Of a stretch of 38,279 bases of DNA, positions 1 through 38,279 are shown one piece after another (position 1 is the stretch's first letter; every line of letters starts with the position of its first letter). The DNA comes from Candidatus Izemoplasma sp. GTDB lineage: Bacteria > Bacillota_I > Bacilli_A > Izemoplasmatales > Izemoplasmataceae. The position numbers and the translations under genes were made by a program. The stretch lies in NCBI GenBank assembly GCA_021736205.1, contig JAIPGF010000013.1, positions 1 through 38,279 on the forward strand, written 5' to 3'. Below the pieces are notes generated by a model. That model was given only the letters and a program-made list of their open reading frames with translations, was not told where the DNA came from and ran no database searches.

Positions 1-2
1 TT

Positions 3-137
3 ATGAAAAATGACCAAATTGATAAATTAGACTTAGATATTGATATGATTTTAGAACTAATTGAAGAAGGAACAATCGGCGAAATTGTAAATGTTGAATC
101 AGCAGACGGAGATATTGTAAAAATAGTAATTGAGTAA
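3..137 (+). CDS. Hypothetical protein, C-terminal end (possibly partial)
   Basis: An open frame runs from the left edge to a TAA. It contains an ATG at position 3, but no ribosome site can be seen because the window starts two bases earlier, so this is more likely the 3' end of a longer gene than a 44-residue protein. The visible part is acidic: a helix-like stretch (DIDMILELIEEG) followed by strand-like segments ending DGDIVKIVIE. This resembles the tail of small SHOCT-like or DUF4097-associated proteins of Firmicutes, but I cannot name the family with confidence. A hairpin terminator follows directly. Confidence 0.45.
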   Translation: MKNDQIDKLDLDIDMILELIEEGTIGEIVNVESADGDIVKIVIE

Positions 138-141
138 AATG

Positions 142-174
142 ACAGTATTCCATTTTTGGGATACTGTTGTTTAA
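142..174 (+). terminator. Intrinsic terminator after the first gene
   Basis: A 10-bp stem (arms 142-151 and 158-167, one T-G wobble) with a 6-nt T-rich loop follows the stop codon by four bases. The downstream T run is short (TGTTT), so it may be leaky. Confidence 0.6.
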
Positions 175-193
175 GATTGGGAGGGATTATTAT

Positions 194-994
194 ATGAATA
201 TCAAACAACTTGTATTGTTTTTCATATTCACCTTTTTATTTACTTGGAGTTTTTGGGGAATTTCTCTTTTAGATGCTCAGGAAATCATCTCTTTACCATT
301 TAATCGATGATATCTTGGAATTGTTGGAGCATTTGGGCCTAGTTTTGTTGGAATGTTTTTTTTAGTTAAATATAACCATAGATCTATTAAAGAGATTCTG
401 AAAAATACATTTGTTCTACCTTGGACTAAATGTAATTATTTTTTAGCGTTTTTACTTATGCCACTACTTTTTTTAATCACATACTTACTAACATCGACTG
501 TATTTGATGTGTCTTATACACTCTCCGCTTTAGAAGACCCTTATATGATTCCTATAATGTATATATTCATTTTATTTTTAGGGGGACCATTAGCTGAAGA
601 GATTGGGTGGAGAGGATATGCTTTGCCAGAACTTATGAAAAGTCTTTCGCCAATGATTGCTGCTATAATCATTGGTTTAATATGGTCTTTTTGGCATCTT
701 CCTGCGTTTTTCATTCCGGGAAGTTCACAAGCACCCTTACCTTTTTTACCTTATCTTTTTAATACAACATTACTGTCTATAATCATTACAATTTTATATA
801 TTAAATCAAATAACAGAATTAGTAGTGCACTATATTTCCATGCAAGTGCTAATTTTGCTGTTGGCATTTTCTATATTATAGAAGAGATAGAAGGAGTTAT
901 TGTTTATTTAATATTGATTTTATCTGTGTTAGGATTTTTAGTTTTTACGAATAAAAAAGCTCTTTTTAAATCACCTAATTCAAACAAACAATAA
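194..994 (+). pseudogene. CPBP-family intramembrane protease homologue, interrupted by an in-frame TGA
   Basis: The frame from ATG 194, with a GGAGG ribosome site at 180-184, encodes a hydrophobic N-terminus (MNIKQLVLFFIFTF). It stops at TGA 308-310 (codon 39) and continues open in the same frame to TAA 994. The downstream part has the CPBP (Abi, CAAX-protease-like) motifs: an EExxxR segment (LAEEIGWRGYALPE), a later FWHLP motif, a histidine near the end (YFHASANF) and several membrane helices. The TGA replaces what would be a Trp-like position (NR-stop-YLG). TGA is a genuine stop elsewhere in this window, so a single-base nonsense mutation or a sequencing error is likeliest. A shorter product from ATG 353 is open but lacks a good ribosome site. 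CPBP members act in bacteriocin immunity or membrane-protein processing; the substrate is unknown. Confidence 0.7.
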
Positions 995-998
995 ACAA

Positions 999-1026
999 AA
1001 AAAGGAATCCACTTGGATTCCTTTTT
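999..1026. terminator. Bidirectional terminator between the CPBP gene and rpsD
   Basis: Perfect 12-bp arms (999-1010 and 1015-1026) around a 4-nt loop, with A5 on the left and T5 on the right, so it can end transcription from both converging genes. Confidence 0.85.
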
Positions 1027-1043
1027 AAATGTTTTAGTTGTGC

Positions 1044-1643
1044 TTATCTGTTGTAATATTCAACAATAAGATTTTCCTGAATTTCAGATAATATCTCTGG
1101 GCGTTCAGGGAAACGTATGTAAGTAGCTTCTAATTTATTTTCATCGTAACTTACAAATTCTGGACGATGACTTGTGTTTTCTAATGATGCTTGCACAAAT
1201 TCAAATTTTTCAGCTTTATCTTTTAATGAAATAACTTGACCTGGTTCAACGCGATATGATGGTATATCTACTTTTTTTCCATCAACTTTAACATGTCCAT
1301 GACCAACCATTTGTCGTGATTGTCTGCGAGTTGATGCGAATCCTGCGCGATAAACTAAGTTATCTAAACGAGATTCTAGTAGAACTAAAAAGTTAACACC
1401 ATGTTTACCATCTAATTTTTTAGCTTCATTAAATGTTTTTCTAAATTGTTTCTCATTTAGACCGTAAGTATAACGTACTTTTTGTTTTTCAGCTAATTGT
1501 AAACCATATTGGCTGAACTTACGACGGCGTTGTCCATGTTGTCCTGGTGGATAAGGTCTTTTACCTAATTCTTTACCAGTTTGACTTATCGAGTATTTTA
1601 AACGACGAGCAATTTTCCATTTAGGTCCTGTATAACGTGCCAT
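1044..1643 (-). CDS. rpsD: 30S ribosomal protein S4
   Basis: Primary 16S-rRNA-binding protein that starts assembly of the 30S body. The 199-residue product begins [18 protein letters not shown] and matches Bacillus S4 in length and order: N-terminal rRNA-binding region, then the S4 RNA-binding fold around residues 90-155 ([19 protein letters not shown] and [18 protein letters not shown]). The N-terminus lacks the four cysteines of zinc-binding S4, so this is the zinc-free form. The ATG has an AAGGAGGAA ribosome site. It is monocistronic, with a consensus promoter and a long structured leader upstream, as expected for S4, which represses its own synthesis in Bacillus. Confidence 0.98.
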
Positions 1644-1804
1644 ATGTATTCCTCCTTCTTTTTATTTTTTACGTGAGTAATAAAGATTTATTAATCAGAA
1701 TGTTTTAATAGGTTCACCTCGTCAGCAGAGACTACTAATAACCCTGTACGGAACATTCAGCAGTTAATAACTCAATTATTTAGCTGCCATTATTACACAT
1801 GCGC
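1644..1804 (-). promoter_or_regulatory. Structured rpsD 5' leader, candidate S4 autoregulatory RNA
   Basis: About 160 nt separate the predicted transcription start (near 1805) from the rpsD ATG, and no ORF is present. On the minus strand, GAATGTT (1758-1752) pairs with AACATTC (1704-1698). Inside that helix GGGTT (744-740 of the 1,000s block, i.e. 1744-1740) pairs with AACCT (1714-1710), enclosing a GC-richer segment that can fold again. This nested structure upstream of a lone rpsD fits known feedback repression by S4 in Firmicutes. I did not match it to a specific Rfam family, so the regulatory role is inferred from position and foldability. Confidence 0.55.
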
Positions 1805-1811
1805 AGATAAT

Positions 1812-1840
1812 ATTATATAGAAATTAGTCTAAAATGTCAA
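1812..1840 (-). promoter_or_regulatory. Consensus sigma-A promoter for rpsD
   Basis: On the minus strand a perfect TTGACA (1840-1835) is followed after 17 bp by a perfect TATAAT (1817-1812). It lies partly inside the 3' end of the upstream msrC gene, so rpsD is expressed independently of msrC. Confidence 0.9.
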
Positions 1841-2306
1841 CCAATTTCGCTATTACTTTTTCTAAGTATAATTTATCAATCACATCAAAATTATTTTTTA
1901 CTGGCGAATCAATATCTAATACACCAATTAACGTGTCATTTTTGATGATTGGAATGACAATCTCAGATTTACTTGCTGAATCACATGCGATATGGTCTTG
2001 AAAATCATCAACATCTTTCACAATGAGTGACTTACGTGAACTAGCTGCTTTGCCACACACGCCTGTTTTCATCTTGATCATTGTACAGGCCGGCAATCCT
2101 TGAAAAGGGCCTAAAGTAAGATTTTTACCATCATATAGATAAAAACCAACCCAGTTGATATCTGTTAGAAAATAGTTTAAAATAGCACTTAGATTGCTGA
2201 GTGTTGTGATGAAGGTATCTTGTTTGCTTAAGAATCCTTTAATTGAATTCAACAAGAGTTCGTAATTTTCTTCCTTATTATTTGATGTCTTTACTGTTTG
2301 AAACAT
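1824..2306 (-). CDS. msrC: Free methionine-(R)-sulfoxide reductase, GAF domain
   Basis: Cytoplasmic repair enzyme that reduces free methionine-R-sulfoxide, using thioredoxin-type reductants. The 160-residue protein is one GAF domain that matches the YebR/fRMsr family along its length: LTDINWVGFYLYDG, LGPFQGLPACTMI, GVCGKAA, HIACDSASKSEIV and IGVLDIDS. The three family cysteines are present at about residues 74, 84 and 108. The ATG follows an AGGTGAT ribosome site. It is transcribed divergently from thiI across an 82-bp AT-rich gap that must hold both promoters. Confidence 0.95.
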   Translation of the reverse strand: MFQTVKTSNNKEENYELLLNSIKGFLSKQDTFITTLSNLSAILNYFLTDINWVGFYLYDGKNLTLGPFQGLPACTMIKMKTGVCGKAASSRKSLIVKDVDDFQDHIACDSASKSEIVIPIIKNDTLIGVLDIDSPVKNNFDVIDKLYLEKVIAKLVDILD

Positions 2307-2388
2307 TTTATCACCTAGTTAAATTTTAAAAGAAAGTTTTAAAAAAAGCAATCAATTATGTTATTATTATTCTGCTAGGAGTGATTTT

Positions 2389-3618
2389 ATGTATGAAAGA
2401 ATATTAGTTAGATATGGAGATTTAACATTAAAAGGTAAAAATAAGAAGTCTTTTGTCAAAAAAGCAAACAAACTCATTCGAGAAAAAGTATATAATGAGT
2501 CGGTTAAATATGAAAGACATCATGACAGGTTATATATATTATTAAACGGAGCAGATCCAGATGAGGTTATCGCTTCATTAAAAAGAGTATCTGGTCTGTT
2601 AAGTTTTTCAAAGGTATCTAAAACCACACAGGACTTAGATAAGATTAAGCAAGTTGCAAATGAAATAGTTCAGTCTGAATTAGATGATAAAGAAGTAACG
2701 TTTAAAGTTGAGACAAAACGTGCAGATAAACGCTTTCCTTTAACTAGTTTAGAGACATCACAAGAAGTTGCTCCATATATTCTTAGTCGCACCAATTTAT
2801 TAAATGTTGATGTACACAATCCAGAATTAACACTCGATATAGAAATCAGACGAAATGGTACCTATATTTATTGTAAAAAAATAGCCGGTATGGGTGGATT
2901 TCCTGTTGGTATAGCTGGAAAAGGATTACTTTTATTAAGTGGTGGAATTGATTCTCCAGTTGCTGGTTATTTGGCAATGAAACAAGGAGTCGAAATTGAT
3001 GCAATTCATTTTGAAAGTACGCCCTTAACAAGTATTGAATCTGCTCAGAAAGTAGTGGATTTGACCAAAAAGCTTAGTCAATATGCCCCTGAAAATACGA
3101 TTAGACTGCATCTTGTCCCATTTAAAGATATGCATCAAGCATTATTAGAACATGTCTCTAGTCGCTATAATATAACAATTATGAGACGTATGATGTACCG
3201 TATTGCCGAACGTATTGCTAAAGATAATGATTGTCAGGTTTTAATTAATGGCGATAGTGTCGGACAAGTAGCATCTCAAACGTTAGAGAGTATTAATTCA
3301 GTAACAGAGGTTATTAAACTAACAGCCTTACGTCCACTCAGTTTTTATGATAAACAAGATATTATTAAAATCGCATCAGAAATAGATACTTATGATATAT
3401 CTATCAGACCATTTGCTGATTGTTGTACGGTTTATGTTCCTAACAATCCGACAACCAAACCTAAATATTTTATGTGTGATAAATTTGAACAAAAATTTGA
3501 TTACATGTCACTTATTGAATCAACCATTAAGCGTGTTAACACCATTGAAATAACACCTGATTCACCTATTAAACTTGCACTTGAGGGAGTTACTGTCAAA
3601 GAAGCTTTGAATAATTAA
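2389..3618 (+). CDS. thiI: tRNA 4-thiouridine synthase ThiI
   Basis: ATP-dependent sulfurtransferase that makes 4-thiouridine at tRNA position 8 and can supply sulfur for thiazole synthesis. The 409 residues show an N-terminal ferredoxin-like and THUMP region (to about 165) and a PP-loop ATP pyrophosphatase domain with LLLLSGGIDSPVAGYLAMK near residue 180. The conserved cysteine segment FADCCTVYVPNNPTTKPK follows. It lacks the C-terminal rhodanese domain of enterobacterial ThiI, as is usual in Firmicutes. There the partner cysteine desulfurase NifZ is normally encoded next door, but no such gene is in this window. Ribosome site is AGGAGTG. The following gene is a rhodanese, but it is a lipoprotein with its own promoter. 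Confidence 0.96.
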   Translation: MYERILVRYGDLTLKGKNKKSFVKKANKLIREKVYNESVKYERHHDRLYILLNGADPDEVIASLKRVSGLLSFSKVSKTTQDLDKIKQVANEIVQSELDDKEVTFKVETKRADKRFPLTSLETSQEVAPYILSRTNLLNVDVHNPELTLDIEIRRNGTYIYCKKIAGMGGFPVGIAGKGLLLLSGGIDSPVAGYLAMKQGVEIDAIHFESTPLTSIESAQKVVDLTKKLSQYAPENTIRLHLVPFKDMHQALLEHVSSRYNITIMRRMMYRIAERIAKDNDCQVLINGDSVGQVASQTLESINSVTEVIKLTALRPLSFYDKQDIIKIASEIDTYDISIRPFADCCTVYVPNNPTTKPKYFMCDKFEQKFDYMSLIESTIKRVNTIEITPDSPIKLALEGVTVKEALNN

Positions 3619-3628
3619 AACATATATT

Positions 3629-3657
3629 TTGCATACGAATTAAAAATTTTGTATACT
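3629..3657 (+). promoter_or_regulatory. Promoter for the rhodanese lipoprotein
   Basis: TTGCAT (3629-3634), 17-bp spacer, TATACT (3652-3657), just after the thiI stop. The predicted start is almost at the ribosome site, giving a leader of only about 12 nt. Confidence 0.5.
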
Positions 3658-3675
3658 AATACTGAGGTGGAAAAA

Positions 3676-4062
3676 ATGAAAAAAATAATCCTTACAGTAT
3701 TGTTGATTGTCTTGGTGATAACAATGAGTGCATGTGGTAACAAAGAATACACGAATATATCTAATGCTGAATTAAATGAAATACTTGCATCTGATGAAAC
3801 GTACCAATTTGTGGATGTTAGAACACAAGAAGAGTACTATGATGAACATATTCCTGGGTTTAATATTAATAAAGATTATTATCTATTTAGAACTGATTAT
3901 TCTATGTTAGATAAATTAGATTCAACAATTCCTACTGTAATTATGTGTAATAGTGGCAATAGAAGTGTTGATGCTTCAGAAATATTTGTTGAACTTGGAT
4001 TTGTGGAAGTCTACAATTTAACAGATGGTATTCAAGGATGGAACGGCGATACAACTAAATAA
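3676..4062 (+). CDS. Rhodanese-like lipoprotein
   Basis: Predicted surface-anchored rhodanese-domain protein of 128 residues. ATG 3676 is chosen over the in-frame ATG 3649 because GAGGTGG lies seven bases upstream and the product then starts with a proper signal peptide (MKKIILTVLLIVLVITMSAC). The lipobox ends at Cys 20. The domain carries FVDVRTQEEYYDEHIPG and the active-site loop CNSGNRS, with catalytic Cys and Arg intact. The physiological sulfur donor is unknown. Because it sits outside the membrane, it is unlikely to replace the missing rhodanese domain of ThiI despite being next to it. A strong terminator follows. Confidence 0.88.
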   Translation: MKKIILTVLLIVLVITMSACGNKEYTNISNAELNEILASDETYQFVDVRTQEEYYDEHIPGFNINKDYYLFRTDYSMLDKLDSTIPTVIMCNSGNRSVDASEIFVELGFVEVYNLTDGIQGWNGDTTK

Positions 4063-4074
4063 TATTTATTGAAA

Positions 4075-4120
4075 AAAAAGAACTAAATTAAGAATTTCTT
4101 ATACTTGGTTCTTTTTCTTT
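4075..4120 (+). terminator. Intrinsic terminator after the rhodanese lipoprotein
   Basis: A 12-bp stem (4075-4086 with 4105-4116) contains a second short TAAG/CTTA stem inside its loop. The right arm ends in a T-rich run to about 4120. Confidence 0.75.
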
Positions 4121-4179
4121 TGAATGTAAATATTGCTATTTTTATGTAAAAATGGTATTTTTTTAGTAGAGGCGATGAT

Positions 4180-4884
4180 ATGAAAATAAGGAGTTTGAAA
4201 AACCAGAAAATTATTGAGGATGCAAAATTAAATAATAAAAAATACCGAGATTCATTAAATCTTTTTTTAGTAGAAGGATATCACCTGTATGAAGAAGCGA
4301 AAAAATATGGTGTAATCAAGAGAATTTATACGATTGATGAGACCATTAAAAATGATAATGTCTTTTTTGTTACAGAAGAAATTTTAAAAAAATTAACAAA
4401 CACAAAAAATCCCCAAGGGATCGTTTGTGTTTGTGAAAAAACAGACACAAAAAAACTTTCTAAAAGAGTATTGTTACTTGATAACTTACAAGACCCAGGG
4501 AATTTAGGAACACTCATTAGAAGTTGTATTGCCTTTGGGTTTGATACCATTGTACTTGATGAATCAGTTGATCCATATAATGACAAAGTACTGAGAAGCA
4601 CACAAGGTGGCATATTTAAAGTCTCTATTATTAAAGAGTCACTCACGACGTTCATTCAAAATCATAGTGAGTATTTTTATGTCAGTACCTCACTATCTGG
4701 TAAACCTTTAAATGATATACCAAAAAAAGAGAAAATTGGTTTAATAATTGGAAATGAAGGTAGTGGGATTTCATCTAATATCATCAGTCTTTCTGACTTT
4801 GATACAACAATTAAAATGAAACAAACAGAAAGTTTAAATGCGGCAGTCGCAGGGAGTATTATTATGCATCATCTAGCAAATTAA
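4180..4884 (+). CDS. SpoU/TrmH-family RNA 2'-O-methyltransferase
   Basis: S-adenosylmethionine-dependent methyltransferase of the SPOUT fold, acting on rRNA or tRNA ribose; the target nucleotide cannot be told from sequence. The 234 residues comprise an N-terminal substrate-binding part (KNQKIIEDAKLN, FLVEGYHLYEEAKK) and a C-terminal SpoU domain. The latter has the three family motifs: NLGTLIRSC, GLIIGNEGSGI and ESLNAAVAGSIIM. It resembles Bacillus YsgA, which usually lies near pheS, but here it stands alone. The start follows GAGGCGAT. No terminator is evident before the rimP promoter. Confidence 0.92.
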   Translation: MKIRSLKNQKIIEDAKLNNKKYRDSLNLFLVEGYHLYEEAKKYGVIKRIYTIDETIKNDNVFFVTEEILKKLTNTKNPQGIVCVCEKTDTKKLSKRVLLLDNLQDPGNLGTLIRSCIAFGFDTIVLDESVDPYNDKVLRSTQGGIFKVSIIKESLTTFIQNHSEYFYVSTSLSGKPLNDIPKKEKIGLIIGNEGSGISSNIISLSDFDTTIKMKQTESLNAAVAGSIIMHHLAN

Positions 4885-4987
4885 CCAATGACTAACAAAT
4901 TAATAAAAAAATTACCTATATATGAACTGATTTATGGATAAATAGTTAAAGTAAATCTAACGATGTAGGCTTTATAATAGTAATGAC

Positions 4988-5016
4988 TTGCCTTTTAAAA
5001 ACAGGTGTGATACAAT
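4988..5016 (+). promoter_or_regulatory. Promoter of the rimP-nusA-infB operon
   Basis: TTGCCT (4988-4993), 17-bp spacer, TACAAT (5011-5016) preceded by TGA, making an extended -10. It lies just upstream of the leader hairpin. Confidence 0.75.
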
Positions 5017-5035
5017 ACTAATGCATATGAGTTAG

Positions 5036-5063
5036 AAGAGTGGGTCGACACCCGCTCTTTTCT
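5036..5063 (+). promoter_or_regulatory. Leader hairpin before rimP, possible attenuator
   Basis: A 10-bp GC-rich stem (5036-5045 with 5050-5059, one T-G wobble) with loop CGAC is followed by a short T-rich tail. It falls between the promoter and rimP, so it cannot simply end the upstream gene. A similar AGAGTGGG-type hairpin precedes rimP in many Firmicutes. Partial termination that feeds back from NusA would make sense, since NusA acts at hairpins, but this is inferred. Confidence 0.6.
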
Positions 5064-5082
5064 ATGAAAAGAAGGTGTTAAT

Positions 5083-5529
5083 ATGAAAAAATTACAAGAT
5101 AAAAAACTATATGAAGCGATAAAAAAACAAGTAGAAGAACTTGGATACGATCTCTATGAGATTCATTTTGATAAACAGGGAAATGATGATTTCCTAAGTG
5201 TTAGAATATATGGAGATTCACCAGTCACATTAGATGACACGGTTATTGTAAGTAAAGCACTCAATCCTTTATTAGACGATTTAGATCCATTTGATCATCC
5301 GTATATGTTAGAAGTGACTAGTGCAGGAGCTGAACGTGAATTAAGAACAGTTGAGGAAATCAAAAAAGCCATCAATAAGGATGTATTTATTAAAACACTT
5401 GATCAACACTTTACAGGGAAACTGTTATCATTTAATGAAAGTCGTTTTAAATTAAAACTTAAAAATCAAAAAGAAGTAGATGTTAATGATATAGATGTTC
5501 AAGAAATTCATCTAGTTATTAGTTTATAG
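5083..5529 (+). CDS. rimP: Ribosome maturation factor RimP
   Basis: Assembly factor for the 30S subunit. The 148-residue product has the RimP N-terminal domain (LGYDLYEIHF, LSVRIYGDSPVTLDD) and the signature segment PYMLEVTSAGAERELR, then a short SH3-like C-terminal domain ending near residue 145. Ribosome site is AGAAGGTG. It is the first gene of the classical Gram-positive translation and transcription operon and lies 12 bases from nusA. Confidence 0.96.
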   Translation: MKKLQDKKLYEAIKKQVEELGYDLYEIHFDKQGNDDFLSVRIYGDSPVTLDDTVIVSKALNPLLDDLDPFDHPYMLEVTSAGAERELRTVEEIKKAINKDVFIKTLDQHFTGKLLSFNESRFKLKLKNQKEVDVNDIDVQEIHLVISL

Positions 5530-5541
5530 GAGGTAATAAGT

Positions 5542-6624
5542 ATGATTAGTAAAGACTTTTTCCGCGCATTAGATGTTCTCGCAAGAGATAAAGGAATTGA
5601 AAAAGAAAAAATCTTAGATATTATGGGTCGTGGAATATTAAATGCCTATAAAAAAGAACATCAAACAAAAGATAATGCAAGAATAGAATTTAACGAAGAC
5701 AAAAATGAAATATCATTAGTTGCTGATATGCTTGTCGTAGATGAAGTAGAGAATCCAGGTGAAATTAGTTTAGAAGAAGCTAAAGAATCTCGTAAACGGA
5801 TTAAAGTTGGAGATTATTTAAAAGTTAAAGAAACCCCAAAAGATTTCGGTCGTATTGCTGTTTCAAGTGCAAAACAAATTTTAACACAAGGTTTAAAACA
5901 GTTAGAACGTGAACGTTCATATGAAATCTTTAAAAATAAAGAAGGCGAAATGATTAATACAGAAGTTATTTCAATTAATCGTGGGTTTGTTACGCTAGAC
6001 CTTGGACAAAACGTAGAAACAAGTTTACCAAGAAAAGAATTATTAAAATCTGATGATATTTATGAAGGCGCACGTATTCGTGTTTACATTACAAAAGTTG
6101 AAATGACAACAAAAGGCCCTAAAATATTTGTATCACGTCAAGATAAAAACTTAGTAAAACGTTTAATTGAGCAGGTTACTCCAGAGATTCAAGATGGTAC
6201 TGTAGAAATTATGGGAATTGCACGTGATGCTGGAGATCGTTGTAAAGTAGCTGTATATTCGCATGATGAAAATGTTGATCCTGTGGGAAGTGTTGTTGGA
6301 TACAAAGGGGCAAGAATAAAAGAAGTACTTGCGTCACTCGAAGGGGAAAAGATAGATATATATGAATGGTCTAAAGATCCAATAAATCTTGTATTAAATG
6401 CCTTGGAGCCTGCAAAAATTATTGCTGTTAATCCGGATAAAAAACGTAACTTTGCACTTTGTGTTGTTAAAGATAAAGATTTAACATCTGCCATAGGATC
6501 TGGCGGACAAAACGCAAAACTAGCTGCACAATCAAGCGGTTGGAAAATTGAAATTAAGTCAATTTCTCAATGTAAAGAAGAAGGTATCAGATACCGCCGT
6601 TTAGATTTAGAAGACGATGAATAA
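5542..6624 (+). CDS. nusA: Transcription termination/antitermination factor NusA
   Basis: RNA polymerase-associated factor that modulates pausing, intrinsic termination and antitermination. The 360 residues match the short Gram-positive form without the C-terminal acidic repeats of E. coli NusA: an RNAP-binding domain (about 1-125), an S1 domain (about 135-200) and two KH domains. The KH motifs GYKG (253-256) and GSGG (319-322) are visible. Ribosome site is TAGGAGGT. Its 3' end overlaps the start of ylxQ by 8 bases, implying translational coupling. Confidence 0.98.
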   Translation: MISKDFFRALDVLARDKGIEKEKILDIMGRGILNAYKKEHQTKDNARIEFNEDKNEISLVADMLVVDEVENPGEISLEEAKESRKRIKVGDYLKVKETPKDFGRIAVSSAKQILTQGLKQLERERSYEIFKNKEGEMINTEVISINRGFVTLDLGQNVETSLPRKELLKSDDIYEGARIRVYITKVEMTTKGPKIFVSRQDKNLVKRLIEQVTPEIQDGTVEIMGIARDAGDRCKVAVYSHDENVDPVGSVVGYKGARIKEVLASLEGEKIDIYEWSKDPINLVLNALEPAKIIAVNPDKKRNFALCVVKDKDLTSAIGSGGQNAKLAAQSSGWKIEIKSISQCKEEGIRYRRLDLEDDE

Positions 6625-6904
6625 GACACTAAACTTATTAGGATTAGCTAATCGTTCAGGAAATATCTTTATAGGAGAGCAATTATTTGATAAAATTAGT
6701 TCAGAAGACGGATTAATTTTCTTAGCAAATGATGCTGGTGAAAATATTTCGAAGAAAATTTCTAACAAAGCTGATACATATCATCATTTAGTGATTGATG
6801 CATACACAACTAAAGAATTATCAAACGCAATTGGAAAGAAAAATATAAAAGTAATCCTTATTATTAATAAAGGATTTATCAAAACATTTAAATCATACAT
6901 ATAA
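6617..6904 (+). CDS. ylxQ: YlxQ-family L7Ae/L30e-like RNA-binding protein
   Basis: A 95-residue protein of the ribosomal L7Ae/L30e/Gadd45 fold, with the typical opening LNLLGLANRSGNIFIGEQ and the nucleic-acid-binding segment GLIFLANDAGENISKKI. YlxQ proteins are thought to bind kink-turn-like RNA; the target here is unknown. It starts inside the last codons of nusA and lies 14 bases before infB. In Bacillus ylxR (rnpM) sits between nusA and ylxQ. Here the overlap leaves no room for it. Confidence 0.9.
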   Translation: MNKTLNLLGLANRSGNIFIGEQLFDKISSEDGLIFLANDAGENISKKISNKADTYHHLVIDAYTTKELSNAIGKKNIKVILIINKGFIKTFKSYI

Positions 6905-6918
6905 AGAGGTGATTTTTG

Positions 6919-8739
6919 ATGGCTAAAAACATCAAAAAACAAGACGAAAGAAAATCAAATATCCCTACAGAACAAGAAACTACTAAGGAAAATACCTTAT
7001 ATTATGAAGAAGGTATGACCGTTCAAGATGTTGCTGACGGATTTGAAGTAGCAGTAACAGAGGTTATTAAAAAGTTAATGGGACTCGGTGTTATGGCGAG
7101 TAAAACCCAATCAATTGATCGTGAAACAATTGAACTATTAGCACTTGAATTTGAGTATACTGTAGCGGACAAACAAGTAACAGATGTTACCCGATTTGAT
7201 GAAATTAAAATCGATGAGGATGAAGAAGATCTAGAAGAACGCCCACCTGTCGTAACGATAATGGGCCATGTTGATCATGGGAAAACAACACTTCTAGATA
7301 CCATAAGAAATACAACTGTCACTGCTGGAGAAGCTGGTGGAATTACACAACATATTGGTGCATACCAAGTTATTAAAAACGGTAAAAAAATTACCTTTAT
7401 TGATACACCTGGTCATGCTGCCTTTACTGAAATGCGTGCCCGTGGTGCTAAAGCAACTGATATAACAATTTTAATGGTCGCTGCCGATGATGGTGTAATG
7501 CCACAAACCATAGAAGCAATTGATCATGCAAAAGCCGCAGAAGTACCAATTATTGTTGCAGTAAATAAAATTGATATGCCAGGGGCAAATACAGAACGTG
7601 TGATGCAACAGCTCTCAGAATATAATTTACTTAGTGAAGACTGGGGCGGAGACACCATATTCTGTAATATCTCAGCATTAACTGGTGAAGGTGTTGAAAA
7701 CTTGCTTGAAATGATTCAATTAACAGCTGAAATTGAACAATTCAAAGCCAATCCTAACCGATTAGCTAGTGGGATTGTTATTGAGTCAGAACTTGATAAA
7801 GGACGCGGACCTGTCGCAACATTGCTTGTTAAAAATGGAACATTAAAAGTTGGCGACATTTTAGTTGCTGGCGATACGTATGGAAAAGTACGTGCAATGG
7901 AAGATGAAACGGGTGAAACCTTAGAAACAGTGCCACCATCAAAAGCTGCCGAAATCACAGGACTTCATGAAGTGCCACTTGCTGGTGACTCATTTATGGT
8001 TTTTGAAGATGAAAAACAAGCTCGTCAAGTATCAGAAAAACGTACACATAGAACATGGCAAGATGAAAAAGGTGTTAATCAAGCCGTTACTTTAGATGCT
8101 TTATTTGATTCCTTTAAAGATGAGGATTTAAAAGAATTACGTATTATTATTAAAGGTGACACACATGGTTCTATTGAAGCATTGAAGGCTTCGCTTGAGA
8201 AAATAGAAGTTGAAGGTACAACCATTGATGTAATAAGAGCAAGTGTTGGTACCATCTCAGAGACTGATGTAACCTTAGCTTATGCATCAGGTGCAATTAT
8301 TATTGGATTTAATGTTAGACCTAATGCAGCTGTAAGAGATACAGCAAAAGAAAAAGGTGTTGACATACGATTATATAACATTATTTATAAAGCTTTAGAA
8401 GAAATCAAGATGGCATTAACTGGTATGCTTGATCCTATTTTTGAAGAAGTTGTTACTGGAGAAGCAGAAGTTAGAGATATATTCAAAGTTTCTAAACTTG
8501 GAACAATTGGTGGATGCTACGTAACAAACGGTGTTATCAACAGAGATTCTCTCGTTCGTGTTTTAAGAGATGGAGTTGTTGTTTTTGAAGGCGAAATGGC
8601 ATCTCTTAAACGATTTAAAGATGATGTAAAAAGTGTTCGTGAAGGATTTGAATGCGGTATTAGAATTGATAAATTTAATGACATTAAAGTTGGAGATGTC
8701 ATTGAAGCATCTATTGAAAAGGAAATACCTCGTCAATGA
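6919..8739 (+). CDS. infB: Translation initiation factor IF-2
   Basis: GTPase that brings fMet-tRNA to the 30S subunit and promotes subunit joining. ATG 6919 is preferred over the adjoining TTG 6916 because GAGGTG then has normal spacing. The product has 606 residues, shorter than the Bacillus protein because the N-terminal linker is small, as in compact genomes. Visible parts are an IF2-N domain (about 28-80, YYEEGMTVQDVADGFE), G1 GHVDHGKT (116-123), G3 DTPGH (162-166), G4 NKID (216-219) and a G5 SALTGEG. Domains II, III and IV follow, ending IDKFNDIKVGDVIEA. It overlaps rbfA by four bases. Confidence 0.98.
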   Translation: MAKNIKKQDERKSNIPTEQETTKENTLYYEEGMTVQDVADGFEVAVTEVIKKLMGLGVMASKTQSIDRETIELLALEFEYTVADKQVTDVTRFDEIKIDEDEEDLEERPPVVTIMGHVDHGKTTLLDTIRNTTVTAGEAGGITQHIGAYQVIKNGKKITFIDTPGHAAFTEMRARGAKATDITILMVAADDGVMPQTIEAIDHAKAAEVPIIVAVNKIDMPGANTERVMQQLSEYNLLSEDWGGDTIFCNISALTGEGVENLLEMIQLTAEIEQFKANPNRLASGIVIESELDKGRGPVATLLVKNGTLKVGDILVAGDTYGKVRAMEDETGETLETVPPSKAAEITGLHEVPLAGDSFMVFEDEKQARQVSEKRTHRTWQDEKGVNQAVTLDALFDSFKDEDLKELRIIIKGDTHGSIEALKASLEKIEVEGTTIDVIRASVGTISETDVTLAYASGAIIIGFNVRPNAAVRDTAKEKGVDIRLYNIIYKALEEIKMALTGMLDPIFEEVVTGEAEVRDIFKVSKLGTIGGCYVTNGVINRDSLVRVLRDGVVVFEGEMASLKRFKDDVKSVREGFECGIRIDKFNDIKVGDVIEASIEKEIPRQ

Positions 8740-9083
8740 GCAATAAAATAGAACACTTACAAACAACTATCCAACGAACTTTAAGTGAAATTTATCGTCG
8801 CGAAGTAAAAGATGATAACTTAGGATTTTTAACAATTACCGCTGTTGATTTAACGAAGGATTTAAGTTACCTCACTATTTATTACACTATTTTAGGAGAT
8901 GACACAACAAAAGAAGAATCTTATCAAGCATTATTAAGGTCTAGAAAATTTGTTAAAACACTAATGGCACAACGTGTCAAAATCCGAAAAGTTCCTGAAT
9001 TTCGATTTAAATATGATAAGTCTTTGGATCGAGGAAATAGGATTACAGAAGGACTAAAAGAAGTATTACCAGAAGATGAATAA
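8736..9083 (+). CDS. rbfA: 30S ribosome-binding factor RbfA
   Basis: KH-fold assembly factor needed for late 16S rRNA processing and 30S maturation. The 115 residues match the family length, with the segments LSEIYRREVKDDNLGFLTIT, LSYLTIYYTILGD and IRKVPEFRFKYDKSLDRG. The start codon is embedded in the infB stop (ATGA), so translation is coupled. It is the last gene of the operon and is followed by a strong terminator; truB and ribF, often next in Bacillus, do not follow here. Confidence 0.95.
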   Translation: MSNKIEHLQTTIQRTLSEIYRREVKDDNLGFLTITAVDLTKDLSYLTIYYTILGDDTTKEESYQALLRSRKFVKTLMAQRVKIRKVPEFRFKYDKSLDRGNRITEGLKEVLPEDE

Positions 9084-9089
9084 TAATAT

Positions 9090-9120
9090 ATGGAACACCA
9101 TTTGGTGTTCCATTTTTTTT
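9090..9120 (+). terminator. Intrinsic terminator of the rimP-rbfA operon
   Basis: An 11-bp inverted repeat (9090-9100 with 9103-9113) closed by a small loop is followed directly by eight T residues including the arm end. Confidence 0.9.
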
Positions 9121-9149
9121 AAGATTATTACACTAATAAACCAATTAAA

Positions 9150-9179
9150 AAAAGAGAAAGGATATTTCCTTTCTCTTTT
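9150..9179. terminator. Terminator of the MATE gene (minus strand), usable on both strands
   Basis: A perfect 13-bp stem (9150-9162 with 9167-9179) with a TATT loop. Read on the minus strand it ends in a run of Ts; the plus-strand tail is also T-rich. Confidence 0.85.
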
Positions 9180-9181
9180 GT

Positions 9182-10582
9182 TTACGCATCAACAAGTTTA
9201 GTCCGTAATTTTTTATCCACATCAATTTTAGGTTTAAAAGAAACCCCCCTAAACAGAATAAATCCAATAATTGAAATGATTATATTACTTGTAATGATAG
9301 CAAACCAAATACCACTACTTCCTAAATCAGTAAAATATTTAAAGAAAACAATGAGTGGGAGTCTGATAAACCACAACCTGGTAACACCAAGCCAAAACGT
9401 TAAATCAGTACGACCAGTCCCATTGAAAACACCAATTAAAGATTGGAACACTGCCATTAAAGGTAAGGCTAAGAATAAGTAGAACATATATGTTGTTGCA
9501 AGCTCAAACGCTGCTGTTCCATCTTCTAAGAACAGGCGTCCTATCGGTTTTCTTAAAGCAAGACCAATTAAACTTCCAAAACTCATTAATCCAATTGATA
9601 AAATAAGTCCTTTTCTAAATGTATTGTAAGCTCGATCTTCATTTAAGTTTCCGATATTTTGTCCAATATAAGCAGCCATAATACCACCAATTGCCATTAC
9701 TGGATGCAAGAACATACTTGTAATTCTATTTCCGATACCAAATGCAGCCGTTGTTTCTACCCCGTATGATCGAATAAAAAAAGTTAATACAGTAAAACCA
9801 ATGGCTGTGAAAGCTTGTCCGAACGAGGCTGGGATTGCCATTGTAATAATGTCTTTTATAACATGGGGAATAATTTTAAAATACTTAAACGATATTGAAA
9901 TTCCTTCTTTTACATGGGTTAATTTATAAATCCCAAAAGGCATAATTAACACATTTGCTGCAACAGTTGCATACGCTGCTCCCGGAACACCTAATCCAAA
10001 TACAGTAATAAGTATTGGAGAAAGAATACTGTTTATAATCATAGCTGTAACACCAAGAAGTACAGGTGTTACAGTGTCGCCACTTGCTTGTCTAACAGCA
10101 GTATATCCAAAGAACATAAACAAGAAGGGGAGTTCAAAGGATCGAATGCGTAGATAGGCAGAACTATTAACGAGTGTAAACCCATCATTCCCCATCCATC
10201 TCATGATATGGGGGGATAAGAAAAATGAAACTATATTTAACACCACACCAAGTAAAAATGTAATAACTATTAGTTGCGTGGCATATTTTCTTGCTTCTTC
10301 AAATTGATTAGATCCATAATATTGACTAATCAGTGTTGTTCCGGCAACCATCAATCCCATACCAAGAGCGATAAAGGTAAATGTTGTGGAAAAAGTAACG
10401 TTTATACTAGCTACCGCATCATCAGAAAAACCTGGGATTTTGGAAACAAAAAACATATCAATTAAATCATGTAATGTTTTAGCTAAATTATTTAACATTA
10501 AAGGGAGAGCTAAAATAAATAGCCCTTTAATAATATTTGGATCTTTTAGTATTAAATATCTCTTTCTGTCGTCTTTACTCAT
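9182..10582 (-). CDS. MATE-family multidrug exporter
   Basis: Membrane antiporter of the multidrug and toxic compound extrusion family, normally driven by Na+ or H+. The start is taken at ATG 10582 (product MSKDDRKRYLILKDPNII), which has GGTG upstream, rather than the in-frame TTG 10594. The 466 residues form about twelve membrane segments in two homologous halves, with typical opening features (GLFILALPLMLNNLAKTLHD, GLMVAGTTLISQYYG) and a second-half repeat (GGIMAAYIGQNIGN). Substrates cannot be predicted. It follows the RND gene on the same strand by 61 bases and may be co-transcribed, although a separate promoter is possible. Its proximity to an exporter and a TetR regulator suggests a drug-response module. 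Confidence 0.93.
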   Translation of the reverse strand: MSKDDRKRYLILKDPNIIKGLFILALPLMLNNLAKTLHDLIDMFFVSKIPGFSDDAVASINVTFSTTFTFIALGMGLMVAGTTLISQYYGSNQFEEARKYATQLIVITFLLGVVLNIVSFFLSPHIMRWMGNDGFTLVNSSAYLRIRSFELPFLFMFFGYTAVRQASGDTVTPVLLGVTAMIINSILSPILITVFGLGVPGAAYATVAANVLIMPFGIYKLTHVKEGISISFKYFKIIPHVIKDIITMAIPASFGQAFTAIGFTVLTFFIRSYGVETTAAFGIGNRITSMFLHPVMAIGGIMAAYIGQNIGNLNEDRAYNTFRKGLILSIGLMSFGSLIGLALRKPIGRLFLEDGTAAFELATTYMFYLFLALPLMAVFQSLIGVFNGTGRTDLTFWLGVTRLWFIRLPLIVFFKYFTDLGSSGIWFAIITSNIIISIIGFILFRGVSFKPKIDVDKKLRTKLVDA

Positions 10583-10607
10583 TGCTTTCACCAACTCACA
10601 GTATATT

Positions 10608-10636
10608 ATTATACCACTTAACAGAAAGAAATAAAC
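10608..10636 (-). promoter_or_regulatory. Possible promoter for the MATE gene
   Basis: On the minus strand TATAAT (10613-10608) is preceded after 17 bp by a weak GTTTAT (10636-10631), in the gap between the RND and MATE genes. The -10 is perfect but the -35 is poor. Confidence 0.4.
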
Positions 10637-10643
10637 TAAAAAA

Positions 10644-13577
10644 CTATCTTTTTTTCAGAATAAAATATAAACTCGGAATAAGGATAAAACCAAGGCTAAT
10701 ACAAACAACCATTCCGCCTATAAATGTGATGGCAAATGGTCGGAAAAAGTCGCCACCAAATAGTGCTAGAGGAATCATACCTAATATAGTTGTACCACCA
10801 GTTAAAAGAATTGGACGTATTCTTGCTTGCATTGCTTTGACACAAGCTTTTTTGACAGAATAGTCTTCTTTATGTTTTTCAATATACTCAATTAATAAAA
10901 TTCCTATATTCACAACTATTCCTATCAAACTAATTAATCCAATCAAACTCGTTGCTGTAATTTGGTGTCCGATTAAGAAAAGGGCATAGATACTACCACT
11001 AAAGGCAAGCGGGATTGTAACTAAGATTATTAGGGGGTCTAGAAAGTTATTAAATTGTATATAAAGAACGATAAACATCAAAATTAGAATAATAATAATT
11101 GAAAAGATGAGGTCGTTTTTAATTTCGGTAAACATTTCAAGTTCACCGCCATAATTTACTCTAATATTAGAGTCGTCAAGTTCTTCCATAATAGAGTCTA
11201 TTTCTTGTTGGATACTCCAAATAGATTTACTGTCTTTAAAATCACCGCGTATTAGAAAGACATAATCATTATTTAATTTATTGATTCTGGTATAACCAAA
11301 CATCTCCTCAATTGAAATAAATTCCCCAAGTAAATGATATGTTTGATCTACTTCAGAATAAATTTCAATTGACTTAATTGTTTCAATTTCAGGCAAGGTT
11401 ACCATAAGTTGAATAGGCGCATCAAAAGAATCCAAATTGATGGTCATACCATTTAAAACGTATGAAATTTTTTGTTTGATTAAACTATCAGGAATCCCAT
11501 ATAACACATTGTTACCTAGTATATCAATTATGTATTTTTTACTGATAGTGTGGTCTTCAATAGAATAGGTACTCAGAATATCTTTTTGCTCTAACTGAAT
11601 TAAAAATGGTCCTTTAAATGCGTTTAAATCAGCCAAAGAAGAACTAGTAACTTCTATTTCTATTGGTGCATTAGGGGGACTCAATACAATGGGATTTATA
11701 TCTGTTACAACGGATGATAGTTGATCTAATTCTTTTGCTAAATTGGCTTGTACTTGTTTCATATCCTCAGTTGTTTTTATCGTCACAAAGAATCTACCTA
11801 AAAATGACGTATCTTGTAATGATTTCACACTATAATGAAAATAAAACAAATCACCATTAATACTTGAAGAATAATTTTCAATAGATTGGTTATTTTCTAA
11901 AATTTGCTTTATTTTGTTGTGGGCTTCATATGTACTTGGTAATGTTTCTTGTGGATCATAGTAATCAATATAAAGAACATTTCGTTCGTCTGCTGGGTAT
12001 AAATTAACTGTCATTTTATTTACTAAAAAACCACTGAATCCAACAAAAAGAAGTATAATAAATAGATTGATGATTGGTCGCTTAATTAAAAATGAACTTA
12101 CATCTTTCTTTATTTTTTTATTTTGCTTATTTAGAGGTGTTTTCTTAATGAACATCGCACCTAATAGTGGGCTGAGTGTCATACTTAAAATAAAACTAAT
12201 GCTAATCATAATCATAACAGTTAATGGCATGCTGCTAACAACAAGCCCTAAATAACCAGGTAATAAAACAAGAATGAAAAAGGCAAATAATGTTGTAAGT
12301 GTCGAAGATAAAATGGGTTTAAAGTATTCATTAATTGATTCTTTTGCGGCTTCAATTTTTGTGAATCCTTCATCAACCTTGCGTTTTATTCCTTCAGTTA
12401 TCACGATACTATTATCAACAATCATCCCTATAGCAACAATAATTCCAACAATGGTAAGTTTATGAAGTTGATTGTCTGAAAGATATAGTGTATAAAGTGT
12501 ACCAAACACAATGACAGGAACAACCAAAATAACAAGTAAGCTTTCTCTTATTCCCAGACCAACAGCTAATATAATAAAAATAATTATAACTGCAAGAAAC
12601 AGACTGAAATATACTTGATTAAGTTGTGAAGAGACATAATCAGGCATGAAAACTATTTCTTCAATAGTAATATTTTTTGTTGTTACAAAATCATTTTTAA
12701 GAGTTTGTATGTTATTATCTACTTTTGTAAAGTCAATATTTTCTTCAAAAAAGACACTAACAAATAATGCTTCTTTCCCATTATAGGTATACTCTTTTAA
12801 TGAGTCTTTTGTGTAATTAAGTGATGCAATATCTTTTAAGAGGACACCACCAGGTAACACAGTATTTTCTAAAGAAGAGATAGATTCTGTGTCTTGTTCA
12901 AAAAAGACATAGATAGATTCATTTTCCTCGTGTATAATACCACCTGGGACACTAGAAAAAGATGCTTTAATCGCATTACTAATATCGGATAAAGAAAGAT
13001 GATTTGACGTTAAAGCGTTAATGTCTAACTCAATTTTAATAATTTGATTATATGACATATGTGTTTTGACATTTTTTATATAATCTTCTTCTAATAATGC
13101 CAGTTCAAATAACTTACTTTCTGCAATTAATTCCTCATGTGATAAATTAGAATTGTATAATGAATAAACAACGTGTGGTTGATTTATTGAACTGGTAATT
13201 TCTAAAGATAATATATCGGCATTTTTTGAATATTCCTCAATTTTAGAAACAGCAGTTTTTTTACGGAGTTCTAAATCTTCACTATCATATGAAAAAAGCA
13301 CAATGAGATAGATATAATAATCATTCACATACGATTTAATTTCATTAACGTCTTTTAATTTATTTATATTGCTGACAAGTGGAGTAACAATTAAGCGATC
13401 ATTTTTTTGTGCGTCAAAGGTTGTTGTCATTGTTACAATCACGTAAGGTGCATCAATTTCTGGCATATCTTGTTTGGGAATTCTAATGAAAGAAAAGATT
13501 CCCAATCCCACAATTAAAAAACTTAGTAAAAAGACAATATTCTTATATCTAAAAATATTTTCAATTAAACGTTTCAT
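10644..13577 (-). CDS. RND-family (AcrB/HAE-like) exporter
   Basis: Proton-driven exporter of the resistance-nodulation-division superfamily, 977 residues. ATG 13577 is preferred over the TTG 13583 because AGGAG then has six-base spacing. The topology is classical: one N-terminal helix, a large outer loop (about 30-315), a helix bundle (about 325-490), then a second loop and bundle. TM4 carries GMIVDNSIVITEG, so the first Asp of the AcrB proton-relay pair is kept (D388) and the second is Asn. No periplasmic adaptor or outer-membrane channel is encoded nearby, fitting a monoderm cell in which the pump works alone. It is divergent from a TetR gene. Substrate unknown. Confidence 0.92.
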   Translation of the reverse strand: MKRLIENIFRYKNIVFLLSFLIVGLGIFSFIRIPKQDMPEIDAPYVIVTMTTTFDAQKNDRLIVTPLVSNINKLKDVNEIKSYVNDYYIYLIVLFSYDSEDLELRKKTAVSKIEEYSKNADILSLEITSSINQPHVVYSLYNSNLSHEELIAESKLFELALLEEDYIKNVKTHMSYNQIIKIELDINALTSNHLSLSDISNAIKASFSSVPGGIIHEENESIYVFFEQDTESISSLENTVLPGGVLLKDIASLNYTKDSLKEYTYNGKEALFVSVFFEENIDFTKVDNNIQTLKNDFVTTKNITIEEIVFMPDYVSSQLNQVYFSLFLAVIIIFIILAVGLGIRESLLVILVVPVIVFGTLYTLYLSDNQLHKLTIVGIIVAIGMIVDNSIVITEGIKRKVDEGFTKIEAAKESINEYFKPILSSTLTTLFAFFILVLLPGYLGLVVSSMPLTVMIMISISFILSMTLSPLLGAMFIKKTPLNKQNKKIKKDVSSFLIKRPIINLFIILLFVGFSGFLVNKMTVNLYPADERNVLYIDYYDPQETLPSTYEAHNKIKQILENNQSIENYSSSINGDLFYFHYSVKSLQDTSFLGRFFVTIKTTEDMKQVQANLAKELDQLSSVVTDINPIVLSPPNAPIEIEVTSSSLADLNAFKGPFLIQLEQKDILSTYSIEDHTISKKYIIDILGNNVLYGIPDSLIKQKISYVLNGMTINLDSFDAPIQLMVTLPEIETIKSIEIYSEVDQTYHLLGEFISIEEMFGYTRINKLNNDYVFLIRGDFKDSKSIWSIQQEIDSIMEELDDSNIRVNYGGELEMFTEIKNDLIFSIIIILILMFIVLYIQFNNFLDPLIILVTIPLAFSGSIYALFLIGHQITATSLIGLISLIGIVVNIGILLIEYIEKHKEDYSVKKACVKAMQARIRPILLTGGTTILGMIPLALFGGDFFRPFAITFIGGMVVCISLGFILIPSLYFILKKR

Positions 13578-13591
13578 AGCCAACTCCTATC

Positions 13592-13607
13592 TGAAACATT
13601 TGTTTCA
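13592..13607. promoter_or_regulatory. Palindromic operator, likely bound by the divergent TetR regulator
   Basis: The perfect 16-bp palindrome TGAAACATTTGTTTCA sits between the RND start and the tetR promoter and covers most of the -35 box of the latter. It is only 14 bases upstream of the RND ATG, so occupancy could block both genes. Confidence 0.75.
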
Positions 13608-13628
13608 TATATACTTCTATGATATAAT
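13600..13628 (+). promoter_or_regulatory. Promoter of the TetR gene
   Basis: TTGTTT (13600-13605), 17-bp spacer, TATAAT (13623-13628) with an upstream TGA giving an extended -10. The -35 overlaps the operator palindrome, implying negative autoregulation. Confidence 0.75.
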
Positions 13629-13681
13629 AAAAATACTTAAAATTAAATATTTAAAAAAGAATTGATACAAGGAGGGCGAAT

Positions 13682-14272
13682 ATGTATACTAAACAAAATG
13701 TTGATAAACGGATCCAAAACACAAGACGTTGGACATTCGAAGCGTTAAGTATGTTAATGGAGAAAAAAGATTTTGATGCAATTAGTGTTACAGAATTGAT
13801 TGAAAAGGCTGGAATTTCTCGCGCGACCTTTTATCGAAATTATACTGATAAAAAAGAAGTTATTACAATTAAAGTGACTGAGTTTTTCAATTCTTTCTAT
13901 GATGAAATGACAACATATTATAAAAAAAGAAGACCCCTTGATGAGCGTGTATTGGTGTATGCTTTTTTCACACGTATTGACAAAGAAGAAAAAATCATTA
14001 ATACTATAATTAAGGCTGACTTAGAAAAGCTAATGATTGATGGGTTACTTGAGATTATTAATTACTATCATCGCAAGTTTTATAAGTTAATTAAAAACAT
14101 AGATTCAAACGAGACATATATATTTCAAATTATTGCAAGTTCTGTGTGGTATCTTGTTGCAAACTGGCATAAAGAAGGTAAAAAAGAATCGCCAAAAGAA
14201 CTAGCAAGAATTTATTTATATTCTATTAGAAGCATATATAAAGCACTTTTTGAGAAACGTTCAATTGTCTAG
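13682..14272 (+). CDS. TetR/AcrR-family transcriptional regulator
   Basis: A 196-residue DNA-binding regulator with an N-terminal TetR helix-turn-helix at about residues 20-65 (FDAISVTELIEKAGISRATF, then YRNYTDKKEV) and a divergent C-terminal ligand-binding and dimer domain. Ribosome site is AAGGAGGG. It is divergent from the RND exporter gene, with a perfect palindrome in the 104-bp gap. The natural reading is that it represses the RND exporter, perhaps with the MATE gene behind it, and itself until a ligand binds. The ligand is unknown. uvrC follows by eight bases and may be read from the same transcript. Confidence 0.92.
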   Translation: MYTKQNVDKRIQNTRRWTFEALSMLMEKKDFDAISVTELIEKAGISRATFYRNYTDKKEVITIKVTEFFNSFYDEMTTYYKKRRPLDERVLVYAFFTRIDKEEKIINTIIKADLEKLMIDGLLEIINYYHRKFYKLIKNIDSNETYIFQIIASSVWYLVANWHKEGKKESPKELARIYLYSIRSIYKALFEKRSIV

Positions 14273-14280
14273 AGGCGACT

Positions 14281-16041
14281 ATGAATTTAAATAAAAAAAT
14301 AAAAAATATTCCTAAACAACCGGGATCATATCAGTTTTTAAACGTGGACGGAAAAATAATTTATGTTGGAAAGGCTAAAAACCTTAAAAACAGAGTTTCG
14401 TCTTATTTTGTTGGGAGTCACAATGCCAAAACAACGCGACTTGTTATGCATATTGCTGACATTGAATATATCATTACCAACTCTGAATTAGATGCCTTAT
14501 TATTAGAACTAAACTTAATTAAGAAATATAATCCACGTTATAATACTCAACTGAAAGATGATAAAACATATCCTTATATAAAAATTACTGAAGAAACACA
14601 CCCCAAAGTTATTATTACACGAGATGTAAAAAAGAAATCAAAATATCTATTTGGTCCTTATCCAAATGTCACAGCAGCCAGAGATACTTTGCGAATAATT
14701 AACAAACTATATCCCTTAAGAAAATGTGAAAAGTTGCCTAAACAAGAATGTCTTTATTATCACATGAAACAATGTTTAGGACCGTGTATTAAACCAGTGT
14801 CACAAAAACAATATAAGAAAATAAAACAAGATATAAAAAAATTCTTAAAAGGGGATATAAAAGGCACAATTACTAAATTAGAAACATTGATGTATGAAGC
14901 AAGTAAAAATTTAGAGTTTGAAAGAGCTCAGGAATATAAAAAGTCAATCGAACACATAAAAACAACTACAGCTAATCAAAAAATTAATTTAAACGACTTA
15001 TTAGATCGGGATGTTGTTGGATATCATTATAGTGAAGAGTTTGTTAGTATTGAAATATTCTTTATTCGAAACGGAAAAATTTCAGCAAGGCATCAAGATT
15101 TTTTTGAGTATTACACCAACGCTGAAACAGCGATTGAAGATTATATAGCCAACTTTTATAAAAAAGAAAAGATTCCTCGAGAAATTTTTCTGCCGTTTGA
15201 CTTCGATAAATCTAACTTAGAAGACTTTTTAAATACGAAAATCCATCAGCCACAACGTGGAGATAAATACAAACTATTGAATTTAGCAATATTAAATGCC
15301 AAGGACGCATTAACTAGAACACAATCTAAATTGAAAAGAGAACTAGATCGCACCATTAATTCAGTTGAAAAAATTGGAGATTTACTTGCGATATCACCCC
15401 CTTACCGAATTGATGCATTTGATAATTCTAACCTTTTTGGGAACGATGCAGTTAGTAGTATGGTTGTCTATATTAACGGAAAACCTTCTAAAAAACACTA
15501 TCGAAAATATCGTATCAAAACAAAGGATGGAAATCGTTCAGATTACCATAGTATGAAAGAAGTTCTCTATAGACGCTACCAAAGAGTTTTACTTGAAGAT
15601 TTAGAAAAACCAGGTCTTATTTTAGTCGATGGTGGAAAACAACAAATCAATGCAGCTAAAGAAATATTAAATTCACTTGATCTAAAAATTCCACTTGCCG
15701 GACTTGTTAAAGATGACAACCATAATACAAGCTTTTTATTAAAATCAGACTTCACGCAAGTTCCACTCAAAAAAACATCAAATGAATTTCATTTACTCGC
15801 AAGAATTCAAGATGAAGCACATAGATTTGCAATCAATTATCATAGAAATGTTAGATCAAAAGGTATTTTTAATACAAAATTAGACGCTATTCAAGGAATT
15901 GGGAAAGTATCTAAAGAAAAACTATTGAAAAAATACAAGTCTGTTAATAAAATTAAATTAGCATCACTTGAAGAATTAAAAGAACTAGGTATTACAGAAA
16001 AGGCAGCTAAGAATTTAATAAAGGCATTAAAAAATGACTAA
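14281..16041 (+). CDS. uvrC: Excinuclease ABC subunit C
   Basis: Nuclease of nucleotide excision repair that makes both incisions around a UvrB-marked lesion. The 586 residues show the GIY-YIG domain near the N-terminus (PGSYQFLNVDGKIIYVGKAK), the DDKTYPYIKIT segment, a UvrB-binding UVR motif around 200-230 (NLEFERAQEYKKSIEHI), the RNase H-like C-terminal nuclease (IDAFDNSNLFGNDAVSSMVV, LILVDGGKQQINAA) and a terminal helix-hairpin-helix pair (IQGIGKVSKEKLL, GITEKAAKNL). Ribosome site GAGGCG. uvrA and uvrB are not in this window. It ends ten bases before the start of the exonuclease gene. Confidence 0.97.
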   Translation: MNLNKKIKNIPKQPGSYQFLNVDGKIIYVGKAKNLKNRVSSYFVGSHNAKTTRLVMHIADIEYIITNSELDALLLELNLIKKYNPRYNTQLKDDKTYPYIKITEETHPKVIITRDVKKKSKYLFGPYPNVTAARDTLRIINKLYPLRKCEKLPKQECLYYHMKQCLGPCIKPVSQKQYKKIKQDIKKFLKGDIKGTITKLETLMYEASKNLEFERAQEYKKSIEHIKTTTANQKINLNDLLDRDVVGYHYSEEFVSIEIFFIRNGKISARHQDFFEYYTNAETAIEDYIANFYKKEKIPREIFLPFDFDKSNLEDFLNTKIHQPQRGDKYKLLNLAILNAKDALTRTQSKLKRELDRTINSVEKIGDLLAISPPYRIDAFDNSNLFGNDAVSSMVVYINGKPSKKHYRKYRIKTKDGNRSDYHSMKEVLYRRYQRVLLEDLEKPGLILVDGGKQQINAAKEILNSLDLKIPLAGLVKDDNHNTSFLLKSDFTQVPLKKTSNEFHLLARIQDEAHRFAINYHRNVRSKGIFNTKLDAIQGIGKVSKEKLLKKYKSVNKIKLASLEELKELGITEKAAKNLIKALKND

Positions 16042-16051
16042 AGGTGATAAC

Positions 16052-16933
16052 ATGACAAATATAATTTCAGGTAGAATACGCTATATTGATAACACCAATA
16101 GAATTATTGGTTTAAAAGTTGGCAAAAGGATAAAATTTTATTATATGCAACGCTCTTTATATCGAAAAATGAGTCGTTATTTATACAAAGAACGTTTCGT
16201 ACAATTCACCACTAAAAACCAAACAACCTATTACAAGCACTACAAAGTAAAAACAATTCACCATTTTACTAAGATAATGGCGCTTCGCTATAGAAAAAAC
16301 ATCATTTATTATGACTACAATAAAGTTAAGAGTGGTTTAAAAGAACTGTTTAATAATCTTGAATATAAATTATTTTTAGACTTGGAACTATCAATGCATC
16401 CCTATTACAAAGATAAAAATTTCATTCAAGAAATTATTCAAGTTGGGATGATACTTGAGGACAAAGAGGGAAATATTGTATATGAATATGAAGACAATAT
16501 TAAGCCTACAAGACACAAAAAGTTGACAAAAAGAACGCTTAAATTTTTGCAACTTAATCAAAACGATGTTGATAATGGTGTTGACTACAATTCTTTTTAT
16601 AATAAATTTAAAAAAATTATCCATCAATATAATCCCGCAATTATTGTGTGGGGTAAAAATGATTTCTTATCATTGAAACGATCATATAATATTAATGATA
16701 AACCTTCTTTAAGACTAAAAACGAGGTATATTAACTTATTAAAACTTCATAAAAATTATTTTCATCTAAAAAATGATATAGGATTATTCAATGCACTTGA
16801 TTTATACAAGGAGCATGATGAATCACAAAATCATAATGCCCTTGAAGATGCAAAAGTAACTAGAAAGATATTTAAAGGATTCAAAAAGGTTTTAAATAAA
16901 GAAATTACCATTGACACATCAAATTACAAATAA
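16052..16933 (+). CDS. DEDDh 3'-5' exonuclease-like protein with an extra N-terminal domain
   Basis: ATG 16052 is chosen over ATG 16034 (which lies inside uvrC) because AAGGTGAT precedes it at good spacing, giving 293 residues. Residues about 105-280 form a DnaQ/KapD-type exonuclease domain. The four acidic ligands and the catalytic His can be placed: D110 and E112 (FLDLELS), D204 (WGKNDFLSL), and H261 with D266 (HNALEDAKVT). The first 95 residues are basic, Tyr-rich and beta-prone (ISGRIRYIDNTNRIIGLKVG) and may be an OB- or SH3-like nucleic-acid-binding part; I do not recognise it. Location behind uvrC suggests a DNA-repair role, but RNA substrates are possible. Confidence 0.85.
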   Translation: MTNIISGRIRYIDNTNRIIGLKVGKRIKFYYMQRSLYRKMSRYLYKERFVQFTTKNQTTYYKHYKVKTIHHFTKIMALRYRKNIIYYDYNKVKSGLKELFNNLEYKLFLDLELSMHPYYKDKNFIQEIIQVGMILEDKEGNIVYEYEDNIKPTRHKKLTKRTLKFLQLNQNDVDNGVDYNSFYNKFKKIIHQYNPAIIVWGKNDFLSLKRSYNINDKPSLRLKTRYINLLKLHKNYFHLKNDIGLFNALDLYKEHDESQNHNALEDAKVTRKIFKGFKKVLNKEITIDTSNYK

Positions 16934-16939
16934 AACTTT

Positions 16940-16984
16940 CATCTCTAGTAAAATTATAGTATAATTTTACTAGAGATGTTTTAA
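16940..16984. promoter_or_regulatory. 39-bp perfect dyad: terminator for the exonuclease gene and candidate operator of the galactoside operon
   Basis: Two perfect 19-bp arms (16940-16958 and 16960-16978) meet at a single central base. As RNA it would be a very strong hairpin followed by TTTTAATT, so it can end uvrC-exonuclease transcription. It is also the only intergenic DNA before the LacI-type gene that heads the galactoside operon. A TATAAT (16960-16965) lies at its centre, and the outer half-sites TAGTAAAAT/ATTTTACTA have LacI/GalR-operator-like character. A shared terminator and operator role is inferred. Confidence 0.7.
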
Positions 16985-16997
16985 TTGAGGTGAAAAA

Positions 16998-17999
16998 ATG
17001 GCAACTTTAAAAGAGATAGCTCAAAAAGTGGGCGTATCAATTACAACTGTATCACGTGTTTTAAATTATGATAAATCCCTTAAAGTAAGTGATAAAGTGA
17101 GGAAAAACATAATTGAAACTGCTTCTGAGTTAAATTACAAAACACCTAGACAACGAACAAGTATAGTGACTAAAAATTCAGTAAAAATTGCAATGGTACA
17201 CTATTATGAATTTAAAGAAGAACTAGATGATCCTTATTATATTTCAATTAGAAGAGGGATTGAAAAACTTGCTGCAAAATCTAATATTGAAGTCTCATTG
17301 TTTTATAAAGAAGATGGTAATTATGATTTTTCCAATCTTTCTGTCATCGATGGCATGGTATGTATTGGGAAATTTTCGACTGCAGAAATAAAACAATTTG
17401 AAAAAGTAACACCTAAATTAGTATTTGTTGATTCAACGCCTGATGCATCTAAATATGATAGTGTTGTAATTGATTTTAATAAAGCTGTTCGAAAATTACT
17501 ACAAGCTGTTATAGATAAAGGGTATAAAAATATTGGATATATAGGTGGACAGGAAACTATTTCTAAGACAATTAAACTTGGAGAACGTCGTGAATTAGTT
17601 TTTAGGGAATTTTTATTTCAAAAAGGATTGTTAGATAAAACATTTATTCATGTCGGAACGTTTACTAAGGAATCTGGTTATAAGATAATGAAAAATATTC
17701 TTCAAACAAACAATCACGCGGATGTTTATTTTTGTGCAAATGATTCAATTGCACTCGGTGTTCTTAAGGCTATTCATGAGTCTAAATTAAAGATACCACA
17801 GGAAATTGCTTTAATAGGATTTAATGATAATCCCACGAGTGAATATACCTTTCCTCCATTATCAACTATTCGCGTACATACAGAATTCATGGGAGAGCAA
17901 GCACTTTTAAGTTTAATAGAGATTATCGAAGGAAGAACTATTCCGGTTCGAAAAGTTATTCCGACTGAGTTTGTTATTCGAAAAAGTTTTGTTAAGTGA
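16998..17999 (+). CDS. LacI/GalR-family transcriptional regulator of the galactoside operon
   Basis: A 333-residue repressor-type protein. The N-terminal LacI helix-turn-helix is clear (ATLKEIAQKVGVSITTVSRV, residues 2-21), followed by a hinge and a periplasmic-binding-protein-like effector domain (about 62-333) with DDPYYISIRRGIEKLA, VIDKGYKNIGYIGG, CANDSIALGVLKAI and IALIGFNDNPTSEY. Ribosome site GAGGTG. It is the first gene of a seven-enzyme and transporter operon with no internal gap large enough for another promoter, so it probably controls its own operon. It resembles MsmR, EbgR and GalR proteins. Galactose, a galactoside or a phosphorylated derivative are plausible inducers. Confidence 0.93.
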   Translation: MATLKEIAQKVGVSITTVSRVLNYDKSLKVSDKVRKNIIETASELNYKTPRQRTSIVTKNSVKIAMVHYYEFKEELDDPYYISIRRGIEKLAAKSNIEVSLFYKEDGNYDFSNLSVIDGMVCIGKFSTAEIKQFEKVTPKLVFVDSTPDASKYDSVVIDFNKAVRKLLQAVIDKGYKNIGYIGGQETISKTIKLGERRELVFREFLFQKGLLDKTFIHVGTFTKESGYKIMKNILQTNNHADVYFCANDSIALGVLKAIHESKLKIPQEIALIGFNDNPTSEYTFPPLSTIRVHTEFMGEQALLSLIEIIEGRTIPVRKVIPTEFVIRKSFVK

Positions 18000-18009
18000 G
18001 GGTGATTTT

Positions 18010-19191
18010 ATGACTTTGAAAAAACTAAAAGAAATGTATCAATCATCACAATTTCTCACAAGTGATGTTACGGAATATTTTGTTCCTGGAAGAGTAAATT
18101 TAATTGGTGAACATATTGATTACCATGGGGGACGAGTTTTACCAACATCGATTGATTTGGGCACATATGTTCTTTTAAGCCCAAGAGAAGATCAAACATT
18201 TCACCTAGTCAGTGAAAATTATAGTGATACTGGTATAATAAAAGTAACGTTAGATAATTTGACGTACGATTATAAACGCGGTTGGGCTAATTTTTTTACA
18301 GGAGTACTTGCAGAATTATTAAAGTTAAATTACCGTCCAAAAAACGGATTAAACATTGTTGTTTATGGCACATTGCCAACCGGTGCAGGATTATCATCAA
18401 GTGCATCGCTCCAACTAGTATTAGGTTTGGCACTTTGTGATCAATTCGATTTTAAATTATCCCGTATTGAATTAATTAAACTAACAAAACGTGTTGAAAA
18501 TGATTATATGCATGTAAACTCCGGTATTATGGATCAATTCGCCTGTTATATGTCTAAAAATAACCAAGGAACTTATCTCAATACCACAACATTAAACGTT
18601 GAATATGTGCCCATTAATTTAGGACAGTACACATTAATTATCGCTAACTCAAACAAGGAAAGAACTTTAGCAAACTCTGCGTATAATGAACGTGTTGAAG
18701 AGTGCCAAACAGCATTAAAAATAATTAGTAAAACATATTTATCCATCGATAGATTGACAGATTTAAACAAAAGTGATTTACCTAACATAAAAACGCTATT
18801 AGAAGATACGATATTATATAAACGTGTTAAACATGTGGTTATGGAGAATCAACGAGTTAAAGAGGCTGTTAAAGCTTTAAAAAGTCAAGATATCATACGT
18901 TTTGGCGAACTATTAACTGCGTCTCATAATTCCTTAGATACATTATACGATGTGAGTTCATATGAATTAAACACACTAACGCATTTGTTCAATGAAAATG
19001 GTGCGATTGGTTCGCGTTTAACAGGCGCTGGATTTGGTGGATGTGTAATCGCCTTAATGAAAACAGATAACACATTAAAACAAACATTGGCACATATAAA
19101 AAAACACTATAAATTAAAAACAAATAAAACAACAGATATTTTCAAAACAAAATTAGGGATAGAACCCAAAATAATAAGGAGGTTATCATGA
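18010..19191 (+). CDS. galK: Galactokinase
   Basis: Phosphorylates alpha-galactose to galactose-1-phosphate, the first committed Leloir step. ATG 18010 is preferred over the upstream in-frame TTG 17971, which lies inside lacI, because GAGGGTGA precedes it. The 393 residues show the GHMP-kinase features: galactokinase signature GRVNLIGEHIDY (27-38), ATP-binding loop LPTGAGLSSSASLQL and C-terminal motif GSRLTGAGFGGCVIALM. It lies ten bases after lacI and shares ATGA with galE. Confidence 0.97.
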   Translation: MTLKKLKEMYQSSQFLTSDVTEYFVPGRVNLIGEHIDYHGGRVLPTSIDLGTYVLLSPREDQTFHLVSENYSDTGIIKVTLDNLTYDYKRGWANFFTGVLAELLKLNYRPKNGLNIVVYGTLPTGAGLSSSASLQLVLGLALCDQFDFKLSRIELIKLTKRVENDYMHVNSGIMDQFACYMSKNNQGTYLNTTTLNVEYVPINLGQYTLIIANSNKERTLANSAYNERVEECQTALKIISKTYLSIDRLTDLNKSDLPNIKTLLEDTILYKRVKHVVMENQRVKEAVKALKSQDIIRFGELLTASHNSLDTLYDVSSYELNTLTHLFNENGAIGSRLTGAGFGGCVIALMKTDNTLKQTLAHIKKHYKLKTNKTTDIFKTKLGIEPKIIRRLS

Positions 19192-20177
19192 ATATTTTAA
19201 TTACAGGTGGTGCTGGATATATTGGATCACACGCTACGAAAATGTTACTTGATAAGGGAGAAAACATTGTCGTTATTGATAATTTAAGTACAGGATATGA
19301 AACAGCTATTGATGATCGCGCTATCTTTTATAATGAAGATATAAAAGATACGAAAACTATTAAAAAGATTCTTTTAAAAGAACGAATTGATGCGGTTATA
19401 CACTTTGCTGCGTTTAGTATTGTCTCAGAAAGTATGCAAAAACCCCTAAACTATTATGATAATAATCTAACAGGGACTAAGAACTTATTAACGGCAATGG
19501 TTGAGGCAAAAACAAAATACATCGTGTTTAGTTCAACTGCTGCAGTGTATGGGGACAAAGATATTATGCCAATCACAGAAACCATGCAAGAATCTCCTGA
19601 AAATACATATGGTGAAACAAAATTAGCGATGGAAAAAATGATGGAATGGACAAGTCAAGCTCATGATTTAAACTTTATTAGTTTACGTTATTTTAATGTG
19701 GCAGGAGCCCATCATTCTAGCACCATTGGAGAAAGTCACAATCCTGAAACCCACCTTATTCCACTCATCTTGCAAGTTCCCCTTGAACAACGTGAAAAAA
19801 TCTATATTTTCGGAAATGATTATGATACAAAAGATGGCACATGTATTCGCGATTATATCCATGTAGAAGATTTAATAGAGGCACATGTATTAGCCCTGAA
19901 ACATTTAATAAAAACAAATAAAAACGACTACTTTAATTTAGGAAGTGGCTCTGGGTATAGTGTACTTGAAATGATTAAAGCCGCAAGAAATGTAACTGGG
20001 CATCCCATTCCATCAGAGATGGCACCTAGAAGAGAAGGAGATCCCGCTAAACTAATTGCTTCTAGTAAAAAAGCTGAAAAAATTTTAAATTGGAAAAGAC
20101 ACTATACAACCATAGAATCTATTATAAAATCAGCCTGGTTGTTCCATCAGTCTCACAAGGAGGGGTTTAAAAAATGA
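19188..20177 (+). CDS. galE: UDP-glucose 4-epimerase
   Basis: Interconverts UDP-galactose and UDP-glucose, regenerating the UDP-glucose used by GalT. The 329 residues form an extended short-chain dehydrogenase fold with the NAD-binding ITGGAGYIGSH at the N-terminus, the catalytic Ser in FSSTAAVYG and the YxxxK pair in YGETKLAMEK. The GalE-type C-terminus is also present (GTCIRDYIHVEDL, APRREGDPAKLIA). AGGAGG ribosome site. It overlaps galK and galT by four bases each. Confidence 0.97.
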   Translation: MNILITGGAGYIGSHATKMLLDKGENIVVIDNLSTGYETAIDDRAIFYNEDIKDTKTIKKILLKERIDAVIHFAAFSIVSESMQKPLNYYDNNLTGTKNLLTAMVEAKTKYIVFSSTAAVYGDKDIMPITETMQESPENTYGETKLAMEKMMEWTSQAHDLNFISLRYFNVAGAHHSSTIGESHNPETHLIPLILQVPLEQREKIYIFGNDYDTKDGTCIRDYIHVEDLIEAHVLALKHLIKTNKNDYFNLGSGSGYSVLEMIKAARNVTGHPIPSEMAPRREGDPAKLIASSKKAEKILNWKRHYTTIESIIKSAWLFHQSHKEGFKK

Positions 20178-21664
20178 AATCAATTTACCAAGCAATCGAA
20201 CACTTATATCACTATGGGTTAAGTAATAATTTATTAGAAAAAGAAGACCGTATTTATGTCATTAACAAACTGTGTGATTTGCTTAGTATATCGACTTATG
20301 AAACACCCAACATAAAAACATATAATATCCCAGACAATCCAGCTCCTTTATTAACGCCACTACTTGACTTTGCGAGTAAGAAAAAGTTGTTTTCCCCTGA
20401 TACAACTAAACGTCGGGATATATTTGAAGCAAAAATAATGGATCAATTACTTCCCCGTCCTTCAACATTAAATAAACAATTTGAATTGTTAAAATCACAT
20501 AGTCCTAAAGAAGCGACAGACTTTTTCTATCGTTTTTCAAAAAAATCAAACTATATAAAAACAAGTAGAACATCTAAAAATATTCAATATTCTTCTGAAA
20601 CTGCTTATGGAACCATCAAAATAACAATTAATTTATCAAAGCCAGAGAAAGACCCCCAAGATATCATTGATCAAAAAGATAAGCAATCCTCTGATTATCC
20701 TAAATGTTTATTATGTAAAGAAAATGTTGGATACAATGGAGAAACAACATTAGTAGGAAGAACTTCTCACCGCGTTATTCCGGTATCATTAAATAACGAG
20801 CCCTTTAATTTACAATATTCTCCATATGTCTATTACAACGAACATTGCATTGTATTCCATGAAAATCACATTCCAATGAATGTATCAATTAAGACATTCA
20901 AACGACTATTTGATTTTTTAGATCAATTTCCACATTACTTTTTAGGGTCTAATGCAGGATTACCAATTGTTGGAGGAAGTATTTTGGCACACGAACACTA
21001 TCAAGGTGGTCACGCTAAATTCCCGATAGAAGATGCTAAAATAGTAGAATCATATACTAAAAATAATATTAAATACGACCTTTTATACTGGCCGCTTAGT
21101 GTTATTCGTTTATCATCTGACAATAAAGAAACACTGACAAAGGCAGCAATGAATTTGTTTGAAAAATGGCAAAATTATTCCAATCCAGATTTAAATATCT
21201 ATGCTAAAACAAATGATACACCGCATAATGCTATTACACCTATCGCAAGAAAAAAAGATGATACATATATTTTAGATATGACATTAAGAAACAATAAAAC
21301 ATCTGAAAAATATCCCTTGGGTATTTTTCATCCACACCCGGAAAATCATCATATCAAAAAAGAAAACATCGGATTAATTGAAGTTATGGGGCTGGCTGTT
21401 CTACCAGCTAGATTAAAAACAGAACTTCCCCATATTAAACAATATCTTAAAGACCAAACACCACTACCTAAATCATTAGATCAACATCGTAAGTGGACTG
21501 AGGTGCTAAAAACACAGTATACAAATCAAAATTTAGAGACGTTTATTAATCATGAAGTTGCAAAAAAATTTGTGAAATGCATTGAAGATTCTGGTGTATT
21601 TAAACAGACAGAAGAAGGACAAAGTGCCTTTAAAAAATTCTTTAAGGAGGTTTACTATGTATAA
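20174..21664 (+). CDS. galT: Galactose-1-phosphate uridylyltransferase (Firmicutes type)
   Basis: Transfers UMP from UDP-glucose to galactose-1-phosphate. The 496-residue size and lack of similarity to the short E. coli form point to the Gram-positive GalT class. It has the Cys pair segment CLLCKENVGYNGE (around 178), the uridine-binding and His-rich active-site segment GGSILAHEHYQGGHAKF, and the late TPHNAITPIARK. AAGGAGG ribosome site inside the galE end. Overlaps with galE (ATGA) and galM (8 bases) imply tight translational coupling. Confidence 0.95.
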   Translation: MKSIYQAIEHLYHYGLSNNLLEKEDRIYVINKLCDLLSISTYETPNIKTYNIPDNPAPLLTPLLDFASKKKLFSPDTTKRRDIFEAKIMDQLLPRPSTLNKQFELLKSHSPKEATDFFYRFSKKSNYIKTSRTSKNIQYSSETAYGTIKITINLSKPEKDPQDIIDQKDKQSSDYPKCLLCKENVGYNGETTLVGRTSHRVIPVSLNNEPFNLQYSPYVYYNEHCIVFHENHIPMNVSIKTFKRLFDFLDQFPHYFLGSNAGLPIVGGSILAHEHYQGGHAKFPIEDAKIVESYTKNNIKYDLLYWPLSVIRLSSDNKETLTKAAMNLFEKWQNYSNPDLNIYAKTNDTPHNAITPIARKKDDTYILDMTLRNNKTSEKYPLGIFHPHPENHHIKKENIGLIEVMGLAVLPARLKTELPHIKQYLKDQTPLPKSLDQHRKWTEVLKTQYTNQNLETFINHEVAKKFVKCIEDSGVFKQTEEGQSAFKKFFKEVYYV

Positions 21665-22676
21665 AATTAATCATTATACTGTTGAAAATCAACCATTTAC
21701 CTTCATCGAAGTACGACAATCTGGTATCAAAGTAACGTTTATGGATTATGGTGCAACAATCATGAGCATTTTTACAAAAGATAAAACAGGAAAATATGAA
21801 ACGATTTTGATGGCGTATGATTCACTTGATTCTTATATTGAAAATGATGCCTATTTAAACGCAACAATTGGACCTAATAGTGGGCGAATCAAAGATGGAA
21901 AATTTATGATTGATGATACAACCTATCAAGTAGAAAAAAACTTTGAAAACAACTCAAATCTTCATTCTGGTAGTGATGCTTTTTCTTTTCAAGTATTTGA
22001 TTATGATATTCATGATACACCCAGTTATACGCGTGTAACTTTTACATTACATGCAAAAGAACAAAACTTTCCTGGTAACAAAGAGATAAAAATTGTTTAT
22101 ACAGTCAAAAACCAGAGTTTGTTAATTGAATTTATAGGTCAAACAGATAAACCCACATTACTTAATATGACTAATCATGCTTATTTTAATTTAAGTGGGA
22201 ATTTAAAACGTCCCATTTTAGACCATTATTTACAAATAAATTCTTCAAAACATCTAGCACTTGATAAACACTTTGTACCTGAGAAAGTAACATCAAACAT
22301 TCAAACTAAATTAGATTTCAAAACAAAAAAACAAATAAAAGACAATTTCTTTGAAGGAATTGAAAAAACACCAACCAAAGGTATCGATGAACCACTTTTA
22401 TTAGATACTGTTAACTTTAATGACCGTCAAGTTTACTTATATGATGAGGTCTCTGGTCGAAAATTAGAAATCTATACAACCTATGAGTGTGTTGTCTGTT
22501 ATACGCATAATAATCCAAACAAACATGATTTATTATTTGATAAAAAACAAATACCTCATATGGGCGTGTGTTTTGAAACACAACATGCACCCAATGGCAT
22601 TAATATTAAAGGACAAAATAATAGTATACTGCGACCTGGCGATACATATTATGAAAAAACGCTATTTAAATTTTAA
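21657..22676 (+). CDS. galM: Aldose 1-epimerase (mutarotase)
   Basis: Interconverts beta- and alpha-galactose, linking beta-galactosidase products to galactokinase. ATG 21657 is chosen because AAGGAGG lies upstream and the product then starts MYKINHYTVENQPFTF; the longer in-frame extension lies inside galT. The 339 residues contain the GPNSGRIKDG segment, catalytic His motifs (NLHSG and MTNHAYFNLSG) and the C-terminal glutamate segment CFETQHAPNGIN. It overlaps galT by 8 bases and ends 11 bases before the alpha-galactosidase gene. Confidence 0.95.
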   Translation: MYKINHYTVENQPFTFIEVRQSGIKVTFMDYGATIMSIFTKDKTGKYETILMAYDSLDSYIENDAYLNATIGPNSGRIKDGKFMIDDTTYQVEKNFENNSNLHSGSDAFSFQVFDYDIHDTPSYTRVTFTLHAKEQNFPGNKEIKIVYTVKNQSLLIEFIGQTDKPTLLNMTNHAYFNLSGNLKRPILDHYLQINSSKHLALDKHFVPEKVTSNIQTKLDFKTKKQIKDNFFEGIEKTPTKGIDEPLLLDTVNFNDRQVYLYDEVSGRKLEIYTTYECVVCYTHNNPNKHDLLFDKKQIPHMGVCFETQHAPNGINIKGQNNSILRPGDTYYEKTLFKF

Positions 22677-22687
22677 GGTGTGATTAT

Positions 22688-25042
22688 ATGATTCAATATC
22701 TAAAAGATAAAAAAGTATTTATTATTGGAACACCACATTATGATTATGTGATTCATATTAATGAGTATAATCACTTAGAGTTTCTTTATTATGGCGTTAA
22801 ACTTCCTGATTATGAGCATATATTATCTATGAAAAAACGTTATGAATTTGAAGGTGGAAATGAAGTATCATATGCAAAAGATGCTAAAGGATATATGTTA
22901 CAACATATACCCAAAGAACTGACCACATTTGGAAAAGGGGATTTTAAAGAACCAACTGTAACAGTTGAATTTCAAGATGAAACAACAACGCTTGATTTCG
23001 TTTTTGATTCCTATGAGATTTTATCTGATTATACACTTAAAAATCTTCCATACACAGATAAACAAGAAACGCTTTTAATAAAATTAAAGGATACTGTCTA
23101 TGATTTTTATGCCTACTTATATATTTCACCATTAACTGAAAATGTTATTGTAAAAAATATTAAATATATAAATCACACGAACCAACCAATAAATCTTACT
23201 CGAGCGCATAGTATGCAACTTGATTTATTAAATAAAGAATATCATGTGACAAAATTAGATGGAGCATGGATCCGTGAACGTCATCAAACGACATTTAAAT
23301 TAGTTCCGGGTGTTTTTAAAATTGACTCCAAAAAAGGCGTAAGTAGTTCAAACCATAATCCATTTATCCTCATAAAAGAACCACAGACAACTTATGATTA
23401 TGGATCATGTTATGCAATGGGACTTGTTTATTCTGGCGACTTTGAAATCAACGCAGAGTTAACCAACCATAATCTTTTACATTTAACGATGGGGATTAAT
23501 TCATTTAATTTTAAAGTTGCTCTAAAACCTAACGAGGAATTCATCACCCCAGAGGTCATTTTGAATTACTCTAATCAAGGAATTAACACATTAATTAATC
23601 AATTTCATGATGCAATTAACAATACATTAATTTCTAAGTATCAAAGACATAAAGATCGACCTATTGTCATTAACAATTGGGAAGCTACTTACTTTGATTT
23701 TAACGAAAAAAAGCTACTAGCCATCGCCAAAAAAGCAAAAAAATTAGGGATTGAGACAATTTGTCTTGATGATGGATGGTTTAAGGGAAGATTTGATGAT
23801 ACATCTTCTCTAGGCGATTGGCAAGTAGATCCTAAAAGGTTTAAAAAAGGTCTTTCTCCATTCATCAAAAAAGTTGAAAAATTAGGATTATCTTTTGGTA
23901 TATGGGTTGAGCCAGAAATGATTTCAGAAAAATCAGAGTTATATAGAACCCACCCAAATTGGGCCATCAAACTTCCCAATAGAGAACCTGCTATTGGACG
24001 AAATCAAATGGTGTTAGATCTGACGAATGATGATGTCATTACGTATCTAAAAGAAAAACTGTATCAGTTATTTTCTGCCCATAATATTTCTTATGTCAAA
24101 TGGGATATGAATCGAAACTTAACAGACTTACATACGTCTACAACTAACAGTAATAAACAAAGTGTTTTTAACTACTATTATGTCTTAGGATTATATAAAT
24201 TATTAAATTATCTTAAAGAAGCGTTCCCCCAAATTCTATTTGAATCTTGTAGTAGTGGAGGTAATAGATTTGATTTAGGTATGCTTTATTACATGCCACA
24301 GACTTGGACCAGTGATAATACTGATACGTACGCTAGACTTGCTATTCAAGAAGGAACTAGTTTATTATACCCACTCAGTACTATTTCAAACCATGTGAGT
24401 TCTTTTGTTAATCATCAAACCTTAAGGCATATACCAATTGAAAGCAGATTTAATGTGGCCAGTTTTGGCGTTTTAGGCTATGAACTCGATATTACCAAAA
24501 TGACCAAATTTGAAACAGATATAATTAAAAAACAAATTGCATTTTATAAGAAACATCGACAATTATTTCAATATGGCAATTATTCTATTTTAAAAGAGTC
24601 TAAAAACTCTAATATAACAATTTGGTCTGTGACAAATATGCTAAAAGATAATTCTATCATGCTATATTTTCAAGAAAAATTCGAGCCCAATCCTGCACAA
24701 CGAGAAGTAAGGATATCGCATCTAAAAAAAGGGAAATATATATTAAAAAATAGAGAACAGTTTTTAACTATAAGGACACTAGGTTCTTTAGTAAACCATG
24801 TTCTTCCATTTAATCTAAAAGTGAACGGATTTTTGTATAATATTTTAGCAAACAAATATAAACAAAAGCATAATGATATATATAAACGATTCTCAAAAAC
24901 ACGTTATGATTATGATTTATTATTAAATCATACATTTACCTCAACAGGCTATAATGAACATACAATGTTATTAGAAGATTATGGAAGCAGATTATTTATT
25001 ATTGAAGGAGATGACGATGGAGAACGTAAAAACAAAAACTAA
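22688..25042 (+). CDS. GH36 alpha-galactosidase
   Basis: Hydrolyses terminal alpha-1,6-galactosyl residues of melibiose, raffinose-type sugars or plant galactosides. It has no signal peptide, so it acts in the cytoplasm on imported substrate. The 784 residues have an N-terminal beta-sandwich (1-330), then the GH36 barrel: INNWEATYFDF, TICLDDGWFKGR, FGIWVEPEMIS and YVKWDMNR with predicted nucleophile D473. Predicted acid/base D543 lies in WTSDNTD, after the SCSSGGNRFD loop. A C-terminal beta domain follows. It overlaps the transporter gene by 26 bases. The symbol varies in the literature (aga, rafA, melA), so none is assigned. Confidence 0.95.
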   Translation: MIQYLKDKKVFIIGTPHYDYVIHINEYNHLEFLYYGVKLPDYEHILSMKKRYEFEGGNEVSYAKDAKGYMLQHIPKELTTFGKGDFKEPTVTVEFQDETTTLDFVFDSYEILSDYTLKNLPYTDKQETLLIKLKDTVYDFYAYLYISPLTENVIVKNIKYINHTNQPINLTRAHSMQLDLLNKEYHVTKLDGAWIRERHQTTFKLVPGVFKIDSKKGVSSSNHNPFILIKEPQTTYDYGSCYAMGLVYSGDFEINAELTNHNLLHLTMGINSFNFKVALKPNEEFITPEVILNYSNQGINTLINQFHDAINNTLISKYQRHKDRPIVINNWEATYFDFNEKKLLAIAKKAKKLGIETICLDDGWFKGRFDDTSSLGDWQVDPKRFKKGLSPFIKKVEKLGLSFGIWVEPEMISEKSELYRTHPNWAIKLPNREPAIGRNQMVLDLTNDDVITYLKEKLYQLFSAHNISYVKWDMNRNLTDLHTSTTNSNKQSVFNYYYVLGLYKLLNYLKEAFPQILFESCSSGGNRFDLGMLYYMPQTWTSDNTDTYARLAIQEGTSLLYPLSTISNHVSSFVNHQTLRHIPIESRFNVASFGVLGYELDITKMTKFETDIIKKQIAFYKKHRQLFQYGNYSILKESKNSNITIWSVTNMLKDNSIMLYFQEKFEPNPAQREVRISHLKKGKYILKNREQFLTIRTLGSLVNHVLPFNLKVNGFLYNILANKYKQKHNDIYKRFSKTRYDYDLLLNHTFTSTGYNEHTMLLEDYGSRLFIIEGDDDGERKNKN

Positions 25043-26423
25043 ACTATCATTTGCAATTGGTGGATTTGGTAAAGACATGATGTTTGCAATGAGTACAATT
25101 ATGATGTTTTATTTTAATGATCTTTTAGGAATTAATCCAGCATTTTTAGGTGTTATGATGATGGTTGTAAGAATTTGGGATGCCGTTAATGATCCTATAA
25201 TGGGAACAATTGTAGATAAAACAAAAACAAGATGGGGAAAATTTCGTCCTTGGATTCTAACTGGAACAATCATTAATGCAATTATTGTAATATTGTTGTT
25301 TCTAAATCCGAACTTTGATACTAATTCAACTAGGCAACTTGTTTATATAACAACACTTTATACACTTTGGGGAATGAGTTATACGTTAATGGATATTCCC
25401 TTTTGGTCATTGATTCCAACCCTTTCTAGAAGTCAAAAAGAACGAGAAAGTGTTAGTGTTTTAACACGGTTATTTACATCAGTTGGGTATTTTATTATTG
25501 CAGGTGGATATATTTCTATTGCAAAATTACTAGGTGGAGGTAATAATAATTCAGATAAAATTCAAGGATTATTTTATTTAGCAGTCATTGTGGCAATTGT
25601 GTTTATAATTTGTGAACTGATAACTGTAACGAATGTTAAAGAAAAAATTACGGTTTATGATAATAAATCATTAAAAGAAATGTTTACATTATTAAAACAA
25701 AATGATCAATTACTAGTTGTTATGATAGTGATATTAATCATTAACTTCACATTATATATTACAAGTGGAATGGCTATTTACTATATTACGTATGCTATTG
25801 GTAATGAAGACTTATTTTTTGTATTTATAGCACTTGGGGGAATTCTTCAAGTAATTGGAAGTGTGATTTACCCCTTATTTTCAAATAAGTTTACACGTAA
25901 ACAAATATATAACATCGCAATTGTTCTGCAACTTATTGGATTTTTATTATTGTTTGGTAATGCCTTTATCTTTGACTCAATCGTCCTACTATTGTTTGTT
26001 TTTGCAAGTTTTGTATTTTTAGGACAAGGACTTTTCATGGTCTTACAAACGGTTCTTTTAAGTGATACAGTTGAATATGGAGAATATAAAAACCATAAAC
26101 GAAGTGAAAGTTTGGTTTTTAGTGTTCAAACATTCATTGTGAAAATGGCAATGGGACTAAGTTTAGGTGTCATTGGAATTGGACTCGGAATTATCAATTT
26201 TGTGCCATCCTTAGAACATGCAGATGGGACAACAGAACAATTTACACAGTCCGCATTTACACTTCAAGGAATGAACATTATGATGTTTATTCTTCCAATA
26301 TTTGGTTTGCTGATTGGACAATATATTTTTAATAAAAAACATATCATTGATGAAGTTTATTATAATCAAATGGTAGAAGAGTTAAAACAACGAGGTGACA
26401 AGGATGAAAATACACCATCTTAA
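25017..26423 (+). CDS. GPH-family sugar:cation symporter
   Basis: Membrane carrier of the glycoside-pentoside-hexuronide family (MelB/LacS-like). It should import galactosides with Na+ or H+. ATG 25017 is taken because AAGGAG ends six bases upstream; ATG 25011 and 24981 are in frame but poorly placed. The 468 residues show about twelve helices and family features: DAVNDPIMGTIVDKTKTRWG, KFRPWILTG, WGMSYTLMDIPFWSLIP and, in the second half, LLSDTVEYGEYK. It has no fused IIA regulatory domain, unlike LacS of streptococci. The location between alpha- and beta-galactosidase genes suggests it carries substrates for both. Confidence 0.93.
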   Translation: MENVKTKTKLSFAIGGFGKDMMFAMSTIMMFYFNDLLGINPAFLGVMMMVVRIWDAVNDPIMGTIVDKTKTRWGKFRPWILTGTIINAIIVILLFLNPNFDTNSTRQLVYITTLYTLWGMSYTLMDIPFWSLIPTLSRSQKERESVSVLTRLFTSVGYFIIAGGYISIAKLLGGGNNNSDKIQGLFYLAVIVAIVFIICELITVTNVKEKITVYDNKSLKEMFTLLKQNDQLLVVMIVILIINFTLYITSGMAIYYITYAIGNEDLFFVFIALGGILQVIGSVIYPLFSNKFTRKQIYNIAIVLQLIGFLLLFGNAFIFDSIVLLLFVFASFVFLGQGLFMVLQTVLLSDTVEYGEYKNHKRSESLVFSVQTFIVKMAMGLSLGVIGIGLGIINFVPSLEHADGTTEQFTQSAFTLQGMNIMMFILPIFGLLIGQYIFNKKHIIDEVYYNQMVEELKQRGDKDENTPS

Positions 26424-28734
26424 CTTTGATTGGCAGTATGCGCCATCATTTAAAACGTCTTATATTAAATCGTTTGACTATGAGGAAATTGTAAATATCC
26501 CCCACACGAATATCTCTTTACCATTTAATCATTTCAACGAAAAGCTATACCAATTTATTAGCAGCTACCAAAAGATAGTTGAGATTGATAAAGATAAGGA
26601 TAAAAGTTATATTTTGAATTTTGATGGGGTAATGAATCAAGCAGAAGTGTTTGTTAATGAGCAGTCTATTGGACAGCATAAAGGGGGCTATACCCATTTT
26701 GAGTTTGATATAACCTCACAGATTAAAAATGGAAAAAACACTATTTTTGTCAAAGTAGATTCAAGAGAATCTAACAATGTTCCCCCTTATGGATTTGTTG
26801 TTGATTATTTAACATATGGTGGAATTTATCGTGAAGTTTATGTAGAAGAAAAACCTTATGATTATGTTAAAAATGCAACGGTATATTGTATGAATAAAAA
26901 AATAAATATCAGGACATATTTAGAGAATAAAACCAACAAAAACGTTGAGTTAATATATGAAATAAAACGAGATACTGAAATAATTAAAAAATTTAAAGGA
27001 GTATCAAAGACCGATTTCAGTATTAAAAAAGTAATTGAATTAAAGCCTTGGACATTTGATAATCCCGTGCTTTACACATTGAATATCTATATCGATAATA
27101 TACTTAGTTATACCTCTAGGTTTGCCAACAGAGAGATTAATTATGAGAAAGAGGGGCTTTTTCTAAATGGCCAAAAGATAAAATTACGAGGGCTAAATCG
27201 TCACCAATCTTATCCCTATGTCGGATATGCAATGCCAAAACGTATCCAACGTAAGGATGCAGATATTTTAAAATATGAGTTGGGATGTAATGTTGTAAGA
27301 AGTTCACATTATCCACCGAGTAAACACTTTTTGGATCGGTGTGATGAAATTGGATTACTTGTTTTCTCTGAACTTCCTGGATGGCAACATATAGGCAATG
27401 AAGAATGGCAAAAAATCGCGCTTAATAATCTAAGAGAAATGATTCTTCAAGATTTTAACCACCCAGCTATTTTTATCTGGGGTGTTCGAATCAATGAATC
27501 ACCTGATAATCACGCGTTTTATACAAAAACAAATTATTTAGCTAAAAAATTAGATGCATCACGTCCAACAGGCGGCGTACGTAATTTTAAAGATAGTGAA
27601 TTATTAGAAGATGTTTATACGTATAACGATTTTCATCACCGGGGCGATAATGATGGATTAGAATCAAAATTAAACATCACAAAAAAAGATGTACCATATT
27701 TAGTAACTGAATATAATGGTCATATGTATCCAACGAAAAAATATGATGATGAAACACATCGATTAGCTCAATTGAAAAGACACTTAAAAGTGCAAAATGA
27801 CTCATATAAACAGCCAGATATATCTGGTGCAATTGGCTGGTGTTTTGCAGATTATAATACCCATAAAGACTTTGGAAGTGGTGACCGTATTTGTTATCAT
27901 GGTGTGCTTGATATGTTCAGATTACATAAAGATGCAGCTAGTGCTTATGCATCACAACAAAATAAAAACCCTTTTATGCATGTGGCATCTAGTTTACAAA
28001 TCGGCGACTATGAAGCTAGTGAGATTAAAGAAGTTTTTGTGTTAACAAATGCAGATTATATAGCGTTTTATATAAACGATGATTTCATTGGAAAGTTTTT
28101 TCCAACTAATAATAAAAATTATGCCTTCTTGCCACATCCTCCAATTATCATCGATGATTTTATTGGGAATTTAATCCATGAAAATGAATCCTTCTCAGAG
28201 AAAGATTCAGACATTGTTAAACAAATATTACTAAACATTATGAAAAGTGGCTTAAATTTAAAACTATTTGATAAAATAAAAATGGCATATATCATGTTTA
28301 AATATAAAATAAAAAAAGATGAAGCTGCTAAACTTTATGAAAAGTATGTTGGTAAGTGGGGCTTAGAATCACTCACTTATACATTTAAAGCATATAAAAA
28401 TAAAGAACTAATACTCACACAAAAAAGAGGTCCTTTTAAAACGACACACTTAGTGGTTGAACCAGACGTTAAAACACTTAAAAATTCCGATACCTATGAC
28501 GTTACGAGAGTCGTTGTTAAACATTTAGATAACAATAAACAACTATTAACTTATTCAACCGAAGTTATCATAGTTCAGATTACTGGACCACTTGAATTAA
28601 TTGGACCAACTACCTTATCACTCATAGGTGGATCAACTGCATTTTATGTTAAAACAATCAACGAAAAAGGGTCAGGAGAAATAACTGTTAAATCCAACAA
28701 CTTTAAAAAGACTTTCAAATTAACTATTCAATAA
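26404..28734 (+). CDS. GH2 beta-galactosidase
   Basis: Retaining glycosidase, most likely acting on beta-galactosides in the cytoplasm. ATG 26404 has GAGGTG upstream and is favoured over GTG 26395. The 776 residues comprise a sugar-binding jelly roll (about 1-170; FVNEQSIGQHKGGYTHFEFD), an immunoglobulin-like domain, and the TIM barrel (RGLNRHQSYP, VVRSSHYPPSKHFLDRCDE). Predicted acid/base is E365 (WGVRINES) and the nucleophile E436 (LVTEYNGH). C-terminal beta domains follow. The GH2 family also includes beta-glucuronidases, but the galactose operon favours galactosidase. It overlaps the transporter gene by 20 bases and ends at a strong terminator. Confidence 0.9.
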   Translation: MKIHHLNFDWQYAPSFKTSYIKSFDYEEIVNIPHTNISLPFNHFNEKLYQFISSYQKIVEIDKDKDKSYILNFDGVMNQAEVFVNEQSIGQHKGGYTHFEFDITSQIKNGKNTIFVKVDSRESNNVPPYGFVVDYLTYGGIYREVYVEEKPYDYVKNATVYCMNKKINIRTYLENKTNKNVELIYEIKRDTEIIKKFKGVSKTDFSIKKVIELKPWTFDNPVLYTLNIYIDNILSYTSRFANREINYEKEGLFLNGQKIKLRGLNRHQSYPYVGYAMPKRIQRKDADILKYELGCNVVRSSHYPPSKHFLDRCDEIGLLVFSELPGWQHIGNEEWQKIALNNLREMILQDFNHPAIFIWGVRINESPDNHAFYTKTNYLAKKLDASRPTGGVRNFKDSELLEDVYTYNDFHHRGDNDGLESKLNITKKDVPYLVTEYNGHMYPTKKYDDETHRLAQLKRHLKVQNDSYKQPDISGAIGWCFADYNTHKDFGSGDRICYHGVLDMFRLHKDAASAYASQQNKNPFMHVASSLQIGDYEASEIKEVFVLTNADYIAFYINDDFIGKFFPTNNKNYAFLPHPPIIIDDFIGNLIHENESFSEKDSDIVKQILLNIMKSGLNLKLFDKIKMAYIMFKYKIKKDEAAKLYEKYVGKWGLESLTYTFKAYKNKELILTQKRGPFKTTHLVVEPDVKTLKNSDTYDVTRVVVKHLDNNKQLLTYSTEVIIVQITGPLELIGPTTLSLIGGSTAFYVKTINEKGSGEITVKSNNFKKTFKLTIQ

Positions 28735-28770
28735 AAAATGTCAACCTCAATTTGAGGTTGACATTTTTTA
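28733..28770. terminator. Bidirectional terminator between the galactoside operon and the zinc-ribbon gene
   Basis: Perfect 18-bp arms (28733-28750 and 28752-28769) begin with six As and end with six Ts, so both converging transcripts can terminate here. The last bases include the stop codon of the minus-strand gene. Confidence 0.92.
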
Positions 28771-29106
28771 TTGAAGTTGAATTAGTGCTTTACAATTTTC
28801 ACATCGTTCTACATCACTTTTATTCATATGTCCACAATAATCACACTTTAATGAGCGTTCTTTTTCCTTAGTAGAATAGATATTTCCAAAATCTTTATAT
28901 TTTTCTTCATTATCGAACGGATTATTTTCAAGAGTACGTCTTTTATAATTATCATCAGATCTTCTATGTGTTTTATTGAGCTTGTTAACAAGCCAAAAAA
29001 CAACAATAATAATAATTATAGGAGAAAAATAAAACATTCCATTACCAAAAATAAAGGATAGAATAACTATACCAACAATAAATGAAAACAATGAATTTCT
29101 ATGCAT
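28768..29106 (-). CDS. Small membrane protein with C-terminal zinc ribbon
   Basis: Unrecognised 112-residue protein. ATG 29106 is chosen because GAGGTATAAA precedes it. Residues 1-45 form two hydrophobic segments (SLFSFIVGIVILSFIFGNGM; then FYFSPIIIIIVVFWLVNKL), followed by a polar linker. A zinc-ribbon knuckle pair lies near the C-terminus: CDYCGHMN and CENCKALI, giving a Cys4 site of the kind found in many small Firmicutes membrane proteins. The zinc ribbon would face the cytoplasm if both helices cross the membrane with the N-terminus inside. Function unknown. It is monocistronic and divergent from the lysine operon. Confidence 0.8.
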   Translation of the reverse strand: MHRNSLFSFIVGIVILSFIFGNGMFYFSPIIIIIVVFWLVNKLNKTHRRSDDNYKRRTLENNPFDNEEKYKDFGNIYSTKEKERSLKCDYCGHMNKSDVERCENCKALIQLQ

Positions 29107-29261
29107 TTTATACCTCACAATCATTATATTAAAAATGATTAAACAAAAAATTTCACTTATAACACATTTTAAAAAAAGTTAAAAAGTACTTCTTTTTTAT
29201 TATACTATAATAATAAAAAAAAATAAATAATGAATATTTCAAAAGAATTTCACAATAAACA
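29107..29261. other. AT-rich divergent intergenic spacer
   Basis: No gene, repeat or convincing structure is seen here. It is very A+T-rich with several TATAAT-like words on both strands, and should hold the promoter of the zinc-ribbon gene, but no -35/-10 pair stands out. Confidence 0.6.
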
Positions 29262-29291
29262 TTGACAGCGCTTACATCAATGATTTATAAT
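29262..29291 (+). promoter_or_regulatory. Promoter of the lysine fermentation operon
   Basis: A perfect TTGACA (29262-29267) and a perfect TATAAT (29286-29291) are separated by 18 bp. Transcription should start near 29298, giving a leader of about 208 nt before the first start codon. Confidence 0.88.
29263..29276. promoter_or_regulatory. cre-like site (CcpA-type operator) over the -35 box
   Basis: TGACAGCGCTTACA fits the degenerate catabolite-responsive element TGWNANCGNTNWCA at every position and covers most of the -35 hexamer, the geometry expected for glucose repression. No ccpA gene is in the window; part of the match comes from the TTGACA itself. Confidence 0.65.
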
Positions 29292-29310
29292 GAGTGTGTT
29301 AAAAAAGAAA

Positions 29311-29465
29311 ATAAACAGAGGAGCTTTTATTTGGTAGACTATTTTAAAACCTGACAAGGAAAGTAGTTGAAGGAAATAAAAGCCGAAAGAATATATACGT
29401 CAATATATATTCTTGATATATAAAGGAACGCTTTATATATTGTCATTTAATGGTGAGCTGTCTAT
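29311..29465 (+). ncRNA. Lysine riboswitch aptamer
   Basis: The leader of the lysine operon carries the landmarks of the lysine (L-box) aptamer in order. P1: 29311-29318 with 29458-29465, one A-C mismatch. Conserved AGAGGAGC at 29317-29324. P2: 29323-29332 with 29374-29383, 10 bp. A loop-E-like pair GGTAGA (29333-29338) and TTGAAGG, closing an inner stem 29337-29345 with 29360-29368. GCCGAAAG at 29382-29389. P3: 29388-29397 with 29404-29413. P4: 29416-29425 with 29431-29440. Then TTGTC, a tiny P5 (CATTTAATG) and GGTGAGCT, matching the CUGUC...GGAGNGCU consensus. Loop 2 TGAC (29352-29355) can kiss loop 3 GTCA (29399-29402), the known L2-L3 contact. Alignment was by eye against Bacillus lysC and Thermotoga examples from memory. 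Confidence 0.85.
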
Positions 29466-29493
29466 GCATTTTGCATAAACGGCTTTTATTATT
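29456..29493 (+). terminator. Riboswitch expression platform: intrinsic terminator overlapping P1
   Basis: Arms 29456-29468 and 29472-29484 pair over 13 positions (one T-G wobble, one C-A mismatch) around a TTT loop and are followed by TTTATTATT, immediately before the GGAGGAGG ribosome site. The 5' arm contains the whole 3' strand of aptamer helix P1 (29458-29465), so the two structures exclude each other: bound aptamer means no terminator. Confidence 0.75.
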
Positions 29494-29505
29494 GGAGGAG
29501 GAACA

Positions 29506-29943
29506 ATGAAATTAGGTTTCACAATTGATGAGTTAAAAGTAGGACAAAGTGTATTTCGAAAAAAGCATATAACAAAAAATGATGTAGAACAATTTGGCGC
29601 TCTTATTAACGATTTTAATCCTGCCCATTTTGACGCGGAGTATGCGAAAAAAACGATGTTTAATAAACGTATTAGTCACGGCATGTATATTGGTTCATTG
29701 TTCTCTAAATTAATTGGCATGGATTTACCAGGTAAAGGAAGCATTTATGTTAATCAAACTTTAACGTTTCTTAAACCGGTTTATTTTGATGATGAAATAA
29801 CTGCAACAATTACTGTTAAACAAATTGATATAAAGAAAAACCGCATTAACTTAGAAACAATTGCAACCAATCAAAGAAATGAAAAAGTTATCACTGGAGA
29901 GGCAATCGTTATGCCTCCTAAAGAGCGTGAGATTAATGGTTAA
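29506..29943 (+). CDS. MaoC-like (R)-specific enoyl-CoA hydratase
   Basis: A 145-residue single hotdog-fold protein of the PhaJ/MaoC type. The hydratase dyad is in place as D36 and H41 (DFNPAHFDAEYAKKTMF), with the following RISHGM and a GSIYVNQTLTFLKPVYFDDE strand region. Such enzymes interconvert crotonyl-CoA and (R)-3-hydroxybutyryl-CoA. Kal in this operon produces crotonyl-CoA, so a hydratase here makes chemical sense, though it is not part of the textbook lysine set. It is the first gene after the riboswitch, with a GGAGGAGG ribosome site, and overlaps atoD by 8 bases. Confidence 0.88.
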   Translation: MKLGFTIDELKVGQSVFRKKHITKNDVEQFGALINDFNPAHFDAEYAKKTMFNKRISHGMYIGSLFSKLIGMDLPGKGSIYVNQTLTFLKPVYFDDEITATITVKQIDIKKNRINLETIATNQRNEKVITGEAIVMPPKEREING

Positions 29944-30589
29944 ACAATTAAAATTAAATGCGTTAGAAGAGCATTTGCATGATGGTATGAGTATTTTAGT
30001 TGGTGGCTTCATGTGTGTTGGTACACCAGAATTAATCATTGATGAAATTGTTAAATCAAATGTCAAAGATTTAACAATTTATTGTAATGATTCAGGTTTT
30101 GAAGAACAAGGTGTAGGGAAACTCATTAAAAACAACCAAGTTAAAAAGTTAGTAGCAAGTCATATTGGCTTAAATCCATATGCTGGGAAGTTAATGAGTT
30201 CACAAGAAATGGATGTTGAATTAATTCCCCAAGGAACACTGGCTGAAAGAATTCGTGCTGGTGGTTCTGGACTTGGCGGAATTTTAACACAAACAGGTAT
30301 CAATACGATTGTAGAAAAAAACAAACAAATAATCAACGTTAATAATCAGTCATATATTTTAGAAACACCTATTAGAGCAGATCTAGCAATTATTTATGGT
30401 AATAAAATTGATCAATATGGTAATACAATGTATCGTGCTACAACGCGAAACTTTAATCCAGTTATGGCAATGGCCGCAGACAAAGTTATTGCACAAGCTA
30501 GACACATGGTACAACAGCTCGATCCTGAATGTGTTCATACACCACATATATTTGTAGATTATGTCATTAAGGAGGAAGACAGTGACTAG
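29936..30589 (+). CDS. atoD: Acyl-CoA:acetoacetate CoA-transferase, alpha subunit
   Basis: With AtoA it transfers CoA from butyryl-CoA (or a similar donor) to the acetoacetate released by Kce, giving acetoacetyl-CoA. ATG 29936 is chosen; the longer in-frame extension lies inside maoC. The 217 residues show family-I CoA-transferase alpha features: [20 protein letters not shown] near the N-terminus, [33 protein letters not shown] and [16 protein letters not shown]. It overlaps both neighbours by 8 bases, fitting stoichiometric production of the two subunits. Confidence 0.93.
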
Positions 30590-31241
30590 ACAAGAGAAAA
30601 AAGAGTTTATCGCAAAACGTGTTGCCAGAGAATTTACAGATGGCGATGTTGTTAATTTAGGTATTGGTCTTCCAACATTAGTTGCTAATTATATTCCTGA
30701 AGATATTACAATTTATCTCCAAAGTGAAAATGGTCTTATTGGACTCGGACCAAAACCAGATGAAACGACACTAGATAAAGACATCACAAATGCGGGTGGC
30801 CAACCGGTAACACTTAAAACTGGAGGGATGTATTTTGATTCTGCCACATCATTTGCTATTATACGTGGGGGTCATGTTGATAAAACTGTCCTTGGTAGCT
30901 TACAAGTTGATGAAACAGGATCACTTGCTAATTGGATTATTCCAGGTAAATTAGTTCCAGGTATGGGGGGAGCAATGGATCTTGTTATGGGGGCTAAAGA
31001 GGTTATTATTGCGATGACACATATGAATAGAGGAAAAACAAAAATTTTAAAAAGATGTACGCTTCCTCTCACGGCAAAAAATCAAGTAAATAAAATCATT
31101 ACAGAGATGGGTGTATTTGAAATTAAAGATCAAAAGCTATATTTATTAGAATATAACAAAGATTTTACGATTGAAGAAATTAAAGCAGCAACAGAAGCTG
31201 ATTTAATCATTCATAATCCAAAAGAAATGGTGGTATATTAA
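30582..31241 (+). CDS. atoA: Acyl-CoA:acetoacetate CoA-transferase, beta subunit
   Basis: Catalytic partner of AtoD. GTG 30582 is preferred to the in-frame ATG 30561 because AAGGAGG (30569-30575) sits six bases before the GTG and after the ATG. The 219 residues carry the active-site motif [10 protein letters not shown] with catalytic Glu 49, plus [20 protein letters not shown] and [18 protein letters not shown]. The start overlaps the atoD stop by 8 bases and the stop abuts the kal ATG. Confidence 0.93.
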
Positions 31242-31628
31242 ATGAAAGCAATGATTAGAATGAGACTGAATACAACACACGCACATTATGGCGGTAACTT
31301 AGTTGATGGCGCTTTTACTTTGCAGTTATTTGGAGACGTTGCAACAGAGTTATTAATTAGAAATGATGGTGATGAAGGACTATTTAGAGCATATGAGACA
31401 GTAGACTTTCTAGCACCGTTATATGCAGGAGAGTATATTGAAGTTACTGGAAAAATCATTGAACAAGGGACCACTTCACGTAAAATGGCTTTTGAAGCAT
31501 ATAAAGTAATATCACCACGAACAGATATTTCTGATTCGGCGTGTGATTTATTACAAGAAAAAATATTGGTTGCAAAAGCCATTGGAACGTGCATTGTTCC
31601 TAAGGACAAACAACGTTCTAATGGATAA
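31242..31628 (+). CDS. kal: 3-aminobutyryl-CoA ammonia-lyase
   Basis: Eliminates ammonia from L-3-aminobutyryl-CoA to give crotonyl-CoA. The 128-residue hotdog-fold protein matches the Kal family closely: [48 protein letters not shown] and [13 protein letters not shown]. The ATG directly follows the atoA TAA, and the 3' end overlaps kce by 8 bases. The lack of a strong ribosome site suggests translation is coupled to atoA. Confidence 0.93.
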
Positions 31629-32448
31629 ACTCATTATAACCGCAGCTATTTGCGGCGCAGAAGTTATGAAAGAACATAATGTATTTGTTCCTTATACAAT
31701 CAAAGAACTCACAAGAGAAGCAAAAGAAGTGGTAAATGCGGGTGCTAGTATTATCCATCTTCATGTCCGTGAAGATGATGGTACCCCCACACAAGCTGTT
31801 TCTAGATTTAATGAAGCTATGAAAGCAATTAAAAAGGTATGTCCTGATGTTATCATACAACCTTCAACAGGTGGTGCAGTCGGAATGAGTGATGACGAAC
31901 GTCTTTCACCTATAAAACTTAATCCTGAGATGTGTACGCTCGATTGTGGAAGTGTGAATTTTGGTGAGGATGAAACATTTATTAATAGCAAAAAACAAAT
32001 CAAATACTTTGCAAAAAAAATCTATAACAAACAAATTAAACCAGAATTAGAATGTTTTGGAAAAATGCATGTCGACCAAGTTTTAAGATTACATAAAGGA
32101 GGACACATTAAAGACCCAATGCATTTTAGTTTTGTTTTGGGTGTTGATGGTGGACAAACTGGGTTGGAAAGAGATTTCTTTTTCTTAAAAGACTCTATTC
32201 CCAGCACTGCAACCTATAGTGTTGCAGGGATTGGAAAATATGAGTTTCCACTTGCAGAATTAGCCATTAAGCATGGTGGTCATGTCCGAGTTGGACTTGA
32301 AGATAACATATATATTGAAAAACATAAAAAAGCCAAAGGAAATAAAGACCTTGTTAAAAAAGTTGTTAAAATAGCCAAAAAATACAATCGAAAAATAGCA
32401 TCACCTAATGATGCAAGAAAAATACTTAAGTTAGGAGAATTCATATGA
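31621..32448 (+). CDS. kce: 3-keto-5-aminohexanoate cleavage enzyme
   Basis: Condenses 3-keto-5-aminohexanoate with acetyl-CoA to form acetoacetate and L-3-aminobutyryl-CoA. It is a zinc enzyme of the BKACE (DUF849) family. ATG 31621 is used; the extension to 31543 lies inside kal. The 275 residues match the family, with [18 protein letters not shown] at the N-terminus. Predicted metal ligands are H46 and H48 (IIHLHVRED), with conserved E227 in VGLEDN and the [15 protein letters not shown] loop. It overlaps kdd by four bases. Confidence 0.95.
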
Positions 32449-33473
32449 AATTAACTAAATTTGGAACAAGCCGTGTCATTCATCCAAGAGGTGTATTGCC
32501 ACAAGCTGCTACTAAAATTGATAACACAATGAGAATCTATGATAATGAGTTACTGATTGAAGTCGATACACTTAATATAGATAGTGCCTCGTTTTCACAA
32601 ATAAAAAAAGCGTGTCAATATGATATTTCAAAAATCAAACAAATGATTATAGAAATAGTAAATGAAAGCGGAAAAATGCAAAATCCGGTTACTGGTAGTG
32701 GAGGCATGTTAATTGGGAGTGTAAAAGAAGTTGGAAAAAGTTTCCCCAATCAAACACTATCCAGTGGTGAGAAAATAGCAACGCTCGTTTCTTTATCATT
32801 AACACCCCTTCACATTGAAAAAATTACGAGTGTAAATTTAAATAACGATCAAGTAAAAATAGAAGGTCAGGCAATTCTTTTTGAAAGTGGTATTTATGCA
32901 AGAATTCCCAAACACTTAAATGAAAATGTGGTCCTTGCTGCGCTTGATGTTGCTGGTGCACCAGCACAAGTAAAAAAATTAGTTAAAAAAGGTGATACCG
33001 TTGCCATCATTGGAGCTGCTGGAAAAAGCGGTATTTTAGCATGTAAACAAGCAATGAGTAATGTCGGTGACACGGGAAAAGTTATTGGAATAGTTAACGA
33101 ACAACAACAACTTAATTTACTTCAAGAGTTAGAACTTTGTGATGAAATAATCCTTGCAGATGCGCTTGATTCTTTAGGACTTTACGATAAAGTTGAAGCA
33201 ACAAACCCTAATCTTTGTGATGTTGTAATAAACGTTGTAAATATTGACAATACTGAGATGTCCTCTATATTAATTGCTAAAGATGAAGGGGTTGTTTACT
33301 TTTTTAGTATGGCTACTTCATTTACTAAAGCTGCTTTAGGAGCAGAAGGTGTTGGCAAAGATGTGACACTAATTATTGGTAATGGATTTACTAAAAACCA
33401 TAGTCAGATAACATTAGATTTACTTGAAAACTCACCTAAAATAAAATCGTTATTTGAAAAAAAATATATTTAA
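32445..33473 (+). CDS. kdd: L-erythro-3,5-diaminohexanoate dehydrogenase
   Basis: Oxidative deamination of 3,5-diaminohexanoate to 3-keto-5-aminohexanoate, normally with NAD(P)+. The 342 residues match Kdd: start FGTSRVIHPRGVLPQAA, central GSGGMLIGSVKEVG and a Rossmann segment VAIIGAAGKSGILACKQA around 185-205, then VNVVNIDNTEMSSILIAKD and a C-terminus with VTLIIGNGFT. Ribosome site TTAGGAGA within the kce end, ATGA overlap with kce, and 11 bases to kamA. Confidence 0.94.
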   Translation: MKLTKFGTSRVIHPRGVLPQAATKIDNTMRIYDNELLIEVDTLNIDSASFSQIKKACQYDISKIKQMIIEIVNESGKMQNPVTGSGGMLIGSVKEVGKSFPNQTLSSGEKIATLVSLSLTPLHIEKITSVNLNNDQVKIEGQAILFESGIYARIPKHLNENVVLAALDVAGAPAQVKKLVKKGDTVAIIGAAGKSGILACKQAMSNVGDTGKVIGIVNEQQQLNLLQELELCDEIILADALDSLGLYDKVEATNPNLCDVVINVVNIDNTEMSSILIAKDEGVVYFFSMATSFTKAALGAEGVGKDVTLIIGNGFTKNHSQITLDLLENSPKIKSLFEKKYI

Positions 33474-33484
33474 GGACTGATTTA

Positions 33485-34741
33485 ATGAGTGTAAAACTAT
33501 ATACAAAGCATTTAGAGCGAAGACAGAAGTATTTTCCCAATGTAACAATCACAGAATGGAATGATTGGCATTGGCAAGTAAAAAATCGTATTCAAACAGC
33601 TGATGATTTAAATAATTATATACAATTAACGCGTGATGAAAAAGACCATATATCACAGGTATTGAAAAAATTCCGTATGGCAATTACGCCCTATTATTTA
33701 ACTTTAATCAATCCAGATAAAAAGCATGATCCAATTCGACTTCAATCAGTGCCAATGATTAATGAATTTCATGTGAGTTTACATGAAGATAAAGATCCCC
33801 TAGCAGAAGAGGCGGATCAAGTGGCACCAGGACTGACACATCGTTATCCAGACCGCGTACTATTTCTAATTTCTGATATGTGTAGTATGTATTGCAGACA
33901 TTGCACAAGACGTCGATTCGCGGGTCAAAAAGATACCAATCAATCTAATCAAAATATCGAAAAAGCACTAGATTATATCAAAGAGCACACCGAGATTAAT
34001 GATGTATTATTATCAGGTGGAGATGCGTTGTTAGTTAGCGATGAACGACTTGAATACATTATCAAAGAACTTAGAAAAATTGAGCATGTTGGTGTGATAC
34101 GTTTAGGAAGCCGTACACCAGTTGTTATGCCACAGCGCATCACAACTGGTTTAGTAAATATATTGAAAAAATATCATCCAATTTGGGTTAACACCCATTA
34201 TAATCATTCAAAAGAACTAACACCTGAAGCAAAAACAGCGTTGGATAAATTAGCGAACGCAGGAATTCCACTTGGGAATCAAAGTGTGCTTTTAAAAGGT
34301 GTAAATGATTGTGTGAATGTGATGAAAAAACTTGTTAAACGATTAATTCAATTACGTGTTAGACCTTATTATATTTATCAATGTGATTTAGCGGAAGGTA
34401 TTGCACACTTTAGAACCCCAGTATCTAAAGGTATAGAAATTATAGAAGGCTTAAGAGGTCATATAAGTGGTATTGCAGTTCCAACATTTGTTGTAGATGC
34501 ACCAGGTGGTGGTGGTAAAATTCCAGTTATGCCGAATTATATCATTTCTCAAGCACCAGGTAAAACAATTCTAAGAAATTATGAAGGAATGATTACTACC
34601 TATTACGGACCAACTTCTTATGATAATGAATGTAATTGTGATGATTGTATTGCAGTTAAAGAAGGTAAAATTGATACAGCTATTAATCATAGTGGTAAAC
34701 TTGATCAATTTAATAATCAAAGAAAGCATAGGAGACGCTAA
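33485..34741 (+). CDS. kamA: L-lysine 2,3-aminomutase
   Basis: Radical-SAM, PLP-dependent enzyme that turns L-lysine into L-beta-lysine, the entry step of lysine fermentation. The 418 residues carry the cluster motif CSMYCRHC (Cys 133, 137, 140), the glycine-rich LLSGGDALLV, and the PLP-lysine loop DAPGGGGKIPVMPNY (K345 predicted). The C-terminal CNCDDC segment is part of the zinc and dimer region. Ribosome site AAGGACTGAT. The TAA shares its last A with the predicted ATT start of kamB. Confidence 0.97.
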   Translation: MSVKLYTKHLERRQKYFPNVTITEWNDWHWQVKNRIQTADDLNNYIQLTRDEKDHISQVLKKFRMAITPYYLTLINPDKKHDPIRLQSVPMINEFHVSLHEDKDPLAEEADQVAPGLTHRYPDRVLFLISDMCSMYCRHCTRRRFAGQKDTNQSNQNIEKALDYIKEHTEINDVLLSGGDALLVSDERLEYIIKELRKIEHVGVIRLGSRTPVVMPQRITTGLVNILKKYHPIWVNTHYNHSKELTPEAKTALDKLANAGIPLGNQSVLLKGVNDCVNVMKKLVKRLIQLRVRPYYIYQCDLAEGIAHFRTPVSKGIEIIEGLRGHISGIAVPTFVVDAPGGGGKIPVMPNYIISQAPGKTILRNYEGMITTYYGPTSYDNECNCDDCIAVKEGKIDTAINHSGKLDQFNNQRKHRRR

Positions 34742-35736
34742 TTAATTTATCAACGTTTATTAAAGATTATCAAACAATTAGTATCATAGGAACCGTAAAA
34801 AACGCTGGGAAAACAACCACCTTAAATAGACTAATCAAAGAAAATAAATCAACGACCATCGCTTTAACATCCATCGGCTTAGATGGGGAAGAAAAAGATA
34901 CTATTTATTCTTTTAAAAAACCTAAAATAACAGTTTATCCAGGTATGATTATTGCGACGGCAATAGAAGCACTTGAGATAACTACGTGCTCATATACTAT
35001 ATTAGAAAAAACAGCTATCAATAGTCCGCTAGGTGTTATTGTAATTGTTAAAATAACCCAAGAAGGAACGATTTTACTAGCTGGTCCGTCTTTAAAAAAT
35101 CAACTCATCAAGTTGAAAAGAAAATTATTAGATTATAGACCAACATATATCGTTATTGATGGTGCATTATTTAGAAAATCAAGTGCTTCAACAAAACTAG
35201 CCGATGCAGTTATTTTAGCAACTGGTGCTAGTTATGCTAGAAGCATGTCTAGTACTGTATTACATACAACTACCCTTTCTAGACAACTTATGTTACCTAA
35301 ATATCCGATTAATAATTTGGATTCATCAGTGAATTATATAGTTGATGTATCACATAAAAAAACAGTATTAAATGGGGATTTACTCTCAAATCCGCAAGGG
35401 TTAAAAAAACATATATCTAATACAACTAAAACCCTTTTTTTAAAAGGCGCTTTGAATGATAAAATTGCTCAAATGCTTATTGAGAGCCGTCATAAGTTTG
35501 AAACACTTGATCTTTTAATTAAAGATGCAACACATCTTTTATTAAAGGATAGTTACTACCATCACTTAAAAACTATTGGCGTTAATTTTTATGTATTGAA
35601 TCCAATAGAACTTGTTTTGATTACTGTTAATCCGACAACTAAAAAAGGATATTTTTATGATGAACAACAATTTATCATAGCACTTAAAAATAAGTGTAAC
35701 ATACCAATTATTAATGTGTTAAAAGATTTGGAGTGA
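34741..35736 (+). CDS. kamB: Lysine 5,6-aminomutase reactivase subunit KamB (P-loop protein), predicted AUU start
   Basis: Predicted repair partner that keeps the B12-dependent KamDE working. Taking ATG 34945 would give 263 residues and delete a clear P-loop (IIGTVKNAGKTTTL) encoded just upstream in the same frame. That frame opens after TAG 34729-34731 and has no ATG, GTG, TTG or CTG before the P-loop. ATT 34741 lies six bases after AGGAG (34730-34734), giving 331 residues that start MNLSTFIKDYQTISI if read as fMet. Later motifs LTSIGLDGEEKD, LAGPSLKNQ and VIDGALFRKSSASTKLADAV match KamB as I recall it. The P-loop is MobB/MeaB-like. The usual MutS-like partner KamC is not in this window. Confidence 0.85.
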   Translation: MNLSTFIKDYQTISIIGTVKNAGKTTTLNRLIKENKSTTIALTSIGLDGEEKDTIYSFKKPKITVYPGMIIATAIEALEITTCSYTILEKTAINSPLGVIVIVKITQEGTILLAGPSLKNQLIKLKRKLLDYRPTYIVIDGALFRKSSASTKLADAVILATGASYARSMSSTVLHTTTLSRQLMLPKYPINNLDSSVNYIVDVSHKKTVLNGDLLSNPQGLKKHISNTTKTLFLKGALNDKIAQMLIESRHKFETLDLLIKDATHLLLKDSYYHHLKTIGVNFYVLNPIELVLITVNPTTKKGYFYDEQQFIIALKNKCNIPIINVLKDLE

Positions 35737-35740
35737 GTTT

Positions 35741-37300
35741 ATGAAACTAACATTAAAAGAACCAGTAATAACTGCATCACGCACTAAGGCAAAATCAATT
35801 GCTAATCAAATTCAATTATTTATTGATAAACACTCAACCGTGAGTGTAGAACGCACTATTTTACGATTGCTTGGAGTTGATGGAGTTAATTCTATTGATA
35901 TTCCTTATCCAAATGTAATAATTGATGATTTAAAAAATAAAGAATGTCTTAAAGATGGTGTTGCATTTTATTTAGCAAGCGCACTAAAAGCAACCAATTT
36001 ATCACTTGATGAACTGGTTGAAAAAATTGATAAAAATTCGATTGATATTACAAGTTATCCTAAACTAGATAAATCAACAATAAGAGAAGTATTACAACCT
36101 TATTTTTCTAATTCACTAAAACAAATAACAAACCAAAAAAATAAACGTGATAGTTATAAAAAACAATTTGGTGATAAACAAGGACCCTTGTTATATGTAA
36201 TCGTTGCAACTGGGAATATATATGAAGATGTAACTCAAGCAAAAGCTGCCGCTAGACAAGGTGCTGATGTTATTGCTGTTATTAGAACAACTGGACAAAG
36301 TTTGTTAGATTTTGTTCCGTATGGGCCTACAACAGAAGGGTTTGGCGGAACGTATGCTACTCAACAAAACTTTAAAATTATGCGAGAAGCTTTAGATCAA
36401 GTGAGTGAAGAGGAAGAACGTTATATTCATCTTGTTAATTATGCAAGTGGCCTTTGTATGCCGGAAATTGCAGCAATGGGAGCCTTAGAACGTCTTGATA
36501 TGATGTTGAACGATTCATTATATGGTATTTTATTTAGAGATATTAATATGAAAAGGACATTTATTGATCAATATTTTTCTCGAATTATTAGTGCATATGC
36601 AAACATTACCATAAATACCGGAGAAGATAATTATCTTACAACCGCAGATGCATTTGAAAATGCCCACACTGTCTTAGCAAGTCAGTTTATCAATGAAGCC
36701 TTTGCTAAAAATGCTTTTATGAAAGAAGAGCTGCAAGGATTAGGTCATGCTTTCGAAATTGATCCTTCGATGGAAAATGGCTTTTTATATGAATTAGCAC
36801 AAGCGCAATTGGCACGACAAATATTTCCTAAAGCACCACTTAAATATATGCCACCAACTAAACATATGACTGGCAACATTTTCAAAGGGTTTATTCAAAA
36901 CGCTTTATTTAATATTGTTACAAAAACAACCAATCAGCGTATTCACTTATTAGGGATGCTAACCGAAGCAGTACATACGCCCTTTATGAGTGATCGTTAT
37001 TTAGCTATTGAGAACGCGAATTATATTAATCAAACAATGAAAGATTTTGCCAGTGAAATTGAATTTAAGAAGAATGGTAAAATTAATAAACGCGCTAATA
37101 CAGTTTTATCTCGCGCAGATGAGTTACTTACACAAATCGAACAAAAAACTATGTTTAAATCATTGTCTGAAGGGGTATTTGCGGATATCAAACGTCAAGA
37201 AAATGCGGGAAAAGGATTAGAAGGTGTGTTTGTTAAAAGTGAAAATTATCTTAATCCTGTGCTTGATGTAATGAAAGAAAAATTAAAGAGGACGTGGTAG
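35741..37300 (+). CDS. kamD: Lysine 5,6-aminomutase alpha subunit
   Basis: Large catalytic TIM-barrel subunit of the adenosylcobalamin- and PLP-dependent mutase that converts L-beta-lysine to 3,5-diaminohexanoate. The 519 residues match KamD in length, with conserved parts such as LYVIVATGNIYEDVTQAK, ARQGADVIAVIRTTGQSLLD, VPYGPTTEGFGGTYATQ, RYIHLVNYASGLCMPEIA and TPFMSDRYLAIENA. TGGAGTGAG ribosome site, four bases after kamB. Adjacent to kamE with one base between, as expected for two subunits. Confidence 0.96.
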   Translation: MKLTLKEPVITASRTKAKSIANQIQLFIDKHSTVSVERTILRLLGVDGVNSIDIPYPNVIIDDLKNKECLKDGVAFYLASALKATNLSLDELVEKIDKNSIDITSYPKLDKSTIREVLQPYFSNSLKQITNQKNKRDSYKKQFGDKQGPLLYVIVATGNIYEDVTQAKAAARQGADVIAVIRTTGQSLLDFVPYGPTTEGFGGTYATQQNFKIMREALDQVSEEEERYIHLVNYASGLCMPEIAAMGALERLDMMLNDSLYGILFRDINMKRTFIDQYFSRIISAYANITINTGEDNYLTTADAFENAHTVLASQFINEAFAKNAFMKEELQGLGHAFEIDPSMENGFLYELAQAQLARQIFPKAPLKYMPPTKHMTGNIFKGFIQNALFNIVTKTTNQRIHLLGMLTEAVHTPFMSDRYLAIENANYINQTMKDFASEIEFKKNGKINKRANTVLSRADELLTQIEQKTMFKSLSEGVFADIKRQENAGKGLEGVFVKSENYLNPVLDVMKEKLKRTW

Positions 37301-37301
37301 T

Positions 37302-38084
37302 ATGTCTTATGATATGAGCGATAAAGATTATTCAAAAGACCTAGACCTTACAAAATTAAAACCCTATGGGGACACTATGAATGATGGGAAAGTACAATTA
37401 AGTTTTACGTTGCCAATAAAAAATAATGAAAAAGGACAAGAAGCTGCTAAAAATTTAGCGAAAAAAATGGGCCTTTTAAATCCGTTAGTCGCTGACGCAA
37501 TTTCTTTAGAAAACACGTTTACATTATTTATTATATACGGTGAATTAAAGTATACTGTTAATTATAACAAGATAGAAGTTACAACACTCGATACCAAAAC
37601 GTTATCCAAAGAGGAAGTAGAGTCTTTGATTGAAACTAAATTAAAACGTGATATTACTGTTATTGGAGCTTCAACTGGAACTGATGCCCATACAGTAGGA
37701 ATTGATGCAATCATGAATATGAAAGGATATGCTGGTCATTATGGGTTGGAAAGATACAAGCACATCAATGCTTATAATTTGGGTAGCCAAGTTGAAAATG
37801 AAACATTAATTCAACAAGCAAAAGAGCATAATGCAGATGTACTCTTAGTCAGTCAAACAGTGACACAAAAAGATGTGCATATTAAAAACTTAGTCAATTT
37901 AATAGAACTGTTAGAAGCAGAAAATTTAAGAGATCGTTTTATTTTGATTGTTGGGGGTCCTAGAATTTCCCATGAATTAGCAAAAGAACTAGGATTTGAT
38001 GCTGGATTCGGACCAAGAAATTATGCAAATGACGTTGCAACATATTTTACAGAAACCTTAATAGAAAAAAATAAAGACGAATAA
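37302..38084 (+). CDS. kamE: Lysine 5,6-aminomutase beta subunit (B12- and PLP-binding)
   Basis: Small subunit that binds adenosylcobalamin base-off and tethers PLP. The 260 residues contain a dimerisation domain (1-100) and a Rossmann-like B12-binding domain with the DxHxxG motif DAHTVG (D128, H130, G133), preceded by VIGASTGT and followed by the downstream LIVGGPRISHELAKELGFDA. K141 in MKGYAGHYGLERY is the probable PLP lysine by analogy with the Clostridium enzyme. Last gene of the operon, followed by a strong terminator. Cobalamin supply is not encoded here. Confidence 0.96.
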   Translation: MSYDMSDKDYSKDLDLTKLKPYGDTMNDGKVQLSFTLPIKNNEKGQEAAKNLAKKMGLLNPLVADAISLENTFTLFIIYGELKYTVNYNKIEVTTLDTKTLSKEEVESLIETKLKRDITVIGASTGTDAHTVGIDAIMNMKGYAGHYGLERYKHINAYNLGSQVENETLIQQAKEHNADVLLVSQTVTQKDVHIKNLVNLIELLEAENLRDRFILIVGGPRISHELAKELGFDAGFGPRNYANDVATYFTETLIEKNKDE

Positions 38085-38094
38085 TAGTTAAAAT

Positions 38095-38132
38095 AAAATA
38101 GCTCACTAGAATCTCTAGTGAGCTATTTTTTT
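38095..38132 (+). terminator. Intrinsic terminator of the lysine operon
   Basis: Perfect 16-bp arms (38095-38110 and 38114-38129) around an ATC loop, followed by a T run. The A-rich left arm means it could also act on the minus strand. Confidence 0.93.
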
Positions 38133-38239
38133 AGTTATTTAGGTTCTATAATCTTCTTAGGGGTCTGGATAAAAAAAGTGCATTGGAAAACCGAATCCTA
38201 TATAATTAAGTTAACGACAAAACCATAAGGAGGTTCCCA

Positions 38240-38279
38240 ATGCAAGAAAATTATACCAGTGAATTAATAGAAATCCAAG
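38240..38279 (+). CDS. Truncated CDS at the right edge, possibly an ISL3-type transposase
   Basis: ATG 38240 after a perfect AAGGAGG begins a frame of 13 codons (MQENYTSELIEIQ) cut by the window end. The opening resembles the N-terminus of ISL3-family transposases, and the 80 bases upstream begin with GGGGTCTGGATAAAAA at 38160, which could be an insertion-sequence terminal repeat. With only 13 residues this is a suggestion, not an identification. Confidence 0.45.
   Translation, partial: MQENYTSELIEIQ

What the first reader, a model, noticed from the sequence alone, without database searches (positions are those of the whole stretch)
29297..29505. Lysine riboswitch that appears wired as an ON switch for lysine fermentation
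The leader folds by eye into a lysine aptamer, including the conserved P2 loop-E pair, GCCGAAAG and a TGAC/GTCA L2-L3 kissing match. The next structure is an intrinsic terminator (29456-29484 plus T-rich tail) whose 5' arm contains the P1 3' strand (29458-29465). Ligand-stabilised P1 should therefore destroy the terminator and allow transcription. Most lysine riboswitches shut off biosynthesis or import genes; this one stands before kamA-kamE, kdd, kce and kal. An activating lysine switch on catabolism has, as I recall, been proposed for lysine-degrading anaerobes but seldom tested.
Basis: partly seen in the sequence, partly recalled or inferred. Interest (0 to 1): 0.85.

Follow-up and report, generated by a model that had tools for sequence, protein, structure and literature searches.

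The report
Lysine-activated RNA switch for lysine fermentation
A lysine-sensing RNA in front of a ten-gene lysine-fermentation operon is built so that lysine should switch the operon on, the opposite of the same sensor in front of the cell's lysine-making gene; the design recurs in all 62 comparable leaders found, which makes an old prediction well supported and easy to test.

Summary
Observation confirmed. 29308-29468 (+) scores 79.2 bits against Rfam RF00168 (E 2.9e-19). It is followed by an intrinsic-terminator hairpin (29455-29485, -14.7 kcal/mol) whose 5' arm contains the P1 3' strand (29458-29463), so P1 and the terminator exclude each other. The leader precedes a ten-gene lysine-fermentation operon (29506-38084) in an Izemoplasmatales genome.

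I compared 102 distinct lysine-riboswitch leaders. The terminator reuses the P1 3' strand in 53/53 leaders of kam/kal/kce operons and in 0/49 leaders of lysA, lysine-transporter and amidohydrolase genes, many from the same genomes. Forcing P1 abolishes the terminator in the first group and favours it in most of the second. Nine further kam-linked riboswitches, seven of them from five clostridial loci, show the same layout by inspection. P1 and the terminator covary at shared positions.

New here: a cre (CcpA-type) site overlaps the -35 box in 35/53 kam leaders and 0/49 others, which suggests a 'lysine AND NOT preferred sugar' gate.

The ON logic was predicted before for kal/kce genes (Mukherjee 2017; ON lysine switches in Barrick & Breaker 2007, citing Rodionov 2003). 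I found no experimental test in the library. New member of a known kind; ligand response is inferred, not shown.

The parts
29262..29291 (+). Promoter: TTGACA - 18 nt - TATAAT (12/12 consensus); start of transcription expected about 29297-29299
   Evidence: the same perfect promoter precedes nearly all Izemoplasmatales kam leaders
29263..29276 (+). cre-like operator TGACAGCGCTTACA overlapping the -35 box (probable CcpA/HPr-Ser-P site)
   Evidence: only exact match of TGWNANCGNTNWCA in the window; exact cre on the -35 in 35/53 kam leaders, 0/49 control leaders
29308..29468 (+). Lysine riboswitch aptamer (RF00168)
   Evidence: 79.2 bits, E 2.9e-19
29313..29318 (+). P1 5' strand (AAACAG)
   Evidence: CM alignment; P1 forms when 29300-29470 is folded alone
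29352..29355 (+). L2 side of the L2-L3 kissing interaction (UGAC)
29399..29402 (+). L3 side of the L2-L3 kissing interaction (GUCA)
29458..29463 (+). Shared switching strand: P1 3' strand and part of the terminator 5' arm (CUGUCU)
29455..29485 (+). Intrinsic terminator hairpin (the OFF state)
   Evidence: overlap with P1 in 53/53 kam leaders
29484..29493 (+). Terminator U-tract UUUUAUUAUU
   Evidence: the pattern UUUU(U)AUUUU recurs in relatives
29494..29501 (+). Shine-Dalgarno GGAGGAGG of the first gene; partly buried if the terminator stem extends
   Evidence: this burial is not conserved in relatives
29506..29943 (+). MaoC-family (R)-enoyl-CoA hydratase-like gene, first gene of the operon
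29861..30589 (+). CoA-transferase subunit A (ctfA/atoD-like); true start probably downstream of the ORF start
30561..31241 (+). CoA-transferase subunit B
31242..31628 (+). kal, 3-aminobutyryl-CoA ammonia lyase (NF052388, above cut-off)
31543..32448 (+). kce, 3-keto-5-aminohexanoate cleavage enzyme (NF052387, above cut-off)
32445..33473 (+). kdd, 3,5-diaminohexanoate dehydrogenase (NF052381, above cut-off)
33485..34741 (+). kamA, lysine 2,3-aminomutase (TIGR03820, above cut-off)
34741..35736 (+). kamB, lysine 5,6-aminomutase reactivase subunit; open frame reaches back to a likely ATT start at 34741
35741..37300 (+). kamD, lysine 5,6-aminomutase alpha subunit
37302..38084 (+). kamE, lysine 5,6-aminomutase beta subunit
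38095..38129 (+). Operon terminator (16-pair stem, T-rich tail)

Best explanation
This is a transcriptional ON lysine riboswitch. RNA polymerase starts at about 29298 and makes the aptamer first. Without lysine, P1 is short and weak; once the 3' arm (29472-29485) emerges, the P1 3' strand is pulled into the terminator hairpin and transcription stops before the first gene. With lysine bound in the five-way junction, P1 is held closed, the 5' arm is unavailable, and polymerase reads through into the ten-gene lysine-fermentation operon. A cre site on the -35 box probably adds repression by CcpA when preferred sugars are present, so the operon would run when lysine is present AND preferred carbon is absent. 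The same genome carries a second lysine riboswitch before lysA with the terminator outside P1, the layout of the usual OFF type, so one ligand would drive two opposite switches. Shown here: aptamer homology, shared strand, terminator, comparative pattern, cre consensus. Inferred: lysine binding, direction in vivo, kinetics, CcpA binding, OFF logic of the lysA switch.
For: RF00168 hit. The aptamer RNA alone folds with P1; as the 3' end grows the minimum-energy fold flips from P1 to terminator at 29480-29482. 53/53 kam-linked leaders have a terminator using at least 3 of the 6 P1 3' nucleotides against 0/49 other lysine riboswitches. Forcing P1 lowers terminator probability by a median 0.85 in kam leaders (52/53 by more than 0.2) and raises it by a median 0.51 in the others. 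Three-way covariation at the shared strand: position 3 C/G/C in 36 leaders and U/A/U in 7; position 4 A/U/A, G/C/G and C/G/C. Same layout by inspection in seven riboswitches at five clostridial kam loci and in G008 and G046. The operon is lysine fermentation by curated models and ends in a terminator. cre on the -35 in 35/53 against 0/49, shuffles 0.02 on average; HPr kinase in the genome.
Against: No experiment. The leaders are related by descent, so the counts are not independent trials, although they span several families of Bacilli and Clostridia. The window's P1 has only five pairs and one A.C mismatch, and at equilibrium the terminator wins in silico, so switching must be kinetic. The U-tract is interrupted (UUUUAUUAUU) and the simple scan did not call the terminator. 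The best CcpA-like protein falls below the curated ccpA cut-off.
Confidence: 0.9

Rival explanations
1. Ordinary OFF switch: an antiterminator forms without lysine and lysine-stabilised P1 allows termination, as in lysC leaders.
For: Most lysine riboswitches are OFF. An 11-nt perfect complement, AAUAAAAGCCG (29375-29385) / CGGCUUUUAUU (29480-29490), could in principle act as an antiterminator.
Against: P1 and the terminator share a strand, so P1 cannot permit this terminator. The 11-nt match lies in the stable P2 helix and is not conserved (median longest match 6 nt in kam leaders). The non-kam leaders show what the other layout looks like: terminator downstream of P1.
Confidence: 0.03
2. Translational switch: the hairpin mainly hides the Shine-Dalgarno sequence and lysine frees it.
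For: In the window the extended stem pairs parts of GGAGGAGG (29494-29499), and forcing P1 frees it.
Against: SD accessibility falls by more than 0.3 without P1 in only 2 of 52 kam leaders and moves the other way in 13, whereas hairpin plus U-tract is found in 53/53. It may add to control in this species.
Confidence: 0.06
3. The kam-linked aptamer senses a catabolic relative of lysine (for example beta-lysine) rather than lysine.
For: The operon makes such compounds. J5/1 reads GAGCU in 42/53 kam leaders where control leaders read mostly GCGCU.
Against: The changed base is at a position that varies in the Rfam consensus (GuGCU). J2/3 GCCGAA is kept in 53/53, and J1/2 and J4/5 follow the consensus in most. 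Extending the terminator stem would explain the J5/1 bias.
Confidence: 0.04
4. A decayed aptamer with a constitutive terminator or processing site, no longer a switch.
For: P1 has an A.C mismatch and the score is below that of the lysA copy (97 against 79.2 bits).
Against: Intact core, covarying P1, terminator and L2/L3; the arrangement is retained at every kam locus with a complete upstream region that I inspected in the family.
Confidence: 0.02

Closest known systems
Lysine riboswitches before kal/kce in Clostridium sticklandii, Fusobacterium nucleatum and Thermoanaerobacter (Mukherjee et al. 2017, PMC5584792)
   Same: Same aptamer class, same catabolic genes, positive regulation proposed
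   Different: There the sign is stated from gene function; here the expression platform is shown and compared with controls, in Izemoplasmatales and other Bacilli, and the operon is larger (MaoC-ctfAB-kal-kce-kdd-kamABDE)
ON riboswitches that bury part of a terminator (glycine, adenine and some lysine switches; Barrick & Breaker 2007, PMC2258182, citing Rodionov et al. 2003)
   Same: Ligand-stabilised pairing removes a strand from the terminator
   Different: No difference of kind; this is a comparative demonstration for a lysine-fermentation operon
B. subtilis pbuE adenine riboswitch (from general knowledge)
   Same: P1 3' strand is part of the terminator; kinetic ON switch
   Different: Different aptamer, ligand and genes
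B. subtilis lysC-type (L box) OFF lysine riboswitches
   Same: Same aptamer
   Different: Opposite platform: antiterminator and downstream terminator; this layout is seen in the non-kam leaders of the same genomes
Tandem lysine riboswitches with terminators (14 doublets; PMC9481103)
   Same: Tandem pairs were seen here before clostridial kam operons (L175, L176)
   Different: The window has a single aptamer

Membership tests
Lysine riboswitch (RF00168) | Covariance-model score above the gathering threshold, full model | tested here: met
   79.2 bits against 30, model 1-182
Lysine riboswitch (RF00168) | Conserved junction nucleotides and L2-L3 kissing | tested here: met
   GCCGAA in 53/53; L2/L3 complementarity above swapped controls
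Lysine riboswitch (RF00168) | Selective lysine binding | not testable with these tools
   needs in-line probing or ITC
Transcriptional ON riboswitch | Ligand-stabilised helix shares a strand with an intrinsic terminator | tested here: met
   53/53 kam leaders against 0/49 others; window
Transcriptional ON riboswitch | Covariation keeps both alternative helices | tested here: met
   P1 3' positions 3 and 4 change together with both partners; outer P1 positions are variable; no tree-aware test was run
Transcriptional ON riboswitch | Ligand-dependent readthrough | not testable with these tools
   needs a transcription assay
Lysine-fermentation operon | kamA, kamDE, kdd, kce, kal above curated cut-offs | tested here: met
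   kamB 204.8 bits against a cut-off of 210 with the short start, and its frame extends upstream
CcpA-controlled promoter | cre consensus at the promoter | tested here: met
CcpA-controlled promoter | CcpA and HPr kinase in the genome | tested here: inconclusive
   HPr kinase above cut-off; best CcpA-like LacI protein 298.8 bits, below 442

The most novel reading that the evidence does not exclude
In Izemoplasmatales and related Bacilli the lysine-fermentation operon is run by a conserved two-layer gate: a cre operator on the -35 box (NOT preferred carbon) and an ON lysine riboswitch (lysine present), while the same genomes use opposite-sign lysine riboswitches for lysine synthesis and uptake, so that one ligand switches the cell between making and burning lysine.
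Probability: 0.65. Interest if true: 0.6.

Novelty: new member of a known kind. Interest (0 to 1): 0.5.

Why it matters
Activating lysine riboswitches on lysine catabolism have been asserted for two decades mainly from gene context. The set assembled here (62 kam-linked riboswitches, all with the ON layout, against 49 others without it) turns that into a sharp structural prediction with built-in controls: the same aptamer wired in opposite directions inside one genome. It also suggests how free-living relatives of mycoplasmas time amino-acid fermentation, and it offers natural lysine-induced switches for biosensors.

Tried and rejected
1) The 11-nt complement AATAAAAGCCG/CGGCTTTTATT as an antiterminator: absent from relatives. 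2) SD occlusion as the general mechanism: not conserved. 3) The first terminator scan wrongly merged antiterminator and terminator in two transporter leaders; a limit of about 40 nt on hairpin length corrected this. 4) kam loci that first seemed to lack a riboswitch (G008, G009, G046) do have one; the fast genome search missed them. G091 was not checked in this way. 5) TGAC/GTCA itself is not the conserved kissing sequence (2 of 53); other complementary loops are used. 6) No paper reporting an experimental test of a kam riboswitch was found in the open library; Rodionov 2003 is not held.

Full report
WHAT IS THERE. The window is contig C46 of a 1.56-Mb genome; its relatives in public collections are Candidatus Izemoplasma/Izimaplasma and other Bacilli MAGs. 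Scanned against all of Rfam, the window has one hit: the lysine riboswitch RF00168 at 29308-29468 (+), full length, 79.2 bits, E 2.9e-19. Upstream lies a perfect TTGACA-18-TATAAT promoter (29262-29291). Downstream is an operon of ten genes: a MaoC-family hydratase, a two-subunit CoA-transferase, kal, kce, kdd, kamA, kamB, kamD and kamE, closed by a terminator at 38095-38129. This is the lysine-to-acetate/butyrate fermentation route (pathway knowledge plus curated family models), apart from the butyryl-CoA steps.

THE SWITCH. The stretch after the aptamer folds into a hairpin at 29455-29485 with a U-rich tail (-14.7 kcal/mol, z -4.5). Its 5' arm contains the 3' strand of P1 (29458-29463). Folded alone, 29300-29470 forms the five-way junction with P1; with the following 30 nt the minimum-energy structure drops P1 and forms the hairpin, and in a growing-chain series the flip comes at 29480-29482. 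C29462 is unpaired in both P1 (opposite A29314) and the terminator (opposite A29478); most relatives have U there, which pairs in the terminator and, where the P1 5' base is A, in P1.

COMPARATIVE TEST. I collected lysine riboswitches from the family of the window, from Bacilli genomes with a kce gene and from loci found by kce similarity. After removing duplicates there were 102 leaders: 53 next to kam/kal/kce genes and 49 others, mostly before lysA, lysine-type ABC solute-binding proteins or M20 amidohydrolases, judged from the translated first gene. With one uniform procedure (best hairpin of at most 41 nt followed by a U-rich tail), the terminator used at least 3 of the 6 P1 3' nucleotides in 53/53 kam leaders and 0/49 others. 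Forcing P1 in partition-function folding lowered terminator probability by a median 0.85 in kam leaders (52/53 by more than 0.2) and raised it by a median 0.51 in the others (30/49 by more than 0.2; 2 exceptions). The Fisher p of 3e-30 overstates the case because leaders share descent. At the shared strand the three partners change together: P1 3' position 3 is C/G/C in 36 leaders and U/A/U in 7; position 4 is A/U/A, G/C/G or C/G/C. Where P1 and the terminator compete (position 5), the terminator partner is the better kept.

BREADTH. In 398 genomes of the phylum of a clostridial relative, 108 have a kce-family match. Of the 60 of these then scanned for RF00168, five have riboswitches linked to kce; all seven aptamers there, including two tandem pairs, show the same P1/terminator sharing by inspection. 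Two Izemoplasmatales kam loci that the fast search had missed (G008, G046) also carry it. That makes 62 kam-linked riboswitches seen, all with the ON layout. Most clostridial kce genomes scanned have no linked lysine riboswitch, so outside Bacilli the device is the exception rather than the rule.

SAME GENOME, OPPOSITE LAYOUT. The window's genome has one other lysine riboswitch (C40:8485-8650, 97 bits), before lysA. There the terminator begins about 10 nt after the end of the aptamer and does not touch P1, the layout of ordinary OFF switches. For this particular leader the folding calculation shows little P1 effect (0.97 against 0.95), so its OFF logic rests on the layout and on the family pattern.

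A SECOND LAYER. TGACAGCGCTTACA (29263-29276) overlaps the -35 box and is the window's only exact match to the cre consensus TGWNANCGNTNWCA (expected 0.13). An exact cre sits on the -35 box in 35/53 kam leaders and 0/49 others, against 0.02 in shuffles; about eight more carry it with one extra base (TTGACAAACGCTTACA). The genome has HPr kinase and a CcpA-like LacI protein below the curated cut-off. Catabolite repression is therefore likely but not shown.

MECHANISM. Shown: aptamer, terminator, shared strand, comparative pattern. Inferred: lysine holds P1 closed while the terminator 3' arm is being made (about 10-20 nt later), so polymerase escapes; without lysine the stronger terminator wins. 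Since the terminator is favoured at equilibrium, the switch should be kinetic, as for the pbuE adenine switch (general knowledge).

KNOWN OR NEW. Mukherjee et al. 2017 describe lysine riboswitches before kal/kce in C. sticklandii, F. nucleatum and Thermoanaerobacter and call them positively regulated. Barrick & Breaker 2007 state that certain lysine riboswitches are ON switches that bury terminator pieces, citing Rodionov 2003; that paper is not held. A 2024 review of C. difficile describes lysine riboswitches of biosynthesis operons as demonstrated OFF switches. The kind is therefore known by prediction.

LIMITS. No ligand binding or transcription data. Leaders are not independent. The control set is mainly Izemoplasmatales and other Bacilli; clostridial non-kam leaders were not scored.

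Noticed in passing
window 29263-29276: cre-like operator overlapping the -35 box, conserved in kam leaders (35/53 exact) and absent from other lysine-riboswitch leaders.
   Followed up: yes
window 34730-34945: kamB is called too short: the frame is open upstream through a P-loop (GTVKNAGKTT) to a likely ATT start at 34741, overlapping the kamA stop, with AGGAGA at 34730-34735.
   Followed up: partly
L175, L176: Tandem lysine riboswitches before clostridial kdd-kam operons, each with its own ON-type terminator; L176 also has a third, leftover copy of the P1-strand/terminator repeat.
   Followed up: partly
L032, L037, L042: An SDR-family dehydrogenase gene precedes MaoC in three relatives; with MaoC it could take crotonyl-CoA through 3-hydroxybutyryl-CoA to acetoacetyl-CoA instead of butyrate.
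   Followed up: no
control leaders, e.g. L059, L060, about -65 from the aptamer: Transporter (solute-binding protein) leaders share an AAACACTTWCA-type motif about 26 nt upstream of the -35 box, possibly a site for another regulator.
   Followed up: no
L173: The kam-linked riboswitch stands before a PAS-domain regulator-like gene, apparently like the pspF3 arrangement described for Thermoanaerobacter.
   Followed up: no
window 16998-17999: LacI-family regulator (weak ccpA-model match, 106 bits) elsewhere in the window; a glycoside hydrolase family 2 gene lies at 26395-28734.
   Followed up: no
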